Shown here piece after piece: positions 1 through 64,000 of a stretch of 64,000 bases of DNA. Source of the DNA: Rhodopirellula sp. (lineage in GTDB: Bacteria; Planctomycetota; Planctomycetia; Pirellulales; Pirellulaceae); assembly GCA_002701385.1 (NCBI GenBank), contig NZVD01000063.1, positions 11,675 to 75,674 on the forward strand, in the 5' to 3' direction. Numbering within the stretch: position 1 is the first letter of the stretch; every line of letters starts with the position of its first letter. The notes beneath the pieces were generated by a model, which saw only the letters and a program-made list of their open reading frames with translations, was not told where the DNA came from and made no database searches. The position numbers and the translations under genes were made by a program.

Positions 1-2
1 TG

Positions 3-1220
3 GGGTATGGTGATCTTGGTTGTTATGGACAACAAACCATTACCACTCCGTACATCGATAAACTCGCTAAAGAAGGCATGCGATTTACCGACCACTATGC
101 CGGTCACACTGTCTGCCGTCCATCCCGCCTGGTGTTACTCACAGGTAAACACAGCGGTAATACGCCTATCCATGGTAATACACAGTATTACTTTCCCGCC
201 AATACTCAAACGGTCACCACGCTACTCAAACAAAAAGGGTATGTAACAGGGGGCGTCGGAAAGTGGGCACTCGGGACTCCTCAAACAACGGGAGTACCGT
301 CTAAACAAGGCTTTGATTATTGGTTCGGCTATTTAGATCAGAGTCGCGCTCATAACTTTTATCCCGAGTATTTATGGGAAAACGAAACCAAGTTCCCACT
401 CAGTGGGAACGTCGAAGGCCCGAAGAAAAATGTATCCACTGAACGAGTCACTTATTCGCATGACGTAATGCATGAAAAGGCATTGGCTTTTATTCGTGAA
501 AATGCTCACGAACCGTTTTTCTTGCAAGCTCACTACACGATCCCTCACACAAATAACGAAGGAGGCCGGGCAACTGGTAATGGTCAGGAAGTACCAGATT
601 ACGGTGCCTATGCCAGTAAGGACTGGCCCGCTCCGGAACGTGGCTTTGCAGCGATGATCTCTCGACTGGACAGTGATATCGGTGAGATGATGAAGCTCTT
701 GCAGGAACTCAATATTGATCGTCGGACATTAGTGATCTTCACCTCAGATAATGGGCCACATCAGGAAGGCGGGCATAAGATGGAGTTCTTTAATTCCAAC
801 GGAAACTTGCGAGGTTTCAAACGCGATCTTTATGATGGTGGAATCCGAGTACCCATGATTGCGCGATGGCCGGGCGTCATTCAGCCAGATACTACTTCGA
901 ATCATCCGTCTGCCTTTTGGGATTTCCTGCCGACTGCCTGCGAACTGGCCAATATCGAACCACCCGCCGACACGGATGGGATCTCCTATCTACCAACACT
1001 GTTAGGAAAGCCTCAGGACCAACACGAATATTTGTTCTGGCGAGCAGGGCAAAAATTTGCTGTCCGCCGAGGCGAGTGGAAAGCCGTGCGTCTTAATGAC
1101 AAGGCGGCCGTGGAGCTGTATAACCTGAAAGAGGATTTGGGTGAACAAAATAATCTTGCCAGTAAACACCCTGAATTAGTGGGTGAATTTGAAGCCATCA
1201 TTGCAAAACATCGGCAATAA
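3..1220 (+). CDS. Sulfatase (arylsulfatase family), 5'-truncated by the window edge
   Basis: Hydrolyses sulfate esters, probably on polysaccharides, outside the cytoplasm. The frame is open from base 3, and the first visible residues (GYGDLGCYG) are the conserved region that follows the N-terminal metal-binding aspartates, so the true start lies left of the window. The CRPSR motif (Cys at 114-116) is the Cys-type site that is matured to formylglycine. Further on are the metal-site segment TSDNGPH and GGIRVPMIARWPG, both typical of the family. About 405 residues are visible and the C-terminus is complete. It is followed after 50 bases by a membrane protein gene on the same strand. The family call is sure; the substrate is unknown. 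Confidence 0.95.
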   Translation, partial: GYGDLGCYGQQTITTPYIDKLAKEGMRFTDHYAGHTVCRPSRLVLLTGKHSGNTPIHGNTQYYFPANTQTVTTLLKQKGYVTGGVGKWALGTPQTTGVPSKQGFDYWFGYLDQSRAHNFYPEYLWENETKFPLSGNVEGPKKNVSTERVTYSHDVMHEKALAFIRENAHEPFFLQAHYTIPHTNNEGGRATGNGQEVPDYGAYASKDWPAPERGFAAMISRLDSDIGEMMKLLQELNIDRRTLVIFTSDNGPHQEGGHKMEFFNSNGNLRGFKRDLYDGGIRVPMIARWPGVIQPDTTSNHPSAFWDFLPTACELANIEPPADTDGISYLPTLLGKPQDQHEYLFWRAGQKFAVRRGEWKAVRLNDKAAVELYNLKEDLGEQNNLASKHPELVGEFEAIIAKHRQ

Positions 1221-1270
1221 TACATGCAACCTTATCAGGTTTAATCAAGGAAGTCGCACAAGCCACCATC

Positions 1271-2392
1271 GTGAAATCAGCTACATTTCAGCCCGGATAT
1301 ATTTTAGACCGTCGTGGAGATACGATTTGGTTCTTGGGGCTTCCTTATATCGCCGTCTTATTCGCAGTCAGTTGTCAAATGTGGCTTCCTGCAGTCGCGC
1401 TGGTGTCCATCAGTCTCTGGATCACGATTCCCCATCACTTCGCTACTTGGCTTCGTACGTATGGGTTTAAGGAAGACCTGTCGCGATGGAAAGAACGGCT
1501 AATCATCGGGCCAGTCATTATTTTCACACTGACCATCTTGGGGGCTATTTATGTACCACTGACCTTCTTCATGGTAAACGTTCTCTGGGACCACCAGCAC
1601 AGTATCATGCAACAGCATGGTTTCAGCCGAATCTATGATTTCAAATCAGGCACCGGCACTAAACGAAGTGGGAAATTTGACCTCGGATTCCACTGGATCT
1701 TCTTTGGGAACATGTTGATTACCTCACCTTTGTTTAGCACGATCTGGATTGCGCAGTTTGCTTCCATGGGGCTCCTTCCAGATACCTCAACCGTACAAAT
1801 GATCCAGTCCGTGAGTTGGGGCATCACGATTAGTTATGGAGTTGTTTACTTACTTCAACTTATTCAGAGTGTCCGTCAGGGACAAAAAATCAATCCCATC
1901 AAATATGTGTTCATTGGGTCGAGCTATTTTCTCTGGTACTTTTGTGCGTGGCATGCCTCCTCGGTATTGGTCTGGGGGATTGCTCATCGCATCATGCACG
2001 GGCTTCAATACATCATCATTGTTTATTGGTACCTCCGCAGGAAAGCAGAGACCGACCTGCCCTCTGACATTCCAGCAGAAGGTTTTGGATTCAAATTAGT
2101 TCGATACATGGTAGCTTCGAAACGAGTCTGGGCTTTCGTCGCTATCAGTGTTGTTTATGCCGCCTTATTCCAATTGGTATTGCTTGAACCTATCGAAGTA
2201 TTTGGCTTTGGGGTCTTTCGGATTTCCGAAGTGGATAGAACCATTGAGTCGCTCAAAAGTATCGGGATGACCGATGCCATGTGGCAGGGTGTTTATGCCG
2301 AGATTCTGGTGGCCGGGTTTGGGATGACCCATTTCTACTTCGACTCTTTCATATGGAAAGTGCGCGATAAAAAAGTTCAAAAGGGACTGTAA
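1271..2392 (+). CDS. Histidine-rich multi-pass membrane protein of unknown function
   Basis: I do not recognise a named family. The 373-residue protein starts with GTG and has about seven or eight hydrophobic segments. Histidines sit in clusters at or near membrane boundaries: HH at 55-56, WDHQH at 106-110, H116, H141, WH at 227-228, H239 and H243 (AHRIMHG), and HFYFD at 354-358 near the C-terminus. This spacing recalls membrane-bound di-metal enzymes such as desaturases and hydroxylases, which is an inference. The WD40 gene begins 2 bases after its stop, so the two are almost certainly co-transcribed and probably translationally linked. No clear Shine-Dalgarno precedes the GTG. It is a likely metal-dependent membrane enzyme, or otherwise a heme or quinone-binding protein. 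Confidence 0.75.
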   Translation: MKSATFQPGYILDRRGDTIWFLGLPYIAVLFAVSCQMWLPAVALVSISLWITIPHHFATWLRTYGFKEDLSRWKERLIIGPVIIFTLTILGAIYVPLTFFMVNVLWDHQHSIMQQHGFSRIYDFKSGTGTKRSGKFDLGFHWIFFGNMLITSPLFSTIWIAQFASMGLLPDTSTVQMIQSVSWGITISYGVVYLLQLIQSVRQGQKINPIKYVFIGSSYFLWYFCAWHASSVLVWGIAHRIMHGLQYIIIVYWYLRRKAETDLPSDIPAEGFGFKLVRYMVASKRVWAFVAISVVYAALFQLVLLEPIEVFGFGVFRISEVDRTIESLKSIGMTDAMWQGVYAEILVAGFGMTHFYFDSFIWKVRDKKVQKGL

Positions 2393-2394
2393 GG

Positions 2395-3756
2395 ATGATG
2401 GATCTGTTCCAAAAATACCGAATCCTTATCGTCGTCTCGCTGGCGTTTGCCGGAGGCGCCTGGTATGAGTTGACCTTCGTTGACCAATCGAGGGCGTACG
2501 TGTCTGCCATGGCGGCCCCTAATCCAGCAGCCAGTGTGCTAATCGAACTTTACCCACAGCGTTTGGGGACAAAGTGCCTCGAAGCCGATCAGGCTTTGTA
2601 TTTACGCTATGACCTCGAAGCCGCCAAGAAAAACCTCGAGCAGGCCTTAGCGAACAACTATAAAGATGACCCAAGCTATTATTACAATTACGCTTCGGTT
2701 GTTGTGATGCTGGATGAACCGCAGGACGTGGTGGAAGAAGCTGTTCGGCAATGGCGAGCTAATGGCATTCCGGTTCAGGATGAGTTGGACCCAAGACTTA
2801 TCTACAAAGATGTCAGTTTCCCACTACCGCCGGACGAAGGCTTGACGCAACTATTGGCCAAGTCGCTCGATGGTCGCCGGGTAGTCATGGCACCTGAAAT
2901 GGCACCAGGAGGTGACCGATTTTTTGCTCAAGTGCATCACCTGTTTGAGAGAAACTTAGCGTATCGCACAAGCAATATCTCAGCCACCTCTCGATTTACA
3001 GCACTCAATCTATCACCAAACGGCTCTCATCTGATTACGGCAAACGAAGGTGGTACCATTGCCATCTTGGATTTGGATCAACAACAAACACTACATCGTC
3101 TGAGTAATCCTAGCGGCGATGTACATGCCGTTGCAGTATTACCAACTCACAATCTCGCTGTGACTGGTGACCATGCCGGAGCACTACGATTATGGGATCT
3201 AACCAGTGGTGAAGTTCTGACCACACTTCAGGGATCGGAACGACCTTTATCCTCCATTGCGATTTCACATGACCAATCGCACATTGCGGCGGGTAATTGG
3301 AATGGAGACATCAAAGTATGGCGTCTTTCACCTACTGAAAACAAACCACTATTGGAATTGGTCTCGCTAAATCCTTCTGCCCATCAGGGCGTTATTACAA
3401 AACTCGTGTTTAACTCTGATGGAACCCAATTAGCCAGCGCCAGTCGCGACCATAAGGCTCGAATGTGGAATCTAGATTCGACCCCGCAAGAACTCTTTCA
3501 AGTCGAACACAAAGCTCCTGTCTACGGGTTGGATATATCACCTGATGGAAGTCATCTGGTGACATCAGGTGAGGATCGGCAGATTAAGATTTGGGCTACT
3601 GCATCTGGAGAAGAGCAGAAACAAATTGAAGTGATTGGAGCATTTACTGATAGTGAGCGAATTGCGTTACCCATGTACTCTGTCTTATTTTCGATGGATT
3701 CGAAGGAAATCATCGTTGTCAATAATCGACAGGAAATTCAGAACTACGATTACTAG
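2395..3756 (+). CDS. Membrane-anchored or secreted WD40-repeat protein
   Basis: The 453-residue protein has an N-terminal hydrophobic segment (about residues 8-25), a helical TPR-like stretch around 60-125 (DLEAAKKNLEQALAN), and a C-terminal beta-propeller from about residue 195. Several blades show the family signature: ALRLWDLTSGE, IKVWRLSP, ARMWNLDS and IKIWATASGE, with repeats of the type LSPNGSHLITANEGG before them. WD40 propellers act as protein-binding platforms and have no catalytic role of their own. The 2-base spacing from the preceding histidine-rich membrane protein suggests that the two products work together. It starts at ATG 2395, with a second ATG immediately after. The propeller is certain; the partner is inferred. 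Confidence 0.88.
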   Translation: MMDLFQKYRILIVVSLAFAGGAWYELTFVDQSRAYVSAMAAPNPAASVLIELYPQRLGTKCLEADQALYLRYDLEAAKKNLEQALANNYKDDPSYYYNYASVVVMLDEPQDVVEEAVRQWRANGIPVQDELDPRLIYKDVSFPLPPDEGLTQLLAKSLDGRRVVMAPEMAPGGDRFFAQVHHLFERNLAYRTSNISATSRFTALNLSPNGSHLITANEGGTIAILDLDQQQTLHRLSNPSGDVHAVAVLPTHNLAVTGDHAGALRLWDLTSGEVLTTLQGSERPLSSIAISHDQSHIAAGNWNGDIKVWRLSPTENKPLLELVSLNPSAHQGVITKLVFNSDGTQLASASRDHKARMWNLDSTPQELFQVEHKAPVYGLDISPDGSHLVTSGEDRQIKIWATASGEEQKQIEVIGAFTDSERIALPMYSVLFSMDSKEIIVVNNRQEIQNYDY

Positions 3757-3808
3757 AGTTACTTGAGGCGAGGCTACTTTACCATGGGCTTTGAAGTCAC
3801 GGATTATT

Positions 3809-5770
3809 TCACTGAATCCTTGAATCGGCTTGGGTCTCACGCCTGATTTGCCGAAGCACCGGTTCTAAAACAGGACGAATCAAAACCTCTGAACCGATCT
3901 GACTCAAGTGCGTCTTATCTGTATAGTATTTCGCTGAATGCGTCCCGATCAAAGATTGACCATTCTCAAAACAATAGGGGGCAACAGGTAGGAATTCTAA
4001 GTTTGGGTGATTGGCATACCGCTGGAAAACAGTGTTAACCGATTCCTGCTGCTTTTCGTATTGCCGTTGACTGATACCAAACGGAACGGGTTGGCCCTGT
4101 CTATTCGCATTGATGATGGCACGACTTATATCTAAATTCTGATCTGGAATTTGGTGCATTACCCAGACTTTCACTCCGATCGCGTGCAACGTATCAATCG
4201 TTTTTTTGAAGGCTTTATCAAATACCGGAGGTGCATAATAGGACATGACTCCTTGTTTTGGTTTCAAATAGGCACTCCATCTGGATACCATAATCACGTT
4301 CTGAATCTGGTGCTGTTTGATCTCCTCTAAAACAGCCTCTATTAACTCCTGTTGATCGAAACGGCCACCAACGCCAGTTTCTAACAACGGAGGTGTGGAA
4401 TTCCTGGTTGCGATATAACCTGTCATCTGGATTTCGAAACAAAGGTTATCTACCATTTCTGAAATCATTCGGGTCTGAGAGTCACCCCATATCAGAAATG
4501 TCGGCTTGCCTTGCTGTCTGCCTACTAAAGGCAAGCCTCTTTTCTGGATATCCTGCTTGGAATCCGTCCGAAATCGTGAAGTCATGTCGGCATGTATAAC
4601 ATCCTTTAGCGAGGCTTCATATCGATTTGGCAGGCCGTTTAATTCAATGATCCACAACGGTAGCACCACAAAGGCCAAACCCAGCGATAATACGGCATAG
4701 GTAAGTCGTTTATTGCTTGCCAACCACGTGCGTTTTCGAAAAGGTTGTTCAACAAATCTCCATGACAGGTATCCCATCAAAACACTGGCGGCAACTAACG
4801 CTGTCGCAATTGGCCACGTTAGTTCGGAAGCGAACTCAAGTTTTGTGAAAACGATTAAAGGCCAATGCCACAAATATAGTGAATAAGAGATGAGTCCTAT
4901 CCCAACCATGATTCGTAATCGCAAGAACCGCGTCACAAGATTGGGGGCCTGTGTTCCGTATATGAGTCCGGCGGTCGCAAAACAGGGAAGGATCGCATTG
5001 GCTCCTGGGAACACTGTAGATTCGTCGTAACTCCAAAAGCAATAAAGTAGGCTCGTCATCGAGAGAAAGCAAAGTACCGTCCGGAAGATTGAAGTCTTTT
5101 CCAAATCAACGACAGTATTGGAAAAACAGGCAAGACAACAGCCTATTAATAACTCCCAAGCTCGGGACTGTAACAAAAAGAATGCCAGTTGGGGGTCTCG
5201 TTCCACCTGCCAGATGCTGTATGCCAAAGAAAGAACCAAAAGGCCCCCCAATCCAACAAGGACTGTTCGCCTGCCTCGTCGATAAAACAGACAAAGCAGT
5301 AGAGGTAAGAGTAGGTAAAAGTGTTCTTCTACAGCCAGCGACCAGGAATGTAGAACAGGATTCAAGCCGGCAATCGGATCGAAGTAATCGATGCGATAAG
5401 CAAAGTGATAGTTTGCAAATAGTACGACCTGAGCCAGCTGAGCTTTAACTAAACTGATGAGTTCTGATGGTAATAGAATAACAAGCCCAATAAGGAGCGT
5501 TCCAATGAGCATTGCAAAACTCGCCGGAGCCAAGCGGCGAAGTCGCTTTATCCAAAATGACTTCAGGTTAAATGTACCTGCCTTGAGGTCTGCAGATATT
5601 ATGGACGTAATCAAGAAACCTGAGATTACGAAGAAGACATCGACACCGACATAGCCTCCGGTTATCCCAATATCGAGATGGAAAAGAACGACTGCAAGAA
5701 CGGCTACCGCCCTTAGACCATCTAATTCGGGGCGGTATGAAATTCTAGCCAATGTATTACCTCCCAACAT
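3809..5770 (-). CDS. Acyltransferase 3 (OafA/YrhL type) with C-terminal SGNH domain
   Basis: Transfers acetyl or other acyl groups onto cell-surface glycans. The N-terminal membrane domain (about residues 10-385) has the ELDGLRAVAV motif with His31, GVDVFFVISGFLI, and HSWSLAVEEHFY at 141-152. The C-terminal SGNH domain has the GDSQ nucleophile motif at 429-432 and DKTH at 618-621, giving the catalytic Ser and Asp/His. The frame is open to base 5929, but residue 1 is placed at ATG 5770: AGGAAGG lies just upstream, and the extra 53 residues resemble no part of the family. The resulting 653 residues match the usual fused length. The gene is next to sulfotransferases, so a role in decorating a surface polysaccharide is likely. 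Confidence 0.92.
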   Translation of the reverse strand: MLGGNTLARISYRPELDGLRAVAVLAVVLFHLDIGITGGYVGVDVFFVISGFLITSIISADLKAGTFNLKSFWIKRLRRLAPASFAMLIGTLLIGLVILLPSELISLVKAQLAQVVLFANYHFAYRIDYFDPIAGLNPVLHSWSLAVEEHFYLLLPLLLCLFYRRGRRTVLVGLGGLLVLSLAYSIWQVERDPQLAFFLLQSRAWELLIGCCLACFSNTVVDLEKTSIFRTVLCFLSMTSLLYCFWSYDESTVFPGANAILPCFATAGLIYGTQAPNLVTRFLRLRIMVGIGLISYSLYLWHWPLIVFTKLEFASELTWPIATALVAASVLMGYLSWRFVEQPFRKRTWLASNKRLTYAVLSLGLAFVVLPLWIIELNGLPNRYEASLKDVIHADMTSRFRTDSKQDIQKRGLPLVGRQQGKPTFLIWGDSQTRMISEMVDNLCFEIQMTGYIATRNSTPPLLETGVGGRFDQQELIEAVLEEIKQHQIQNVIMVSRWSAYLKPKQGVMSYYAPPVFDKAFKKTIDTLHAIGVKVWVMHQIPDQNLDISRAIINANRQGQPVPFGISQRQYEKQQESVNTVFQRYANHPNLEFLPVAPYCFENGQSLIGTHSAKYYTDKTHLSQIGSEVLIRPVLEPVLRQIRRETQADSRIQ

Positions 5771-6103
5771 ACCTTCCTGAGTGTGGCTTAACCAATCTAA
5801 CTCTTTCCAGAGAATAATTTTAGGGTTGGTAAAACCCTTGTCTGCTAATCCCTGCTGATTGATTATTTCGAGTGTCTCTAGGCCCTCGATGAAACCGGTA
5901 GAATAACTTAGGTATCTTTGTGCTTTCAATGCCGATGTATTAGCTCAAGAATCGACTCGAACTATTCACCAACCAATTCTCCGAGAATTGGTCTTGTTGC
6001 AAATCAATTCGCCACATTACTCTCACCCTTGTGTGCTACTGAACCGGTATCTGCCGCATAGTGGCAATCTCAACACCCAGACCAACGCTCGACTGACACT
6101 TCC
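5771..6103. other. Divergent intergenic region with a 21-base palindrome
   Basis: This stretch of about 330 bases lies between the leftward acyltransferase and the rightward sulfotransferase. Part of it (5771-5929) is open in frame with the acyltransferase but is judged non-coding. It contains a near-perfect palindrome at 5972-5992. I see no RNA gene or small ORF with a ribosome binding site. It presumably holds both divergent promoters. Confidence 0.6.
5972..5992. promoter_or_regulatory. Candidate operator palindrome
   Basis: ACCAATTCTC and GAGAATTGGT form ten-base perfect arms around a single central C. The centre is too short for a fully paired hairpin and no T-run follows on either strand, so a dimeric regulator site fits better than a terminator. 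It sits in the divergent region between the acyltransferase and sulfotransferase genes. Confidence 0.4.
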
Positions 6104-6844
6104 ATGATCATATCGCACAAACATAAGTTCATTTTTATTCACATGTCTCACACCAGTGGACGTAGTTTAACGATGGATTTAGTTAATCACTGCGGAGCGG
6201 ATGACATCATCACCCCAACTGGGGATTATGAAGGACAAAACTGTAACGGTTGGACGCGTCACATGCCTGCTCGTGAGGTTAAAGAACGTATTGGTGATGA
6301 GATCTGGGACTCGTACTACACCTTTTGTATGGATCGAAATCCCTGGGACAAGGTCACTTCAAATTATTGGTACAAACGTGGATATAAACATAAGGAAGCA
6401 CGAGCGGCAGAACGAGTTCATTTCGCGGAGCGAGCCATAAGAAGGTGCTTTGGCTATCCGTGGGGGCTTAATACCTGGCTTCGATATCGTTTCGTGAAGA
6501 ACCGACTCTCCTTTGCGCATCGCCCTAAACTCCCAAGAGGATCCTATTGGTTTACCGACCAGCAAGGGAATATTATCGTAGACTCAATTTTTCGTTATGA
6601 GTGTCGCATGGATCACGTGAGGCATCTGGCAGATCGACTCCAAATCCAAATCGGAAACATGTCGCAAGAAGGACGTCTTACCCGAAAAACCAAGCGAAGT
6701 TACGTCGAAGAATATGACAACTGGAGCAGAGAGGCTATTCGTGACTTTTTCGATACCGATTTGAAGATACTCAAATATGAATTCGGCGAAGAAGGACCTC
6801 AAAACATTATTGAAATGAAAAACTCCAATATCTTCTCTCAATAA
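6104..6844 (+). CDS. Sulfotransferase family protein with altered PAPS-binding motif
   Basis: A 246-residue protein of the carbohydrate sulfotransferase fold, expected to move sulfate from PAPS to a glycan. The N-terminal strand-loop-helix FIFIHMSHTSGRS (9-21) occupies the place of the 5'-phosphosulfate loop, usually IPKTAGTS, but His16 stands where the conserved lysine is expected. The 3'-phosphate motif is present: DRNPWDKVTSNYW, with Arg78 and Ser86. No Shine-Dalgarno is evident before ATG 6104. The gene converges on a second sulfotransferase with only 14 bases between the stops. The fold is likely; activity is less sure because of the missing lysine. Confidence 0.8.
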   Translation: MIISHKHKFIFIHMSHTSGRSLTMDLVNHCGADDIITPTGDYEGQNCNGWTRHMPAREVKERIGDEIWDSYYTFCMDRNPWDKVTSNYWYKRGYKHKEARAAERVHFAERAIRRCFGYPWGLNTWLRYRFVKNRLSFAHRPKLPRGSYWFTDQQGNIIVDSIFRYECRMDHVRHLADRLQIQIGNMSQEGRLTRKTKRSYVEEYDNWSREAIRDFFDTDLKILKYEFGEEGPQNIIEMKNSNIFSQ

Positions 6845-6858
6845 GGTCAATGCTGGCC

Positions 6859-7683
6859 TTAGAGATTCCGCCAGGATTGTTCGTCGTAACCAAACTTGGC
6901 AAAGTCTTGCTTATAGAGGCTGATCATTCGATCGGCGATTTCTTCATTGAGTACTGACGTGTCTTTTTTTCCACTTGAGTTTCTTGGCTTACCTGCAACC
7001 TCGCGAACCCAATCCGCATCGATACCCAACACACCGAGTATCTCACAAACTCCGTTGGAAAATCCCGATTCAATTTTATGGATATGATCGTATTGAATGA
7101 CATCAGCATGGAGGACAGACGTTTGTGTGTCCCAATGTTGATTACGCTGACCTTCCGGAAGCGACTCAACAAAATGAAAGAAAGTATCAAATGAGACGAC
7201 TTCGTCTGGATTCGATCCCTGTAGACCTTTGGATCTTGCAAACTCACGAATAATAGGTATCAACTTGACCATACTGCGCGGCCAACCTTCATGATACCCT
7301 TTTACCAGCTTGTCATTCCACGCAGAAATCGCTCGGGAAAACGGATTGCGAGCAAAGCAATGGAATTGATATTGGTCGGGATTGCGAAACGCATGAATGT
7401 AATCCCTCAGCGAAGCAGTCATATACCGCCGTGTTTCATTCATAGGCCACCATTTGCTGCGCATGGGAGGCATACTATGGGACTTCAATCCATCTACCAG
7501 AATCGAGCGAAATGAGGTGGACCCGACTTTTGGGTTCAAACAAACGACTATCCCTAAATCACGACGCACATAGACCTTGTACGGACTGAAGTGTTTTCGC
7601 GAAAATAGATTCCATATCTCTCTCAATGATCTACTCATAGTATCGAGAATTTTAGAGAGTTCCAAATTAAACGACAACAGCAC
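6859..7683 (-). CDS. Sulfotransferase family 2 (carbohydrate sulfotransferase)
   Basis: A 274-residue enzyme of the HNK-1/chondroitin sulfotransferase type that uses PAPS to sulfate glycans. The 5'-phosphosulfate loop NPKVGSTSF is canonical and keeps the lysine, and the 3'-phosphate motif FARNPFSRAISAWNDK has the expected Arg and Ser. A GTG start at 7681-7683 is preferred because GAAGG lies seven bases upstream; an internal ATG at 7638 has no such signal. No signal peptide is evident, so the enzyme may act at the cytoplasmic face before export of the glycan. The neighbouring acyltransferase and second sulfotransferase suggest a shared target polymer. Confidence 0.9.
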   Translation of the reverse strand: MLLSFNLELSKILDTMSRSLREIWNLFSRKHFSPYKVYVRRDLGIVVCLNPKVGSTSFRSILVDGLKSHSMPPMRSKWWPMNETRRYMTASLRDYIHAFRNPDQYQFHCFARNPFSRAISAWNDKLVKGYHEGWPRSMVKLIPIIREFARSKGLQGSNPDEVVSFDTFFHFVESLPEGQRNQHWDTQTSVLHADVIQYDHIHKIESGFSNGVCEILGVLGIDADWVREVAGKPRNSSGKKDTSVLNEEIADRMISLYKQDFAKFGYDEQSWRNL

Positions 7684-7786
7684 CTAGTCGCCTTCATCTA
7701 GTCGTCTTGTAGTCTCTTGTCTTTTCGACTTAAATTCACGCTAATCAGCTTGAAGACTTTACCCGTCCTTTCCGAATGTCTACTTT

Positions 7787-9142
7787 ATGAATCGGCCCTT
7801 GTATTTAACAATCGCGTTCTTCCTTCTGAGTCCAGGAATCCTCCTGGGACAACGAAAGTCCGTCGAATTCCCCCTTAGGCTCAATGACAAAGGCGGCCCT
7901 CATGTCATCTTTTTGGTGCATGGTAGTTTCGCCGGAAATGAAACGTGGCCACTGATAGTCAACGAAAAGGTAAGTTTTGCTTCCGAGTTGAAGCGAGCTG
8001 CAGGCAAAGGCACGACGATTCATCATTTTGTCTGGAGTGGACAAAACAAGCACCAATCGCGATTGGATGCTGCTGAAAATCTAGCTAAGGAAATTGAGGA
8101 ATTTACGACGGCTGAAGATCGTATTGCCATTATTGGGCATAGTCATGGTGGTAACGTCGGCTTGTTAGCAGCTTCAAAACTCTCAAGGCCCATCGATTTA
8201 GTCGTTTGCTTATCAACTCCTCACTTGTATTTGGTGATGGAAGATCCTGAGGGGAACGAAGTTCCGTTGCCGATCTACTGTCCACCTATCAATCAGCAAC
8301 AAATCAAGGACATCGTTTGTATTACTCCAGACAACGATCGCGTTCCGGACTTTTGGGCCCAGATTAATGGCGTCAATGATGATACTGCGATTGACCTGAC
8401 GAGGTCTTGGCGTCGGGCACAGCAGTTAATCCTGCCGAAGGTCAGTAGCCCATTTCATGATCTTGCTGAACGAGTTGGCTTGACTGATGAGATCGTAAAT
8501 CTGGAAAGCCGAGATTCGTTGATCGTGACCAAACATAATATTAAGTACCGGTCCGATGTCAGCGGCGTCGACATGAAACATGCGGTTGTTCATTCGTGTC
8601 GAATGGGATTCATTCTGGGGAAACTGGTGAGGCATGGTATGAGCCGCCAGCTTCAAGAGTATATATCGACGATTTATCAGCAGTCGCCGGCGGACGATGG
8701 AGGGACTTTAGAGTCCGAAGTGCTCGATCTGGTTCGGAAACGTCACTACGAAGACATCGAACATCCACAAGCACAGGTTGCCTTGCAAATCAAATCGGTA
8801 GAGTTGGAAGTCGAGAAGGGCTCGGCCTTGGCACTCGGTGACGAGGCATTGCCTGATTTATATTTTGTCATTAGTTCGATCGATGGTGACGAGTTGTTTG
8901 AGGTAAACGAAGCAGATGATGGTCTTGTGGCTTCGTGGGATCTGGAAGAGTTGGATGAGTTACTGCCTGTGATCGGCACTGGTAAGATCCAGGTTTGGGA
9001 TGATGATACTTTTAGTGACGATCCCATTGGGGACCCCGTGGTTTTTACACTCAGCTTTAAGCCCAACCAGTTTGAGCGAAAAATGGAAATCAAAACCGAC
9101 CATTACACGATCACCATTCACTGGCAACGTCTCCACGAATAA
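7787..9142 (+). CDS. Secreted alpha/beta hydrolase with C-terminal C2-like domain
   Basis: A 451-residue lipase or esterase-like protein. A signal peptide covers about residues 1-21 (LTIAFFLLSPGILLG). The hydrolase core has the oxyanion-hole region FLVHGSFAG (42-50) and the nucleophile elbow GHSHGG with Ser119; a likely catalytic histidine lies in KHAVVHS. The C-terminal 130 residues look like a C2-type beta-sandwich: LYFVISSIDGDELFE and then VWDDDTFSDDPIG, an acidic loop suited to calcium. C2 domains bind membranes or lipids, so the fusion may place the esterase on a lipid surface. The substrate cannot be told. A copy of the dispersed repeat follows six bases after the stop. Confidence 0.8.
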   Translation: MNRPLYLTIAFFLLSPGILLGQRKSVEFPLRLNDKGGPHVIFLVHGSFAGNETWPLIVNEKVSFASELKRAAGKGTTIHHFVWSGQNKHQSRLDAAENLAKEIEEFTTAEDRIAIIGHSHGGNVGLLAASKLSRPIDLVVCLSTPHLYLVMEDPEGNEVPLPIYCPPINQQQIKDIVCITPDNDRVPDFWAQINGVNDDTAIDLTRSWRRAQQLILPKVSSPFHDLAERVGLTDEIVNLESRDSLIVTKHNIKYRSDVSGVDMKHAVVHSCRMGFILGKLVRHGMSRQLQEYISTIYQQSPADDGGTLESEVLDLVRKRHYEDIEHPQAQVALQIKSVELEVEKGSALALGDEALPDLYFVISSIDGDELFEVNEADDGLVASWDLEELDELLPVIGTGKIQVWDDDTFSDDPIGDPVVFTLSFKPNQFERKMEIKTDHYTITIHWQRLHE

Positions 9143-9147
9143 CTCAA

Positions 9148-9167
9148 ATAGGTGACACCCACTCATT
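9148..9167 (+). repeat. Dispersed ~20-base repeat, copy 1
   Basis: ATAGGTGACACCCACTCATT is identical over 20 bases to the reverse complement of 28731-28750. It lies directly after the hydrolase stop codon. Related copies occur at 28626-28645, 28687-28708 and 28899-28920. Confidence 0.8.
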
Positions 9168-9225
9168 GGCCAGGCGACTTATCTCTTTCAGGCCATTAAT
9201 CCGGAATTCGTTGGAGGATGTGGGC

Positions 9226-9255
9226 TTGGAGAACAAAAGCGACATAGCTTACAAT
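9226..9255 (+). promoter_or_regulatory. Candidate sigma-70-type promoter for the 937-residue protein gene
   Basis: TTGGAG at 9226-9231 and TACAAT at 9250-9255 are 18 bases apart and lie 27 bases before the ATG at 9282. The match is to the general bacterial consensus; planctomycete promoters are poorly known, so this is tentative. Confidence 0.35.
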
Positions 9256-9281
9256 TCGCAGCGGTTCTTTAGGTAATTCGA

Positions 9282-12095
9282 ATGCGTAAGCGATTAAGAT
9301 CTGACATGAATACGCGCTTACGGGGTGGTGAGCGTTTAGAAGACCGGCGGCTTCTAGCCTCCGGAGGAGGTGTCTGTAACCTATTCACTGACCCAATCAC
9401 TCCTGAAGTCGCCATCGCCTTTGAACAAACTTCGATTGACATCGGTGAGACAGCCCCCGTCCGTAACCGACTTCAGGCAAGAATCGCCTTGCTAGACACG
9501 GAATCATTGGATTTCAATCGCTATACCCTAAACGCCTCTGTCTCTGCAGCCATCGATCTTGAAGACACTGGCTGCAAGCGCCTATCTCACAAAGCTCTCA
9601 AGACTACCGGAATCCTGGTTTTCGACTACCAAAATGCCAATAACTTCAAATTTGCTGGCTTCGATGCCAGACGCAATCTATGGATGATCGGTGCTAAACA
9701 TCACGGGAAGCAAAAAATATATGACCGCCTTTACGAATCCATGGAGCTGGATGCAACCTATGATTTAAGACTGAATGTTGATCACTCTACGGTTGAATTA
9801 CTAGCCAACGGTTCCTCAAAAGTCTCTCACACCTATCGAGCTCTCAATCATGAGAATCCGATAGGTCTTGGCACACTACTGCCACGACCAACTCGATTTC
9901 AGGACATCTCCATTCGAGATTACTTTCCACTTTCTGAGACTGTGGCGGATAACTTGAAAGTGACACAAGGTGTATCGGAAATCATCGATGTGCTAGCCAA
10001 TGACGCCATTGCCTACGATATTGAGGCTGCTCTTCAACTGAATCAAACTGACTACACTCTGGGCCAGGTTTCTATCATCGACAATCAGCTTCATTTCGAA
10101 GCAGCTTCGGATGTCTTTGGGCAGGAAATCATTGAATACGAAGTTGTGGATCAATTAGGCAGAGCAGTTACCGGCCATGTCGATATTACTGTCACTTCAG
10201 CTTTTCCCATCGAATTCGATTTAGACGAGACGGAACTTGATTCATTCGAATTGCTACGTGGCACTCACTCATCAATTGACACTCCAGACGGAAGTCTTCA
10301 TCACCTCACAGGACTGGAGCTTTTAGACGTTGGGCTACCCCCCGATAAATTCACAATGACCACGACCGTCATTGCCCCTCCCAGCACACCCCACAAAAAC
10401 TTTGGCGGACAGGTTGTATTCGACTATCAGGATGAACGCAACTTCAAATTCGCTGGCATACTTGCAAAGAAGAAGAGGGCTGTCATCGCCGAGGTAAGGA
10501 ACGGCCGGACGTTCATTTGGAATTCTCGACGCATAAATACACCCGGCGATACTCAGTATCATCTCAAACTTGTCGTGAATGGAAAACAAGTCCAGTTGCT
10601 CATTAACGACTCGGAATATATTTCTCGTCAATTTGCACAACCTGTCACGTCCGGAAGCATCGGACTGAAAGGCCACCGCCGCGGCTCGATTTTTGGCGAT
10701 CTCAGGCTGGATAATATTAATCAGCCTGCAGTGGCCTTAAACGATTACCACAAAATCCCAGTCCATCAGAACGTTACGCTCAATTACCTGATGAATCTAC
10801 CTCCTGACGTAAAGTTAATGTCTGCCTCGGCAGCGCAGGGAACGGTACGAATTGAAAACGACCAACTTATCTACCGTTCCGCTGCGCATCATTGGGGGCC
10901 AACGACCGTTGATTATGAACTCCTATATCCAAACGGAACTCAGGTCTCCAAATCACTACCGCTCGCACCAGGTGTCGACTATCCAGCAACCGCCCAGCTA
11001 ACGAAGTTTGGCCACCTGGAATCTGACATCGTGATGAATGATCTCGGATTTCATATTCAGGGCAAGGAGTTCTTCCAGGAAAACCAGTACCCGCTTCCAT
11101 TGGGCGGTTATGAGAATGTAACTAACTTTAATATGCTGTTCCTCAATGAGTTGCTCCCGGAAGATTTTGACCTCCTCATGCAGTCTCAAAGCTCCAGTCG
11201 GGCAGATTTCGCTGAAGAGTCTGTCATCTTTGATTATCGAGATCAACTCAACTATAAATTCGTCGGCATTAATCGTGTCGTGCGATCCACTCAGTCCTCA
11301 ACACTCGTTGGTACGATCGTCAATTCGATCTTCTACCCCGTAAATACATACTGGCATGTCGGTGAAGTAGTTAACGGAGAGCAGCGTATCTTAAAGCAGA
11401 CGCGCCGGCGTCTAAATCTGAACTCAAATCTAAATGTGAAACTACAAGTTCGGGATAACCAAATCGCTGTCCTTGCAAATGGTTCCAGAATCACAAGCTA
11501 CGAATTCTCAGAACCCCTAAACTACGGGGCCATCGGAGCATACTCTCCGTACTTTGATCGAGCGTATCACACCCTTAGCGTTTTAGATCCCAACTCCCTA
11601 CCGGACGCCGCTGCCACTAATACTCATCTCGCTGGTGACATTTGGCACGAGCACAGTGGTCATCTAGAGGTCCAACCGGATCCACACGGTTTTTCGGTTC
11701 ATATACTCGATGAACCTTTTGTTGGCCCACGACAAATCGAAACCTATCTGACTACGGTCACCAATACAGAGGATGATCTCGCCAATGGCTTTGTTATCTT
11801 TGACTATGTGGACGAAGAGAATTTCAAGTTAGCCGGAGTGAAGGCTGGAAGAAAATCCATGCTTATCGGGGAGGTGATCGACGGCAATCTCCAAGTGTTA
11901 CGTTCGAGAGACCATGTGATGTTTATCGGCGAGGAGATCAAGCTACTCGTCTCCATCGATCAATCACTGGTATCTTTAACCGTCGACGATGAAGCAGTAA
12001 TAACTTATGACTTTGCCGACGACGATCTGGCCCTGCCGTTTGGATTCGCGACGCAAAAAAGTCCCGCATATTTCAAAAACACACGCATCGGTTAA
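9282..12095 (+). CDS. Large secreted repeat protein with ERLEDRRLLA-type export signal
   Basis: A 937-residue protein. Residues 17-26 (ERLEDRRLLA) match the N-terminal motif common on giant exported planctomycete proteins (LEPR-XLL type). The body has four copies of an approximately 160-residue beta-rich module, at about 50-212, 310-475, 590-760 and 785-937. Each is marked by a core such as VFDYQNANNFKFAG, VFDYQDERNFKFAG, IFDYRDQLNYKFVG and IFDYVDEENFKLAG, then a strand ending in VxLLANG-like text. Between modules 1/2 and 2/3 are cadherin-like or Ig-like linkers (IDVLANDA). The modules resemble concanavalin/LamG-type sandwiches, so cell-surface glycan binding or adhesion is inferred. No catalytic motif is visible. 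A second ATG at codon 9 is an alternative start. Confidence 0.85.
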   Translation: MRKRLRSDMNTRLRGGERLEDRRLLASGGGVCNLFTDPITPEVAIAFEQTSIDIGETAPVRNRLQARIALLDTESLDFNRYTLNASVSAAIDLEDTGCKRLSHKALKTTGILVFDYQNANNFKFAGFDARRNLWMIGAKHHGKQKIYDRLYESMELDATYDLRLNVDHSTVELLANGSSKVSHTYRALNHENPIGLGTLLPRPTRFQDISIRDYFPLSETVADNLKVTQGVSEIIDVLANDAIAYDIEAALQLNQTDYTLGQVSIIDNQLHFEAASDVFGQEIIEYEVVDQLGRAVTGHVDITVTSAFPIEFDLDETELDSFELLRGTHSSIDTPDGSLHHLTGLELLDVGLPPDKFTMTTTVIAPPSTPHKNFGGQVVFDYQDERNFKFAGILAKKKRAVIAEVRNGRTFIWNSRRINTPGDTQYHLKLVVNGKQVQLLINDSEYISRQFAQPVTSGSIGLKGHRRGSIFGDLRLDNINQPAVALNDYHKIPVHQNVTLNYLMNLPPDVKLMSASAAQGTVRIENDQLIYRSAAHHWGPTTVDYELLYPNGTQVSKSLPLAPGVDYPATAQLTKFGHLESDIVMNDLGFHIQGKEFFQENQYPLPLGGYENVTNFNMLFLNELLPEDFDLLMQSQSSSRADFAEESVIFDYRDQLNYKFVGINRVVRSTQSSTLVGTIVNSIFYPVNTYWHVGEVVNGEQRILKQTRRRLNLNSNLNVKLQVRDNQIAVLANGSRITSYEFSEPLNYGAIGAYSPYFDRAYHTLSVLDPNSLPDAAATNTHLAGDIWHEHSGHLEVQPDPHGFSVHILDEPFVGPRQIETYLTTVTNTEDDLANGFVIFDYVDEENFKLAGVKAGRKSMLIGEVIDGNLQVLRSRDHVMFIGEEIKLLVSIDQSLVSLTVDDEAVITYDFADDDLALPFGFATQKSPAYFKNTRIG

Positions 12096-12154
12096 GCTAA
12101 ATGTAGGCTTAAACTAAAACCTAGCTTTTAACTTTCTTAGGAAGCCCGTTTCGG

Positions 12155-13888
12155 ATGTTTCTTCGAATAAGCATTCTGTTCGTCACCTGTCTCACAACAG
12201 GCTTAGTGCACGCGCAACACGATCTCGACCGCCTCCTACCTGCGACCACAGCAGCGGCGTTCAAGATCAATCACGCCGGGCAGATTGTCGACGACATTCT
12301 GGCTCATCCACTCGTTCAGGCGGCCGAGGAAGCCGGAGCCTATAAAGATGCTTTGCCGGAACAGCAGGCCGCCCAATTGAATGCCATTAAGGCTCAAATC
12401 AAAGCTTCAATCGGAGTTGAATGGAACCAAGCAATTGCTCAACTCACCTCGAAAGGAATTGTCCTAGCCTACGATCCACCGACAAACGGAGTCAGCCTCA
12501 TTATTCAGGGAGAGGAAGAGACATTAACCAAGGTATTTGACATCCTGTATAAGACCATCGAGCCAATCGTCGCGCTCGGCGGAAAGTCAATCAACAAGGG
12601 GCTCTATCGGGATACCATTACTGGCTACCAAATCGACGACCTTCGTTTCGCTCTCTACGAAGGCACATTTGTGATGACAAATTCCCGGGACCTCGGAAGA
12701 TTCACGTTAGATGCTTTGCTTGGCGAACCACCAACCAACACGCTGGCCGACAATCCGACATTTCAACAAGCCACCGAGTCGACCAAGCCGAATGACTACT
12801 CCGTTTGGTTCTGGGCCGACTCCAAACTTGCCGCTCAAACGGGAGGCGGGGATCAACTCGATGAATCTATGAAACAAAACATGCTGGCCGAATTGCTCTT
12901 CGGCGGTATCACCAATCAGCTGAAACACTCGCAGTACACCACTGCCACGCTCGACTTTAATAAGGAACAACTCCGATTCGCATTTCGAACTGCACACGAT
13001 CAGGCATGGATTCCTGAGCGTCGACACTATTACTTTGGGGCAGATGGCAAGGGAGAGGCGCCACCTCTACTCCAACCCAAGGGAACGATCTCATCGATCT
13101 CCATGTACCGCGATCTGGCACCATGGTATCTCTTAGGACCCGAACTATATACACCCGAAGTCAATGAGCGAATCGCTCAGGCCGATTCTCAGCTATCGAC
13201 TTTTCTAGGTGGAAAGGACTTTGGTGAAGATATTCTTGGCGCTCTGGAACCTGGCTTTCAAATTGTCGTCGCCGATACTGAATTCGACGAAGGTGCGCCT
13301 GTTCCGGATCTTAAAATTCCTGCCTTCGCCATGGTGGCCAATTTACGAGATCCAGAGGTTATTAAGCCTGAGCTACGGCGACAGTTCATTAATTTTGTTG
13401 GCTTCTTGAATCTGGTTAGCGGTATGGAGGGTGGCAAGCAGTTGGACATCGATATCCAAAGCAAAGATGACAATGTCATCCTCACCACTGCCTTTTTGAA
13501 GCCTCAGCCTAATCAGCCAGTCTCCATCGAATACAATTTCACTCCAACGCTGATTATGACAGACGAGTTATTCATTTTAGCCAGCACCAAAGCATTGGCC
13601 TCGAACCTGCAAGATCCAAAGGTAGCAAAGGGCAGTAAGGCCAACCGTTCTACTATCAACTCCCAGTTCCAACTTTATGGTGCTGCCTTAAAACACATCC
13701 TCGAGAAAAACAAAGAGTTCTTAATTACCCAAAATATGCTCGATAAAGGCTCCACTCGTGAACAGGCAACAGACGAAGTCACATTAATACTTCAGGCCAC
13801 CGAGATACTAAAAATGCTCGAAATCAAACTCGAGCATACCGACTCTGAACTCACCTTCACTTTCGATATGTCCTTCAAGGTGGAGTGA
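12155..13888 (+). CDS. Secreted protein of unknown function
   Basis: A 577-residue protein with a clear signal peptide (ISILFVTCLTTGLVHAQ, cleavage near residue 21). The mature start, DLDRLLPATTAAAFKI, resembles the opening of other planctomycete exported proteins of unknown role (DUF3352-like organisation), but I cannot name the family firmly. No catalytic motif or membrane anchor was seen, and the sequence is rich in mixed alpha/beta segments. Its stop codon overlaps the next gene (TGA at 13886-13888 against GTG at 13885), so it is translationally coupled to the DUF1800 gene and probably belongs to the same exported system. Confidence 0.75.
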   Translation: MFLRISILFVTCLTTGLVHAQHDLDRLLPATTAAAFKINHAGQIVDDILAHPLVQAAEEAGAYKDALPEQQAAQLNAIKAQIKASIGVEWNQAIAQLTSKGIVLAYDPPTNGVSLIIQGEEETLTKVFDILYKTIEPIVALGGKSINKGLYRDTITGYQIDDLRFALYEGTFVMTNSRDLGRFTLDALLGEPPTNTLADNPTFQQATESTKPNDYSVWFWADSKLAAQTGGGDQLDESMKQNMLAELLFGGITNQLKHSQYTTATLDFNKEQLRFAFRTAHDQAWIPERRHYYFGADGKGEAPPLLQPKGTISSISMYRDLAPWYLLGPELYTPEVNERIAQADSQLSTFLGGKDFGEDILGALEPGFQIVVADTEFDEGAPVPDLKIPAFAMVANLRDPEVIKPELRRQFINFVGFLNLVSGMEGGKQLDIDIQSKDDNVILTTAFLKPQPNQPVSIEYNFTPTLIMTDELFILASTKALASNLQDPKVAKGSKANRSTINSQFQLYGAALKHILEKNKEFLITQNMLDKGSTREQATDEVTLILQATEILKMLEIKLEHTDSELTFTFDMSFKVE

Positions 13889-15249
13889 ATGCTATGAAGC
13901 CATACGTGGACCCCCAATGGGCCTGGGCGGAATTTAAGCCAACCGAATCTGATCCCTGGAATGAGCACAAAGTCGCACATCTTTTTCGTCGAGCTGGGTT
14001 TGGTATAACCGGTACGGAATTATCAAATTCAATCGACGCCGGATTGTCTGAGACCGTCCAAAGTTTAGTCCACGAGAGCGGCGAGCCCGAAGAATTTCAA
14101 CGCGATATGCAAGCCATGACTCGGTCGCTCGTTGCGAGCAGTGACCCTGCCAATCTCTCCTACGGCTGGCTTTACCGCATGCTCAAGTCCACCGATCAGC
14201 TCCGTGAGAAACTCACGCTGTTTTGGCATGGCCACTTTGCCACCAGTGCCGAAAAAGTTGCAGATGCTTTCATGATGCAACAACAGAATTCCATGTTGCG
14301 ACAGCATTCACTCGGTAACTTCCATGACTTAGCACAGGGTATCTCCAAAGACCCGGCGATGTTGCTATATCTTGATTCAGCCACCAATCGCAAGACTCAT
14401 CCCAATGAGAACTTTGCTCGGGAATTGATGGAATTGTTCTGCCTGGGTGAAGGAAACTATACCGAAACAGACATCCGGGAATTGTCTCGGTGCTTTACCG
14501 GATGGGAAGTTCGTAATCGAGCTTATCGATTCAATCGGTACCAGCACGACTTCAATGAAAAATCGTTTCTTGGAGCGTCCAAAGCTTTCTCTGGTGAGGA
14601 AGCTGTCACCCATGTTGTAGCTCAAAAATCAGCACCTAAGTTTATCGCTCGTAAACTTGTTCAATACCTGGTCATGGACGAGCCTCTCGCCGATGACGAA
14701 CTGATCGAACCTCTTGCCAATCAACTGGAAGAAGATGACTTCGAAGTCCTAGGAACAATCAAACGAATCCTGCTTAGTAATCTGTTCTTTTCCGAACATA
14801 GTTACGCACGCAAAATCAAATCCCCGGTCGAAATGGTAATCGGATTAATGCGATCGCTTGATATGAATACAAAACTACCAGACCTCCATCGCACATTGGG
14901 CGAAGTCGGGCAGGCTGTTTTCTATCCCCCTAATGTAAAAGGCTGGGAAGGTGGCCGCATTTGGATCAATTCTTCGACTCTTTTGGGACGATCCAATCTG
15001 ATTCATTCCTTACTCACCACTCCAAATACGACGTTTGGAGGAGAGGACATTTCCGGGCTATTAGCCTCGAGAGAAGTGCACACGATGCAACAGGCTCTCG
15101 ATCACTTTGAAACATTATTGTTGGCCGTTCCGTTGGGTAGTCGAGTTAAACAACAGATCCTATCCGCCCAACAAACAGCGCCGTCTGACGATTCTTTTTC
15201 GAATCTACTCCATCAGTTAGCAACGCTTCCTCAATTTCAACTGAGTTAA
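13885..15249 (+). CDS. DUF1800 family protein
   Basis: A 454-residue protein of the DUF1800 family, whose function is unknown and which is typically encoded next to a DUF1501 protein, as here. Family landmarks: HKVAHLFRRAGFG near the N-terminus, LTLFWHGHFATS, FARELMELFCLGEGNYTE, SRCFTGW, and GWEGGRIWINSSTLLGRSN. The GTG at 13885 overlaps the previous stop and has AAGG four bases upstream; ATG 13894 is the alternative. No signal peptide is evident at either start, which is unusual if it acts with the exported DUF1501 partner four bases downstream. The family call is firm; the role is unknown. Confidence 0.92.
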   Translation: MNAMKPYVDPQWAWAEFKPTESDPWNEHKVAHLFRRAGFGITGTELSNSIDAGLSETVQSLVHESGEPEEFQRDMQAMTRSLVASSDPANLSYGWLYRMLKSTDQLREKLTLFWHGHFATSAEKVADAFMMQQQNSMLRQHSLGNFHDLAQGISKDPAMLLYLDSATNRKTHPNENFARELMELFCLGEGNYTETDIRELSRCFTGWEVRNRAYRFNRYQHDFNEKSFLGASKAFSGEEAVTHVVAQKSAPKFIARKLVQYLVMDEPLADDELIEPLANQLEEDDFEVLGTIKRILLSNLFFSEHSYARKIKSPVEMVIGLMRSLDMNTKLPDLHRTLGEVGQAVFYPPNVKGWEGGRIWINSSTLLGRSNLIHSLLTTPNTTFGGEDISGLLASREVHTMQQALDHFETLLLAVPLGSRVKQQILSAQQTAPSDDSFSNLLHQLATLPQFQLS

Positions 15250-15253
15250 CCCC

Positions 15254-16483
15254 ATGGCCAACACACAATCCTTATCCCGACGTTCGATGATGCTCCGCTC
15301 TGCTGCTTGCGGAACTGTAATGTCCGTCGGAGCCAACACAGCAGTGTTGCCTTCCTTTCTGATGGGCGCACCACAGTCAACCACCGAAAATGTGCTAGTT
15401 GTTCTACAGCTCAGTGGAGGGAACGACGGACTCAATACGGTCATCCCATTCGACCATCCTGTCTATCAGAAGAATCGCCCTAGCTTGGCAGTTGGTAAAG
15501 ATCAGGTCTTAGCTATTGAAGAGAATCTGGGATTTCATCCCGTTGCAACCGGCCTTAGCACATTGCTGGAACAAAGCCAATTGTCCATTATTCAAGGCGT
15601 AGGCTATCCAAACCCTAATCGCTCGCATTTCGAATCGATGGACATTTGGCATACCTGCCGTCGTAAAGACGCAGTGCGAGATGAAGGCTGGATTGGGGCA
15701 AGTGTAAATCAACATTTAACTCGACAGGACAACGACACTCCGATCCTCCATCTAGGGTCAGAGAAGCAACCTCTCGCCTTAACCGCGACGGACCCGCGTT
15801 CCATTTCCATCCGATCGCTCGACCAATTTAAATTACAGGCTAATCAGGAACAAATTACCAGCGTCGTACAAACGACCAACTCTGACGATGACTCCAACGC
15901 CTTGCTCGGTTTTCTACAATCCTCTACCGCCTCTGCATTAAAGACAAGTGAGCAATTACTACGATCGGCTGCATCCAAAACCCGAGATAACGATGGGGCA
16001 GCTTATCCGCAGCATCGGTTAGCTCAAAAGCTACAAACGATCGCCAAGCTCATTGATAGCCCGCTTAAGACCCGAGTTTATTATGTAACACTTGATGGAT
16101 TTGACACCCATGCCCAGCAGGCCGGTGCTCACGAGAGCCTGTTAGGCCAGTTAAGTTCTGCGTTAGCGGCCTTTGTTGCGGATTTGAAACAACGCCAACA
16201 GGGTCAGCGTGTGACCACCATGGTCTTCAGTGAGTTTGGCCGCCGTCTGGCAGAAAATGCTTCTAAAGGCACGGACCACGGAGCAGCTGGGCCTATGTTT
16301 CTGGCGGGTGAAGGCATCTTGCCTGGATTGATCGGCAAACATCCTTCACTAACTGATTTACAGCAAGGTGACTTGAAGCATCAATTTGATTTCCGACAAG
16401 TCTATGCGTCGGTTCTACAATGGATGGGCTGGGAAGATGACGCTCTGGGCAAATCATTTAAGCCACTCGAGCTCTTTACATAA
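15254..16483 (+). CDS. DUF1501 family protein (DUF1800 partner)
   Basis: A 409-residue protein with a twin-arginine-like N-terminus (SRRSMMLRSAACG) followed by a hydrophobic stretch, so export in the folded state is likely. The DUF1501 core begins at VLQLSGGNDGLNTVIP and includes DGFDTHAQQ and the late segment FSEFGRRLAENASKGTDHG. DUF1501 has an alkaline phosphatase/sulfatase-like fold, but no reaction is established. The gene starts four bases after the DUF1800 stop, forming the common DUF1800-DUF1501 pair. This copy is of the widespread bacterial pair type and differs from the planctomycete type encoded next at 16585. Confidence 0.93.
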   Translation: MANTQSLSRRSMMLRSAACGTVMSVGANTAVLPSFLMGAPQSTTENVLVVLQLSGGNDGLNTVIPFDHPVYQKNRPSLAVGKDQVLAIEENLGFHPVATGLSTLLEQSQLSIIQGVGYPNPNRSHFESMDIWHTCRRKDAVRDEGWIGASVNQHLTRQDNDTPILHLGSEKQPLALTATDPRSISIRSLDQFKLQANQEQITSVVQTTNSDDDSNALLGFLQSSTASALKTSEQLLRSAASKTRDNDGAAYPQHRLAQKLQTIAKLIDSPLKTRVYYVTLDGFDTHAQQAGAHESLLGQLSSALAAFVADLKQRQQGQRVTTMVFSEFGRRLAENASKGTDHGAAGPMFLAGEGILPGLIGKHPSLTDLQQGDLKHQFDFRQVYASVLQWMGWEDDALGKSFKPLELFT

Positions 16484-16485
16484 AC

Positions 16486-16567
16486 TGTGTTCCATCGAGC
16501 TGCTTGCCGATATAAACCAATGAGTAGCACTTCGTTTTTCTGTTACTATAGACAGTATTGGAACACA
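16486..16567 (+). repeat. Inverted repeat framing the gap between two DUF1501 genes
   Basis: TGTGTTCCA at 16486-16494 is matched by TGGAACACA at 16559-16567, nine bases each, with 64 bases between. The right arm ends 17 bases before the ATG at 16585. A TACTAT box lies inside. It could fold in the transcript or bind a regulator; there is no T-run to make it a terminator. Confidence 0.3.
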
Positions 16568-16584
16568 CTGTGTAAGAGACCATT

Positions 16585-17997
16585 ATGTTATCAATTCAAG
16601 ATCACGGAGCCAAACTTTGCGACGGGCTAACCCGGCGTGAAGCCTTGCGCGTAGGTGGCATTGGACTCGGCGGTCTATCACTGTCAAATCTGCTACGGAA
16701 TCGAGCGTTAGCCAATCCCGCCACAACATCCAACATTTCAGGATTCGGGAAGGCCAAATCTATCATTGTCTTTGGCTTGGTCGGGGGACTTCCCCAACAT
16801 GAAAGCTGGGATCCCAAACCCGATGCACCTGAGGAAATCCGCGGGGAATTTGGTACAACCAGTACGAAAACCCCAGGATTTCAGATCGGCGAATTGATGC
16901 CCAAGACGGCTCAATTGACTGACAAAATTGCAGTTCTGCGTTCGGTCGTCACTAATGACAATGCTCATTCATCGAGCGGTTATCAAATGCTAACAGGCAT
17001 TGAACATAGTCCTCTTAACCGGGAAAGTGCTTTACCCGGCCCCCCTAACGACTATCCCAGTCTAGCTGCCGTGATCCGCGCCTTACGTGAAGACAAAGGC
17101 CTGCCCTCCTCTGTTGTCATACCCGAACATATTTGGAATGACGGCAACAAGCCCTGGCCGGGACAGGATGCAGGGTTTATTGGCCGCGCTCACGATCCTT
17201 GGTTGATCAAATGCTACCCGAATGAAAATCGCTTTGATGTGCCTGGGATGACATTGGCTGAAGAATTAACTCAACTGAGAGTCAACAATCGTCAATCGCT
17301 GTTGTCGCAGATCAATCAGACGCAAAACACTCTGGCTGAATCAGAAGCAGTTCAGACATTTAATATTCATTCTCAGAAGGCTTACAGTCTGCTAGGCTCT
17401 GGCGCCGCCCGTGACGCTTTTGATTTATCACAAGAGTCTGATCAAACTCGCGAGCGATATGGAGAAGGGCGGTTTGCTCAAAGTTGCCTATTGGCACGCA
17501 GGCTGGTTGAAGCAGAAGTGTCGTTGGTTCAAATCAACTGGACACGCGTAGTCGACGATCGCAAGTTTGAAAATCAAGGAGGCTGGGATACCCACAAAAA
17601 GCACAGCCAGTCTCTCAAAGAACACCTGATGCCGAGTATGGATCAGACGTTTAGCGCATTGGTCGAAGATCTGGACCAACGAGGTCTGCTCGACGAAACG
17701 TTGGTTATTATGTTCAGCGAATTTGGACACACTCCGAAATTTAATGGTAATGCTGGGCGAGACCACTGGGGAAATGTCTTTTCTGTCGCTTTAGCTGGCG
17801 GCGGAGTGCAGGGCGGCGCAGTACATGGCGTCACCGACAAACAGGCAGCCTTCCCAATCGAAGGTGCTGTACGACCACGGGATTTATTGGCTACCGTTTA
17901 TCACCTGATGGGCTATCCTCCGCACACCGAAGTCTACGATCCCGTGAATAGGCCGATTCAAATCAGTCGGGGTGAAGTCATTCAGGAAATCCTCTGA
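16585..17997 (+). CDS. DUF1501 family protein, planctomycete type
   Basis: A 470-residue protein with a twin-arginine signal (LTRREALRVGGIGLGGLSL) at about residues 16-34. Family marks are HESWDPKPDAPEEIRGEFG, SVVTNDNAHSSSGYQMLTG, QESDQTRERYG, QSCLLARRLVEA, VMFSEFGHTPKFN and GRDHWG. The histidines and aspartates in these blocks resemble the metal site of the alkaline-phosphatase superfamily, but the activity is unknown. It is separated by 101 bases from the previous gene, so it may have its own promoter. It ends at a strong bidirectional terminator. Confidence 0.93.
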   Translation: MLSIQDHGAKLCDGLTRREALRVGGIGLGGLSLSNLLRNRALANPATTSNISGFGKAKSIIVFGLVGGLPQHESWDPKPDAPEEIRGEFGTTSTKTPGFQIGELMPKTAQLTDKIAVLRSVVTNDNAHSSSGYQMLTGIEHSPLNRESALPGPPNDYPSLAAVIRALREDKGLPSSVVIPEHIWNDGNKPWPGQDAGFIGRAHDPWLIKCYPNENRFDVPGMTLAEELTQLRVNNRQSLLSQINQTQNTLAESEAVQTFNIHSQKAYSLLGSGAARDAFDLSQESDQTRERYGEGRFAQSCLLARRLVEAEVSLVQINWTRVVDDRKFENQGGWDTHKKHSQSLKEHLMPSMDQTFSALVEDLDQRGLLDETLVIMFSEFGHTPKFNGNAGRDHWGNVFSVALAGGGVQGGAVHGVTDKQAAFPIEGAVRPRDLLATVYHLMGYPPHTEVYDPVNRPIQISRGEVIQEIL

Positions 17998-18016
17998 CTC
18001 GCAACGATAAGTAATG

Positions 18017-18052
18017 AAAAAAGCCGCCCTGTCATCCAGAGCGGCTTCTTTT
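18017..18052. terminator. Bidirectional rho-independent terminator
   Basis: AAGCCGC (18021-18027) pairs with GCGGCTT (18041-18047); an A-run precedes the stem and CTTTT follows it. It lies between the convergent DUF1501 gene and the oxidoreductase gene and can serve both. Confidence 0.85.
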
Positions 18053-18074
18053 ATGCATATAGTTATCAAGTGGT

Positions 18075-19433
18075 TTAATACTCGAAGTCAGGATTTAAGC
18101 CTGGCATTGGAATCGGGTATTTCCCATCTGCTAAAGACTGCAAGACGGAGTCTCCATCAAGCGTCAGATTTTCAATGCCCTCACCAAAGTCGGCTTCATG
18201 GTTAAGCATGTCATCAATCGTAACGTTCTGACCAGTGTGAGCAGCCAGACGTCCCATCGAGGTCACTAGGCTTGCCATTGTACCCCGTGGAGCTTCGTTG
18301 TACTCCAGATCATTTCGAATCGCGTCGATGTAATGATTCCACTCGAGTTGATATGGATTCGGCTCAGGCTTACCCCAGTCCCATGCCAGATTCTCTTTGA
18401 CCATCGCATGGCCGTTATAAATCCGAGCTTTGGAAGGAGCGTGTCCTGATTGAGAAATCACAGCAATCCCTTTGGAGCCATGAGCATAACTTGCAAATTC
18501 GTTATGACATCCTGGAATCGTTCGCCCGTTCATAAAGGCTTTCGTACCATCTTCAAAAGTGTACTCGATCGCATAGGTATCGAAATTCTGATCGATGTTA
18601 TCACCTCGGTAATGACGTCCGCCAGAAGCCTTCGCCGAAACCGGCCAGGCATCCTTCATCCAGCACATTTCATCAATGTTGTGGATCAAAAAGTCTGACA
18701 CAGCTCCACCGCTAAGCCACAAGAAACCATGGAAGTTCTTAATCTGATACATCAGATCTGAGATACCTTCAGGTTTTGGAGGTACAGCGGCATATCCGGT
18801 CGGTCCTGCCATACGGTAGGCTCGCAACATGTTGACTTCACCGATTTCACCATTTTGAATTCGGTCAAAGAGCTCATTTCGAGCATCGCAGTGGCGACAC
18901 ATTAAACCCACAGCCACCTTCAGATTTTTCTCGGTGGCTTTTTCTGCCAGGTCAAACATCTTCTTGGAACCGGGACCATCGACCGTCACGGGTTTTTCCA
19001 TGAATACGTTTAGGCCTTTTTCAATGGCATAACCAAAATGGAGCCAGCGGAAGGCGGGAGGAGTTGTCAGGATCACAACATCGCCAGGATTGAGACAATC
19101 CATTGCCTTTTTATAGGCATCAAAGCCCAAGAACTTTCGGTCATCCGGCACATCAACGGACTTAGGAAATTTACGGACGAGACTTTCATAGCTAGCTTTC
19201 TGGCGATGTTCAAAGACATCTCCCATGGCAACTAGTTTGATTTTCTCTTCCGGAACGCTCAAGGCATTCGAGGCAGCACCTGTTCCGCGACCACCACAGC
19301 CAACCAAAGCAACCTGAATCGTACCATCGACGGCAGCGTGCACTGGAGTAACTGCAGATAAAACACCACTTGTTGCAGCAACGGCGCCTGTGGTTTTGAG
19401 GAAGTCGCGTCGTGAGTTATTACTCTCGCTCAT
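18075..19433 (-). CDS. Tat-exported Gfo/Idh/MocA family oxidoreductase
   Basis: A 452-residue NAD(P)-dependent oxidoreductase-fold protein. The twin-arginine signal SRRDFLKTTGAVAATSG (7-23) sends it out of the cytoplasm. The Rossmann motif follows (VALVGCGGRGTG), and the family motif VFMEKPVTVDG contains the catalytic-site lysine. The C-terminal half has the usual alpha/beta dimerisation domain, with DFLIHNIDEMCW near the substrate site. Exported members of this family in planctomycetes are thought to act on sugars, carrying the cofactor out with them. Two other members are encoded here at 44795 and 57133. The substrate is unknown. The 3' end faces a bidirectional terminator. Confidence 0.92.
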   Translation of the reverse strand: MSESNNSRRDFLKTTGAVAATSGVLSAVTPVHAAVDGTIQVALVGCGGRGTGAASNALSVPEEKIKLVAMGDVFEHRQKASYESLVRKFPKSVDVPDDRKFLGFDAYKKAMDCLNPGDVVILTTPPAFRWLHFGYAIEKGLNVFMEKPVTVDGPGSKKMFDLAEKATEKNLKVAVGLMCRHCDARNELFDRIQNGEIGEVNMLRAYRMAGPTGYAAVPPKPEGISDLMYQIKNFHGFLWLSGGAVSDFLIHNIDEMCWMKDAWPVSAKASGGRHYRGDNIDQNFDTYAIEYTFEDGTKAFMNGRTIPGCHNEFASYAHGSKGIAVISQSGHAPSKARIYNGHAMVKENLAWDWGKPEPNPYQLEWNHYIDAIRNDLEYNEAPRGTMASLVTSMGRLAAHTGQNVTIDDMLNHEADFGEGIENLTLDGDSVLQSLADGKYPIPMPGLNPDFEY

Positions 19434-19516
19434 CGTATATTTCCTTGTCTCTTTCTATTTAACTTTTAATAATTGCATGCCTGAATTTTAAACCACACCA
19501 ACGACGAATACCATAA

Positions 19517-19540
19517 ACCGACTCCGCCGAAGCGGTCGTT
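19517..19540 (-). terminator. Hairpin directly after the SUMF1-fold gene
   Basis: On the minus strand, the CGACCGC...GCGGAGTCG stem has a TTCG loop and starts at the stop codon. Only a short GTTTA follows, so termination would be weak; RNA 3'-end protection is also possible. Confidence 0.45.
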
Positions 19541-20607
19541 TATTCTTCAGGGTTGTCTTTGTCAAACTGAAGTGGAAGTGCCTTATCCCAGATTGCTTCC
19601 AGAGCTTCTTTACTTGGAGATTTCAGAGGTCGTACTATCCGTAACCCAACATGAAGAGCATCGGTGTGATACCAAATACTCTGCGGTTCCTGCGGATCCT
19701 GGTACTTCCAGTCTTCGGTCGATCCGAGCCGAGCCGCACTACGTAGTAATTCCGGATCATCCTGCCAACTGCCGCCTCGTACAACTCGCGGATATAATTT
19801 CAGCGGAACATTAACCGGATTGAGTGCTCCAGACTTCGTCTTACCATAAAACTCGGTATCATGCTGATCCAGCACCCATTCAGCCACATTGCCATGCATG
19901 TCGAATAACCCCCAAGGGTTTGGTAGTTTTTTACCTACCTTTTGATATTTGTCGTTCGAGTTTTCGTAATACCAGGCATAGTCATCAATCTTCGAGGCGT
20001 CATCACCCCAGCTATATCGAGTCGTCGTGCCTGCTCGACATGCATATTCCCATTCTGCTTCTGTCGGCAGCCGATAGTACCGTCCCGTTTTGGCTGACAG
20101 CCATTTACAGAAGGTTCGGGCCGCATGCTGTGTCATGCTGATCGCGGGATAGCCCCGTTTCCCCATTCCAAAAGTCATATCTGTATACGGTGCGGTCGGC
20201 TTGGAGATTGTCAGCGGGTCGGCAAGCTTATCTCGTTCATTCGCTGCACGGCCATACACTTTACGAATTTGTATATCGATGTCCGACATCCAAACTTCGT
20301 AAACATCCCAGGTTATTTCAGTCTTACCCATCCAAAACGGCTCAATGGCAATCTCGTGCTGAGGGCCTTCATCATCGCCACGACCTTCTTCATCATCAGG
20401 GCTACCCATGATGAACTTACCGCTGGGGATTGGTACAAGTTCGATTTTATTTCGGGTATGTTCGACTACTTCTGCATAAGGCTTCATCTCCTTTTCAGAG
20501 GAAGCTACGCTTTCAGGAATTTCAATCGGTGCCGGGTGATCGAGCTGAGCCTGTACTGCCGAAGTCAGAAGGGTAATTACGAGAAGGGTAGAACTGAGGG
20601 ATTTCAT
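19540..20607 (-). CDS. Secreted SUMF1/FGE-fold protein without the catalytic cysteine pair
   Basis: A 355-residue protein with a signal peptide ([16 protein letters not shown]). The formylglycine-generating-enzyme fold is clear: [61 protein letters not shown] and [20 protein letters not shown]. True FGE enzymes carry two cysteines shortly after RGGS; here the segment has none, so it probably does not mature sulfatases. Proteins of this fold are also used as ligand-binding or non-sulfatase modifying domains. The fold is certain; the role is open. Confidence 0.9.
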
Positions 20608-20665
20608 TAGGAAACAACCGCTGGCGGAATATGTGTGATGTTTAACTTCCTATTATAGACACGGT

Positions 20666-20681
20666 ATTCGCATGTGCGAAT
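20666..20681. promoter_or_regulatory. Palindrome upstream of the SUMF1-fold gene
   Basis: ATTCGCA and TGCGAAT flank a two-base centre. The site is 59 bases upstream of the leftward start at 20607 and just past the stop of the aldolase gene. It could be an operator; it is too tight for a good terminator. Confidence 0.3.
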
Positions 20682-20693
20682 CGGGGCCAACCG

Positions 20694-21461
20694 CTAGGAA
20701 AGCATCTCGTCCATACCACGGGAATTCTCATTGAGCATATTCACCAAAGCAACAAATTCGCCACCATAAGCGAGTAAGCGAGCTCCCTGCTGGTAACGTT
20801 TCTTTCCTGTTTCCACATCACCAACGGGCAATCCCCAGGCTTTTCCGTATTGCTGACAAAGAGCCGCTACCTTTTCAATCGCCTCTTCCAACGTGAAGTC
20901 CGCGTTGTTCTTTGTGATTCTCAATTGAAGATCCCCGGGGCCGACAAACACCCCGTCCACTCCTTCGGTCGCAATGATTGCTTCTGCATTCGCCACCGCT
21001 TCCGGTGTCTCAATCTGGCAAATCAAGAATGTGTTTTGATTGGCCTGAGATGTAAATTCGTTTGCGTCTGAAAACTGAAATCCATTGTCTTGTCCAACAC
21101 CATCAATGCCTCGTTCACCAAGTGGAGGAAACTTCAGGCTGTCACGTAGATAGACGGCACGATCAACGTCATTTACATGAGGCACCAGCATGCCCGCTGC
21201 ACCATCCTCCAGATGACGATATAGAGTCACTTTATCTATCGAGGCGGGACGTAACATGCAGTCAATATCGTATTGATGGCAATAAGCATAGACCGCCTGT
21301 AGCTCTCGGACATCCCAGGCCCGATGCTCCGTATCCAACCAAATCGCATCAAACCCTGCATCTGCGGCATGAGCGACGTAGAAGGGCAGAAAATGCCCCA
21401 TCGAACAAATCTTTACAAGTTCGTTGTTCTTTAGCTTCTCAATCGTTTTACTTCGTCGCAC
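20694..21461 (-). CDS. HpcH/HpaI-type aldolase/citrate lyase family protein
   Basis: A 255-residue class II (metal-dependent) aldolase of the HpaI type, which cleaves or forms carbon-carbon bonds of 2-keto-3-deoxy acids with pyruvate as donor. Marks: GFDAIWLDTEHRAWD, MLRPASI, GAAGMLVPHVND, then LICQIETPEAVANAEAII with the metal-binding glutamate, and GVDGVFVGPGDLQL with the metal-binding aspartate. The length is normal. The start is GTG at 21461, with GAGG nine bases upstream. It may degrade sugar acids released from polysaccharides, consistent with the neighbourhood. The exact substrate is unknown. Confidence 0.9.
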   Translation of the reverse strand: MRRSKTIEKLKNNELVKICSMGHFLPFYVAHAADAGFDAIWLDTEHRAWDVRELQAVYAYCHQYDIDCMLRPASIDKVTLYRHLEDGAAGMLVPHVNDVDRAVYLRDSLKFPPLGERGIDGVGQDNGFQFSDANEFTSQANQNTFLICQIETPEAVANAEAIIATEGVDGVFVGPGDLQLRITKNNADFTLEEAIEKVAALCQQYGKAWGLPVGDVETGKKRYQQGARLLAYGGEFVALVNMLNENSRGMDEMLS

Positions 21462-21509
21462 TTGGAAATACCTCGGATTTGATGGAAGTTTACATGCTTC
21501 ATTTCAGTG

Positions 21510-21538
21510 TTGAATATCGTACCATGTAGACATACAAA
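21510..21538 (+). promoter_or_regulatory. Candidate promoter for the small gene and symporter
   Basis: TTGAAT (21510-21515) and TACAAA (21533-21538) are 17 bases apart in the divergent region, about 85 bases before the small ORF. A short stem, TGCTGG/CCAGCA (21587-21592 and 21603-21608), lies just ahead of the ribosome binding site. Confidence 0.35.
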
Positions 21539-21621
21539 AAGTAGTCAGGCTTTCTACTGAATCGCAGTTCACAAAGTCTCAGATACTGCTGGATGCAATT
21601 TGCCAGCATCGGAGGGAACTA

Positions 21622-21789
21622 ATGCTTCGCAGCGTAACAATTGATAACAAGTTATTGAATTACCTCGTAGAAGTCATCAACAAGGAATTTGCAACGGGCG
21701 AGGAAATGACTCGTAGCAAACTCTCCAACGCAATCTGGGATTATGAAAAGGGTGCCATCGAGCAAGAAAAGGACGAGCAGGAACAATGA
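21622..21789 (+). CDS. Small 55-residue protein coupled to the symporter gene
   Basis: A short ORF of ATG plus 54 further codons. GGAGG lies six bases upstream, and its TGA overlaps the ATG of the symporter in ATGA (21786-21789), the classic sign of translational coupling. The product starts MLRSVTIDNKLLNYLVEVI and is charged and helical, ending in a Glu/Lys/Gln-rich tail. It has no membrane segment, so it is not a membrane subunit of the transporter. The family is not recognised; the hydrophilic helices suggest a small cytoplasmic protein, possibly regulating the symporter. Reality of the gene is well supported by the ribosome site and the overlap. Confidence 0.75.
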   Translation: MLRSVTIDNKLLNYLVEVINKEFATGEEMTRSKLSNAIWDYEKGAIEQEKDEQEQ

Positions 21790-23480
21790 GTAAAGGCGGC
21801 AAATCCTCATTCGCGTTCTTCACCGTCCTCTGTACACCCAGCTTGCTCTTGGCCTCTGAAAGTGGCGGAGTTGGAGCTATCGACTACGGTGTTCTAGGGC
21901 TTTATATCCTTGGCACAATCTTCCTAGGCTATTTCATCTCCAAGAAGCAGCAAAGTCGATCCGACTACTTCACGGGCGGGGGCAATATGAGCTCCATCCT
22001 GATCGGAGTTTCCTTGTTTGCAACGTTGCTTAGTACGATCTCTTATCTGGGGATGCCTGGAGAAGCCGCAGGAAAAGGCCCCGTTCATTTCGTTGGTCTG
22101 ATCGGACATCCACTCATCTTCATCATCTTCGGGTTACTAATGTTGCCGAAGTATATGAACCATCGAGTTACCAGTGCCTATGAATTGCTCGAAGAAAAGC
22201 TCGGAATCGAATTTCGTTTGAGTGGCGGAATCATGTTTCTCATTCTGCGTCTGATTTGGATGGCCGTCCTATTGAAGGCTGCTGGGGATGCCATGATTAC
22301 CATGCTGGATATTGATCAAAGCTGGAGCTTACTGGTTGTTGCGTTGATCGGATTAGTCGCGATTATTTACACATCACTCGGTGGACTACAGGCCGTGGTC
22401 ATTACTGACGCGATGCAAACAATACTGCTGTACGGAGGGGCGGTCACTGTTCTGGTAATTATCACGATCGACTTTGGCGGTTTCAGCTGGATTCCAACTG
22501 AATGGCCCGATGACTGGGAAGACCAGCCATTTTTTCCGGACGACCTTACGACGCGTGTATCTTGGTTCGGCTCCATTCTTACCGGCGTCATCTGGTATGT
22601 AGCAACCCTTGGTAGTGATCAAACTACCGTGCAACGCTTTATGGCCACCAAGGATGCAAATAGCGCCCGCAATGCGATCATTTGGCAGCTCGGAGTCAGT
22701 GTTGTTGTTGGTATTACGCTTTGTTTCGTCGGCATTGCCTTAATGGCACATTACAAGAAGATTGAGCACCCAATTCCGACACTCACTTCCGGAACGTGGG
22801 AGGAGTTTCAGAAATTTGAAACTACGTTTACAGAAAACCATAAAGTCAAACCCAAGGCAGGGGATATTAAGCACTTTTTGGGATGGTCTGACAAAGATGT
22901 TGATGCCTGTGAGGAATACATTCATCGCTTACAGCTCAAACCGGACCAGTACTTCCCTCATTTCATCGCCAACGGTCTTCCTTCAGGGCTCACGGGACTT
23001 GTCATCGCAGCCATGTTTGCTGCGGCAATGTCGAGTCTGGATTCTGGGGTGAATTCGATTACTGCTGTAGTTTCAACGGATTTCATAGAACGAAATCGTA
23101 AAGAAAAGCTATCTGAAAAACAGCAATTACTGACGGCCCGATTTATCGCCGTCGTCGTTGGTGTCGTGGTCGTTCTCGGGAGTGTGCTGACGGAATTTAT
23201 CCAGGGAAACATCATGGAGGTCACTGCGAGCGCGGTGAACTTATTGACGACTCCAATATTCGGCTTGTTTATCTATGCGTTGTATTTTAAGAACCCTCAT
23301 CGGATTGCTGTCGCGATTGCCACTACCGTTGGGATTCTTACCGCTGTCTTCCTCGCGTTTGGCGATGAAGCTGAAATTCATAATATTAGCTTCCAGTGGA
23401 TTGGGCCATTCTCACTGGGAGCCAACCTTGCCGTTGGTAGTATCCTCAACCTCTTATTTAACTCCCGGGCTCGGAAGTAG
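21786..23480 (+). CDS. Sodium:solute symporter family transporter
   Basis: A 564-residue inner-membrane transporter of the SSS family, which uses the sodium gradient to import sugars, vitamins or organic acids. About 13 hydrophobic segments are visible. Family marks: QSRSDYFTGGGNMSS after the first helices, SYLGMPGEAAGKGP, TSLGGLQAVVITDAMQ, GSDQTTVQRFMATKD and FAAAMSSLDSGVNSI. A soluble stretch of about 60 residues (roughly 335-395) is inserted just before LPSGLTGLVIAAMFAAA, longer than usual. It is translationally coupled to a 55-residue gene. Given the sulfatase-rich genome a sugar is a fair guess, but the substrate is not shown. Confidence 0.93.
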   Translation: MSKGGKSSFAFFTVLCTPSLLLASESGGVGAIDYGVLGLYILGTIFLGYFISKKQQSRSDYFTGGGNMSSILIGVSLFATLLSTISYLGMPGEAAGKGPVHFVGLIGHPLIFIIFGLLMLPKYMNHRVTSAYELLEEKLGIEFRLSGGIMFLILRLIWMAVLLKAAGDAMITMLDIDQSWSLLVVALIGLVAIIYTSLGGLQAVVITDAMQTILLYGGAVTVLVIITIDFGGFSWIPTEWPDDWEDQPFFPDDLTTRVSWFGSILTGVIWYVATLGSDQTTVQRFMATKDANSARNAIIWQLGVSVVVGITLCFVGIALMAHYKKIEHPIPTLTSGTWEEFQKFETTFTENHKVKPKAGDIKHFLGWSDKDVDACEEYIHRLQLKPDQYFPHFIANGLPSGLTGLVIAAMFAAAMSSLDSGVNSITAVVSTDFIERNRKEKLSEKQQLLTARFIAVVVGVVVVLGSVLTEFIQGNIMEVTASAVNLLTTPIFGLFIYALYFKNPHRIAVAIATTVGILTAVFLAFGDEAEIHNISFQWIGPFSLGANLAVGSILNLLFNSRARK

Positions 23481-23542
23481 GCTCCTCTCAACCCAAAATC
23501 TTATTTCGTGCCGTAAGTTCTGGGAAATTGAGTCGTTTAGTG

Positions 23543-23749
23543 CTATTTAGCAAGCTCCTGCTGATACTCATCTCGAGCTTTAATCTGGTCCAGCGTGCCC
23601 TGAACGTTATTCTTTATATTCTTGATTGCATCGGCCGGACTGGAAGCACTGCTTTGCTGAGGCTCGCTGCTCGACTGAACTTCCGTTTCTTCATGAGAAG
23701 TGCATCCCATGGCTGCCAGTAATATTACGAGAAGGCTAAAGCGTTTCAT
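23543..23749 (-). CDS. Small lipoprotein
   Basis: A 68-residue protein with a lipoprotein signal: positively charged start MKRF, hydrophobic core, and lipobox LAAMGC with Cys15. The mature part is Ser/Gln/Glu-rich and then helical (DAIKNIKNNVQGTLDQIKA). ATG 23749 is chosen because GGAG lies seven to ten bases upstream and it starts the signal peptide; the frame stays open 20 codons further without making sense. It follows the rhodanese gene by 14 bases and is probably in its operon. The function is unknown. Confidence 0.8.
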   Translation of the reverse strand: MKRFSLLVILLAAMGCTSHEETEVQSSSEPQQSSASSPADAIKNIKNNVQGTLDQIKARDEYQQELAK

Positions 23750-23763
23750 TTTGTTTTCTCCTG

Positions 23764-24297
23764 CTATTTGTTCCAGGGCATTTTGCTGATAAGCATGCCC
23801 ATACCACACGTATCGGTCAAACCGGAAAACACCAGACCACCGCCGATGAATCCTGCAATCACCAAGCCAATCCAGGCTGGCTGTACCAAAGCCGACACAG
23901 CGACACCGGTTAAAACTAACGAACCGGCAGCGATCCTTACCTGGCGATCCAGCGCCATTGCTTTCCTATCACTACGATCCACATCGTATCCGGCTTCAAG
24001 CCAGGCATCGGTCCCACCTGTCACGTTGACAATATTAGCGATGTTGGCATCCACAAATTGTTGACAGGCCTTCGTACTACGGCCACCCATTTTACAGATC
24101 ACATACAGCCGCTGCTCGGGATTGGCACGGGCACTCTGTATTGAATTAACATCGAGTTGATCGAGTGGTTGATTTTGAGCGAATTCCACGTGCACAGCAG
24201 CGAACTCCGCCGGTGTGCGAACATCAATAAGTTCCAATGGTGCACCTGACTGCTGCAGAGCCCTTAATTCAGAAACGGTGATTGACGCGAAGGTCAT
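23764..24297 (-). CDS. Rhodanese domain fused to a DUF2892-type membrane domain
   Basis: A 177-residue protein. The N-terminal rhodanese domain (about 1-110) has ELIDVRTPAEFAAVH and the active-site loop CKMGGRS, whose cysteine carries a persulfide in sulfur transfer. The C-terminal 65 residues hold two hydrophobic helices (GSLVLTGVAVSAL and AWIGLVIAGFIGGGLVFSG) of the DUF2892 type, ending in TDTCGMGMLI. The fusion places a sulfurtransferase at the inner face of the membrane. Such fusions are commonly found with sulfide or sulfur handling. It is probably co-transcribed with the small lipoprotein. Confidence 0.9.
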   Translation of the reverse strand: MTFASITVSELRALQQSGAPLELIDVRTPAEFAAVHVEFAQNQPLDQLDVNSIQSARANPEQRLYVICKMGGRSTKACQQFVDANIANIVNVTGGTDAWLEAGYDVDRSDRKAMALDRQVRIAAGSLVLTGVAVSALVQPAWIGLVIAGFIGGGLVFSGLTDTCGMGMLISKMPWNK

Positions 24298-24426
24298 GAT
24301 TCCACTCTTACCTTATAAAACCTATTAATTGACCTCTTCAGTATAGCCGATAGAAGTTCTTTACCCATTCATACTCTGTTACGTGATGGAGTATTCATCG
24401 ATGCTTAAGATTTATGGATTTTCGCC

Positions 24427-24455
24427 TTATGCAGACTTCAAAGGCCTACTATACT
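24427..24455 (+). promoter_or_regulatory. Possible promoter of thrS
   Basis: TATACT at 24450-24455 is a good -10 box; the -35 candidate TTATGC (24427-24432) is poor. It would give a 5' leader of about 70 bases for the ATG at 24534. Confidence 0.25.
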
Positions 24456-24533
24456 TAGCGCCATAAGGTGAATAGAGACTTCGATTGTAAGCTCATTATT
24501 CGTAGCGATGAGCGTCTTATTCACACACCTTCC

Positions 24534-26615
24534 ATGACAGATGCAACAACAATGGTAACGATAACGCTCCCAGACGGGTCAACTAAAGAGTACGACAACG
24601 AAGTAACACCTGCCCAGGTCGCCAAAGACATCGGCCCCGGCTTAGCCAAGGCTGCTATGGCCGCAGAAGTCGACGGGCAGATTGTAGGCCTCGATTATTT
24701 GATTCCAGATGGGAATGAAGCCGCTCTCAAACTCTTTACAAAGAAAGATCCTGAAGCACTGGGGGTGATGCGGCATTCAGCCGCCCATGTCATGGCTCGA
24801 GCTATCATGAAACTTTTTCCCGGGGTACAGTTGGCATTTGGCCCGACAATCGACGGCGGGGTTTATTACGACTTTGACTTAGACCATAAGTTAAGTGATG
24901 AAGACTTCGAAATGATCGAAGCCGAGATGAAGAAAATCATCAAAGCTGACGAACCTTTCGAAAGGATTGAGGCTAACCGTGAGGAAGCTCTCAATATTGT
25001 CAGCGACCTCGGTCAGGAATATAAGGTTGAACATATCCGTGACGGACTGACAGAGCACAGTCAACTTTCGTTTTATCGACAGGGTGAATTCATTGATCTA
25101 TGTCGTGGCCCCCACATTCCATCTGCTGGCGCGATTGGTGCCTATAAATTGCTCAGTGTCGCAGGAGCCTATTGGAAAGGAGATTCCGATAATCGGCAAC
25201 TTCAGCGTGTCTACGCGACAGCATTCTTTGACAAAGCAGGGCTAGACGAACATTTAACAAAAATCGATGAGGCAAAACGTCGCGACCATCGAACCCTCGG
25301 CAGGCAACTCGGTCTCTATCATATTGACGAAATGTCGGGACAGGGATTGATTCTATGGACTCCTAAGGGTTCCGTCATAAGAAAAAAACTGCAGGAATTC
25401 ATTGAAACTCGCCTGGAGCGACAGGGATATCATCAGGTCTTCACGCCTCACATCGGGAAGCTAGACCTATACAAGACTTCGGGACACTTCCCCTACTATC
25501 AGGAAAGTCAGTATCCCGCCCTGATTAATCGTGATTATATGCAAAAGCTGGCGGATGAAGATTGCAGCTTCAGTGATCTTTCCGATGCGATGGCGGAAGG
25601 TGAAATCGAAGGTTATCTCCTGAAACCAATGAATTGCCCACACCACGTTAAAATTTACGATTCTCAGCAAAGAAGTTACCGCGATCTGCCGATTCGACTT
25701 TTTGAATTTGGGACAGTTTATCGTTGGGAACAATCCGGTGAAATTGGCGGGCTTACACGAGTCCGGGGATTTACTCAGGACGATGCCCACCTATTCTGCA
25801 CTGAAGATCAGCTGGCGGATGAATTGAAGGGTTGCCTTGAGCTGGTTAAACTCGTATTCGCCTCTGTTGGGATGGAAGATTACAGCGTTCGCATAGGCCT
25901 GCGTGACAAAGATTCAGATAAATACGTTGGTGACCCCCAGGATTGGGATAAGGCTGAAGATGCATGTCGTCAGGCGGCCACTACGCTAGGAAAACCGTTT
26001 ATCGAAGAAGAGGGTGAAGCAGCATTCTATGGGCCTAAAATTGATTTTGTTGTGAACGACTGTCTTGGTAGAAAATGGCAACTAGGGACGGTTCAGGTAG
26101 ACTACAACCTACCGATTCGTTTTGACTTGTCATACATCGGGGCTGACAACCAGCCTCATCGCCCTGTCATGATTCACCGTGCTCCGTTTGGTTCAATGGA
26201 GAGATTTATCGGTGTGTTGATTGAACACTTTGCCGGAGCGTTTCCTCTCTGGCTCGCACCAGAGCAGGCCCGAGTGGTCGTGGTAAGTCAGAAATTCGAA
26301 GAGTATGGTCGGCAGGTTGAAGCTCAGCTACGTGAAGCCGGCATGCGAGTCAGTGGCGACTACCGCGCCGAAAAGATTGGGGCGAAAATCCGGGATGCTC
26401 AACTCGAACTCATCCCTTACATGCTGATTGTTGGAGGCCGAGAAATGGAAAACGGCGAAGTCAGCATTCGCGACCGAATTGATGGCGATTTAGGCGCGAT
26501 GTCGGTGGCTGGAGCGATCGCTAAATTCGAGGACGAGATTAACAATCGAGTTGTACGCAAGACATTCAGTGGAAGTGCCGGGCTTGTATCGCGTGACGCC
26601 CAAAATGAATATTAA
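24534..26615 (+). CDS. thrS: Threonyl-tRNA synthetase
   Basis: Attaches threonine to tRNA-Thr. Domains in order: TGS domain (VTITLPDGSTKEY), editing domain with HSAAHVMA and DLCRGPH, then the class II catalytic core with NCPHH (a zinc ligand), motif 2 FEFGTVYRWEQSG and motif 3 HRAPFGSMERFIGVL, and the anticodon-binding domain. The 693 residues exceed the E. coli enzyme by about 50, mainly through a segment before NCPHH (around SFSDLSDAMAEGEIEG). The start is uncertain: ATG 24534, ATG 24552 and GTG 24468 are all in frame and none has a clear ribosome site. It heads the conserved thrS-infC-rpmI-rplT-pheST cluster. Confidence 0.96.
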   Translation: MTDATTMVTITLPDGSTKEYDNEVTPAQVAKDIGPGLAKAAMAAEVDGQIVGLDYLIPDGNEAALKLFTKKDPEALGVMRHSAAHVMARAIMKLFPGVQLAFGPTIDGGVYYDFDLDHKLSDEDFEMIEAEMKKIIKADEPFERIEANREEALNIVSDLGQEYKVEHIRDGLTEHSQLSFYRQGEFIDLCRGPHIPSAGAIGAYKLLSVAGAYWKGDSDNRQLQRVYATAFFDKAGLDEHLTKIDEAKRRDHRTLGRQLGLYHIDEMSGQGLILWTPKGSVIRKKLQEFIETRLERQGYHQVFTPHIGKLDLYKTSGHFPYYQESQYPALINRDYMQKLADEDCSFSDLSDAMAEGEIEGYLLKPMNCPHHVKIYDSQQRSYRDLPIRLFEFGTVYRWEQSGEIGGLTRVRGFTQDDAHLFCTEDQLADELKGCLELVKLVFASVGMEDYSVRIGLRDKDSDKYVGDPQDWDKAEDACRQAATTLGKPFIEEEGEAAFYGPKIDFVVNDCLGRKWQLGTVQVDYNLPIRFDLSYIGADNQPHRPVMIHRAPFGSMERFIGVLIEHFAGAFPLWLAPEQARVVVVSQKFEEYGRQVEAQLREAGMRVSGDYRAEKIGAKIRDAQLELIPYMLIVGGREMENGEVSIRDRIDGDLGAMSVAGAIAKFEDEINNRVVRKTFSGSAGLVSRDAQNEY

Positions 26616-26750
26616 TGTTCAATTAGTGGGATAGAGCGTTCCGACTTTTTTAAGTCTGATATTTGCTGTAAGAACTTCCCTTTTACCCACTGATGAATAT
26701 AAAATTAGCTTAGCGGGATTACTGTTCCGCACATTTATTTCAACATTCAA

Positions 26751-26756
26751 AAAGGA
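26751..26756 (+). promoter_or_regulatory. Ribosome binding site of infC
   Basis: AAAGGA stands 5 bases before ATC 26762 and 8 before ATC 26765. It is the only purine-rich site near the N-terminal end of the IF-3 reading frame and supports a non-ATG start. Confidence 0.7.
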
Positions 26757-26761
26757 TATCA

Positions 26762-27265
26762 ATCATCGACCGCGACAGTACTCGTATTAATGACCAAATT
26801 CGTATTTCACCAATTCGAGTCATTAGTCATGACGGAGAACAGCTTGGGATTATCGAAACTGACCGAGCAAAAGAAATTGCTTCCGAAGCAGGATTAGACC
26901 TGGTCGAAGTAGCTCCTAACGAACGCCCTCCCGTTTGCCGAATTATGGACTACGGGAAGTATAAATACGAGAAGAAAAAGAAAGCCTCTCGTAATACGTC
27001 GCATACCAAGACGAAGGAAGTACGATTACGACCTAAAACCGGTGAGCATGATATTCAATTCAAGGTCAACCAGGCTAAGAAGTTCCTGAAACACAAAGAC
27101 AAGGTTCAGGTTTCGGTACTCTTCCGTGGGCGTGAAATGGCTCATATCGAAGAAGGCCGTAAGGTCATGAATGACGTACTTGAAGAGCTCGAAGAATTGG
27201 GCAAAGTGGAGCAGACTCCACAGCAACATGGCCGACGCATGATCGCGATGGTCGTGCCCCGCTAA
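26762..27265 (+). CDS. infC: Translation initiation factor IF-3, AUC (or AUA) start codon
   Basis: Binds the 30S subunit and checks start-codon pairing. The N-terminal domain ([14 protein letters not shown], then [23 protein letters not shown]) and the C-terminal domain ([24 protein letters not shown]) are complete, about 167 residues. The first in-frame ATG (26945) lies inside the highly conserved RIMDYGKY, so it cannot be the start. Between the in-frame stop at 26711-26713 and that point no ATG, GTG or TTG occurs. ATC at 26762 or 26765, or ATA at 26756, are the candidates; AAAGGA (26751-26756) is 5 or 8 bases from the two ATC codons. Rare starts in infC are known to allow autoregulation by IF-3. 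Confidence 0.95.
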
Positions 27266-27268
27266 GGC

Positions 27269-28609
27269 TTACGTCTTATCACTTGGTGAAATATCACTCG
27301 TTGGTGTGCTCAGTATAGATTGAAGTACTTCCAGAGTTTTCGCCGCCATCGTTTTAGAATCCCGACGCTCTAGTACTGCTGCGCGCCCGCGATTGCCGAG
27401 GTCACTTAAGGCCTTACGATCCTGCAAGATCGCATGCCAGCAAGCTGCCAAGGCTTGAGGGTCATCCGGACGAACCAAATGTCCACCACCGACATCTCCA
27501 AGCACTTCTGGAAATGCTCCATGGTCCGGCAATACTACCGGAACACCGTGTGCCAACGCTTCCAATGCAAACAACCCTTTGGGTTCTTGATAAACGGTCG
27601 GGACACAAAGCAAATCTGATTCATGCAATAGACCAAGTTTCCCATCGCGATCGACTGTTCCGTAATCTACGAAACAATCATCAAGCCCAGCATCCTTCAG
27701 TTTCTGAATCTGTTCTTCCGCAAACTGTTGGTTGGTGACTCCACGCCATCCGGCGAAATGAAGACGAATATCATCTGTGTCTGGAAGCTGTTTCAGTTGA
27801 ATGAATGCATCGACAAGGATATGAAGGCCTTTTTCCCGAGACATCCGCGCCATGTAACCAATGGTCCTAGGGCGATTCATATCTGTGGTGGCTTTAGTAA
27901 TATCCTTGGTTTCAATGCCTAGCGGTACGACGTGAATTCGATCCGCCGGTATCTGCAGCAATTCCATCATGTATTCACGATAGTATTCACTGTGAACTAG
28001 AAAACCATCTACGTTCGAGACTAAGTTTCTGAGGATGTCAATTGCCTGACTTTTGAAGGGCTCGATTAAGTCCTCCAGGAAAATGTCATCTCCCTGTAAC
28101 GTGACGACGACGGGAAGTCCGAGCCGCTTCAATTCCGGTATGCAGCCACCGATGAGTAGATTGCTCAGTAAGACGACATCCGGTTTGATGTCACCGCTGA
28201 GCCACTTACATAAACGCCGCACTTCTTTCCGCTGGTTTCCATTGCGACCTTTGAGCATCGAAACCGTTAGGGCTCCTAGTGCTCTGGGGCTGATTTCGAG
28301 CCCTTTGGAGGTAGCCATTCTCAACAACCAAGGTTTGTCGAGAAAGCGATCGAGGAAAGCTGGAAGATAGCGGAAGAAGAAGATCTTTTGCTGGAGAAAG
28401 ACGTTGATGCCGCCAAAAAACACCTGATCGACACTGACATCTTCTTCATCTGTGCGAATCGGAGTGTAGGTGGGGACAAGCAGAGCATCGACCCCCATCT
28501 GATTCCACGCTCTGGCTAGCGTGTTATCGTGCAAACAACTGCCGCAGTACATATTTGCCGCGCCGCTGGTCAGATATGCAATCCGCTTTATGCTCTGTCC
28601 ATCTCCCAT
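27269..28609 (-). CDS. GT4-type glycosyltransferase (GT-B fold)
   Basis: A 446-residue glycosyltransferase of the retaining family 4. The N-terminal half starts with AYLTSGAANMYCGSCLHDN and contains VVVTLQGDDIF. The C-terminal nucleotide-sugar domain has RIHVVPLGIET, RTIGYMARMSREKGLHIL, and the donor-site block VYQEPKGLFALEALAHGVPVV with the conserved glutamates. It is expected to build a surface or storage glycan in the cytoplasm. The gene is antisense to, and only three bases from, infC, so it breaks the usual infC-rpmI linkage. A repeat copy lies just upstream of its start. Confidence 0.92.
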   Translation of the reverse strand: MGDGQSIKRIAYLTSGAANMYCGSCLHDNTLARAWNQMGVDALLVPTYTPIRTDEEDVSVDQVFFGGINVFLQQKIFFFRYLPAFLDRFLDKPWLLRMATSKGLEISPRALGALTVSMLKGRNGNQRKEVRRLCKWLSGDIKPDVVLLSNLLIGGCIPELKRLGLPVVVTLQGDDIFLEDLIEPFKSQAIDILRNLVSNVDGFLVHSEYYREYMMELLQIPADRIHVVPLGIETKDITKATTDMNRPRTIGYMARMSREKGLHILVDAFIQLKQLPDTDDIRLHFAGWRGVTNQQFAEEQIQKLKDAGLDDCFVDYGTVDRDGKLGLLHESDLLCVPTVYQEPKGLFALEALAHGVPVVLPDHGAFPEVLGDVGGGHLVRPDDPQALAACWHAILQDRKALSDLGNRGRAAVLERRDSKTMAAKTLEVLQSILSTPTSDISPSDKT

Positions 28610-28625
28610 CCACCCAGCTTAATCA

Positions 28626-28645
28626 ATAAGTGCCACCCACTCAAT
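28626..28645 (+). repeat. Dispersed ~20-base repeat, copy 2
   Basis: ATAAGTGCCACCCACTCAAT matches copy 1 at all but four positions. It is about 20 bases upstream of the glycosyltransferase start. Confidence 0.7.
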
Positions 28646-28686
28646 CGACGCCCGAAGAAGCTCGAATCCTGCCCACATTTGATACC

Positions 28687-28708
28687 ACATCTGGTGCCAC
28701 CCACTCTT
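28687..28708 (+). repeat. Dispersed repeat, copy 3 (left arm of an inverted pair)
   Basis: ACATCTGGTGCCACCCACTCTT. The core GGTGCCACCCACTC (28693-28706) can pair with GAGTGGGTGTCACC at 28734-28747, with one mismatch, around a 27-base loop. Confidence 0.75.
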
Positions 28709-28730
28709 ATTGTTCGCGAAAACCGCCTGA

Positions 28731-28750
28731 AATGAGTGGGTGTCACCTAT
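28731..28750 (-). repeat. Dispersed repeat, copy 4 (right arm of an inverted pair)
   Basis: Its reverse complement is identical over 20 bases to copy 1 at 9148-9167. The TAG stop of the small membrane protein gene lies inside it (28747-28749). Confidence 0.8.
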
Positions 28751-29211
28751 CGGGCCGTTTTTGTGTGTGATCGGAGCCATAAGTAGATCAAACTGGCCAG
28801 GCCAAGCAAAGAAATGTACCGTATGGGCCCTGACTCGAAGATGATCGTCGCAGAAACAATAATCAGTAGCATGTAGCAATGAACAATTGCAGTCCACCAA
28901 GAGTGGGTGGCACCGGATGTGCAGTCGATAGCCCAAACGAGTAGGAATAGATAGTTGAAGTAGATACCATATTCGAATGACATGCCAGTGACGGCTTTCG
29001 TATCCTCAATCGTCTGTAAAACGGCGGCCTGGTGACTCCAATGGTGTACAAAGTGAAAGGCACAAATCACATGGACGATTGCAAAAAGACAGCCACACCG
29101 CCATAGATTTTTGAACGTTTTTTGTCGATTCGCAGGATCGTCAACAAGAAACTGAACGGCGATTGCCGATGCGTAGAAAGCTAGCGAGATCCATATTGTC
29201 CAAATGACCAT
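28747..29211 (-). CDS. Small multi-pass membrane protein of unknown function
   Basis: A 154-residue protein with about five hydrophobic segments and several conserved-looking histidines (FHFVHHWSHQ near residues 52-61). The family is not recognised. It sits antisense in the gap between infC and rpmI. A copy of the dispersed repeat lies within the reading frame, encoding GATHSWW, and the stop codon is supplied by another copy, so the present 3' part of the gene may have been reshaped by repeat insertion. The hydrophobic pattern argues that the frame is real; the function cannot be assigned. Confidence 0.65.
   Translation of the reverse strand: MVIWTIWISLAFYASAIAVQFLVDDPANRQKTFKNLWRCGCLFAIVHVICAFHFVHHWSHQAAVLQTIEDTKAVTGMSFEYGIYFNYLFLLVWAIDCTSGATHSWWTAIVHCYMLLIIVSATIIFESGPIRYISLLGLASLIYLWLRSHTKTAR
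28899..28920 (-). repeat. Dispersed repeat, copy 5, inside a coding region
   Basis: The reverse complement reads ACATCCGGTGCCACCCACTCTT, one mismatch from copy 3 over 22 bases. It is translated in the small membrane protein gene. Confidence 0.75.
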
Positions 29212-29264
29212 TTTTCGAGCTCAAAAAAACCTATTTTGGGGCTTCATCTATTAGATTTACCCCC

Positions 29265-29293
29265 TTTTGTGAGAGCAAGAACGAGTCTAAAAT
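29265..29293 (+). promoter_or_regulatory. Possible promoter of rpmI-rplT
   Basis: TAAAAT at 29288-29293 with a weak TTTTGT box 17 bases upstream. A promoter is expected here because two antisense genes separate rpmI from infC. Confidence 0.25.
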
Positions 29294-29347
29294 ATTTGAT
29301 TCCCAGTGGATGTTTTACGTCACCTAATAAGAAAGTCAAAATAGACG

Positions 29348-29551
29348 ATGCCAAAGCAGAAAACCCACAAGGGAACCAAGAAACGATTCCGTTTGACAGC
29401 CAAGGGCAAAGCCAAGCACCGTAGTGCTGGTACAAGTCACCTGGCTGGAGCTGTCTCCAATAAGCGTAGGCGAAACCTGCGTGGAACGACAGTTCAGGCT
29501 ACTTGCGATGAGAAAAAAATCGCAAAAGCACTCAACGGTTACAGCAACTAA
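29348..29551 (+). CDS. rpmI: Ribosomal protein bL35
   Basis: A 67-residue basic protein of the large ribosomal subunit. The N-terminus MPKQKTHKGTKKRFR and the block AGTSHLAGAVSNKRRRNLRG are typical, and the length is normal. It is followed by rplT at 130 bases, the standard pair. Unlike in E. coli it is not directly behind infC, because a glycosyltransferase and a membrane protein gene lie antisense in between; an own promoter is therefore needed. Confidence 0.97.
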   Translation: MPKQKTHKGTKKRFRLTAKGKAKHRSAGTSHLAGAVSNKRRRNLRGTTVQATCDEKKIAKALNGYSN

Positions 29552-29681
29552 CAGTGCTGTCACCAGTCGCACATTCTTAGTGTTTCCCTAAGATCTGAAT
29601 TAACTACAACCAATACCAGCCGCGTGGGCATAGAACGTTCTCAAGAGAGAAGGCCTGACGAGGTAACAAGGAGCGAAAGCT

Positions 29682-30038
29682 ATGAGAACTACATACGGTG
29701 CAGCTCGTGCCAAGGCAAAACGCCGCCTTTTCAAACGAGCCAAGGGAAATCGAGGCGGACGTAAAAACTTACTCCGCACAGTCAAAGAAACAGAAGTACG
29801 TTCAGGTGCTTATTCTTATCGTGACCGTAAGGTCCGCGCTCGAGACTTCCGACGTCTTTGGATCACTCGTTTGAGTGCTGCCTGTCGAGCTCATGACATG
29901 CGATACAGCCAATTCATTCATGGATTGAATAAAGCTAACATCCAACTGGATCGTAAGTCACTTAGCGAAATGGCGATTCACGACCCAGCAGGTTTTGAAG
30001 CAGTTGTTGACATCGTCAAAGCTGCTCTCGCCGGCTAA
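29682..30038 (+). CDS. rplT: Ribosomal protein bL20
   Basis: A 118-residue basic protein that binds 23S rRNA early in 50S assembly and in several bacteria represses its own operon. Typical blocks: [57 protein letters not shown] and [18 protein letters not shown] lies eight to twelve bases before the ATG. The 130-base gap behind rpmI could hold an autoregulatory RNA, but I see no clear pseudoknot by eye. A terminator follows. Confidence 0.97.
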
Positions 30039-30075
30039 CGCCAATCTTCGCACAATGCAGATTGAACCAAACGTT

Positions 30076-30118
30076 CAGGAGAGGAAGTCAGCTAGACTTT
30101 GCTCTCCTGTTCTTTTTT
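30076..30118 (+). terminator. Rho-independent terminator between rplT and pheS
   Basis: CAGGAGAG (30076-30083) and CTCTCCTG (30102-30109) form a perfect eight-base stem, followed by TTCTTTTTT. It ends rpmI-rplT transcripts and might also act as an attenuator for pheST. Confidence 0.85.
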
Positions 30119-30148
30119 AACCCTCAAATTCCTTTCAGAAACTTCAAT

Positions 30149-31180
30149 ATGGCACTGCAGGAATTTCTCGATCAACTCGAACAACTTGTCTCTGAAGCAG
30201 AAACCAATTTTGGTGCTGCCGAAAGTACTGATGCACTGGAAGAAGCTCGCATCGAATTCCTAGGAGCAAAGAACGGAAAGCTCAAAGCCGTTCAAAAGCT
30301 CATGGGGACGGTAGAAAAGCAAGACAAGCCAGTTGCAGGTAAGACATTTAATGAAACCAAAGGCCGAATTGAATCCGCCTTTGAAGTTGCACATGCGCGC
30401 ATTCAGGGTGATGGGAGCGACACCGAAAGCGACTCGCAATTCGATCCTTCCCTTCCCGGGAGTGGTTTTAAGATTGGTCGAGTTCATCCCATCACTCAGA
30501 CCATTGAAGAGCTCAAGGACATCATGGGCCGGCTCGGATTCTCCACCGTAGATGGACCGGAAATCGAGGACGATTGGCATAACTTTGTTGCACTCAACAT
30601 CCCGGATGACCACCCGGCTCGGGATCCCTTAGAGAACTTCTATCTGGCCACAGCCGAAGCAAATTCCGGTGAGAAAAATCCGGTCGGTTTGTTATTGAGA
30701 AGTCAGACGAGTACGGTGCAAATTCGTGTCATGGAAAAAACGAAGCCTCCGATTCGCATCATCTCGCTGGGACGAGTCTACAGGCCCGATACCGCGGATG
30801 CGACTCACTATCCGATGTTCCATCAAATCGAAGGTTTGATGATCGATACCAACGTTACCATGGCTGACCTCAAAAGCGTCCTGCGTTTGTTTGCGACCAG
30901 CTATCTAGGCGACGATGTGACCATTCGATTTCGCCCTTCATTCTTCCCTTTCACCGAACCCAGCGTTGAAGCCGACTACTACTGGAATGGCCAATGGATC
31001 GAATTTGGTGGTGCCGGTATGGTAGACCCCAATGTCCTCACCGCGGTCGGCTACGATCCGGAAGAAGTAACCGGATTTGCTTTCGGCCTGGGCGTTGAAC
31101 GCTTATGTATGCGACGGCATGGGATCACCGATATTCGCGAGTTTTACAAAAACGACGTTCGATTCCTTGCTCAGTTTTAA
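30149..31180 (+). CDS. pheS: Phenylalanyl-tRNA synthetase alpha subunit
   Basis: The catalytic alpha chain of the alpha2beta2 enzyme that charges tRNA-Phe. The 343 residues have the N-terminal coiled-coil region ([17 protein letters not shown]), the class II core with [29 protein letters not shown], motif 2 [26 protein letters not shown], and motif 3 [13 protein letters not shown]. The ATG at 30149 is chosen: the frame is open to a TTG at 30062, but that stretch contains the rplT terminator. pheT follows after 60 bases. Confidence 0.97.
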
Positions 31181-31240
31181 TCACCTCCTGTCAGTTATTA
31201 CCTTTTTATCAGACCGAATTTAATCGCCTAAAGTAGTACC

Positions 31241-33277
31241 ATGCTCGTTTCCTGGAATTGGCTTAAACAATACGTTGCTCTCGATATGGATCGTGAAGAG
31301 CTGGAGAACCGGCTTGCCATGTCCGGCCTGAACCATGAGGGCACGGAAACTGTCTTTGATGATCTAGCCATTGACCTCGAGGTCACAAGCAACCGCCCTG
31401 ATTGCCTCGGCCATATCGGCGTCGCACGAGAAATCGCTGTACTTTACAACCTACCGCTTTCCATACCCACTCCGGCTCCCATAGCTACGGGCCCAGACGT
31501 CAATGCAGACTTCAGCCTGACGATCGAATCGCCCGAACTATGCCCTCGTTACACAGGGCGCATCATCCGTGGTGTCACGATTGGTGAGAGTCCTGCCTGG
31601 ATGCAGGAACAACTCCGGACAGTTTTTGCGCCGATCAGCAAAGACTGGAAGCCTGTCAACAACGTCGTGGATATCACCAATTACGTACTCATGGAATGCG
31701 GGCAGCCGCTCCACGCCTTCGATCTTGCCAAACTTCAGGGACAACAGATCATTGTCCGAGCGGCTCATGATGGCGAAGAGTTCGAGGCGATTGACCATCA
31801 CACTTACCAACTAACGCCAGACATGTGTGTGATAGCGGACGCTAATCGGCCCGTCGCCATTGCCGGAGTGATGGGTAGTGCCGACAGCGAAGTTAGTGAT
31901 TCAACGGTCGACGTCCTAATCGAATCCGCTGCCTTTTCTTCGATGGCAACACGTGCCACATCTCGAGCTCTCAATCTCCACAGCCCTGCTTCATATCGCT
32001 TTGAACGAGCACTCGATCCTGAAGGCATTGAATGGGCTGCCAATCGAGCGTGCGAACTGGTTCTGGAACATTGTGGTGGGACGCTGGATGAAGGCTGGCT
32101 CGATGCCGGCGCAACTGCCTGGTCACCGGAGCCCGTTATCATGCGACTATCGCAGGTCGAGAGGATTCTGGGGATTTCGATTGATCGAGAAGAAGTCAAA
32201 CGCATTCTGCTCGCACTCGGCAATACAGAAACCGCCAGCGATGACGTGTCCCTGACCGTTACGCCACCGACCTGGCGAAGGGATTTAGCCCGCGAGGCGG
32301 ACCTGCTAGAGGAAATCGCTCGAATCCATGGATACGAAAAAATTCCAGAGGATGTCGGCGTTCCAATGGCAGCATCCTTCAAAAGTGATTGGGATCGTGT
32401 CGCCGCCAAACTACGTACCACAATGACCGCCATCGGCTTTGATGAATCACTAACCGCCAGTGTCGTGCCTAACGAGTGGACACAAGTCTATAGCCCTTGG
32501 TCAGAAAAAGCCCCATTGCGAACTGCCTCGCCAATGCTCAAAGGTGCTGACGCCCTACGAACCAGTCTTGTTCCCAGCCTTCTAGAGGTTCGCCGCATCA
32601 ATCAATCACTGGCCAACCCCAATGTAGAATTATTCGAGACGGCAAAAATCTACTTGCCGCAGGACGAAGGGCTTCCGCAGGAACAGTGGACGCTTGGTAT
32701 TACCAGTGGGCAGGGCTTTGGCCATCTCAAGGGAGTCATTGAAACGGTTCTTCAGGCTTTCAAGATTGAAGGCCAGCTTGAAGTGGATTCAACCTCTCAG
32801 GATCTTTTACACGCGGATTACAGTACCTCGCTTAAATTGAATGGCGAGCATTTTGGATTTCTAGGTGAGGTGAATACAGCGGGCCTTAAATCATTTTCAC
32901 TTCGAAATCCAGCCACGGTCGCCGAAATCCGCATGGACTTGCTCGTCCAACATGCCACGCTGATTCCGCAACATTCTCAATTGAGTAACTTCCCGGCTAC
33001 AACTCGAGACTTAAACATCGTATTGTCAGAGACGGTACGCTGGGATGCGTTAGCAGCTACCATTCGAAACGCTGTCGAGGCTAGCTTGCTTGAGGATATT
33101 ACTTATCAGGAAACGTATCGAGATCCTGATCGTGACGGGGCGGATGTAAAACGAGTTCTGTTTACTGTGAAACTACGTCGCACGGACCAGACTATGACCA
33201 GTGAAGAGGCCGATGCCGTACGTAGCCAGATCGTTGCGGCCATCGAGGCTGAATTAGGCGGCAAATTGCTTGGTTAA
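31241..33277 (+). CDS. pheT: Phenylalanyl-tRNA synthetase beta subunit lacking the EMAP-type domain
   Basis: The beta chain of phenylalanyl-tRNA synthetase, with editing (B3/B4), DNA-binding-like and anticodon-binding roles. At 678 residues it is well short of the roughly 795 of E. coli. The first 40 residues (SWNWLKQYV, then LAMSGLNHEG) run directly into DLEVTSNRPDCLGHIGVAREIA, which in E. coli comes only after the inserted EMAP/tRNA-binding domain; that domain is missing. The rest is complete, including VVDITNYVLMECGQPLHAFD, SYRFERALDP and the C-terminal FDX-ACB domain (LSNFPATTRDLNIVL). No frameshift is visible. Confidence 0.95.
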   Translation: MLVSWNWLKQYVALDMDREELENRLAMSGLNHEGTETVFDDLAIDLEVTSNRPDCLGHIGVAREIAVLYNLPLSIPTPAPIATGPDVNADFSLTIESPELCPRYTGRIIRGVTIGESPAWMQEQLRTVFAPISKDWKPVNNVVDITNYVLMECGQPLHAFDLAKLQGQQIIVRAAHDGEEFEAIDHHTYQLTPDMCVIADANRPVAIAGVMGSADSEVSDSTVDVLIESAAFSSMATRATSRALNLHSPASYRFERALDPEGIEWAANRACELVLEHCGGTLDEGWLDAGATAWSPEPVIMRLSQVERILGISIDREEVKRILLALGNTETASDDVSLTVTPPTWRRDLAREADLLEEIARIHGYEKIPEDVGVPMAASFKSDWDRVAAKLRTTMTAIGFDESLTASVVPNEWTQVYSPWSEKAPLRTASPMLKGADALRTSLVPSLLEVRRINQSLANPNVELFETAKIYLPQDEGLPQEQWTLGITSGQGFGHLKGVIETVLQAFKIEGQLEVDSTSQDLLHADYSTSLKLNGEHFGFLGEVNTAGLKSFSLRNPATVAEIRMDLLVQHATLIPQHSQLSNFPATTRDLNIVLSETVRWDALAATIRNAVEASLLEDITYQETYRDPDRDGADVKRVLFTVKLRRTDQTMTSEEADAVRSQIVAAIEAELGGKLLG

Positions 33278-33431
33278 CCTAAGTCCCCGTCTAGTATCAC
33301 TCTAATTGGGAATCTGGCGTCTGAAACTCTCGGGCCGGCGGCCTAACTGATCTTGCCTGAATTGGCAAACTTCATCACAGTACCCTCCCTCTCATCTTTA
33401 AGACATTCCCTCTTCCTGTGGGTGACATATA

Positions 33432-34490
33432 TTGGTGTCTACATACGCCTTCCTAATCTGGTTATTCCTCTCTCCAGCGGATGCAGCAAATGGTCCGGTG
33501 GTCGTGCATTTCACGGCACCTTGGTGTACGTCTTGCCAGAAGATGAAGCCAACGATCAAGTCGTTACAAACACTTGGTTATGACATCAGAACAGTGGACG
33601 TCACTAAAAATGAAGCGTTAGCCAAGCGATACGGTGTAGAAGAGTTACCAGCCACTGTTATCGTGCATCACGGAAAAATCAAAGACCGCACGCTCGGCCT
33701 TATCAGTCGAAAGGATCTTGAGGTATTCCTCCGTAAGCACCACCCTGAAAAATCGCCACCTCGAATCGTCGAACCAGTGACGACAATTTCCCGGGCCGCA
33801 TTCGTAGACGGCAACTTCCAGAAAGCCACTCAGTCCCGCTGGATTAGTGTAAATCGTGCAGGTGCACCCTCATTGACACAAGTACTTCCAAACTCCCCGG
33901 GGCGACAACTACTGAAGGCAACCGTCCGGATTGAACTAAGAGATGACTCCGGAGTTTCATTCGGGAGCGGTACAATTATTCACGCTCAAAATAATCGTGC
34001 GTTAATCGCCACCTGTGGACATCTATTTCGAGGCATGCCGATGACCCAACCCGTTTCCGTGGACGTGTTTTATCCACAAGGCGAAAAGCGTGTTCAGGGG
34101 CGAATTCTGATTAGTGACGCTGACAAATATGATGTCGCCTTAATGATCATTCCCTACCAAGGAGAGATCACTCCGATTGCTCTAGACCTGGACACTCAAC
34201 TCGCACGAGGCCAGCGAGTGTTTACAGCAGGTTGCAATCATGGCAACAAGCCAACTTTGCAAAGGAGTCAGGTCAATTCAATTAACCGTTACGACGGCCC
34301 GGAGAACATTCAAACTCAAGGTGCGCCGGTCGGCGGGCGTAGTGGGGGTGGCCTAGTGAATCAAGATGGAAAACTCATTGGAATTTGCAATGCTGCGGAT
34401 TTGGAAGATGACGAAGGGTTCTATGTCAGTGCCAAGTATATCCAGCTTATGATGCAGCGTCTTGGCATCGCGGATCTGGTCGCCCCTTAG
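33432..34490 (+). CDS. Exported thioredoxin-domain / trypsin-like protease fusion
   Basis: A 352-residue protein. A short signal-like N-terminus (YAFLIWLFLSPADA) is followed by a thioredoxin domain with active site APWCTSCQKM and the cis-proline segment VEELPATVIV. From about residue 165 a chymotrypsin-fold domain follows: IATCGHLF gives the His, DKYDVALM the Asp, and GGRSGGGLVNQDGKLIGI the Ser, so the triad is complete. The fusion could couple disulfide exchange with proteolysis in the periplasm; this is inference. It starts at TTG 33432 or GTG 33435. Its stop overlaps the stop of a convergent regulator gene by four bases. Confidence 0.88.
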   Translation: MVSTYAFLIWLFLSPADAANGPVVVHFTAPWCTSCQKMKPTIKSLQTLGYDIRTVDVTKNEALAKRYGVEELPATVIVHHGKIKDRTLGLISRKDLEVFLRKHHPEKSPPRIVEPVTTISRAAFVDGNFQKATQSRWISVNRAGAPSLTQVLPNSPGRQLLKATVRIELRDDSGVSFGSGTIIHAQNNRALIATCGHLFRGMPMTQPVSVDVFYPQGEKRVQGRILISDADKYDVALMIIPYQGEITPIALDLDTQLARGQRVFTAGCNHGNKPTLQRSQVNSINRYDGPENIQTQGAPVGGRSGGGLVNQDGKLIGICNAADLEDDEGFYVSAKYIQLMMQRLGIADLVAP

Positions 34491-35053
34491 AATTCCACTC
34501 GCATAGGACGTTCTGCAACTCGCCCCACTTCTTCCGGCCCGCGGCGTTGTCCGTACTGTGGCCAGGCTGACAGTCCTTCCAATTCTGGCATTAAATCCAC
34601 CAATTGTGAGACGAGTGTGTCGGCCAAAGCAGACATCTTTTCCGAAGAGGCCTCTTCACTGATACTCACCGCACTACGCATGATCCGCACCATCGCGGCT
34701 CGTTTCTTAACCGGGTTGTCCAAAGTGGATTCTGGTTCTTCAATCAAATTCGCCACGGGTACGTCTAATGCCTCACTCCACTTTGATAATTCAGTAAGCG
34801 TTAGATTGGCTGTTGGTTTTTCCTGTTTACGTAAAGTGCGTACATCAATGCCGGTATGCCGAGAAACGCTGCGTAGAGTCATTTCCTGCTGTTCCCGCAC
34901 AAAAGCAATGCGATTCACGGCGTGGTCCGCCTGTTCAACAGGCAGAGAAAACTTCCGTTTGTGAGCTGCTGGTTTAATTTTCTGCTTTGCTCGCTTCATT
35001 GAAGACGGAGCCAAAGCATCGAGAAGATTAAATTGGAGATCTACAGTTGCCAT
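34487..35053 (-). CDS. Helix-turn-helix (XRE-type) DNA-binding protein
   Basis: A 188-residue likely transcription regulator. The basic N-terminal arm (KRAKQKIKPAAHKRKF) is followed by an XRE-type helix-turn-helix at about 48-104 (RIAFVREQQEMTLRSVSRHTGI, whose second half is the turn and start of the recognition helix, then LTLTELSKWSEALDVPVANL). The C-terminal part is helical, probably for dimerisation. ATG 35053 is preferred over the TTG at 35074 because AAAAGG precedes it by about ten bases. It converges on the thioredoxin-protease gene with a four-base overlap and is divergent from hisI, so it may control either. The target is unknown. Confidence 0.82.
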   Translation of the reverse strand: MATVDLQFNLLDALAPSSMKRAKQKIKPAAHKRKFSLPVEQADHAVNRIAFVREQQEMTLRSVSRHTGIDVRTLRKQEKPTANLTLTELSKWSEALDVPVANLIEEPESTLDNPVKKRAAMVRIMRSAVSISEEASSEKMSALADTLVSQLVDLMPELEGLSAWPQYGQRRGPEEVGRVAERPMRVEF

Positions 35054-35330
35054 GACAGTGGGACCTTTTCGCAAAAACCGAGTTCAGTGCTTACCCCCGT
35101 TAGACGCGCTACTTCCACGGCGCGTTCCATTGAAAAATCAAAAAAACCGTAATTTCTTTGGTAACCCTTTAGGTCCAATTCTGTTGCCTATTTGCCGCTA
35201 AAAAATGATGCCGGCTAAGAATTCAGACGATTGTCGTTGAACCTGATGTTCTAACGTTAATCATGGTTACAAATCGGCAATAACCGTTGCATAATGGACA
35301 TACAAACATATTTATTTCGTAGCGAAATCA

Positions 35331-35723
35331 ATGACAACTGAACAACAATCACAAGAACCGGATTTCACTCGTAATGACGGGCTTTTACCTGCCATTGCTC
35401 AGGATGCGGACTCAGGCAAGATCCTAATGATGGCCTGGATGAATGCGGAAGCCTATCGGGAAACAGTACAAACCGGACGAGCTGTTTACTTCAGCCGGAG
35501 CCGTCAGAGGCTTTGGCGCAAAGGTGAAGAGAGCGGGCATGTTCAAGTCGTGGAGCAAATTTTACTCGATTGTGATCGTGACACCATTCTGATGAAGGTT
35601 CGCCAAACCGGCGCTGCCTGCCATGAGGGATATGAAAGCTGCTTCTTTCGCGAGGTAACTGCCGATGGACTTAACATAATTGAAACCCGACTCGTCGATC
35701 CCAACGACGTCTATAAAAAATAA
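35331..35723 (+). CDS. hisI: Phosphoribosyl-AMP cyclohydrolase
   Basis: Opens the adenine ring of phosphoribosyl-AMP in the third step of histidine synthesis, in the cytoplasm. The 130-residue length is normal for a stand-alone HisI. The metal and zinc sites are intact: DCDRD (Asp80, Cys81, Asp82, Asp84) and [13 protein letters not shown] (Cys97, Cys104); SGHVQ and WRKGEESGH are also conserved. No HisE domain is fused and no other his gene is near. A perfect hairpin, CTCAGG-TTCC-CCTGAG (35725-35740), lies between it and the next gene but has no T-run on this strand. Confidence 0.96.
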
Positions 35724-35765
35724 TCTCAGGTTCCCCTGAGCAAATCAAAAACAAGGATTCCTCTA

Positions 35766-36233
35766 ATGAGCGCTGATGCAAAAATTCAAGAACTAGGACT
35801 CGAACTACCTCCGGCTCCCAAGCCTGGCGGCGTATATAAACCTCTCGTCATTAGCGGTAATATGTGTTACGTTTCCGGCCACGGCCCCCTTCGTCCGGAC
35901 GGTACCATGTTTACAGGTCGAGTCGGAGCCGACGTCGACTTAGACTATGGCTATCAGTCCGCACGCCAAACTGGTCTCGCAATCTTAGCGACACTCAAGG
36001 CCAATTTAGGAAGCCTTGACCGAATCAACAAAGTGGTCAAAACACTGGGTATGGTGAACTGCAGCCCTGACTTTGGCGAGCAGCCAAAAGTAATCAATGG
36101 GTATAGCGACCTGATGGCTGAAATCTTCGGACCGGACAACGGAGTGGGCGCTCGTAGTGCCGTTGGAATGGGAGCGTTACCCGGCAACATCACCACCGAA
36201 ATCGAAGTGATTTTTGAATTGAATGACGAGTAA
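35766..36233 (+). CDS. RidA/YjgF-like family protein
   Basis: A 155-residue protein of the YjgF/YER057c/UK114 superfamily, in the larger subgroup. RidA proteins hydrolyse reactive enamine/imine intermediates from amino-acid metabolism. Visible marks: VYKPLVISGNMCYVSGHGP, GYQSARQTGLAILATLK, and the end GVGARSAVGMGALPGN. The canonical RidA arginine region near the C-terminus is present as ARSAVGM, but with a different surrounding, so activity may differ from true RidA. It follows hisI by 42 bases and may be in its operon; metG follows after 39 bases. Confidence 0.9.
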   Translation: MSADAKIQELGLELPPAPKPGGVYKPLVISGNMCYVSGHGPLRPDGTMFTGRVGADVDLDYGYQSARQTGLAILATLKANLGSLDRINKVVKTLGMVNCSPDFGEQPKVINGYSDLMAEIFGPDNGVGARSAVGMGALPGNITTEIEVIFELNDE

Positions 36234-36272
36234 TTCCTTTTTTATCCAGCCCAGATTTTCTGAGACCTCTTC

Positions 36273-38321
36273 ATGACTGAACGACGAAAAATACTCGTTA
36301 CCTCAGCCTTGCCCTACGCCAACGGCCCAATCCATCTTGGGCATCTAGTGGAGTACATCCAGACGGATATCTGGGTGCGATTTCAAAAGTTGCGTGGCCA
36401 CGAGTGTATCTATCTTTGTGCCGATGATACCCACGGCACAGCGATCATGATGAGTGCTCAGCGGATCGGTTGTACCGAGGAAGAATGGATCGCCGGAATC
36501 TCCGAAGAGCATCAACGCGACTTCGCTGGGTTCGGTGTAGAGTTTGATAACTACGGAAGTACGAACAGCCCTGAAAACTATGAGCTCTGTAAAGAATTCT
36601 GGCAGGCCTTTCGTGACGCGGGACTGGTCAAAGAAGAAGCTGTCACTCAGTTATTCGATGAAGAAAAGGGCATTTTTCTGGCGGACCGGTTTGTTAGCGG
36701 ATCTTGCCCGAAATGCGGTGCGGAAGAACAATACGGTGACAGCTGTGATCAATGCGGCGCAACCTACAGTGCCCGCGAAATCATCAACCCTATCAGCACG
36801 CTTTCAGGGACTACGCCTACGGTAAAAACCGCTGACCATCTGTTCATTCAAATTGAACAGTTTCATGGATTCCTGGAAGAATGGACTCAGTCCGGCGCCC
36901 ATCTACAAACTGAAATCGCCAACTATCTCAAAGGACACTTCCTCAACGAGCCTCTTCGGGATTGGGATGTCTCTCGACCCCAGCCTTATTTCGGTTTTGA
37001 AATCCCTGATGCTCCCGGCCACTTTTGGTTTGTGTGGTTTGATGCACCCATCGGCTATATGGCTTCCACTAAACAATATTGTGATCGTACCGGTGAAGAC
37101 TTTGATGGGTGGTGGAAAGATCCAAATACGGAAATCCATCATTTCATCGGAAAGGACATTACCTACTTTCACACGTTGTTCTGGCCTGCGATGCTCAAGG
37201 TTGCCAATTTCAACTTGCCAGAGAAAATCCATATTCATGGCTTCCTGACCGTCGACGGGAAAAAGATGTCTAAGCGAGACGGTACCTACGTCAAAGCGGA
37301 AACATACCTCAAACACCTCAATCCTGCTGCACTACGTTATTACTATGCATCCAAACTCAATAACCGTGTGGAAGACCTCGATCTCAACCTTAAAGAGTTC
37401 ACTACCAAAGTGAATACTGACCTGGTCGGGAAAGTCGTGAACCTTGCCAGCCGGACAGCGAAATTCGTTCAGGAACTTGGTCTAGCTGAAGCATACCCAG
37501 ACGACGGAGGGCTATTTCAGCAGGGAGCGGAAGCAGGTAACGCTATTGCTGACGCCTATGAAGCCTGTGAGTTTAATCGAGCCATGCGGTTAATCATGGA
37601 ATTAGCCGATCGTGCCAATCCATACGTGGAGAGCCATGAACCATGGAAACTAAAGAAAGACCCCGAGCGTCAGCAAGAGCTTCAAGCTGTCTGTACTGTT
37701 GCTCTGAACCTATTTAGACAAATCGCCATTTACCTGAAGCCTGTGCTTCCTGAAATTGCCGAAAAGACAGACGCTTTGCTCGGTGAGCCAATCACCGACT
37801 GGGCACAAGCGGCGACTCCTTTGACAGGATCTCCCGTTGCTAAATTTGAACATATGATGAAACGTATTGAAGAGAAAGACGTCGATGCCATGATTGAAGA
37901 GTCCAAAGAAGAAAATGCCGCTGCAGCAGAAACTGCGAACGAAGCACAGTATGCCGATAGTCCTCAGCCACTGATTGATGAACCACTGGCTGAGGAAATT
38001 ACATTTGATGACTTCATGAAAGTCGACCTGCGTGTCGCCCGCGTCGTCAAAGCCGAACACGTAGAAGAGGCCAACAAGCTTTTGAAACTGACACTAAGCT
38101 TGGGCGGTGATGAAACGCGGCAGGTTTTTGCCGGTATTAAGAAAGCGTACAACCCAGAGGACTTAGAGGGCCGATTGGTCGTCATGGTCGCAAATCTCGC
38201 TCCCCGCAAGATGCGATTTGGCGTCAGTGAAGGCATGATCACCGCAGCAGGACCTGGCGGAGAGGAAGTCTTTATGCTGGGTATTGATGAGGGAGCCCTA
38301 CCCGGACAGCGAGTTCACTAA
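36273..38321 (+). CDS. metG: Methionyl-tRNA synthetase
   Basis: Charges tRNA-Met. A 682-residue enzyme of the zinc-containing class I type: HLGH at 21-24, zinc knuckle Cys145, Cys148, Cys158 and Cys161, and KMSKR at 331-335. The anticodon-binding helical domain follows, with a conserved WKL segment (HEPWKLKKD). A charged Glu/Ala linker leads to a C-terminal EMAP-like tRNA-binding domain ([14 protein letters not shown], then [17 protein letters not shown]), which dimerises the enzyme in E. coli. The length is normal. A likely terminator lies beyond the stop, inside the convergent MscS gene. Confidence 0.97.
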
Positions 38322-38328
38322 CGCTGGC

Positions 38329-39714
38329 TTATCCGTCACCCGCTTCCGCTGCGCCCAATCGCTTCCCGTCTGTCATGACTGTAACAGGCGGGAAGTCTTC
38401 TTTTGCCAAATGAGTAGTCACGGCCGACGCAGCCCCAACTCCGCGATCATGAGGACTATCAAATCGGAGCGTACTGTAATCCACGTCATTTTCTTCCTGA
38501 TACATATGGAGCGTTTGAGTCGGATAAGCAAACTGCACATCCAATTGCTGAGCGACTCGAATGATATCCGTAAGCAAACGGTGACGCTCTCTTAGTTCTG
38601 TCGGCCAGTCATCGCACTCAAAAAACATATAGAGCAGAATATCGATACTGCTTGCACCCAGCTCGTTGACATACACCTGAAAGTAATCCTTTCGCGTGTA
38701 TGGATGCCGTTTAATCAACTCTCGTACCGCTTCACAAAAAGCATCTAATTGCTCTGGCGTCGTGTCGTATTGCACTCCTAATTTGGTAGTAAACCGCCGA
38801 AATTCCCGCTTGCCCATGTTATCCACAACGGCGGTTGTAAGTCGGCTATTCGGCAATACCATGACCGAATTGTAAAACGTACGTACCCGCGTGCTTCGCA
38901 TCCCCACATTTTCAACCGTCCCTTCCACTCCGTCAGAGACAATCCAGTCGCCGATTTCAAATGGTCGATCTGCTAACACTGTCAGTGAGCCGAAGAGATT
39001 GCTTAATGTATCCTGAGAGGCAAAGGCAAGAGCGGCACCCCCAATTCCAAGCCCACCGATTAGAGCTGTCACATCCAACTGGAACACGTCTGCAAATAAG
39101 ACCAAACCAACACAAACGGCAAACGCTTTAAAGGCCTTACGCAATAACGGGACGAGCAGATCATCGAAACGAGTTTCCGAAGCGGTGGCCTTCCTGGCGA
39201 TCATGGCGGCAACCCAGTCAATAAATCGGAATGCCGTCCAAACTGCTGCAACAACTGTAAAAAACTTGAGAGCCACTGTGACAATCAACAGCAAACTCAA
39301 AGGCAACCCAATACAAAAGGCACCCCAATACCAGACAACGGCCTGAGCCAGCAATCCTACCGGCTTCCACACTTTACGCTCATTGGTGCGGTCATCCGCA
39401 GTCTCTTCCTGAGCGTCGCCTCGACGTAACCAGCCAACCACCATTCGAAGGAGTCGACGAACACAGAGATCCGTCAGAAAGCCTAAGAATATCAGTACGA
39501 GACATCCAATCCATTGATAGTCTGCAAGTAAAAACCGAGTTGTCTGTAATGATTCGGGAAAGAGCTCACGAAATCCCTCTGCCCAATGTTCGTGTAATTC
39601 CAGAGTTGGGCTGAACTCAAATGCCTCTGTAGATTCTGGCTCTTGTGCCGTGGCCGGCATCACAAACATACTAATCGTGCCAGCAAGTACGATGGCATTT
39701 ATTAGCAAACGCAT
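38329..39714 (-). CDS. MscS-family mechanosensitive channel
   Basis: A 461-residue inner-membrane channel protein that releases solutes on membrane tension. A signal-like N-terminus (LINAIVLAGTISMFVMPATA) precedes four or so transmembrane helices. The pore-lining helix and following beta domain are clear: LIGGLGIGGAALAFASQDTL, NLFGSLTVLADRPFEIGDWI, GVEGTVENVGMRSTRVRT and VVLPNSRL-like VMVLPNSRL. The C-terminal domain ends after FAYPTQTLHMYQ. The extra N-terminal helices make it longer than E. coli MscS (286 residues), closer to medium-length paralogues. It converges with metG across seven bases. Confidence 0.94.
   Translation of the reverse strand: MRLLINAIVLAGTISMFVMPATAQEPESTEAFEFSPTLELHEHWAEGFRELFPESLQTTRFLLADYQWIGCLVLIFLGFLTDLCVRRLLRMVVGWLRRGDAQEETADDRTNERKVWKPVGLLAQAVVWYWGAFCIGLPLSLLLIVTVALKFFTVVAAVWTAFRFIDWVAAMIARKATASETRFDDLLVPLLRKAFKAFAVCVGLVLFADVFQLDVTALIGGLGIGGAALAFASQDTLSNLFGSLTVLADRPFEIGDWIVSDGVEGTVENVGMRSTRVRTFYNSVMVLPNSRLTTAVVDNMGKREFRRFTTKLGVQYDTTPEQLDAFCEAVRELIKRHPYTRKDYFQVYVNELGASSIDILLYMFFECDDWPTELRERHRLLTDIIRVAQQLDVQFAYPTQTLHMYQEENDVDYSTLRFDSPHDRGVGAASAVTTHLAKEDFPPVTVMTDGKRLGAAEAGDG
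38362..38404 (+). terminator. Terminator of metG inside the mscS-like coding region
   Basis: CTTCCCGTCTGT (38362-38373) pairs with ACAGGCGGGAAG (38384-38395), twelve bases with one G-T, followed by TCTTCTTTT. It lies within the last codons of the antisense MscS gene, 40 bases after the metG stop. Confidence 0.65.
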
Positions 39715-39793
39715 AGTCTAAGTCCCCACGCATAAGGATGGTTATCGCGCAGAGTATATCAACCATACGGGCTCAGTAGATAGGCCGATTGTC

Positions 39794-40573
39794 TTACTCA
39801 TGCAGTGAATACGCCCATCGACGTAACACAGTGCGACCCAACAAAGACGTCAGTCCTACCATAGCAATGCCCAGTAGCGTGGAGAGCAATATGCTCGCGT
39901 ACAACACCTCCACCTGGAAATTTTGACTCCCCATGAAAATGTAATACCCCAAACCACGATGGCTAATGCCATGCCCGGCCATATATTCACCGACGACAGC
40001 CCCCACAATCGTTAGCCCGGCCGATATGCGGGCTCCCGTCAATAAATGCGGAACCGCGTTGGGCAATTTCAATTTGAGCAACCTCTCGATTCGCCCCGCC
40101 TGATATAGTTCCATCAGTTCAGCCAATCCTGGTTCGACAGTAGTCAGTCCTGTCGTGACGTTTGTGACTACAGGGAAAATGCTGATCACCGAAACGATTA
40201 CAACAACGCTACCTAACCCACCTCCAAACCAGATAATCACCAACGGAGCGATCGCGACAATCGGAACGGTCTGCAACAGGATCATGTAGGGATAGACACA
40301 TTGTTTTGCAAGTCGTGAAGCCGAAAATAGCAACGCCAAGAGGATTCCCAAACAGATCGAGATTGCAAAACCTAGAAAGGCCGCCTGACCGGTCACCAAT
40401 GTGGCCTGAAGTAATTCGGACGCCTTACTCCAACTTACCGTAGCAATCTCGTACGGGCTCGGAAGAATGATCCGCTTAATATCAAAGATCAAATCCACCA
40501 ATTGCCAGATGGCAAGCATTCCCAAAAGGAAGCCCGCGGGATAAAGGAGCTTTTGCAGCGACACTCGCTTCAT
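39794..40573 (-). CDS. ABC transporter permease (SsuC/TauC/ThiX-like)
   Basis: A 259-residue inner-membrane permease with about six helices. The coupling loop that contacts the ATPase is visible: LAELMELYQAGRIERLLKLKLP, with the EAA-type glycine region, and LLTGARISAGLTIVGAVVGE follows. This branch imports sulfonates, nitrate-like anions or pyrimidine precursors. Its start overlaps the end of the ATPase gene by four bases. Its binding protein is most likely the divergently encoded protein at 41876, giving a complete importer. Confidence 0.93.
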   Translation of the reverse strand: MKRVSLQKLLYPAGFLLGMLAIWQLVDLIFDIKRIILPSPYEIATVSWSKASELLQATLVTGQAAFLGFAISICLGILLALLFSASRLAKQCVYPYMILLQTVPIVAIAPLVIIWFGGGLGSVVVIVSVISIFPVVTNVTTGLTTVEPGLAELMELYQAGRIERLLKLKLPNAVPHLLTGARISAGLTIVGAVVGEYMAGHGISHRGLGYYIFMGSQNFQVEVLYASILLSTLLGIAMVGLTSLLGRTVLRRWAYSLHE

Positions 40574-41304
40574 ACCAGGGACTCCTGCAGGAAGGAGGAG
40601 ACTTCAGCGACTGCCTGCAGATATTCGGAAGACGCTCGCAATTCCGGGTTTCGTTCTTCCGGAAGTTTGATCGATACATCCTGCTTTATATCTCCATACC
40701 TGTTCATTACTAATATTCGATCACTCAAATAGACGGCCTCGGACACATTGTGAGTAACGAACATCATTGTGACTTGCTGCTGACGCCAGATTTCATGAAT
40801 GAGTTGGTTCAGCTGCTGCCTCAGCAACTCATCCAATGCTGCAAACGGTTCATCCATAAACATCATATCCGGATTGGTCACTAGAGCCCGTGCCATGGAA
40901 ACACGCATCCGCATTCCCCCCGAAAGCTCACGTGGGAACTTATCCTTATCCGCTTCCGCCAATCCAACCTGACGAATGGTTTCTATAATCGTCGTATCCG
41001 AAGAATTCTCTGCTACAGGATCTCTTAGTTCCAATGGAAGCCGCACATTGTCATGTACGTTTCTCCATGGCATCAAGGTTGCGTCCTGAAATACGAACGC
41101 CGGTGTCTCAAAACCTGTTTTGAAGCTTTCTGACTCAGAAGGTACCAGTCCGGCGACTGCCCGTAAAAGCGTCGACTTGCCGCAACCGGACGGGCCTACA
41201 AGACAGCACCACTGACCTGCTGGTATTTGCAGTGATAGATCAGTCAGCACTTGTGTTGAGCCTAGCGTCACATTCAGCGATGAAATATCGATTATGTTTT
41301 TCAC
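40570..41304 (-). CDS. ABC transporter ATP-binding protein (SsuB/TauB-like)
   Basis: A 244-residue ATPase that drives the importer. Walker A GPSGCGKSTLL, Q-loop FVFQDATLMPW, signature LSGGMRMRVSMARAL, Walker B MMFMDEPFAALD and the H-loop MFVTHNVSEA are all intact. Residues are closest to the nitrate/sulfonate/taurine class. It is first in a two-gene operon with the permease and is divergent, across 39 bases, from the CbiX-like gene and the binding protein. One shared regulatory region is likely. Confidence 0.95.
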   Translation of the reverse strand: MKNIIDISSLNVTLGSTQVLTDLSLQIPAGQWCCLVGPSGCGKSTLLRAVAGLVPSESESFKTGFETPAFVFQDATLMPWRNVHDNVRLPLELRDPVAENSSDTTIIETIRQVGLAEADKDKFPRELSGGMRMRVSMARALVTNPDMMFMDEPFAALDELLRQQLNQLIHEIWRQQQVTMMFVTHNVSEAVYLSDRILVMNRYGDIKQDVSIKLPEERNPELRASSEYLQAVAEVSSFLQESLV

Positions 41305-41343
41305 AAATTCGTCGTATTCGGGGGGTGATTCGGAACTGATTTA

Positions 41344-41883
41344 ATGCTTGAATCCTTTTATAATAGACGACGTCGGCTCATCATTGACCACCAATCGCCT
41401 CGGTATTCCAAGACCATGCAAGTTCCGTCCATTCTCAATTTGCCGGATCAGATTCAAGTGCAAGGGATCATCCCTGAGGATTATAACTTGGATCAACTGG
41501 GGATCGTGATTGTAGACCACGGATCAAGACGTGACGAAAGCAATCAATATGTTAAACAGATTGCTCAGATGTTCAGGCAGCAAACAGATTTCAAAATTGT
41601 CGAAGCTGCTCATATGGAACTAGCTGCACCTGATATAGACACGGCGTATAAGTCCTGTGTCGCTCAGGGTGCTCGATATATTGTTGTCCACCCATATTTC
41701 CTCGCCCCAGGGCGACATTGGCAAGAAGATATTCCTGAACTAGCGCGTATGGCCTCTGAAAAGCACCCAAACACTGCTTGTGTCGTCACTCCTCCATTGG
41801 GCATTCATGAAGCAATGATCCAAATCATGAGCACTCGCGTTCAGAATGCTCTTCCTTCAACCTCCGAAATAACAAATGGCTAA
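41344..41883 (+). CDS. CbiX-like sirohydrochlorin chelatase family protein
   Basis: A single-domain CbiX-type protein, up to 179 residues, of the family that inserts cobalt or iron into sirohydrochlorin for cobalamin or siroheme. The metal-site blocks are clear: IVIVDHGSRRDESNQYV and VEAAHMELAAPDI supply the histidines, and VVHPYFLAPGRHWQEDIP closes the site. ATG 41344 is used; ATG 41416 would remove a basic, non-conserved stretch and is a real alternative. Its end overlaps the binding-protein gene by eight bases, so the two are coupled. No other cobalamin or siroheme gene is near, so the partner pathway is unclear. Confidence 0.85.
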   Translation: MLESFYNRRRRLIIDHQSPRYSKTMQVPSILNLPDQIQVQGIIPEDYNLDQLGIVIVDHGSRRDESNQYVKQIAQMFRQQTDFKIVEAAHMELAAPDIDTAYKSCVAQGARYIVVHPYFLAPGRHWQEDIPELARMASEKHPNTACVVTPPLGIHEAMIQIMSTRVQNALPSTSEITNG

Positions 41884-42859
41884 ATCGATCTTCACCATAC
41901 TCCTCGTCGCCGTAAGCATGCTGACGGGATGTCGCTCTGAGAAGGCGCCAACGAAACCAACCATCACTGCATCCGAGGATTCTCTTACGAAGGTGTCGCT
42001 GCAACTTAATTGGTTCCCGGAGGCCGAACATGGAGGATACTATACAGCGGCATTATATGGATACTTTGAAGAGGAGGGGTTGGACGTTGAAATCTTGCCG
42101 GGAGGCCCCAATAGCCCTGTGATTCAACAACTCGTCTCCGGCCAGGCAGATTTTATCGTTGGGAATGCTGATCAGGTACTTACCAGTCGAGCCAAAGAAT
42201 CTGACGCGGTCGCCCTGTTGGCTCCTTTGCAAAACAGCCCTCGCTGTATAATGGTGCATGAAGAGTCCGGTATAGAGACTCTGGCCGATTTGAAGAGCAT
42301 GACGTTGGGGATTAGCGCTGGAAGAGCTTTCGCTCTATACATGCAAAAACACTTGCCGATGGAGGATATCAAGATCGTCGGTTACCCGGGTAATCCATCC
42401 ATTTTCGCCAATGATCAGAATTTTGGACAGCAGGCCTACGTTTTCAGCGAACCATTTACCGCCAAGACTCTCGGGGCAAACCCTCGTACATTAATGGTCT
42501 CCGATATTGGCTACAATCCTTATACCAGCCTGTTGATCGCGACTCGGCAGCGAATTGAGTCTGAGCCGAAATTAATCGAGAAAATAGTAAGAGCCAGTCA
42601 AAAAGGATGGATTCACTACCTCAAAGATGCAACCAAAACCAATGAACATATTCACTCGCTAAATGAAGAAATGGGTTTGGAAATACTTGCCTTCGGAACG
42701 GAAATCCTTCAATCACTTTGTCTTCCAGACGACCTCTCGGAAGATCAGCTGGGTAAGATGACGCTAGAACGTTGGACTCAACTAAGAGACCAACTTATCG
42801 AAATTGAATTAATCGACGACACCGTCAATCCAGTCGATGCATTCCTGCCGACGAATTAG
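41876..42859 (+). CDS. NMT1/THI5-like ABC substrate-binding lipoprotein
   Basis: A 327-residue periplasmic binding protein, lipid-anchored: the signal ends in the lipobox SMLTGC with Cys at about residue 19. The mature start VSLQLNWFPEAEHGGYYTA and ALYGYFEEEGLDVEILPGG match the THI5/ThiY type, which includes binders of thiamine pyrimidine precursors and of flavin-related compounds as well as sulfonates. No TPP riboswitch is visible in the short divergent region. It should feed the permease and ATPase encoded on the other strand. The ligand is not decided by the sequence. Confidence 0.9.
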   Translation: MAKSIFTILLVAVSMLTGCRSEKAPTKPTITASEDSLTKVSLQLNWFPEAEHGGYYTAALYGYFEEEGLDVEILPGGPNSPVIQQLVSGQADFIVGNADQVLTSRAKESDAVALLAPLQNSPRCIMVHEESGIETLADLKSMTLGISAGRAFALYMQKHLPMEDIKIVGYPGNPSIFANDQNFGQQAYVFSEPFTAKTLGANPRTLMVSDIGYNPYTSLLIATRQRIESEPKLIEKIVRASQKGWIHYLKDATKTNEHIHSLNEEMGLEILAFGTEILQSLCLPDDLSEDQLGKMTLERWTQLRDQLIEIELIDDTVNPVDAFLPTN

Positions 42860-42953
42860 CAGTCATCTAGCAATCAGATGAAAGTCTTGGATTACCTCCC
42901 CTCAATGCTGTATTATCAATAACAGTAACCCCCTTTTTCTACGGAACAACAAA

Positions 42954-43952
42954 ATGATACAAACCATGCTGGTGATCGGTGCCATAGATCCTTGGGCAAT
43001 CGGAGGCCTCTCCATTCTTGTCATTGTGATGCTTGGATTAGTCATCATCGCCATCAAATATGGCTCTCTCTGGTTTGAAGGATATAACTGCGGAGCTCAA
43101 ATAGGATTATTTGAATTGGTCATGATGGGGTTACGGCAAGTTAATCAAAAATCCATCATGAAAGCTAAAATCAAAGCGGTACAAGCGAACCTCAGAACAG
43201 AGAAGGACAAAACACCCGGTGTGGAAATCGACGGGACGTTTGTCACAACACAACGACTTGAAGCCCATTATTTAGCCGGTGGTGATGTGACCAAAATCAT
43301 TGAAGCCCTAGTTGCCTCTAAGAATGCCGGGATTGCGTTGGAATTCGATCAGGCTGCGGCTATCGATTTGGCCGGACGTGATGTAGTCGAGGCTGTGCGA
43401 ACCAGCGTTGATCCTAAAGTCATCAGCTGTCCCGACCCTCAACGAAGTGGAAAGGAATTCTTAAGTGCTGTTGCGAAAGACGGGGTTGAGCTCAAGGTGC
43501 ATGCACAGGTCACTGTCAGGACCAATCTGGAACAATTAATCGGTGGGGCCACAGAAGAGACGATCATCGCTCGTGTCGGTGAAAGTATTATCTCCGCCAT
43601 TGGCTCGGCTACTTTACATTCGGATGTGCTTCAAAATCCAGGAATGATCACTAAAGCAGTACTCGAACGAGGCCTGGATTCGCAAACCGCTTTTGAGATC
43701 GTGTCCATCGATATTGCCAGCGCCATTGTCGGTGAAAATATTGGCTCGCGTCTTCAAGTCGATCAGGCTGAAGCGGATACTCGTGTGGCGCGAGCCAAAG
43801 CGGAGCAACGGCGTGCTGAAGCCATCGCCGTAGAGCAGGAACAAAAAGCGGAAGTGGTCGGTAATCAGGCCACACTCATTCAGGCGGAAGCAGAAGTCCC
43901 CAAAGCAATGGCGGCTGCATTTCGAACTGGCAACATTGATACCAAGGGATAA
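42954..43952 (+). CDS. floA: Flotillin-like protein FloA
   Basis: A 332-residue membrane-anchored scaffold of functional membrane microdomains. One N-terminal hydrophobic helix (GGLSILVIVMLGLVIIAIKYG) anchors it, followed by the SPFH-like region (EIDGTFVTTQRLEAHYLAGGDV, DLAGRDVVEAVRTSV, VKAQVTVRTNLEQLIGG-like VHAQVTVRTNLEQLIGG) and a C-terminal coiled coil rich in Ala/Glu (ADTRVARAKAEQRRAEAIAVE, shown in part). The length and order match bacterial FloA/YqfA. The next gene starts four bases after its stop. Confidence 0.95.
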   Translation: MIQTMLVIGAIDPWAIGGLSILVIVMLGLVIIAIKYGSLWFEGYNCGAQIGLFELVMMGLRQVNQKSIMKAKIKAVQANLRTEKDKTPGVEIDGTFVTTQRLEAHYLAGGDVTKIIEALVASKNAGIALEFDQAAAIDLAGRDVVEAVRTSVDPKVISCPDPQRSGKEFLSAVAKDGVELKVHAQVTVRTNLEQLIGGATEETIIARVGESIISAIGSATLHSDVLQNPGMITKAVLERGLDSQTAFEIVSIDIASAIVGENIGSRLQVDQAEADTRVARAKAEQRRAEAIAVEQEQKAEVVGNQATLIQAEAEVPKAMAAAFRTGNIDTKG

Positions 43953-43956
43953 GACT

Positions 43957-44766
43957 ATGCATTCTCGAAGACTCCTTCTTACTATTTGTATTCCTCTGGT
44001 TCTTACGACGATGACACAGGCTGACGACATTACAGAGAACCAACAAAAGCTCTTAAAAACGTTTCGCGGCGAGTTTGTGAAAATTACTCCCGGCAAAGGA
44101 AAGTTTCCAAAGTCCTTTGAAATGGGAAGCGATTCAGCAACTCAATCTCCAGTACACAAAGTCACTTTCGATTACTCGTTCTCGGTCGCTAAATACGAAG
44201 TTCCTCAGAATCTCTGGGAAGCTGTCATGGGCAGTAATCCGTCTCGCTGGAAGGGCCCACGTAACTCGGTAGAGGAGCTCAGTTTCGCCGATGCAGAAGC
44301 ATTCTGCAAAAAGGCTACTCAAATGATGCAGCAATTGAACTTGATTGAAAAGAATGAAGCCATTCGCCTCCCCTCTGAATCTGAGTGGGAATATTTTGCG
44401 AGAGCGGGAACGACAACGGCGTACAGTTTTGGCGACGATGTGAAACAACTGACGGATTATGGTTGGTTCACTGGGAATGCAGCAGGCAACGACCCTCCGG
44501 TCGGCGTCAAAAAACCAAACGCCTGGGGGCTCTATGATATCCATGGATACCTTTGGGAGTGGTGTACCGATACCGGCAGCGAATCCTATAAAGACGCTCC
44601 GATTGATGGCAGTCCCCGAATCGACTCAAAATCAAAAATGCGTATTCTACGTGGTGGAAGCTGGAAAGACGCGGCTGACAAATTGACCAGTAGCTATCGG
44701 TCTATTGTCCCTGCTGACTTAAAAGATGATGCCGTTGGACTCCGTTGTATCTTAGTAACGAAATAA
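43957..44766 (+). CDS. Secreted SUMF1/FGE-fold protein without the catalytic cysteine pair
   Basis: A 269-residue protein with a signal peptide (RRLLLTICIPLVLTTMTQA). The FGE fold is shown by GSDSATQSPVHKVTFDY, VAKYEVPQNLWEAVMG, IRLPSESEWEYFARAG, WGLYDIHGYLWEW and MRILRGGSWKDAADK. As in the protein at 19540, the stretch after RGGS has no cysteine pair, so it is not expected to make formylglycine. ATG 43957 is chosen for the signal peptide and AAGGGA upstream. It is in a run with floA before it and an oxidoreductase after it. Confidence 0.9.
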   Translation: MHSRRLLLTICIPLVLTTMTQADDITENQQKLLKTFRGEFVKITPGKGKFPKSFEMGSDSATQSPVHKVTFDYSFSVAKYEVPQNLWEAVMGSNPSRWKGPRNSVEELSFADAEAFCKKATQMMQQLNLIEKNEAIRLPSESEWEYFARAGTTTAYSFGDDVKQLTDYGWFTGNAAGNDPPVGVKKPNAWGLYDIHGYLWEWCTDTGSESYKDAPIDGSPRIDSKSKMRILRGGSWKDAADKLTSSYRSIVPADLKDDAVGLRCILVTK

Positions 44767-44794
44767 CACTCTCTTACCTTTTTGGAGATCCACT

Positions 44795-46078
44795 ATGAGT
44801 CGCCAAACCCGTCGATCTTTTTTAGCCAGTAGCGGTGCTCTAGCTGCTACTCCCTATATATTTCAAAACCGAAGTACATTCGCTCAGGAAAACCAATCCG
44901 CCAATGATAAACTCGGCGTAGGCTGCATTGGGTTAGGTGGACGAGGTTCAGCTATTGCCAGACAAGCACTTAAGCTTGGAACACCTATTGTCGCCTGTGA
45001 TGTTGATAAAAACCGGGCCGAGGGCTTCGCCAAAGGAGCTGGTAACGATTGTCCAACAACGCAGGACTATCGGCATGTTTTGGATAACAAAGAAGTCGAT
45101 GTCGTGACGATTGGGACGCCGGATCACTGGCACTCGAAAATTGCGATCGATGCAATGCGCGCCGGTAAGGACGTCTATTGTGAGAAGCCACTGACGTTGA
45201 CTGTGGACGAAGGCATTAAGATTTGTGAAGTCGTGAAGGAAACCGGCAAGGTTTTTCAGGTCGGTACTCAGCAACGATCTGAATACGGAGGTTCCTTCCT
45301 GCAAGCCGTTGCCATCTGTCATCTGGGATGGCTTGGCGACAATCTACAAGCCCTGTCATCTGTGGGCACTGCTCGTCAGGGAGGCCCGTTCAAAGCGGAG
45401 GAACCACCCGCCAATCTCGATTGGAATATGTGGTTGGGCCAAGCTCCGGACACCGATTACATCAAAGAACGGACTCATTATCAGTTCCGCTGGTGGTTGG
45501 AGTACTCAGGTGGGCAGGTAACTGACTGGGGTGTCCATCACACCGATATTGCTATGTGGGCCTTAGGCTTACATGAAACGGGCCCTGTCTCTATTGAAGG
45601 TAAAGGCACGTTTGATACACGTCCTAATTGCTACAATGTCGCACATACATTCGACGCCATGATGAAATTTAAGAATGGCAGCTCGATTAATCTAACAAGT
45701 GGAAAAAATGAGCTGATCATTGAAGGAACTCAAGGAAAACTTCGCGTAAACCGCGGTGGAATCACTGGGAAGATCGTGGACGATATCAAAGCGGATAAGT
45801 CCTTGCAGGAACAGCTTAACGCCAAAATTGAAGAGATCTATCGTGGAAAGGTTACACCACACATGGTCAATTTCTTTAATTGTGTAAAGAGCCGTCAACT
45901 ACCGATTTCCGATGTCTTCACACATCACCGAAGTGTGAGTGTCTGCCATCTGGCAAATATTGCTATGCAACTCGGACGCAAATTAGATTTCGACCCTGGT
46001 AAGCAGCAGTTCAACTCAGACGAACAAGCCAACTCAATGCTTTCCCGAAAGCAACGTGCAGGGTATGAAATCTCGTAG
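44795..46078 (+). CDS. Tat-exported Gfo/Idh/MocA family oxidoreductase
   Basis: A 427-residue NAD(P)-binding oxidoreductase. The Tat signal is SRQTRRSFLASSGALAATP; the Rossmann motif LGVGCIGLGGRGSAIA follows. The catalytic-region motif is DVYCEKPLTLTVDEG, with DHWHSKIAIDAM just before it. The substrate half has SGGQVTDWGVHHTDIAMWAL, with the histidines typical of the sugar-acting exported subgroup. The product is probably periplasmic and acts on a sugar or cyclitol. It ends at a strong terminator. It is in a rightward run with floA and the SUMF1-fold gene. Confidence 0.93.
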   Translation: MSRQTRRSFLASSGALAATPYIFQNRSTFAQENQSANDKLGVGCIGLGGRGSAIARQALKLGTPIVACDVDKNRAEGFAKGAGNDCPTTQDYRHVLDNKEVDVVTIGTPDHWHSKIAIDAMRAGKDVYCEKPLTLTVDEGIKICEVVKETGKVFQVGTQQRSEYGGSFLQAVAICHLGWLGDNLQALSSVGTARQGGPFKAEEPPANLDWNMWLGQAPDTDYIKERTHYQFRWWLEYSGGQVTDWGVHHTDIAMWALGLHETGPVSIEGKGTFDTRPNCYNVAHTFDAMMKFKNGSSINLTSGKNELIIEGTQGKLRVNRGGITGKIVDDIKADKSLQEQLNAKIEEIYRGKVTPHMVNFFNCVKSRQLPISDVFTHHRSVSVCHLANIAMQLGRKLDFDPGKQQFNSDEQANSMLSRKQRAGYEIS

Positions 46079-46096
46079 AAGCCATTGATAATAAAT

Positions 46097-46131
46097 ACCG
46101 CAGGCCGAGTGCTCTCGTACTGCGGTTTTTT
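46097..46131 (+). terminator. Rho-independent terminator
   Basis: ACCGCAG (46097-46103) pairs with CTGCGGT (46120-46126), followed by TTTTTT. It ends the oxidoreductase transcript and excludes the upstream start at 46085 for the next gene. Confidence 0.9.
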
Positions 46132-46159
46132 CATGCATCCACCTTTTAAGAATCGAGCC

Positions 46160-48202
46160 ATGCGTATTAGATCATTTCTAATCGTTACATCCTTTTCAAT
46201 TAGTCTTTTGTTAAACGGTTGTGGAGAGAAAGAGCCCGCCGAGGAACCTGCCCCTGCGCCAGAAACGGTTCAGAATAGCGCGCCTAATATCCCAGAGGAT
46301 GTGCAAGATTCGCTTTCAGAATTACAGGACAAACTTGGTAATTTAACACGTGGCAATGAAGGGCCTGCTGCACCGGCGAATGACGTCGCACTCTATGGTG
46401 AAAACACGATCGACACCTCTGTTATTCTTGATGACTATCATGTTGCCGTATGGATCAACGCTGAAAAACTCCTGAAATCCCAAGTGGTTGAGTCGTTCTT
46501 TAAGGTCGCTGGTGCTGATGCACCTCCCGGATTACATCCGCTGGAAGCCCTTGAGAAAGACATCGGTATTGATCCGGAACTCGTCTCAAGTGCGCTCATT
46601 TTAGCTACCATCCCGGAAACACCGAATAATTCTATCGAAAGCCGTCAAGACGAGCTTCCGCTGGATCCGCCTGTTCTGGAAGAACCTGGAAATGAAGAGA
46701 TTTTCGAAGTCATTGAAGGAAATCTCGCGATTCCGCTGGTTGAGCAGAATAATGAAATCAAAACGATAACGCCCGAACAACCTCAGATCGTGGAACCCAA
46801 AACCATACCGGCCAGACCGAATATGCAATATGGAGCTGTAATCAAATTCCGAAAGGCTGCCAATCTCTCGAATCTAATTGAAAACATCACGACCGCTCGC
46901 CACTTCGATTACGTTGACGATCAACTCGTTCCGAATCATCAAGCAGGAACCGAAGTAGAATTTAATGGCAATAAATACATGCAGGGAGCAGATGGACAAC
47001 CCTCCGCTTTTCTCAAAGACGATACCACTTTGATTGTCGGCAGCGAAGCAGAATTGAAAGCCATGATGGAAGGCAAGGGTGGCTCCAACAAACTCGCTGA
47101 GATGATTGCAAAAATTGGAAGCGACAATACATTTGTCTTTGCCGCCACTACCGACGAAGTCAAAGACACCTATTCACAGTTGAATCTGTCTGAACTCGGC
47201 CTCCCCCTACCGCAAATCGGTCAGCTACTGGAAATTGCACAAAAGGTGAATACCTCACTTGTCGCATTGAACCCCGATTCGGATACTCCTGTGTTCCTGC
47301 AGCTCGCTGCCGAAGATGCTCAAGCCTCGAAGGGTATATTCATGCAGCTTAATGCTCTAACAACCTTAGCGAAGGTCATGCTACCCGCTCAGGTCCAACA
47401 GTTTGAATCCAATCCAAATACTGATCCTATTACTCTCCGCGCATTGCAGTTTGGCTCAGAACTGGCCCAGAACCTTAACGTCACCAACGAAGCTGATACT
47501 ATCACGATCTCAATGACCTGGAATGCAGCATTACGAACACAATTGCTCGAGCTTGTCACTGTCGCTGCAGGCAAAACTCGTAGTGCTGCCATGTCTGCCC
47601 AAAGCAAAAACAATATGAAGCAAATCGGAGTTGCGATCTACAACTATCATTTCACCTATGAGAATTTACCAGTTGGTGAAAAGGACGGAATCAAATTCTC
47701 GGACGGCAGCCCACTGTTAAGCTGGCGAGTACACATTCTTCCCTTTATCGAACAACAGGAATTATACGATCGATTCAAACTGGATGAACCGTGGGACAGC
47801 GAGCACAACATTAAGTTATTAAATGAAATGCCGTTTGTTTATGCTAATCCTGCTCAAAAAGGCCTCCAAAATAAAACCGTATATCGTGTACCCGCCGGAG
47901 ATAACTCGATTTTAGGTGGAAACTCCGTTATCGGACTTAAAGATATATTAGACGGCACTGCCAATAGCGCCATGGTGCTTGATGTAGGCCCTGAAATGGC
48001 GATTGAATGGACCAAGCCTGATTCACTGCCTATCGATGCGGCCAACGTTGTCTCGTCCTTTGGCGACCTGAATAAGGTGATCACCGTGCTGTTGTCCGAT
48101 GGATCTGTCCTGGATATTCCACTGTCTATGGAGAATGACAAGTGGAAGCTGTTCTTAGATTACAAAGACGGTAAGGCTCTCGAATTGCCTCGACGCCGAT
48201 AA
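46160..48202 (+). CDS. Lipoprotein with C-terminal DUF1559 domain
   Basis: A 680-residue protein. The N-terminus MRIRSFLIVTSFSISLLLNGC is a lipoprotein signal with lipobox LNGC. Proline/glutamate-rich low-complexity text follows, then a large alpha/beta region (about 100-480) of unknown family. From about residue 497 comes a DUF1559-type domain (SKNNMKQIGVAIYNYHFTYE, LLSWRVHILPFIEQQELYDRF and DGTANSAMVLDVG). DUF1559 proteins are very abundant in planctomycetes and usually carry a type IV pilin-like N-terminus; here the domain is attached to a lipid-anchored protein instead. The start is ATG 46160, because the upstream frame overlaps a terminator. Confidence 0.88.
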   Translation: MRIRSFLIVTSFSISLLLNGCGEKEPAEEPAPAPETVQNSAPNIPEDVQDSLSELQDKLGNLTRGNEGPAAPANDVALYGENTIDTSVILDDYHVAVWINAEKLLKSQVVESFFKVAGADAPPGLHPLEALEKDIGIDPELVSSALILATIPETPNNSIESRQDELPLDPPVLEEPGNEEIFEVIEGNLAIPLVEQNNEIKTITPEQPQIVEPKTIPARPNMQYGAVIKFRKAANLSNLIENITTARHFDYVDDQLVPNHQAGTEVEFNGNKYMQGADGQPSAFLKDDTTLIVGSEAELKAMMEGKGGSNKLAEMIAKIGSDNTFVFAATTDEVKDTYSQLNLSELGLPLPQIGQLLEIAQKVNTSLVALNPDSDTPVFLQLAAEDAQASKGIFMQLNALTTLAKVMLPAQVQQFESNPNTDPITLRALQFGSELAQNLNVTNEADTITISMTWNAALRTQLLELVTVAAGKTRSAAMSAQSKNNMKQIGVAIYNYHFTYENLPVGEKDGIKFSDGSPLLSWRVHILPFIEQQELYDRFKLDEPWDSEHNIKLLNEMPFVYANPAQKGLQNKTVYRVPAGDNSILGGNSVIGLKDILDGTANSAMVLDVGPEMAIEWTKPDSLPIDAANVVSSFGDLNKVITVLLSDGSVLDIPLSMENDKWKLFLDYKDGKALELPRRR

Positions 48203-48222
48203 GGCCTCTTTGAAAGTTAGAC

Positions 48223-49425
48223 CTAATTCGCGGCAAAGTTCAGAATGCGAACGGCAGAGCCCTGACTTTTTGAATCGCGTGCTACACTAATTCGTACCTG
48301 AATTTGATGAGTCCCTGGTTTCATTCCTTCCACTAACATCACGGTCCTGGGGTAATGCAACCCTAAGCTATGTCGATGGAATAAATTAACACTTCGCCAC
48401 TGGTCTTGGCCTACAACCTTTACTTCAATCGCTCCGGCGTCCGGACCAGCCAAAACATAGACCCCGAGCGACTGCCCAGTAAAGGTATAAGTAAACTGAC
48501 TGTTTACCTGGCTGCCATGCAAAAGTTTCTGCCCTGCAAATGTGCTTCTGAATGAACCTTTGAGATCTTTCCAGTTGGGTACCGAGACTTTCCAGTATTC
48601 ATCGTGCTTGGCCTTGGCCGGTGACTCCAACCGTCCATTCATGTAACTCCCTTGATCAAGCGGCATCTCTGGAACTACATGAGGCTTAACACCAACTGAT
48701 TCCGCAGACCAACCTTGTTCGAGGATCTTCTTAATCATGGCTGTGCAAATCGCATTGCCGTAAGGCTTCGGATGAACACCTCCATAGAGCTCCCATGTTG
48801 TCTTACCTGTGTCGATTAATTCCGTAAGCTCAGAACACAAATCATTGGTTGGCACCTGATAGTATTGGCATACTCGATTGTGTGCCGCGATGGAGATTGG
48901 AACCTCACCCTTGCGGATCGTCTCCATCATGCCTGTGTTCGCAAAGTGGGTAACCACAATATCCGCATTTGGATTATGTCTGCGTGCCTGGACAATCAAC
49001 CCTTCCATACCACGTAATGCATGTACCAAATCATGCCCGGCGTCTTGATCATCATTCACCGCAAACTCGATAAACAATAAGTCTACGGAGCCTTTGGATA
49101 GAACATCTCGCTGAAGTCGATGAGCTCCGGTCATCGAACAAGTCGAGGAAATTCCGGCGTTGGTAAATGTAAACTCCGTGTTTGGAAATTGCTTTTCCAG
49201 ATACGCCGCCACCATAGGTCGATAGCCATTCATCTGGGTAATGCTGCCGCCAATAAAAGCGACATGCCCTTTACCCGAATCCTCAAAGACATGCTTGCTA
49301 TTGTTGAGTGAACCACGTAAATGGAAGTGCTTATTCGTGGTCTGAGGAATTTCCTGAGCAGCCAGGCTCCCGTAGCAATGAAGTGTGAGACTCAGCCACA
49401 CAGACAACCATAGGCGAATCATCAC
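48223..49425 (-). CDS. Secreted SGNH/GDSL-type hydrolase
   Basis: A 400-residue protein with a signal peptide (RLWLSVWLSLTLHCYGSLA). The SGNH core has block I AFIGGSITQMNG, a Gly in block II (TFTNAGISST), block III FIEFAVNDDQDAG, and block V GGVHPKPYGNA. Block V normally reads DxxH; here the Asp position is Gly, so the triad may be reduced to a Ser-His dyad. The C-terminal 120 residues are beta-rich (QFTYTFTGQSLGVYVLAGPD) and look like an accessory binding domain. It is the last gene of a three-gene operon, overlapping the DUF1501 gene by ATGA. A glycan esterase is likely. Confidence 0.88.
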   Translation of the reverse strand: MMIRLWLSVWLSLTLHCYGSLAAQEIPQTTNKHFHLRGSLNNSKHVFEDSGKGHVAFIGGSITQMNGYRPMVAAYLEKQFPNTEFTFTNAGISSTCSMTGAHRLQRDVLSKGSVDLLFIEFAVNDDQDAGHDLVHALRGMEGLIVQARRHNPNADIVVTHFANTGMMETIRKGEVPISIAAHNRVCQYYQVPTNDLCSELTELIDTGKTTWELYGGVHPKPYGNAICTAMIKKILEQGWSAESVGVKPHVVPEMPLDQGSYMNGRLESPAKAKHDEYWKVSVPNWKDLKGSFRSTFAGQKLLHGSQVNSQFTYTFTGQSLGVYVLAGPDAGAIEVKVVGQDQWRSVNLFHRHSLGLHYPRTVMLVEGMKPGTHQIQVRISVARDSKSQGSAVRILNFAAN

Positions 49426-50873
49426 GCAATTATATCCTCAACGATTTTCGCATCTGCATTGACGGTCAGCTTCTGCTCCTGACCGTTATGCAGGTAATAG
49501 AGCTCTTTGTGGTCGATGCCAAACAATTTAAATACCGTCGCCTGATAATCATTAGGATTAACGATATTCTCAGCGGCCTTGTGCCCCACTTCATCGGATT
49601 CACCGTAGGTGATACCTGACTTAATTCCACCACCGGCAAGCCAGGTGCTGAAACCTTGCCCATTATGATCTCGCCCGCCGGTTTTTGGGTCACCCTCAAC
49701 AACAGGTAGGCGGCCAATCTCACCTCCCCAATGCACGAGTACTTCATCGAGCATGCCTCGTTGCTTTAAGTCTTTTACGAGTCCTGCTGAAGGTTTATCA
49801 GTCTTCTTGCACGCTGAAGGCAAAGCTGTATTGAGACTGTTATGATTGTCCCATGGTTGGCCTGCATGGAATAGCTGAACAAATCTCACACCGCGTTCTA
49901 CCAGCCGTCGAGCGATGAGACAGCGGGTTCCATATTCCCTAGTCGCTTCCTCATCGATTCCATAAAGCTTATGCGTCGCTTCCGTCTCCTGAGAAATATC
50001 CAATGCTTCTCTAGCCGCATCCTGCATCCGAGCAGCCAATTCATAACTTGCAATGCGGGCTTCCAACTCATGCTCGCCAGGATGCTTTTCCGCATGACGG
50101 CGATTCAGCTTACCCAGAAATCCCAAATTGGATTCCTGAACACCACCACGTAAATGCTCAGGCGCATCTAAATTCAATATCCGTGGTTCCTTCGGTCGTA
50201 ACACCGTGCCTTGATAGATGGACGGCATCCATCCATTGGACCAATTATGAGTGGAATCCACAGGGTGACCGCCAGGGTCCGTCAGAACCATATAGGCCGG
50301 AAGGTTTTGGGATGCGCTGCCTAAAGCATAGGTTAACCAGCTACCCAAGGCCGGACGACCTGTCACGCCAGCAATGCCCGCATTCATATAACGGATGGAT
50401 ACTTCGTGGCCGTTGTACCCAGTATGCATCGAACGAATTAAGCAAATGTCATCCGCAATGGAGCCGATGTGAGGGACAAGCTCCGACATTTCCGTTCCGC
50501 ACTCGCCATACTTTCGGAACTTAAATTGAGTTCCCTTGAGCACTTTAGTCGCGCGTTTAATAAAGCTAAATCCAATATCCCCGTCGTAGGACTTACCATC
50601 CAACCGAGTTAATTCCGGCTTGGGGTCGAATAAATCCATATGGGAAGGACCACCATGCTGAAACAGCGAAATCATAGCCTTCGCCTGCGGCTCGAAGTGA
50701 GGCTGCTTAGGCGTGAGATCAAACGTCTGTGGTTCGAGTTTCACATTTCGTGGAACACCCAGCAGATTCTCTTCCTGCAATAGAGTAGCCAGTGCGACCA
50801 TACCAACGCCCATTGCATTTTCACGCAAAAACGAACGTCTGGAGAATTCACTTGGAGGATTTAGTTTTGTCAT
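49422..50873 (-). CDS. DUF1501 family protein, planctomycete type
   Basis: A 483-residue exported protein. The Tat signal is FSRRSFLRENAMGVGMVAL (about 10-28). Family blocks: MISLFQHGGPSHMDLFDPKP, YGECGTEMSELVPH, RSMHTGYNGHE, LSSW-like PALGSWLTYALGS, RCLIARRLVERGVRFVQL and GGRDHNGQGFSTWLAGGG. The histidines and aspartates suggest a metal site of the phosphatase/sulfatase superfamily, with no known reaction. It starts four bases after the stop of the PSCyt protein and overlaps the SGNH gene by four bases. The PSCyt-DUF1501 pair is standard in planctomycetes. Confidence 0.94.
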   Translation of the reverse strand: MTKLNPPSEFSRRSFLRENAMGVGMVALATLLQEENLLGVPRNVKLEPQTFDLTPKQPHFEPQAKAMISLFQHGGPSHMDLFDPKPELTRLDGKSYDGDIGFSFIKRATKVLKGTQFKFRKYGECGTEMSELVPHIGSIADDICLIRSMHTGYNGHEVSIRYMNAGIAGVTGRPALGSWLTYALGSASQNLPAYMVLTDPGGHPVDSTHNWSNGWMPSIYQGTVLRPKEPRILNLDAPEHLRGGVQESNLGFLGKLNRRHAEKHPGEHELEARIASYELAARMQDAAREALDISQETEATHKLYGIDEEATREYGTRCLIARRLVERGVRFVQLFHAGQPWDNHNSLNTALPSACKKTDKPSAGLVKDLKQRGMLDEVLVHWGGEIGRLPVVEGDPKTGGRDHNGQGFSTWLAGGGIKSGITYGESDEVGHKAAENIVNPNDYQATVFKLFGIDHKELYYLHNGQEQKLTVNADAKIVEDIIA

Positions 50874-50877
50874 CGAT

Positions 50878-53800
50878 TTATTCCATATATAGGAACTGAT
50901 TTGATGTAAGTAATGCCTGACAATAGTTCGTCATAGCTTGCTCAAATGGTGATTCATTCCCAGATTCAATGAGAAGTACCACTTGTTGCTGGATAAATTC
51001 CAACGACAACGCGACTTCCTGAGTCGTTGGCAATCTGCCATAAGCCAACTGCCAGCCATAGGCTAGTTGCTCAGGAATCGTTGCCTTTAATTCATAAGCA
51101 CTCAAATCCAAAGGACCGTGGAAATCGGCTTCGGAATCCCATGCTTGCTTGGATTCCGATTCGAGAACGCTGATTTTATAAACGTTGGAAAATGAATCTG
51201 ATGTGTGGTTGTCTATCATATCCACTATGGCATCCAGTGTATCACCGGGTTCGACATCCACTGTGATATCGTAGTCCTGCCCGCCATGTTTGACACTCCA
51301 TTGTCCTAGCTGGCCGACACGGCTACTATAAAGCGTCAGCCGAACACCATCACCATTATCAGATGGATGATGAACATTTCCTTTGATCTGCACCTTCCCT
51401 TTGATCGGAGAAGTCCAACGACGGATGGGGCTTAAATGCAGAGAGCCCGTATGGCCACTTGTCTTATTGAGGAACGAAAAGCCCAGTTTCTCATCTGGTA
51501 CTTTCTCACCACCCTTCCAGGTATTACTGCCAAAAAACGGGTAGGGCGTAAAGACAACCGGTGCAATCTCCGATTCGACTTGCTGGTTCACATGGCCGTA
51601 ACCGTAAGACCATGGATTCCCATTGGATAAAGCATTTTCAGGAAGGACCAAATTTAGGCCTTCGATAATGGAAGAGTCCACTTTGCCTTGTGCTTCTTGA
51701 TTGAGCCGAGTGGCGAAAGATGAAGCGAATTGAAGAATGAAATCACTATTCATCATCATCAATGATTGAGTGGCCACTGTGGAACTATCCCGTTGTGTGC
51801 AATTAACCTCCATCGCCGGAGCATCAAACGCTTTAAGCAATGCTACAGGCTCAGTACGCTTCATTTGCAAATAAACACTACGACGCTGTACATCACCAGC
51901 GATGATGACCTGTCCGGACGTGTCTTTTCCAACCATAACCGGTGCTCCGAACGATGTGCCATCCAACTTACCGCTGACAGCAAGAATCGAATCACGGATT
52001 GCTTCCGCATCGAGTCGCTTCACTGGGAAGTGTGAGTAGAGCTGATTACCACCATCGACTTGGTCACCTTCAGGTGTACGGAGGGATTCCTGCAGGTAAA
52101 CCGTTGAGGTCATCAATACACGGTGAAGATGCTTCAAGCTCCAGCCTTTTGCCATAAATTCATCCGCTAACCAATCCAATACTTCTGGCTGAGTCGGCAG
52201 TGAACCCAGTTTTCCAAATTCGCCAGGGGTGTCAACAATCCCTGTTCCAAAGTGATGCATCCAGAACCGATTGACCAAAACACGAGCGACTAGTGGATGC
52301 CGACCACTAGTTAACCAACGAGCGTATTGCAGTCGGCGACCGGTGGTTGGTGCGTCTGCAGCGTTATCTTTGATGGCAAAAGGGCTATCTGCAGGAGCTG
52401 CCACAGTTAGACCACCTGGTTTCACTTCGTGTTGAGGCTGACGATAATCTCCACGATAAAACAGGAAGGTAGGATCCACTTCCTTAGCCTGCTTGGTCAA
52501 AGCTCGAACATATTCATGAACTGGTTTGGTCGCCCTTACCTTGGCAACTTCTGCATCTAGCTTCTTCAATTCATCTGCATGGCCCTGATTGTATTGATAC
52601 AACACACCTGGGTTGAGGTTTCCAATATTTGGATTCTTGGCAAGCAATTCCTTTTGTTCCGCAGTCCGTTTATCTCCAGCTGCTCGGTAAGCCGCTTCGA
52701 GTGGTTCGCGTAAGGCTTCATCAACCTTTTCAAGTTCAGCAGCCAGAGCCAAATCCATGTATTCAGTCTGCTTAGCATTCCTGGCGGTCACCATCTCTTG
52801 CGCCTGGGATTCAATCTCGGCAGCCTTCGCATGGTCTTCATCTGTATACAACGAGACAGCTCGATTCCCAGGCACCTTCCAACGCTTCGGATTTAAGGCC
52901 GGTTCGAATACTGCTCGTAGCCGATAATAATCTTCCTGGGATATGGGGTCGTAACGATGGTCGTGACATTGGGCACAACCAACACTCATACCCAGTAAAC
53001 CTGTAGACACAATCTTCACTGTGTCGATGACAACCTGATTACGCGTCTCATCCGAGTTAGACTGCCCCGTACCATCGGCGGCCATGCGTAAATAACCTGT
53101 TGCCGTGAGCTTATCAATTTCCTGTGTTGTCATATTCTTGTAAGGTGGCTCGACTAACTCATCTCCGGCTAACTGCCATGTAATGAATTGATCGAACGGC
53201 ATATCCGCCGCAATAGCCCTAATCACCCAGTCTCGATACTTATAGGCCCACTGTCGATTCGCGTCACTGTTACTGGCTCCTTCTGAGTCGGCATACCCGG
53301 CAACATCCAACCAATGCCGTCCCCATCGTTCACCATATTGTGGGCTCTCCAGCAAACGGTCGAGGACTTTTGTCCAGGCTTCCGGCGTATCATCGGCAAG
53401 AAACGCAGTTAGCTCATCATGGGTTGGGGGGAGCCCGGTTAGTGCGAGTGACGCTCGACGAAGCAATGTGGACTTATCGGCTTCCGGAGCAAATGACAGA
53501 TCCTGCTTTTCCATCCGGGCCAATAAGAGTGCATCAATCGGTGTTCGCACTCGATCCACGTTTTCTACTGTCGGTACAGTAGGCCGACGGATGGGCTGAA
53601 AGGCCCAGTAAGATCGTTCTTCAGGCGTCACACCCAGTCCTGGACCGATCGTGGCAGGTTCAGGACGTGATGTTTTGGCGCCTTCAAGAATCCACTTCCG
53701 GATCGTAGCAATCTGCTCATCCGGTACCCGATGTGAACCTGGTGGCATTTCGCCACTCACCATTCGTTCAAGCAAATAGCTTTCATCTGGCTTGCCTTTA

Positions 53801-54045
53801 ATCAATGCCGGTCCGAATTCACCTCCCTTTTCCATCAATCGAACTAAACGCAGGTCCAATTCTCCTTTCACTTCGGCTTCCGCGCCATGACAGTCGTAAC
53901 AATGAGCTCGGAAAATCGGACGGATATGCTTTTCAAATGTCAACGCTTCATCGGCCTGAGTAAAGGGCGAATAGAGTCCGATTAATGTCGACAGAAAGGC
54001 CAAGCAAAGAGATCGTGTTAGCGTAAAGGGATAACGCAATTTCAT
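50878..54045 (-). CDS. PSCyt1/DUF1549/DUF1553 planctomycete cytochrome protein with inserted beta domain
   Basis: A 1055-residue exported protein; signal LTRSLCLAFLSTLIGLYSP. A cytochrome c-like domain has HCYDCHG near residue 50 and a MPPG motif, and the following DUF1549 domain has RRASLALTGLPPTHDELTAF and RWGRHWLDVAGYADS and then a second heme motif CAQCHDHRYDP. A charged helical stretch leads to DUF1553 (HPLVARVLVNRFWMHHFG). A segment at about residues 805-965 (from NPWSYGYGHVN) is a carbohydrate-binding-like beta domain inserted in the middle of DUF1553. ATG 54045 is used because the frame upstream of it contains a terminator. Redox attack on sugars is supposed but unproven. Confidence 0.93.
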   Translation of the reverse strand: MKLRYPFTLTRSLCLAFLSTLIGLYSPFTQADEALTFEKHIRPIFRAHCYDCHGAEAEVKGELDLRLVRLMEKGGEFGPALIKGKPDESYLLERMVSGEMPPGSHRVPDEQIATIRKWILEGAKTSRPEPATIGPGLGVTPEERSYWAFQPIRRPTVPTVENVDRVRTPIDALLLARMEKQDLSFAPEADKSTLLRRASLALTGLPPTHDELTAFLADDTPEAWTKVLDRLLESPQYGERWGRHWLDVAGYADSEGASNSDANRQWAYKYRDWVIRAIAADMPFDQFITWQLAGDELVEPPYKNMTTQEIDKLTATGYLRMAADGTGQSNSDETRNQVVIDTVKIVSTGLLGMSVGCAQCHDHRYDPISQEDYYRLRAVFEPALNPKRWKVPGNRAVSLYTDEDHAKAAEIESQAQEMVTARNAKQTEYMDLALAAELEKVDEALREPLEAAYRAAGDKRTAEQKELLAKNPNIGNLNPGVLYQYNQGHADELKKLDAEVAKVRATKPVHEYVRALTKQAKEVDPTFLFYRGDYRQPQHEVKPGGLTVAAPADSPFAIKDNAADAPTTGRRLQYARWLTSGRHPLVARVLVNRFWMHHFGTGIVDTPGEFGKLGSLPTQPEVLDWLADEFMAKGWSLKHLHRVLMTSTVYLQESLRTPEGDQVDGGNQLYSHFPVKRLDAEAIRDSILAVSGKLDGTSFGAPVMVGKDTSGQVIIAGDVQRRSVYLQMKRTEPVALLKAFDAPAMEVNCTQRDSSTVATQSLMMMNSDFILQFASSFATRLNQEAQGKVDSSIIEGLNLVLPENALSNGNPWSYGYGHVNQQVESEIAPVVFTPYPFFGSNTWKGGEKVPDEKLGFSFLNKTSGHTGSLHLSPIRRWTSPIKGKVQIKGNVHHPSDNGDGVRLTLYSSRVGQLGQWSVKHGGQDYDITVDVEPGDTLDAIVDMIDNHTSDSFSNVYKISVLESESKQAWDSEADFHGPLDLSAYELKATIPEQLAYGWQLAYGRLPTTQEVALSLEFIQQQVVLLIESGNESPFEQAMTNYCQALLTSNQFLYME

Positions 54046-54164
54046 AACATCAGGGTGGGCTAGGGAAGGATGCGAAGGGGTGGGATTCGTTTTCTTTATT
54101 TTAATCCAAAGCCGCTTATCCTGCATCGCTGAATCATAGTCGATTTCGACAGTCAGTCGTCGCG

Positions 54165-54206
54165 CAACAAAAACCCACTTATCCGGATTCCAAACAAGTG
54201 GGTTCA
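54165..54206 (-). terminator. Rho-independent terminator of the tandem sulfatase gene
   Basis: On the minus strand AACCCACTT pairs with AAGTGGGTT across a 15-base loop, and TTTTTG follows. In plus coordinates the arms are 54196-54204 and 54172-54180. Confidence 0.88.
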
Positions 54207-54235
54207 ATCGTATTCAAATTTCCAGACTCGGCTAG

Positions 54236-57031
54236 CTAGTCCTTTCGATGGTCCCAATGGCTGTACAGCAATTCTGTCAGCTCTTGAACCAACTCAGGGT
54301 TTGTCGCAGCACGGTTATCCGTTTCAGTGGGATCCACTCGCAGGTTATATAGCTGTGGACCTGCGCCTAAGTCTGGATGTGAGAAAGTATATCGATTAAC
54401 AATACCGTCGTAAGAGAGCAATAGTTTCCAGTCCCCTTTGATTACCCATCGATAGAGCAAGGTTTTTGTACTGTCGTTAAGGTCGGCAATGTCATGTGCA
54501 TACGATTCTCCAAATAATGCCTGATGGGAAGCTGTACGTCCCTGAGCCACTTCGACCAAGTTCTTTCCAGCCATTAATTCCGTCTTCTCCAATCCAGCCA
54601 ATTCAAGGATAGTTGGAGCAATGTCAATGGAGCTGACCAGTTGTCCGCGGTTACCCGGGCGAACCTGACCTGGCCAACGAACCATGATCGGAGTTCTTGT
54701 CCCACCTTCGTTCGGGGACTGCTTTGACTTAGGGGCATAGCTTGATCGCCATTTCGGCCCCAAATCCATGTCCGGTGTCCGTTGAATCCATCCGTTGTCA
54801 GTCACATAAATAACAACGGTTTCTTTACGAAGCCCTTCATCGTCGATGATCCCCAACAATTCGCCACAGGTTTCATCAAACCATTCGCACATTGCATAGT
54901 ATTTAGCCAAGGGCAGCGGTCGGCCGTCTTGCTGGTACTTCTTCAGCAATCGCTCTGGTGGATTGTGAGGCGTGTGGGGTAGGAACGGAGCATACCAAAT
55001 AAAGAATGGTTTCTCTTCTTCCTTTGATTCCTTGATGAACGAGTGGATCGGCTCTAGTCCCTGTCGCCCGATCTTTAGGCCCTGATCACCATGACGCCCA
55101 CCTCGTTTCGGATCGCCATGCGTCATTCCATGAGTGAAGCCTCCACGCGAATAATGACCTTCCCACCATTTGCCGCTTTGATGGCTCAAATAGCCTTTCT
55201 CCTGCAACATTCGGGGAACCGTATCGATGCGATCAATATTGGCGATCAACTGGTTCCGCAATTCCTGATAAGCTCCTGGCTTTGCGTCCGGGCCAAGGGG
55301 TGTGGGGTCATTGCCGGTAATCCGATGGTCTCGTGGATAAAGCCCAGACACTAAGGTTGCTAAGGAGCTGCGACAAAGTGCCTGAGGTACGTAACCACGA
55401 GTAAATGTCGCGCTTTCACGTGCCAATTGATCAAGGTGAGGTGTCTTAATGACCGGATGAGCCATAAAACTATAATCCGTCCAAGCCTGATCGTCAGAAA
55501 TAATTAACACCACATTGGGATTTGCTGGAAGCTGTGGTTTGGCTTTCGGCTTTGGTGGTTGTGGTTTAGATGCCGGCTTCGCCTGTGTTTGTTTTTGTTC
55601 CTGCGCCTTCTGTCTGAGGTAATTATTGGTCGGGACTAGCTCATAGCTATATTGACCACCATAACCATCACGTAACTCGTTAGAACGCTTGCGCATCTTT
55701 TGTAACTGCGACTTGAATTTAGGATCCTTAGCTAGATTTACCAACTGATCAGGATCCGCTTCCAAATCGTGTAAGAACTCGTAGTCATCCTGAAAGTAAT
55801 TTGCATAAACCCAACGTTGGTCACGAACGCCTTCCCATTTAGGAATCCGTCCGGGTACATCCATTAGGTGTTCACAGAAGAAATCCGTACGCCATTTCTT
55901 GGGCACGTTTCCAGACACCAATCCGTTTAAGTCTTCTCCCTGATACTGCGAAGGTAATTCAATGCCAGCCGCACCTACGAACGTGCTTGCTAAATCCAGA
56001 TTTAAAACGACTTCATCTCGCACTTGCCCCTTAGCAGAGTCCTCCACTCGCGGATCTGAAATAATCATGGGCACTCTTAGCGATTCTTCATAATGGGACC
56101 ACTTGCCCGCAAATCCTCGTTGGGCCATGTAGTAACCGTTGTCGCCGGTATAAATGACAATCGTATTTTCATCCAGCCCGAGTTGTTCCAGAGTATTTAC
56201 AACTCGCCCTACAACATGGTCGATGCCACTGAGCATCCGGTAGTAAGAGCGAATGTTCTTTTCGTACTTCTCCTTGGTATCCCACCGCCAGAAGAAACGC
56301 TCTCGATTTAAGCTGGTCCGCAAGAACTCAGGCTGACTGGCGAAAATCTCAGGGTCATTTAGTCTTGGGGCCGGAATTTCAATGTCTTCATACATGCCAT
56401 CCATCACTTTGGGCCATGGAAAGTGATCCACTTTGTCATTGTCTTCAGCATGGGTCGCATTGAAGCTTACCGAAAGCATGAAGGCTTCATCTTTGTTTGC
56501 CTTAATGAATTCGATGGCCGCATCGCCCGCCAATTGAGTGGTATGACGTAAAGTGCCGTCGGGCTGTTTTTTGAAGTACTTATTGCGATTGATCGGATGG
56601 AAGAAGTCAAAGGCTTGGTTGGTTCCGCCGGAGAAGCCGACACCGAATTTCCCAACAAATCCGGTCTTATACCCAGACTGTTTCATAACCACTGGATAAG
56701 AACTAGTCACAAAGTCTTGCGCAATCGCCGGCGTACCAAATGTATAGTGATGACTGCGTTCCACCATGCCGGTAAATATCGTGGCCCGGCTAGCGGCGCA
56801 AATAGACGTTGTCACAAAGGCATTGGTAAATCTTGTGCCCTGACTCGCAAGCTTATCCAGATTGGGAGTCTTCACCAAGGGATGTCCATAGCAACTCAGC
56901 TGATCATTGCGTTGGTCATCTGCTAAAAAGAAGACGATATTTGGACGCTCTGCGGCACGCAATTGCACAGAAAATACAGTTGTTAATACAAGGACGCTTA
57001 GAATAGTGCGTCGAATTAGCTTGCTCGTCAT
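54236..57031 (-). CDS. Tandem sulfatase: two complete sulfatase domains in one polypeptide
   Basis: A 931-residue exported protein with a signal peptide (TILSVLVLTTVFSVQLRA). Domain 1 (about 28-470) has FFLADDQRNDQLSCYG, the formylglycine site SICAASRAT with Cys78, and YTGDNGYYMAQRGFAGKW. A linker of Lys, Pro and Gln (about 474-504) leads to domain 2 (505-931), with LIISDDQAWTDYSFM, a second site ALCRSSLAT with Cys553, and GGTRTPIMVRWPGQ. Both copies keep metal-site aspartates. In domain 2 the position of the motif arginine (CxxSR) is Leu. It is a single gene between two hairpins. The domains probably act on the same sulfated polymer. Confidence 0.95.
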   Translation of the reverse strand: MTSKLIRRTILSVLVLTTVFSVQLRAAERPNIVFFLADDQRNDQLSCYGHPLVKTPNLDKLASQGTRFTNAFVTTSICAASRATIFTGMVERSHHYTFGTPAIAQDFVTSSYPVVMKQSGYKTGFVGKFGVGFSGGTNQAFDFFHPINRNKYFKKQPDGTLRHTTQLAGDAAIEFIKANKDEAFMLSVSFNATHAEDNDKVDHFPWPKVMDGMYEDIEIPAPRLNDPEIFASQPEFLRTSLNRERFFWRWDTKEKYEKNIRSYYRMLSGIDHVVGRVVNTLEQLGLDENTIVIYTGDNGYYMAQRGFAGKWSHYEESLRVPMIISDPRVEDSAKGQVRDEVVLNLDLASTFVGAAGIELPSQYQGEDLNGLVSGNVPKKWRTDFFCEHLMDVPGRIPKWEGVRDQRWVYANYFQDDYEFLHDLEADPDQLVNLAKDPKFKSQLQKMRKRSNELRDGYGGQYSYELVPTNNYLRQKAQEQKQTQAKPASKPQPPKPKAKPQLPANPNVVLIISDDQAWTDYSFMAHPVIKTPHLDQLARESATFTRGYVPQALCRSSLATLVSGLYPRDHRITGNDPTPLGPDAKPGAYQELRNQLIANIDRIDTVPRMLQEKGYLSHQSGKWWEGHYSRGGFTHGMTHGDPKRGGRHGDQGLKIGRQGLEPIHSFIKESKEEEKPFFIWYAPFLPHTPHNPPERLLKKYQQDGRPLPLAKYYAMCEWFDETCGELLGIIDDEGLRKETVVIYVTDNGWIQRTPDMDLGPKWRSSYAPKSKQSPNEGGTRTPIMVRWPGQVRPGNRGQLVSSIDIAPTILELAGLEKTELMAGKNLVEVAQGRTASHQALFGESYAHDIADLNDSTKTLLYRWVIKGDWKLLLSYDGIVNRYTFSHPDLGAGPQLYNLRVDPTETDNRAATNPELVQELTELLYSHWDHRKD

Positions 57032-57068
57032 AGAGAGATCTCTAGTAATCGAAAGATGTTAATGAACA

Positions 57069-57115
57069 AAGACACCATTCCAGTATCCACGGTCGTCGAT
57101 ACCGGAAGGTGTCTT
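57069..57115 (-). terminator. Long hairpin ending the 57-64 kb operon
   Basis: GACACC/GGTGTC plus an inner stem TTCCGGTATC/GATACTGGAA (one G-T, one bulged base) give about 18 pairs on the minus strand, starting 18 bases after the oxidoreductase stop. The T-run behind it is short (TTTGTT). Confidence 0.65.
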
Positions 57116-57132
57116 CCTGTTATTAGCAGTGG

Positions 57133-58431
57133 TTAGCCGATCGTCAAGCGATCTTCCCAACCTTCATGATAATCACGCTGCCACAATGCCATCGCTTCTT
57201 CATCATCAAGGATGTGACCGTTCGAGGTGTCGCAATTCAGTATACGACCAACTCGCTGGGAGATATTTCCTAGATGACAGAGCAGGGTACTACGATGGCC
57301 GATTTCAATTTCAGCGTTTAGTCCTTCTGGGTCATTCGCTCGAATGGACTTAACGAGATTATCTATATGTTCCGGCTGACCTTGGCCGCCCGTGACCCGT
57401 TTTACTTCCTTGTTCCCTCGGTCGTAAACGACATAGCCACCACCCCCAAGAAATTCGACCATACCGTTATCACCAAAGACTTTTACAAAGCCTGAACCAT
57501 TTCGATTACAGCTACTGCCCTGCCAAGTAATCTGAGTTTCATTTTCGAATTCGAACGAAACAATTTGAGTGTCTGGTGTTTCTTGGTCGTCATCGAAATA
57601 GTAACGGCCGCCGGTGGAACTAACCGTCTTTGGAAAGTCCACGTTTAATGCCCAACGCGCAATATCCAGAGAATGGATTCCGTTGTTACCAAGCTCGCCG
57701 TTGCCATAGAACCAGACCCAGTGCCAGTTGTAATGAACGAGGTTGTCCTGAAACGGGCGACGTGGAACAGGACCCTGCCAACGATCGTAATCAATGTGCT
57801 CAGGAACTTCGGTATTCTTCCCTTCACCAATAGATGTTCGAGCGCTAAAGTAAACACAGCGAGCGGAATGTACGGTTCCGATCCCTCCGCCATGAATAAA
57901 CTCTATCGCCTCGCGATACGTTGGTGCACTTCGGCGCTGCGTTCCAATCTGTACGCAAACTTTATTTTTGCGAGCAGCGGCAATCTGCATTTCCCCTTCC
58001 CACGGGTTTTGGCAGCATGGCTTTTCTACATAAACGTGCTTACCCGCTTCTGCGGCAACGATGGTTGCCGGAGCATGCCAGTGATTGGGAGCGGCACAAG
58101 CGACGATATCCACTTCGTCATCCTCTACAAATGTTTCCCAGGTAGTGATCGGCTCGGGACGATAGCCCACTTTGCCTTGGATTTCATCCGCAGCCCGCTC
58201 GGCTCGAGTTTTATCCACATCACAAACATATTTAATGACACAGTCACTATGTTTGGAAAACGTATCCGCTAAGCTTCGTCCGCGACTCATTCCCATGACA
58301 GCAACGACGAGTTTGGCATCTTCAGCATTCGCTTCGGCTGTAGAAACCAGAGTGCCGGCTGCAGCAGTTGCGGCTCCCGCTGCTATAAAATCTCGACGCT
58401 TAACATTCTTACTTTGCGCATTGGCAGACAT
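57133..58431 (-). CDS. Tat-exported Gfo/Idh/MocA family oxidoreductase
   Basis: A 432-residue protein. The Tat signal KRRDFIAAGAATAAAGTL is followed by the Rossmann motif VVAVMGMSRGRSLA, where the usual GxGxxG is changed to GMSRGR. The catalytic motif HVYVEKPCCQNPWEGE has the lysine; two cysteines stand beside it, which is uncommon. The substrate half has WFYGNGELGNNGIHSLDIARW. It is probably periplasmic and sugar-related. It is the last gene of the operon that starts beyond the right window edge and ends at the hairpin at 57069. Confidence 0.92.
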   Translation of the reverse strand: MSANAQSKNVKRRDFIAAGAATAAAGTLVSTAEANAEDAKLVVAVMGMSRGRSLADTFSKHSDCVIKYVCDVDKTRAERAADEIQGKVGYRPEPITTWETFVEDDEVDIVACAAPNHWHAPATIVAAEAGKHVYVEKPCCQNPWEGEMQIAAARKNKVCVQIGTQRRSAPTYREAIEFIHGGGIGTVHSARCVYFSARTSIGEGKNTEVPEHIDYDRWQGPVPRRPFQDNLVHYNWHWVWFYGNGELGNNGIHSLDIARWALNVDFPKTVSSTGGRYYFDDDQETPDTQIVSFEFENETQITWQGSSCNRNGSGFVKVFGDNGMVEFLGGGGYVVYDRGNKEVKRVTGGQGQPEHIDNLVKSIRANDPEGLNAEIEIGHRSTLLCHLGNISQRVGRILNCDTSNGHILDDEEAMALWQRDYHEGWEDRLTIG

Positions 58432-58491
58432 AGCTTTCCCCTTTAGGAATATAGGTTGTCGCCAACCGCTAAAATTACCGAACGACTGGCG

Positions 58492-59838
58492 TTAGCCCAT
58501 TAACTCTCGCATTGGAGTTGGATCGCTGACCAGATGAGTGGGACGACCCTGAGGCGTATATAGAATTTTACCCGGGTCGATGCCTAGTTTCGAGTAAACA
58601 GTCGAAACAAAATTTTCAGGACTCTTCACATTCTCGATCGCCGAATATCCCTTGCGGTCCGTTGCTCCAACGACAACTCCGCCTGGAGTGCCGCCTCCAG
58701 CCATCAGGACACTCATAGCATTGGCCCAGTGGTCACGTCCTGGCGTAGTCTGCCCGGACAGAGTCGAGATCTTTGGTGTGCGTCCAAATTCGCCTAACGC
58801 CAATACAAGCGTATCTTCCAACATGCCTCGTTCGTCTAGATCCGAAATCAAAGCGGCCACACTTTGGTCCCAGCTTGGTAGACGCGTCTTGCATCGCCCG
58901 AAGATATCACTGTGATGGTCCCATCCGCCATCGTATACGGTGACGAAAGGAACGCCTGCTTCGACTAGTCGCCGAGCTAATAAGCAGCGTTGGCCGAAGG
59001 AGTTTCGGTAATAGCGATCGCGCGTATCATCGGATTCCTGTGAGACGTCAAAGGCCTGTTGTGCATCTGGAGATAACACCAGGTTTAACCCCTGCTCGTA
59101 ATACTCATCAATTGCGAGAGCAGGGTCGCCTGCAGCTTTGTCATGGAATCGCTTCATACGATCGAGCATACTGCGAACGTTGGATTTTGATTTAAACTGG
59201 CCGTCTGTTAAGCCGCCTGGAATGGCTACGTCACGCACGCGGAAACTGCTACCGTTTGGATCATCCGAAACCACAAATGGAGCATGATTCGCGCCGAGGA
59301 AATTAGGGCCACCACTACGCGACATACTCGGCATGGAGAAGTAATTAGGGAGCGCATTCTTGGTCCCCAATTCATGACTCACAACACTGCCCATACTGGG
59401 ATGGAAACTGACAAAGGCTCCACAACCAACAGGAATCCGCGGTGGTGCACCAGTCATCATGTAATGGTTACCGGCACCATGGTTGCCCTGGTTGTGACGA
59501 ATCGAGCGAATCATGGCAAACTTGTCGCTCAATGCCGCCAGCTTGGTCATGTGCTCGGAATAATGAATGCCCGGATTCGTGGTTTGACACGTACCAAAAT
59601 CTCCACGGATCTCCGCAGGCGCTTCCGGTTTAGGGTCGAACATTTCGAAATGTGTTGGTCCGCCGTCCATCCAAATTAAGATACAGCGTTTAGCTCGCCC
59701 AGCGATCGGGCCACTATCCTTGGCCTCCGCTTGCAATCGCAACGAATCTGTCAGGCTCAATCCAGCACCAAACATGCCTCCTAAACCAAGCTTAAGGGAG
59801 TGGCGTCGCGTGATACCTTCACAATTTGAATATTTCAT
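58492..59838 (-). CDS. DUF1501 family protein, planctomycete type
   Basis: A 448-residue exported protein. The Tat signal is ITRRHSLKLGLGGMFGAGL. Family blocks: CILIWMDGGPTHFEMFDPKP, RSIRHNQGNHGAGNHYMMTG, QESDDTRDRYY, QRCLLARRLVEAGVPFVTV, LALGEFGRTPKI and GRDHWANAMSVLMAGGG. It is encoded between the PPC-repeat protein and an oxidoreductase; a second DUF1501 gene stands two positions upstream in the same operon, so the operon carries two copies. The reaction is unknown. Confidence 0.94.
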   Translation of the reverse strand: MKYSNCEGITRRHSLKLGLGGMFGAGLSLTDSLRLQAEAKDSGPIAGRAKRCILIWMDGGPTHFEMFDPKPEAPAEIRGDFGTCQTTNPGIHYSEHMTKLAALSDKFAMIRSIRHNQGNHGAGNHYMMTGAPPRIPVGCGAFVSFHPSMGSVVSHELGTKNALPNYFSMPSMSRSGGPNFLGANHAPFVVSDDPNGSSFRVRDVAIPGGLTDGQFKSKSNVRSMLDRMKRFHDKAAGDPALAIDEYYEQGLNLVLSPDAQQAFDVSQESDDTRDRYYRNSFGQRCLLARRLVEAGVPFVTVYDGGWDHHSDIFGRCKTRLPSWDQSVAALISDLDERGMLEDTLVLALGEFGRTPKISTLSGQTTPGRDHWANAMSVLMAGGGTPGGVVVGATDRKGYSAIENVKSPENFVSTVYSKLGIDPGKILYTPQGRPTHLVSDPTPMRELMG

Positions 59839-59915
59839 CGTTCGTTTTTCATTAAAAAATCAATGACCGGTCCTAACTAGATAATACCCCACGACAATTT
59901 ATCGGGGAATAGAAA

Positions 59916-62261
59916 TCAGCGAACTAGGTCTATCTTATCCTCTGCCGTGTGCATCCCGTCTTCATCGCGAATCGTCGCTCGCAGCACAACAGGGGCATTT
60001 ACCACTATATTTTCAGTATCGGCAAACCGAATTTGGATTACACCATTATTCTCTTCCGAACTCACGGAAACCGGAGTCGCGGACACCCCTTTTAGGTGGT
60101 TTGGCATGACAATCTCCACCTTTACATCTCCCGATAATTCGCCTCGATTCACCGTAAATGGAACTTCGACATGGCCCCCTGATTCGAATCGCACAGACTC
60201 AATACCGCTGGTGATAGAAGACAGAGAAGGCGAAACAAAGCAAATGATCTGATCGTTTTGTGCGCCCGAACTGTGGCTGACGCGATGCTTGGTACCATCA
60301 TGGTCGGTAATGATCGCTGAACCGCATACTACCATCCGAGCCGTTCTTCCCGGTTGCATCCAGGGTGCTAACTGAATTGCATATTCATATTCTGTCACTC
60401 CTGCAGGCACGATTACTTTACCTCCGGTAACTCCCTGCAGGTGACGTACCTGGCGATCCGCCATGGTGATTTCTATCGGCCCGTCATAGCCCGTTCGTTC
60501 AATAAAGAGCTTCTTGGAAAAAGTGGACCCTCGATGAGCATAGTTCGTGTCAAACGTTCCAAACAGCTTAAATGGAGTGGCGATGGCAACTGCTAGCTTG
60601 AGCTCTTCGTAGCCCTGCCAGTCGGCAGTGGCCGTCAACATTTTGGGTTCCGGAACTTCCGCCTTATCACGCTCTTCCGAATTCAATACTGCCGTGCCTA
60701 GTACTCGCAAGCCATGTATTGCAATCGTTGCTTTGTCGTCACATTTTAAGGTCACGTCGGCATCAGTCTTGCCTTTAGCAATCGTATTGCCTTCCACGGT
60801 TACACCATCTGGCAGGCCCTGGAATTCAAGTTGAATTTCTTCATCTAACCCTCCAAAACGTACGGCCGCCACCTTAAGTTTCGCTGTCTGTTCGCGTACC
60901 AATGTGAGTTCGCTGGTGGGCAATGAAAGAGTAAAACGTTTTTCACGGCTGGGCGGGTTAACGATGAGGCGATAACTAAAATTCTCTCCACCACGACTTC
61001 CGAATCTTTCGGATACCGCTATCCGATAAATACCATCCGCCTTAAACGTATAAGTAAATTTCGAATCCGTATTACCTTTCGCAACATCGTCGTTGCTAGC
61101 TAGTAACTTCCCGTCGCTATCGAATAACTCAACAAAGGAATCGAGCTGGGAACCTAATTCGGATGCCCGTAACGTAAACTGCACCGTCTGTCCCTGAGTA
61201 GCCTGAATGGCCCATTCATCCCGCTGGCCTGCTTCACTGATTTGGCCGTTAAGTACTGCAGGAATACTAATCGCTGGTTTGATTTCGAGCTCAAAATCAG
61301 ATTCGAGGTACTCCGGATGGTCACTGATTTCGAGGGTAAAACGCCCGCCATCGGGGAGTACAACCTGCTGAGTGTCAGCGTCTGTGCTGAGAGCAATCGG
61401 GGGAGATCTCTCGGGCAGCGCTTGTCCCAAAAGAGCTACATCCACAGTCGTACCGCGTTGCCCTCCGAGAGGGAACACATAATCGACAACCTGCCGGTCT
61501 GTTATCGTGAGGCGATAGACATAATTCTGTAAGCCACCAAATTGGCTGTCGTGAAGACGAACGGTATAGGCTCCGTCCGCATCCGCTCGAAATCGAAGGA
61601 ATGAGTCATTTTCAAAATGATCGATATTCTGCGCGATCGTTTTTCCAGCAGAATTAAGCACTTCTATGCGGGAGTCCAGTGGGTATCCCAGTCGCGCTGA
61701 CAAGACTTCCACTGTATAATCCTGACCTTTCTTTGCTTGAAATCGCCACAGATCGACATCCTCTCGCGGAAAGATGCGCCCATTGATGGTAAGTGGCAAA
61801 GTAACATTGACAGGCACAGGCTCGCCATCGATTTCCTCTTCCACGATCTCGGGCAAGTCGCCCACAACGAACGGTTGAGCAGGTACGATCCCTTGGCTCG
61901 TCCAAACTTGCCAATAATGCGTTCCTACCGTTGCGTCCTCTGCAACTTTGAATGATGCGCTGTTATCAACTGGGTAGTCTTCTTTTGCCTGTGAGGCAGG
62001 CATAGCAATACGAGGGCCTTCAAACCACAAAGTCGCTGGCATTCTCGAGATGGAAGGAGGAGCGGTCACTTGATCATCAAGGAACTTGATGGGAGCTTCG
62101 TCGAACAAATAAAATCCACCGATGCGAACATCGACCGTCGTGCCGCGTTGAGCGCCGGCTGGAAATACATAGGAGACTCCCGGTTGTTCAGCCCGGGCTG
62201 CTCCGATAAGCAGGCTTAGGATCGCAAATTGTCGAGCACATTGCTTCGCTACAGACCACAT
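59916..62261 (-). CDS. Secreted protein with paired QRGTTV and PPC-type domains
   Basis: A 781-residue exported protein (signal CARQFAILSLLIGAARA). Two repeats are visible, each starting with YVFPxGxQRGTTVDV (residues near 30 and 265) and continuing into a pre-peptidase C-terminal (PPC)-like beta domain (DVDLWRFQAKKGQDYTVEV and RDEWAIQATQGQTVQFTLR). A further region (FTLSLPTSELTLVREQTAKL) and an Ig-like end follow. PPC domains are usually binding or folding units on secreted enzymes; no catalytic domain is seen here. It is encoded between two DUF1501 genes, suggesting that it is a structural or binding partner of that system. Confidence 0.85.
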   Translation of the reverse strand: MWSVAKQCARQFAILSLLIGAARAEQPGVSYVFPAGAQRGTTVDVRIGGFYLFDEAPIKFLDDQVTAPPSISRMPATLWFEGPRIAMPASQAKEDYPVDNSASFKVAEDATVGTHYWQVWTSQGIVPAQPFVVGDLPEIVEEEIDGEPVPVNVTLPLTINGRIFPREDVDLWRFQAKKGQDYTVEVLSARLGYPLDSRIEVLNSAGKTIAQNIDHFENDSFLRFRADADGAYTVRLHDSQFGGLQNYVYRLTITDRQVVDYVFPLGGQRGTTVDVALLGQALPERSPPIALSTDADTQQVVLPDGGRFTLEISDHPEYLESDFELEIKPAISIPAVLNGQISEAGQRDEWAIQATQGQTVQFTLRASELGSQLDSFVELFDSDGKLLASNDDVAKGNTDSKFTYTFKADGIYRIAVSERFGSRGGENFSYRLIVNPPSREKRFTLSLPTSELTLVREQTAKLKVAAVRFGGLDEEIQLEFQGLPDGVTVEGNTIAKGKTDADVTLKCDDKATIAIHGLRVLGTAVLNSEERDKAEVPEPKMLTATADWQGYEELKLAVAIATPFKLFGTFDTNYAHRGSTFSKKLFIERTGYDGPIEITMADRQVRHLQGVTGGKVIVPAGVTEYEYAIQLAPWMQPGRTARMVVCGSAIITDHDGTKHRVSHSSGAQNDQIICFVSPSLSSITSGIESVRFESGGHVEVPFTVNRGELSGDVKVEIVMPNHLKGVSATPVSVSSEENNGVIQIRFADTENIVVNAPVVLRATIRDEDGMHTAEDKIDLVR

Positions 62262-62295
62262 GATTCAACTGACTCTCTATTCTGGCAATCGCTGC

Positions 62296-63633
62296 TTAAA
62301 ACAGCTCGGAAATCACTCGCCCTGTTCCCGGTACGATTGGTACTGGGCGGCCTTCAGGCGTCAGGAACTCACGTTCAGGGTCAATTCCCATTCCGTGATA
62401 GATGGTAGCCATTAGGTCGGCTGGGCCGTAAGGGGTGGTTGCCGGTCGTTCCGCACGTTCATTGGAGGCTCCAATAACTCGCCCTCCTTGAACCCCACCG
62501 CCTGCCATAGCAATAGCACAACTCGGGCCCCAGTGATCTCGGCCTGCATCCTTATTAATGCGAGGCGTTCGGCCGAATTCGCCTGTCACCAATACCATCG
62601 TTGAATCCAACATCCCTCGTTCATCTAGATCCGTTAACAATGAGGACATTGCTGCGTCGAGCTTCGGCAAGAGTTCGTTTTTGAGAACATGGAAATTGTT
62701 GTAATGAGTGTCCCAGTCAATGTGATTTACAAAGGCACATCTCACGCCGGCTTCGATAAGACGACGTGCCATCAGGCAGGACTGCCCCAGCATATTACGT
62801 CCGTACCTTTCGCGGACGGCATCTGGCTCGCTGTTGATATCAAAGGCAGCCTTCGTGGCATCTGACGTCATCAATTCAAATGCTTTTTCCTGAAATGTCC
62901 GCATAGCCCGTGCACCCTGATTTGCCTGAATCACGGTGGATTGTTCGTACCGATTGATTGTCTTTAGTAAAGCCCGACGGTCGTTAAGCCGCCTTGATTG
63001 AACAGCCAACGGCGGCGCCAGGTCCGGCACCTTGAAGTCCGGAGCATTGGGATCGGCCCCGACGACAAACGGAGTCGCAGACGACCCAAGATAACTCGAA
63101 CCAGCACTGTTATGCATCCGAGGCAAGCACACGTAGGGCGGCACTCCTCCTCGCGGACCTAACTCCTTACCAATCACCGCGCCGACACAGGGCTTTTGAT
63201 TGTTAGGCTTCAACCCCCCGTTGAACCCCGGTCCATGAGGGTAGCCTGTGAGCATGAAATGGTCGGCCTGCCCATGATTAGAGTTGGCATGCCCGAACGA
63301 CCTGACTAACGAGAACTTGTCATGTACTTTCGAAATCTTAGGGAGATGTTCACTGATTTGAACTCCTGGAAGAACGGTGGAAATCGGAGAGAAGTCTCCG
63401 CGAAATTCCGCTGGTGCTTCTGGTTTCATATCCCAGGTATCAATTGTGGAAAGCCCACCCTGTAGGAAGACAATGATTAGCGATGTATCTTTCGTTTCAA
63501 CTCCATTCGCCTTAAGCCGCGCTTCGTGCTCCAGCAAACTTGGGAGTGTAATACCCATCCCAAATGCACCAGCGGCCCCGAAACGTAACATGTCACGTCG
63601 GCGAATTCCGTCACAAAATCGTTGATTACTCAT
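62296..63633 (-). CDS. DUF1501 family protein, planctomycete type
   Basis: A 445-residue exported protein with the Tat signal IRRRDMLRFGAAGAFGMGI. Family blocks: IVFLQGGLSTIDTWDMKPEA, RSFGHANSNHGQADHFMLTG, EPDAVRERYG, QSCLMARRLIEAGVRCAFV, VTGEFGRTPRINKDAGRDHWG and IAMAGGGVQGGRVIGASNE. It starts 12 bases after the stop of the DUF1553 protein, so the two are co-transcribed as the usual planctomycete pair. The activity is unknown. Confidence 0.94.
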   Translation of the reverse strand: MSNQRFCDGIRRRDMLRFGAAGAFGMGITLPSLLEHEARLKANGVETKDTSLIIVFLQGGLSTIDTWDMKPEAPAEFRGDFSPISTVLPGVQISEHLPKISKVHDKFSLVRSFGHANSNHGQADHFMLTGYPHGPGFNGGLKPNNQKPCVGAVIGKELGPRGGVPPYVCLPRMHNSAGSSYLGSSATPFVVGADPNAPDFKVPDLAPPLAVQSRRLNDRRALLKTINRYEQSTVIQANQGARAMRTFQEKAFELMTSDATKAAFDINSEPDAVRERYGRNMLGQSCLMARRLIEAGVRCAFVNHIDWDTHYNNFHVLKNELLPKLDAAMSSLLTDLDERGMLDSTMVLVTGEFGRTPRINKDAGRDHWGPSCAIAMAGGGVQGGRVIGASNERAERPATTPYGPADLMATIYHGMGIDPEREFLTPEGRPVPIVPGTGRVISELF

Positions 63634-63645
63634 CTTCCTAACCCC

Positions 63646-64000
63646 TTAGTGGTTAAATAAGAACTCGAGTGAATTAAGAACACTCCATGTAACATCTTCT
63701 AATCCAAGCTGCCTGTCTTCTGCCTGTTCCAGATAGCCTACCGCAACGGCTAATTCTTCTGCGGTTGGGTATCGGGCAAAACAGGTTAGATAAATCTCTT
63801 CAATGGCATCTTTATCATCGGCAATTTCCGCTGAGATAGTTCGAATACGCCCATCCTGATGGCTTAGTTTCTTCTGAATCGCAGGTGAGTTGATCACGTG
63901 CAGCACCTGACTAATCGTGGGCTCGCTTACGCGTTCGCACTCACAGGCAGTGGCTCGCACAGGACGCCCGAAGACCTTGAGAAAATAATTAGGCACCGAG
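63646..64000 (-). CDS. DUF1553 (PSCyt-type) protein, C-terminal part only
   Basis: The end of a large PSCyt1/DUF1549/DUF1553 protein that continues beyond the right edge. The visible 117 residues begin with VPNYFLKVFGRPVRATACEC and SEPTISQVLHVINSP, the highly conserved end of DUF1553, followed by EEIYLTCFARYPTAEELAVA and the final helices. No start codon lies in the window; the internal GTG at 63996 is not the start. With the following DUF1501 gene it forms the standard pair. Confidence 0.9.
   Translation of the reverse strand, partial: SVPNYFLKVFGRPVRATACECERVSEPTISQVLHVINSPAIQKKLSHQDGRIRTISAEIADDKDAIEEIYLTCFARYPTAEELAVAVGYLEQAEDRQLGLEDVTWSVLNSLEFLFNH

Follow-up and report, generated by a model that had tools for sequence, protein, structure and literature searches.

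A widespread gene pair encoding a putative membrane metalloenzyme, possibly distantly related to Brp/Blh, and a TPR-like membrane-anchored partner

Introduction

A stretch of 64,000 nucleotides of Rhodopirellula sp. (the window) contains a gene for a membrane protein of 373 residues that is rich in clustered histidines and is followed almost immediately by a gene for a WD40 protein. What does the membrane protein do, and is the protein encoded next to it a genuine partner? The first-pass annotation, made from the DNA alone, had compared the histidine pattern with that of di-metal membrane oxygenases and had proposed a membrane metalloenzyme coupled to a propeller protein next to a sulfatase. 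Here we have followed both questions through sequence families, gene neighborhoods, predicted structures and profile comparisons.

Results

Organization of the locus

The window belongs to an assembly of 4.89 Mb that is 99% complete. Three genes are relevant to the locus:

3..1220, + strand: sulfatase (PF00884), start outside the window, with a Cys-type C-x-P-S-R motif recognized by eye
1271..2392, + strand: membrane-protein ORF, GTG start, 373 aa, about ten TM helices; putative membrane metalloenzyme, possibly distantly Brp/Blh-like
2395..3756, + strand: partner ORF, ATG start, 453 aa, with a short N-terminus, one TM segment, a TPR-like module and a WD40 propeller

The membrane-protein ORF and the partner ORF are separated by the two bases at 2393-2394, exactly as initially described, and the sulfatase gene ends 50 bases upstream of the membrane-protein ORF on the same strand. 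The order sulfatase–membrane protein–partner is kept in five close relatives (L002-L006). The sulfatase neighbor named in the first-pass annotation is thus present at the window; however, a similar sulfatase adjoins the pair only here and in these five relatives. Being limited to these six loci, which are also those with the WD40 propeller, the sulfatase was rejected as a general partner. At a further locus, L047, a sulfatase is present but lies 4.3 kb away.

The membrane protein matches no named family

Searches with the 373-aa protein yielded no matches in Pfam (E≤1) or NCBIfam, and none among PDB sequences by either single-sequence or profile search, in agreement with the earlier impression that no named family fits. 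The search was equally negative for its relatives: no family scored above its cut-off among the matches listed for 35 close members (Pfam, E≤5) or for 10 remote relatives (Pfam and NCBIfam). DUF5134 (PF17197) matched part of three of the 35 members below its cut-off (best E 5e-5, Pfam). The match in L035 comprised residues 181-304 and reached 20.3 bits compared to a cut-off of 29, and a second member scanned singly reached 14.8 bits compared to the same cut-off (20 members scanned). As DUF5134 stayed below cut-off in both members re-scanned singly, we treated it as a lead only; the window protein itself gave no match to it. A search of plasmids gave no match, and no relatives were found in viral contigs. 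We found no description of the family in open-licence papers, which were covered by few searches aimed at the family itself.

Relatives and invariant residues

A scan of a species-genome collection identified 50 loci encoding relatives of the membrane protein. Five of them, from the same bacterial group, share 81-95% identity with it, and the genomes of these nearest relatives are titled Planctomycetaceae or Pirellulaceae. The remaining relatives of that scan share 38-48% identity and occur in genomes titled Gemmatimonadetes, Longimicrobiales, Gammaproteobacteria, Planctomycetaceae, Fuerstiella, Myxococcota, Latescibacterota, Deltaproteobacteria and a few more. One extra relative (L052) came from a phylum search. 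In a separate survey, a 22-row profile matched in 69 of 294 genomes sampled from the window's phylum (Planctomycetota), including the window's own. Conservation was determined in two sets, a closer set comprising the window protein and 51 homologues (38-95% identity) and a diverse set of 60 alignment rows representing 51 distinct genes, nine of them present twice (12-46% identity to the window protein). The histidine-containing motifs are located as follows:

1433..1438, + strand: H55 (51/51 in the diverse set) and H56 (43/52 in the closer set), helix 2
1589..1612, + strand: D107-H108-Q-H110-SIM-Q114, helix 4; H110 and Q114 51/51 in the diverse set, H108 51/52 in the closer set and Phe in three paralogues
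1985..2011, + strand: H239 (51/52 in the closer set), H243 (51/51 in the diverse set), Q246 and Y247 (Tyr/Phe in 51/51), helix 8
2330..2344, + strand: H354-F-Y-F-D358, last TM helix; H354 and D358 51/51 in the diverse set

All motifs originally listed (HH55-56, DHQH 107-110, H228, H239, H243 and HFYFD 354-358) were found at these residues in the ORF translation. In the closer set, H110 and H354 are present in all 52 proteins. H55 occurs in 51, with one gap in a gene truncated at a contig end, and H243 likewise in 51, with one unread base in the remaining gene. H108 and H239 are each conserved in 51 of 52 proteins, and neither H228 (38/52) nor H56 (43/52) is invariant. In the diverse set, H55, H110, Q114, H243, H354 and D358 occur in 51 of 51 genes, with all rows kept in the count and none dropped beforehand; for 13 remote loci (L053-L065) the reading frame had been chosen by a pattern that includes H354 and D358, which 13 of 13 contained. 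H108 and H239 are replaced by Phe in three paralogues that we checked, the second genes of L016, L023 and L034, and the core is therefore made up of four histidines together with a glutamine and an aspartate. The conservation of the histidines is real and exceeds chance.

These counts bear directly on the suggested likeness to di-metal oxygenases. Enzymes of the AlkB and desaturase type have eight or nine conserved histidines. A di-iron membrane hydroxylase or desaturase of the AlkB/fatty-acid hydroxylase kind would be in line with the clusters HH, DHQH and HxxxH close to membrane segments; however, the invariant set comprises only four histidines, H56, H108, H228 and H239 being replaceable, and PF00487 and PF04116 were unmatched in all 35 members at E≤5. 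We consider a di-iron enzyme of this kind highly improbable. A metal-enzyme-like histidine pattern thus remains of the original comparison, and the invariance of four histidines and D358, located on helices 2, 4, 8 and 10, suits a single metal site better than a di-metal center.

A membrane-anchored TPR-like module is the conserved partner

The partner protein is composed of the following segments:

2422..2478, + strand: predicted TM segment of the partner, residues 10-28, its most hydrophobic 19 residues
2566..2769, + strand: TPR-like module, located in the region of the partner that is conserved across phyla
2962..3753, + strand: WD40 propeller, found in no partners other than those of the window and L002-L006

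The C-terminal part of the partner matches the WD40 model with 108 bits compared to a cut-off of 27 (PF00400), confirming the identity assigned to it in the first place. The proteins encoded downstream of the membrane protein fall into one similarity cluster in 47 of 52 loci, the window included, and an HMM added partner homologues in L007, L032 and L047. Accordingly, the gene that follows the membrane-protein gene encodes a partner homologue in 50 of the 51 loci that could be tested; it is absent downstream in L049, and L018, where 75 bases remain downstream, lies outside the testable count. In 16 loci the two genes share 4 bases. The clustered partners of loci outside the window's group are 129-314 aa long and combine a TM segment with a TPR-like module. 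Of ten partners scanned, one exceeded the cut-off of a TPR model (L045, TPR_16, 35.3 compared to 32.7); L043 and L009 scored below cut-off, and the other seven, among them the window partner, gave no match.

In contrast to the gene pair as such, the propeller was seen in only six of 50 partners, those of the window and its five close relatives. WD40 was absent from eight scanned partners outside the window's group, and the other, unscanned partners are too short for a propeller and match the N-terminal part alone. The WD40 propeller was therefore rejected as a general partner. Surveying the neighborhoods of homologues, as had been proposed, thus gave a divided answer: the partner gene and the core histidines are kept, but the WD40 neighbor is generally missing. 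The pairing with a TPR-like, membrane-anchored module is conserved, and the propeller is a local add-on. In more remote relatives, a TPR above the Pfam cut-off follows the membrane domain in five of seven proteins scanned. That similar modules occur both fused and as separate proteins speaks for a joint function of the two proteins, although the fused TPR is connected to the partner by similarity of the modules and TPR repeats are common.

A polytopic membrane domain combined with an outer repeat domain would also be expected for a protein that is not an enzyme, for example one that transports or senses a metal or lipid and uses the outer TPR/WD40 part as its binding domain. The conserved histidines and aspartate could bind a transported ion, and a sulfatase adjoins the pair in the window's lineage. 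However, neither a family of transporters (Pfam) nor a transporter fold (PDB at E≤0.001) was matched, and we regard such a role as rather unlikely.

Predicted structure and topology

Two AlphaFold models of the membrane protein (mean pLDDT 78.8 and 83.0; pTM 0.80 and 0.82) contain roughly ten long helices in addition to a few short ones. H55, H110, H243 and H354 reside on the long helices 2, 4, 8 and 10, respectively. The distribution of positive loops suggests that all four helices run from the outside to the inside, which would place the four histidines at a similar depth in the membrane. In a fold search of the PDB, the first model had no match at E≤0.001. The PDB fold matches listed for both models were mainly rhodopsins and GPCRs, along with some terpene synthases and UbiA, with Z up to 5.5 and 6.6, a range called generic for helical bundles.

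Among viral proteins, the best BFVD match of the first model was an uncharacterized protein of 276 aa from ChoanoV1 (prob 0.89, E 0.44, TM 0.38/0.47); the other viral-protein matches listed had a prob of 0.15 or less. ChoanoV1 and choanoviruses are reported as carriers of blh (PMC10016063), and the 276-aa protein may be a candidate blh product. With the second, better model the ChoanoV1 protein was absent from the best 50 matches listed. As the match appeared with the first model and was missing with the second, the fold evidence is unsettled.

Profile comparison with Brp/Blh

The order of the conserved residues was the starting clue for a kinship to the Brp/Blh beta-carotene dioxygenases (PF15461; BCD). 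PF15461 matched neither the window protein (E≤1) nor any of the 35 members (E≤5), it was also not listed in the Pfam scans of the 10 remote relatives and of the 20 members, a PF15461 match is absent from the window's own genome, and HMMER gave no link between the family and BCD in either direction. Early profile-profile comparisons resulted in p values of 0.013 and 0.068, and of 0.0083 over a short stretch. With 60 family rows aligned to 7 Blh rows, p was 0.0068 in global and 0.03 in local mode. In the corresponding controls, global scores rose to 20.5 for rotations compared to 14.9 for the real alignment, with shuffles reaching only 8.4, and local scores rose to 26.6 for shuffles and 23.6 for rotations compared to a real score of 23.1. 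The local-mode controls exceeding the real score count against a link to Blh.

Alignment of the 60 family rows (51 genes) to 14 BCD proteins with hhalign gave p 0.00019 with a score of 23.4 in global mode, the strongest BCD comparison, which was preceded by several weaker ones; in local mode, p was 0.0036 with a score of 29.9. The four invariant histidines of the family were placed on four BCD histidines that are conserved in 14 of 14 proteins. The real scores were not reached by any of the 100 window-shuffles or 40 rotations, the best rotation scoring 19.3 globally and, close to the real value, 29.5 locally. All four histidines were in register also in some controls, namely in 4 of the 40 rotations in global mode and, in local mode, in 5 of the 40 rotations and 7 of the 100 shuffles. 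The in-register histidines alone are weak evidence for kinship. With mechanical trimming, BCD retained a global p of 0.0012 compared to 0.52 for CtaA, 0.57 for Cytochrom_C_asm and 0.56 for UbiA, and a local p of 0.0064 compared to 0.63, 0.38 and 0.11, respectively; in these 14-row control sets, trimming left two Cytochrom_C_asm rows empty and one short, and 10 of the 14 CtaA rows were partial proteins. A reversed CtaA control gave p 0.028. The growth of the signal with row depth resembles distant homology, short of proof.

For Blh 66A03, exchange of His21, His78, His188 or His192 to Ala leaves less than 5% activity in each case (PMC9227343). According to the profile alignment and the residue spacing, His21, His78 and His188 map on H55, H110 and H243 of the window protein, and His192 maps on Y247. 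Four scans of viral contigs found no Blh; a fifth found one among 72 stretches, too few for an alignment-based model. Taken together, the profile comparisons are no more than suggestive of a distant kinship of the membrane protein to the Brp/Blh dioxygenases.

The same controls are relevant to a second reading of the histidines, namely as ligands of one or two b-type haems in a membrane electron carrier or quinone oxidoreductase, on which the outer partner would dock redox proteins. Four invariant histidines on separate helices would suit two bis-His haems, and in L016, L023 and L034 a gene for a multihaem cytochrome c extends 4 bases into the start of the membrane-protein gene. However, cytochromes were encoded by only three of ten upstream genes scanned, the other seven being of unrelated kinds or without a family. 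Cytochrome b families were likewise absent from the Pfam scans, and no PDB fold was found at E≤0.001. For COX15/CtaA (PF02628), the global p was 0.57 and 0.52, all four histidines being out of register, and the local p was 0.57 and 0.63; for Cytochrom_C_asm, none was in register in the global alignment (p 0.57). In the local alignments, two histidines were in register for CtaA (p 0.63) and one for Cytochrom_C_asm (p 0.38). We therefore consider haem ligation unlikely.

Carotenoid genes of the host

In the host genome (99% complete), no lycopene cyclase (PF05834) and no phytoene/squalene synthase (PF00494) was detected; the same searches were positive in 10 and 7 of 14 control genomes, respectively. 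The substrate of the putative enzyme is thus probably not a home-made carotenoid, and the known Blh reaction is unlikely to take place in this host. The search for rhodopsin (PF01036) was uninformative, being negative in the host and also in every control genome. Production of retinal for a rhodopsin was rejected on the basis of the carotenoid and rhodopsin gene searches, the latter without a positive control.

Discussion

The membrane protein belongs to a family with invariant residues, it is encoded in a conserved gene pair, and some remote relatives carry a TPR fused to the same membrane domain. An enzymatic function is plausible. As to the nature of the metal, the oxygenase chemistry, the topology, the complex and the class of substrate, we infer the following. 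The 373-aa protein would be a metalloprotein that spans the membrane several times, most probably acts as an oxygenase and is distantly related to the Brp/Blh dioxygenases (PF15461). H55, H110, H243 and H354, contributed by helices 2, 4, 8 and 10, would ligate a single metal, probably non-haem iron, in the half of the membrane facing the cytoplasm, and D358 would lie nearby. The substrate would be hydrophobic and dissolved in the membrane, and other than a home-made carotenoid. The enzyme would form a complex with the product of the adjacent gene, whose single TM helix may pack against it. The TPR-like module, in the window's lineage together with the WD40 propeller, would be positioned outside the cytoplasmic membrane and may function as a scaffold, sensor or docking site. 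As a whole, a Blh-related membrane metal oxygenase in complex with its neighbor-encoded partner is the explanation that we favor, tentatively and with slightly less than even confidence. A more far-reaching generalization, which we put forward as possible but doubtful, would be a large superfamily lacking a family model, in which Blh-like non-haem metal oxygenases act on membrane lipids or quinones, many of them controlled by an extracytoplasmic TPR module that is either fused or encoded in the adjacent gene, and to which one lineage has added a WD40 propeller.

If the favored explanation is true, the retinal-forming Blh enzymes would represent one branch of a far wider range of membrane enzymes, the majority of which lack a family model, and Blh-related enzymes would occur in bacteria that possibly make no carotenoids. 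Should the link to Blh be wrong, there would still be a conserved membrane family with a His4-Asp core and a constant partner. The pair represents a widespread and little-known type of likely membrane metalloenzyme. The combination of enzyme and TPR module provides a handle for a substrate search, and the four named histidines make the proposed metal site directly accessible to mutation.

Comparison with known systems

Like the window protein, Brp/Blh proteins are polytopic membrane proteins of similar size. They share with it the order and a similar spacing of the conserved histidines (H55/H47, H110/H104, H243/H223 and H354/H296; L066 numbering), and several have an acidic residue shortly after the last histidine. 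In contrast, the second histidine of the Blh motif HSxRH is Tyr/Phe in the window family, and the conserved D of the Blh motif PHGAxD has no clear counterpart. The window family has, in addition, the conserved residues R120, Y122 and K211 and a TPR partner, and its host lacks detectable genes for carotenoid synthesis.

With WD40 repeat proteins (PF00400), the window partner shares a canonical propeller in its C-terminal part. Unlike plain WD40 proteins, it starts with a TM segment and a TPR-like module, and only this N-terminal part, not the WD40 part, is conserved across the gene pair. The TPR-fused, unnamed membrane proteins (L053, L054, L055 and the second genes of L016, L023 and L034) contain the same membrane domain at 24-28% identity. 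They share the four histidines and the aspartate with the window family, the second genes of L016, L023 and L034 differing from the window protein by the Phe at the H108 and H239 positions. In L016, L034, L053, L054 and L055, the TPR is located C-terminally in the same chain, whereas at the window it is encoded by the next gene.

Genes surrounding the membrane protein/partner pair

In the window, the genes for the putative membrane metalloenzyme and its partner, the protein of the next gene downstream, are adjoined by three further genes, two of which were assigned by Pfam:

3809-5929, acyltransferase-SGNH fusion (PF01757 and PF19040; Pfam)
6104-6844, 246-aa protein with no Pfam match
6859-7683, Sulfotransfer_2 protein (Pfam)

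At three loci with relatives of the membrane protein, the membrane-protein gene shares its first 4 bases with an overlapping gene for a multihaem cytochrome c. These loci also encode a membrane-protein paralogue, located just 3' of the partner gene in convergent orientation. The paralogue carries a fused TPR in L016 and L034, the two of these loci that were scanned.

L016:1-936, L023:3959-5962 and L034:3931-5871, multihaem cytochrome c/paralogue arrangement

C-terminal domain of the Gemmatimonadota partners

Partners from Gemmatimonadota possess a small conserved C-terminal domain with the pattern W-R-x-x-x-x-F ... D-x-R-x-x-x-x-A-V. No Pfam match over the cut-off was obtained for the C-terminal part of those scanned (L009, L027, and L035); the domain might adopt a ferredoxin-like fold.

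L022:7096-7812, L035:7099-7782 and other Gemmatimonadota partners, small C-terminal domain

Remote relatives and Blh-family proteins

Besides the window protein, the window's own genome encodes one further superfamily member, a remote one that has the four histidines in common with it. A clear Blh-family gene was identified on a contig classified as viral; our guess is that it represents host DNA at a provirus edge.

L113:1926-3080 (contig C35), remote superfamily member, 385 aa
L170:692-1666 (IMG/VR contig IMGVR_UViG_2651870128_000004), Blh-family gene, HMM E 1.9e-46

A far branch of relatives (L103, L104, L105, L110, and L112) displays the motifs GGPH...T(Y/F)(T/L)R-like and WH-x-x-QY. The latter occurs as WHSMQY in L103 and L104, resembling WHSMRH of the Blh protein at L066.

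What the first reader, a model, noticed from the sequence alone, without database searches (positions are those of the whole stretch)
54236..57031. Natural fusion of two sulfatases with different active-site motifs
One 931-residue exported chain carries two full-length sulfatase domains joined by a Lys/Pro/Gln linker. Domain 1 has CAASR, domain 2 CRSSL, which lacks the arginine of the CxPSR/CxASR consensus used by the formylglycine enzyme. Each has its own metal-site residues. This would be a processive or dual-specificity desulfating enzyme for a polymer with two kinds of sulfate ester.
Basis: partly seen in the sequence, partly recalled or inferred. Interest (0 to 1): 0.7.

Follow-up and report, generated by a model that had tools for sequence, protein, structure and literature searches.

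The report
Double sulfatase with an arginine-less half
A marine planctomycete makes one exported protein from two unrelated sulfate-removing enzymes, and the second half belongs to a widespread, strongly conserved sulfatase family that replaced an arginine thought to be indispensable with leucine, so what looked like a dead or one-off enzyme is probably a working one with an unexplained activation step.

Summary
Window 54236-57031 (minus strand) is one intact 931-aa exported ORF with two complete sulfatase domains: D1 (CAASR) and D2 (CRSSL), 24% identical. Twelve related D1-D2 fusions (56-98% identical where aligned), from separate assemblies, rule out an assembly error. D1 matches SulfAtlas S1_25 (nearest structure 6HR5, plus the S1_25-typical KFG). 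D2 belongs to a discrete family found in Planctomycetota and Verrucomicrobiota: all 111 close and 25 more distant members keep the nucleophile Cys, the metal ligands and the catalytic Lys, and all have Leu where S1 sulfatases have Arg. Barbeyron et al. 2016 saw nine such sequences and suspected inactivity; invariance of the rest of the site and dN/dS of 0.02-0.09 argue against that. This genome carries a second fusion of the same two families in the opposite order. Trees reject a single origin for the two orders, and other D2s are fused to two further sulfatase types, so joining this family to another sulfatase is recurrent. Double sulfatases in planctomycetes were already reported (Kim et al. 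2016). 'Dual specificity' is plausible; 'processive' and 'polymer' have no support. Neither this genome nor most of its family encodes a recognisable canonical FGE.

The parts
54236..57031 (-). 931-aa double-sulfatase ORF (D1-D2)
   Evidence: ORF; two PF00884 stretches; orthologues
56951..57031 (-). predicted N-terminal Sec-type signal peptide (residues 1-27, containing KLIRRTILSVLVLTTVFSVQLRAA)
   Evidence: read from the sequence; no signal-peptide program was run
55652..56944 (-). D1, S1_25-like sulfatase domain (residues about 30-460)
   Evidence: (6hr5, E 3.9e-103)
56786..56800 (-). D1 catalytic motif CAASR (residues 78-82)
   Evidence: C and R 36/36 in D1 relatives
55520..55636 (-). Lys/Pro/Gln/Ala-rich linker (residues about 466-504), variable in length and fast-evolving
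54254..55519 (-). D2, Leu-type sulfatase domain (residues about 505-926)
   Evidence: (AF2 pLDDT 85.8, pTM 0.91)
55361..55375 (-). D2 motif CRSSL (residues 553-557); family consensus CRPSL/CxPSL
57133..58431 (-). GFO/IDH/MocA oxidoreductase, gene upstream of the fusion, conserved neighbour in related genomes
50878..54207 (-). PSCyt1/PSCyt2/PSD1 protein, gene downstream of the fusion, conserved neighbour

Best explanation
The gene encodes an exported two-enzyme chain. D1 is an S1_25-type sulfatase that probably removes a 3-O-sulfate from the non-reducing end of a sulfated sugar (a 6-deoxy-hexose such as fucose or rhamnose in the characterised relatives). D2 is an active member of a separate 'CxPSL' sulfatase family that removes a second, different sulfate, probably from the same residue or oligosaccharide, so tethering couples two successive steps. 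In D2 the loss of the +4 Arg is an old, fixed family trait, and the site works with the remaining metal ligands, Lys and His plus family-specific invariant residues (N574, W623, R656, R779). Shown here: the fusion, the fixed Leu, the retained rest of the site, purifying selection on both halves, and the recurrent independent joining of this family to other sulfatases. Inferred: that both domains are active, which bonds they cut, and how the D2 cysteine is activated.
For: Intact ORF and two sulfatase domains. D1: nearest solved structure 6hr5, the S1_25 module of a GH78-sulfatase; GKFG in place of GKWH, the His-to-Gly change described as characteristic of S1_25 (PMC6315715; D1 residues 127-130). 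D2: Cys, Asp513/514, Lys621, His686, His689, Asp745, Asn746, Lys770 and Leu557 identical in 111/111 members and, apart from one His689 exception, in 25/25 more distant members; Leu in all family relatives at 39-57% identity versus Arg in the three hits below 33%. D2 takes the S1 sulfatase fold. dN/dS of close pairs: D2 0.022 and 0.085, D1 0.025 and 0.047; across the genus D2 dN is close to D1 dN while the linker is severalfold higher. Opposite-order fusion of the same two families in this genome and three others, with a single origin rejected in both trees (AU p 2e-52 and 4e-37). D2 also fused to S1_7-like and other sulfatase halves. Gene order around the fusion is conserved.
Against: No activity data for any CxPSL member. 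The Arg is 99% conserved in S1, is held to stabilise formylglycine, and its loss was read as inactivity (PMC5066984). D2 also lacks the PS00149 His, and most of this genus has lost the motif Pro as well. The AF2 model of the whole fusion is poor (pLDDT 53.6), so no domain arrangement can be claimed. SulfAtlas could not be searched. No glycan-degradation genes were seen nearby to point to a substrate.
Confidence: 0.6

Rival explanations
1. D2 is a pseudo-sulfatase: it binds the sulfated substrate or helps D1 fold or dock, but does not hydrolyse esters, because without Arg the cysteine is neither matured nor able to support catalysis.
For: Arg loss was suggested to mean inactivity (PMC5066984). 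D2 is repeatedly fused to Arg-bearing sulfatases, as a helper module would be. The window's D2 has lost both Pro and Arg of the maturation motif.
Against: Cys, all metal ligands and the catalytic Lys are invariant in 136 members, which a binding-only module would not need. Most D2s are not fused to D1 (95 of 111 rows).
Confidence: 0.2
2. D2 is active but does not use formylglycine: the unmodified cysteine (or another activation route) serves as nucleophile, or the family has shifted to another ester such as a phosphate or phosphonate.
For: The recognised FGE motif C-x-P/A-x-R is broken family-wide. An unmodified Cys choline sulfatase has been shown to turn over repeatedly (PMC6189696). No canonical FGE was recognised in this genome.
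Against: The same genome has about 88 other Cys sulfatase domains with an intact Arg that face the same missing maturase, so missing FGE says nothing special about D2. Pro or Ala at +2 is kept in nearly all members outside this genus.
Confidence: 0.15
3. The fusion is an evolutionary accident: planctomycete genomes full of sulfatase genes read through between neighbours, and the pairing carries no functional meaning.
For: The genome has about 90 sulfatase domains and a third, unrelated double sulfatase; other double sulfatases lie next to related genes; such fusions and other multi-domain sulfatases were reported in planctomycetes (PMC4807772).
Against: The same two families joined independently in both orders; maintained across at least three genera with both halves under similar purifying selection.
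Confidence: 0.2

Closest known systems
SulfAtlas S1_25 sulfatases: Formosa agariphila P36_S1_25 (PDB 6HR5, exo-3-O-sulfo-rhamnose) and Wenyingzhuangia SWF4 (exo-3-O-sulfo-fucose)
   Same: D1 aligns full length to 6hr5 (349 bits), keeps C-x-x-x-R, the metal residues and the KFG variant. P36 is also a fusion protein in which both modules act in consecutive steps.
   Different: P36 is fused to a GH78 rhamnosidase; here the partner is another sulfatase. Substrate of D1 not tested.
R-to-I/L S1 sequences noted by Barbeyron et al. 2016 (PMC5066984)
   Same: Same position, same replacement by Leu, same phylum (nine sequences among 4058, Lentisphaerae and Planctomycetes).
   Different: They were dismissed as possibly inactive. 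Here the trait marks a discrete, strongly conserved family in Planctomycetota and Verrucomicrobiota. Whether those nine fall in this family was not checked.
Double-sulfatase genes of Porphyra-associated planctomycetes (Kim et al. 2016, PMC4807772)
   Same: One gene with two unrelated sulfatase domains; their order (arylsulfatase A-like then iduronate-2-sulfatase/choline-sulfatase-like) could correspond to a D2-first fusion.
   Different: Sequence not available here, so identity with either fusion type is unknown; motifs and recurrence were not discussed in the passages read.
S1_16 and S1_19 (carrageenan and related) sulfatases, e.g. 9FO1, PsS1_19B
   Same: Best fold matches of D2 (Foldseek E about 4e-27).
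   Different: Only 20-25% identity, and D2 lacks the Arg of the S1 consensus; D2 cannot be filed in these subfamilies.

Membership tests
S1_25 (for D1) | closest characterised or solved relative is S1_25 over the full domain | tested here: met
   6hr5, 349 bits over residues 3-428 of the query; next best 178 bits
S1_25 (for D1) | C-x-x-x-R catalytic motif and four metal-site residues | tested here: met
   CAASR, D38/D39, D297/N298; Cys and Arg invariant in 36 D1 relatives
S1_25 (for D1) | Gly in place of the conserved His after GK (KFG) | tested here: met
   GKFG at 127-130; trait described in PMC6315715
S1_25 (for D1) | exo-3-O-sulfatase activity on fucose or rhamnose oligosaccharides | not testable with these tools
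   no assay
S1_25 (for D1) | SulfAtlas subfamily assignment by its own HMMs or BLAST | not testable with these tools
   SulfAtlas is not held
S1 formylglycine sulfatases (for D2) | PF00884 match above cut-off and S1 fold | tested here: met
   G000:C14:66267-67193, 153 bits; AF2 model and Foldseek
S1 formylglycine sulfatases (for D2) | Cys or Ser nucleophile and Asp/Asp/Asp/Asn metal site | tested here: met
   C553, D513, D514, D745, N746, 111/111
S1 formylglycine sulfatases (for D2) | Arg at +4 of the nucleophile (99% conserved) | tested here: not met
   Leu in 111/111 and 25/25
S1 formylglycine sulfatases (for D2) | His in the second signature (GKWH, 81% conserved) | tested here: not met
   GKWWEG, Trp623 invariant
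S1 formylglycine sulfatases (for D2) | conversion of the Cys to formylglycine | not testable with these tools
   needs mass spectrometry
Kim et al. 2016 double-sulfatase gene | same gene or orthologue | not tested
   sequence IMG 2643314295 / 2643291516 not available; text only

The most novel reading that the evidence does not exclude
The CxPSL family is a large, overlooked branch of active S1-fold hydrolases whose cysteine is activated or used without the arginine-dependent formylglycine system, and which evolution repeatedly tethers to an ordinary sulfatase to work on doubly sulfated sugars.
Probability: 0.2. Interest if true: 0.7.

Novelty: new variant of a known kind. Interest (0 to 1): 0.45.

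Why it matters
The Arg at +4 is part of the signature (PROSITE PS00523) by which S1 sulfatases are recognised and of the motif used by formylglycine-generating enzyme. A big conserved family without it would mean that signature scans miss or dismiss real enzymes, and that either the maturase or the catalytic site tolerates something the standard model does not. The question is directly testable on a stand-alone member. The opposite-order fusions name a partner (S1_25), which narrows the substrates to try.

Tried and rejected
(1) Assembly artefact or frameshift: rejected, ORF conserved in many independent assemblies. (2) Recent duplication: rejected, 24% identity. (3) Arg lost only in this protein or decaying: rejected. 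(4) The Arg simply moved to +1 (C-R-P-S-L): looked attractive at 111/111, but more distant members carry Cys, Ser or Ala at +1 while keeping Leu. (5) One circularly permuted fusion: rejected; D1 and D2 trees both separate the two orders. (6) A link between the Leu trait and the absence of canonical FGE: not supported on inspection; D2 occurs in genomes with and without it, and the other 88 sulfatase domains here keep the Arg. (7) Substrate from gene neighbourhood: no glycan-enzyme signal. (8) Whole-chain structure: AF2 with ten sequences failed; a mixed alignment aligned D2-only rows to D1 and was not used. (9) D1-D2 gene neighbours without fusion: only a few cases (G012, with a cytochrome c gene between; G037), too few for statistics. 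(10) Phylogeny of D2 used 70 of 111 rows and a quick search, so finer branching inside each fusion clade is uncertain.

Full report
Observation. On the minus strand, 54236..57031 is a single ATG-started ORF of 931 aa without stops; the plus strand of this stretch is not coding. Pfam reports PF00884 and SGSH_C twice each. Motifs are CAASR at 78 and CRSSL at 553. The two halves are 24% identical. An N-terminal signal peptide is visible in the sequence. The linker around 466-504 is rich in Lys, Pro, Gln and Ala and differs in length and sequence between relatives.

The fusion is real and old. The same D1-D2 architecture is found in six further genomes of the genus and in three genomes of two other genera at 56-98% identity, and in additional records of a second collection. 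Flanking genes (GDSL hydrolase, DUF1501, PSCyt protein, fusion, GFO/IDH/MocA oxidoreductase, DUF1501, PPC protein) keep their order in a congener (neighbours there recognised by length and sequence start).

D1. The nearest solved structure is 6hr5, the sulfatase module of a Formosa GH78-sulfatase, over the full domain. This is the S1_25 enzyme P36, an exo-3-O-sulfo-rhamnose sulfatase (PMC8511951; PMC9096561). The other characterised S1_25 enzyme, SWF4, is an exo-3-O-sulfo-fucose sulfatase that acts on 2,3-di-O-sulfated ends before the 2-O-sulfatase SWF1, and its Gly in KFG is described as typical of S1_25 (PMC6315715). D1 has GKFG. I file D1 as S1_25-like; activity is untested.

D2. By sequence it matches only distantly (S1_16, ARSA, GALNS), and its AF2 model (pLDDT 85.8, pTM 0.91) has the S1 fold with roughly 17-26% identity to the best structures. 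In 111 distinct relatives the motif is CRPSL (97), CRPAL (7) or CRSSL (7). Cys, Leu and the catalytic residues D513, D514, K621, H686, H689, D745, N746 and K770 are invariant, as are N574, W623, E624, R646, H647, R656 and R779. A wider draw from the order adds 25 members down to 39% identity: Leu and the core site stay invariant, but +1 is Arg, Cys, Ser or Ala. Below a clear gap (nothing between about 39% and 32% identity) the hits carry Arg. So the Leu defines a discrete family. Within this genome 90 of 90 aligned sulfatase domains have the Cys and 88 the Arg; the two exceptions are both D2.

Is D2 dead? Barbeyron et al. found the Arg in 99% of 4058 sequences and nine planctomycete or lentisphaeral sequences with Ile or Leu, which they thought might be inactive (PMC5066984). 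The invariance of everything else in the site, and low dN/dS in the two pairs where synonymous change is not saturated (D2 0.022 and 0.085; D1 0.025 and 0.047), speak for function. Synonymous sites are saturated in all other pairs, so only dN can be compared there: D2 is close to D1, the linker is severalfold higher. The Pro-to-Ser change in this genus has not released D2 from constraint.

Recurrent joining. This genome has a second fusion at G000:C56:2895-5657 (920 aa, L013) with the order reversed: D2-like (CRPSL) then D1-like (CWVGR). Three more genomes have the reversed type, two of them also carrying the D1-D2 type. In the D1 tree and the D2 tree the two types lie in separate clades with unfused genes between, and holding all fused rows together is rejected (p 2e-52; p 4e-37). 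Three other D2s are followed by an S1_7-like sulfatase half and one by an arylsulfatase-like half (subfamily labels by sequence feel, not by SulfAtlas). In G012 D1 and D2 are separate genes on one strand with a cytochrome c gene between them. I read this as selection for coupling D2 to another sulfatase, although readthrough in sulfatase-rich genomes must supply the raw material: a third double sulfatase without D2 lies at G000:C19, and Kim et al. described double-sulfatase genes in two planctomycetes (PMC4807772).

Maturation. None of the PF03781 proteins of this genome that were read carries the double-cysteine signature of canonical FGE (the signature itself is from my own knowledge of FGE; the two longest, over 1000 aa, were not read in full). 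A DNA pattern for it matches 0 of 37 genomes of the family but 8 of 23 genomes of other families in the order. With a full FGE from the order as query, 18 of 100 family genomes have a match at E 1e-30 or better, this one not. The single SPASM protein does not look like an anaerobic maturase (judged by eye). So how about 90 Cys sulfatase domains are activated here is open; this bears on D2 but is not specific to it. An unmodified Cys sulfatase can turn over slowly (PMC6189696).

Mechanism, graded. Shown: fusion, exact motifs, family-wide Leu, conserved remainder of the site, purifying selection, at least two independent fusions with D1 relatives in opposite orders. Inferred from relatives: D1 removes a 3-O-sulfate from a terminal deoxy-sugar. 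Inferred with less support: D2 is active and removes a second sulfate, and the tether couples both steps. Not supported: processivity, polymer substrate.

Verdict. The fusion is a new example of a reported kind; the more interesting point is the conserved arginine-less family and its habit of pairing with other sulfatases.

Noticed in passing
G000 (whole genome); window 19540-20607(-) and 43936-44766(+): About 90 Cys-type sulfatase domains but no recognisable canonical FGE or anaerobic maturase; the PF03781 proteins read, two of them in the window, lack the FGE cysteine pair. Most genomes of the family look the same.
   Followed up: partly
L198 (G000:C19:507-4016): A third double-sulfatase ORF (about 1170 aa) in the same genome, not of the D1/D2 families.
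   Followed up: partly
L013, L065, L066, L067: The reversed fusion sits beside further sulfatase genes, among them another double sulfatase in L067 (1175 aa), suggesting a heavily sulfated substrate.
   Followed up: partly
L047, L052, L053, L075, L076, L077: A D1 subclade with motif CWVSR forms proteins of about 730-820 aa; the three scanned carry a C-terminal 3-keto-disaccharide hydrolase (PF06439) domain, as does one D2 protein (L074).
   Followed up: partly
L112 and L153: Other D2 fusions: with a putative esterase (PF00756) and with a peptidase M1 domain.
   Followed up: no
window 3-1220 (+): Another sulfatase gene cut by the window's left edge.
   Followed up: no
L189 6150-6626 (G087:C1 near 669000): A 158-aa ORF about 50% identical to D2 lies about 2.5 kb from a single D1 gene: a possible D2 remnant.
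   Followed up: no
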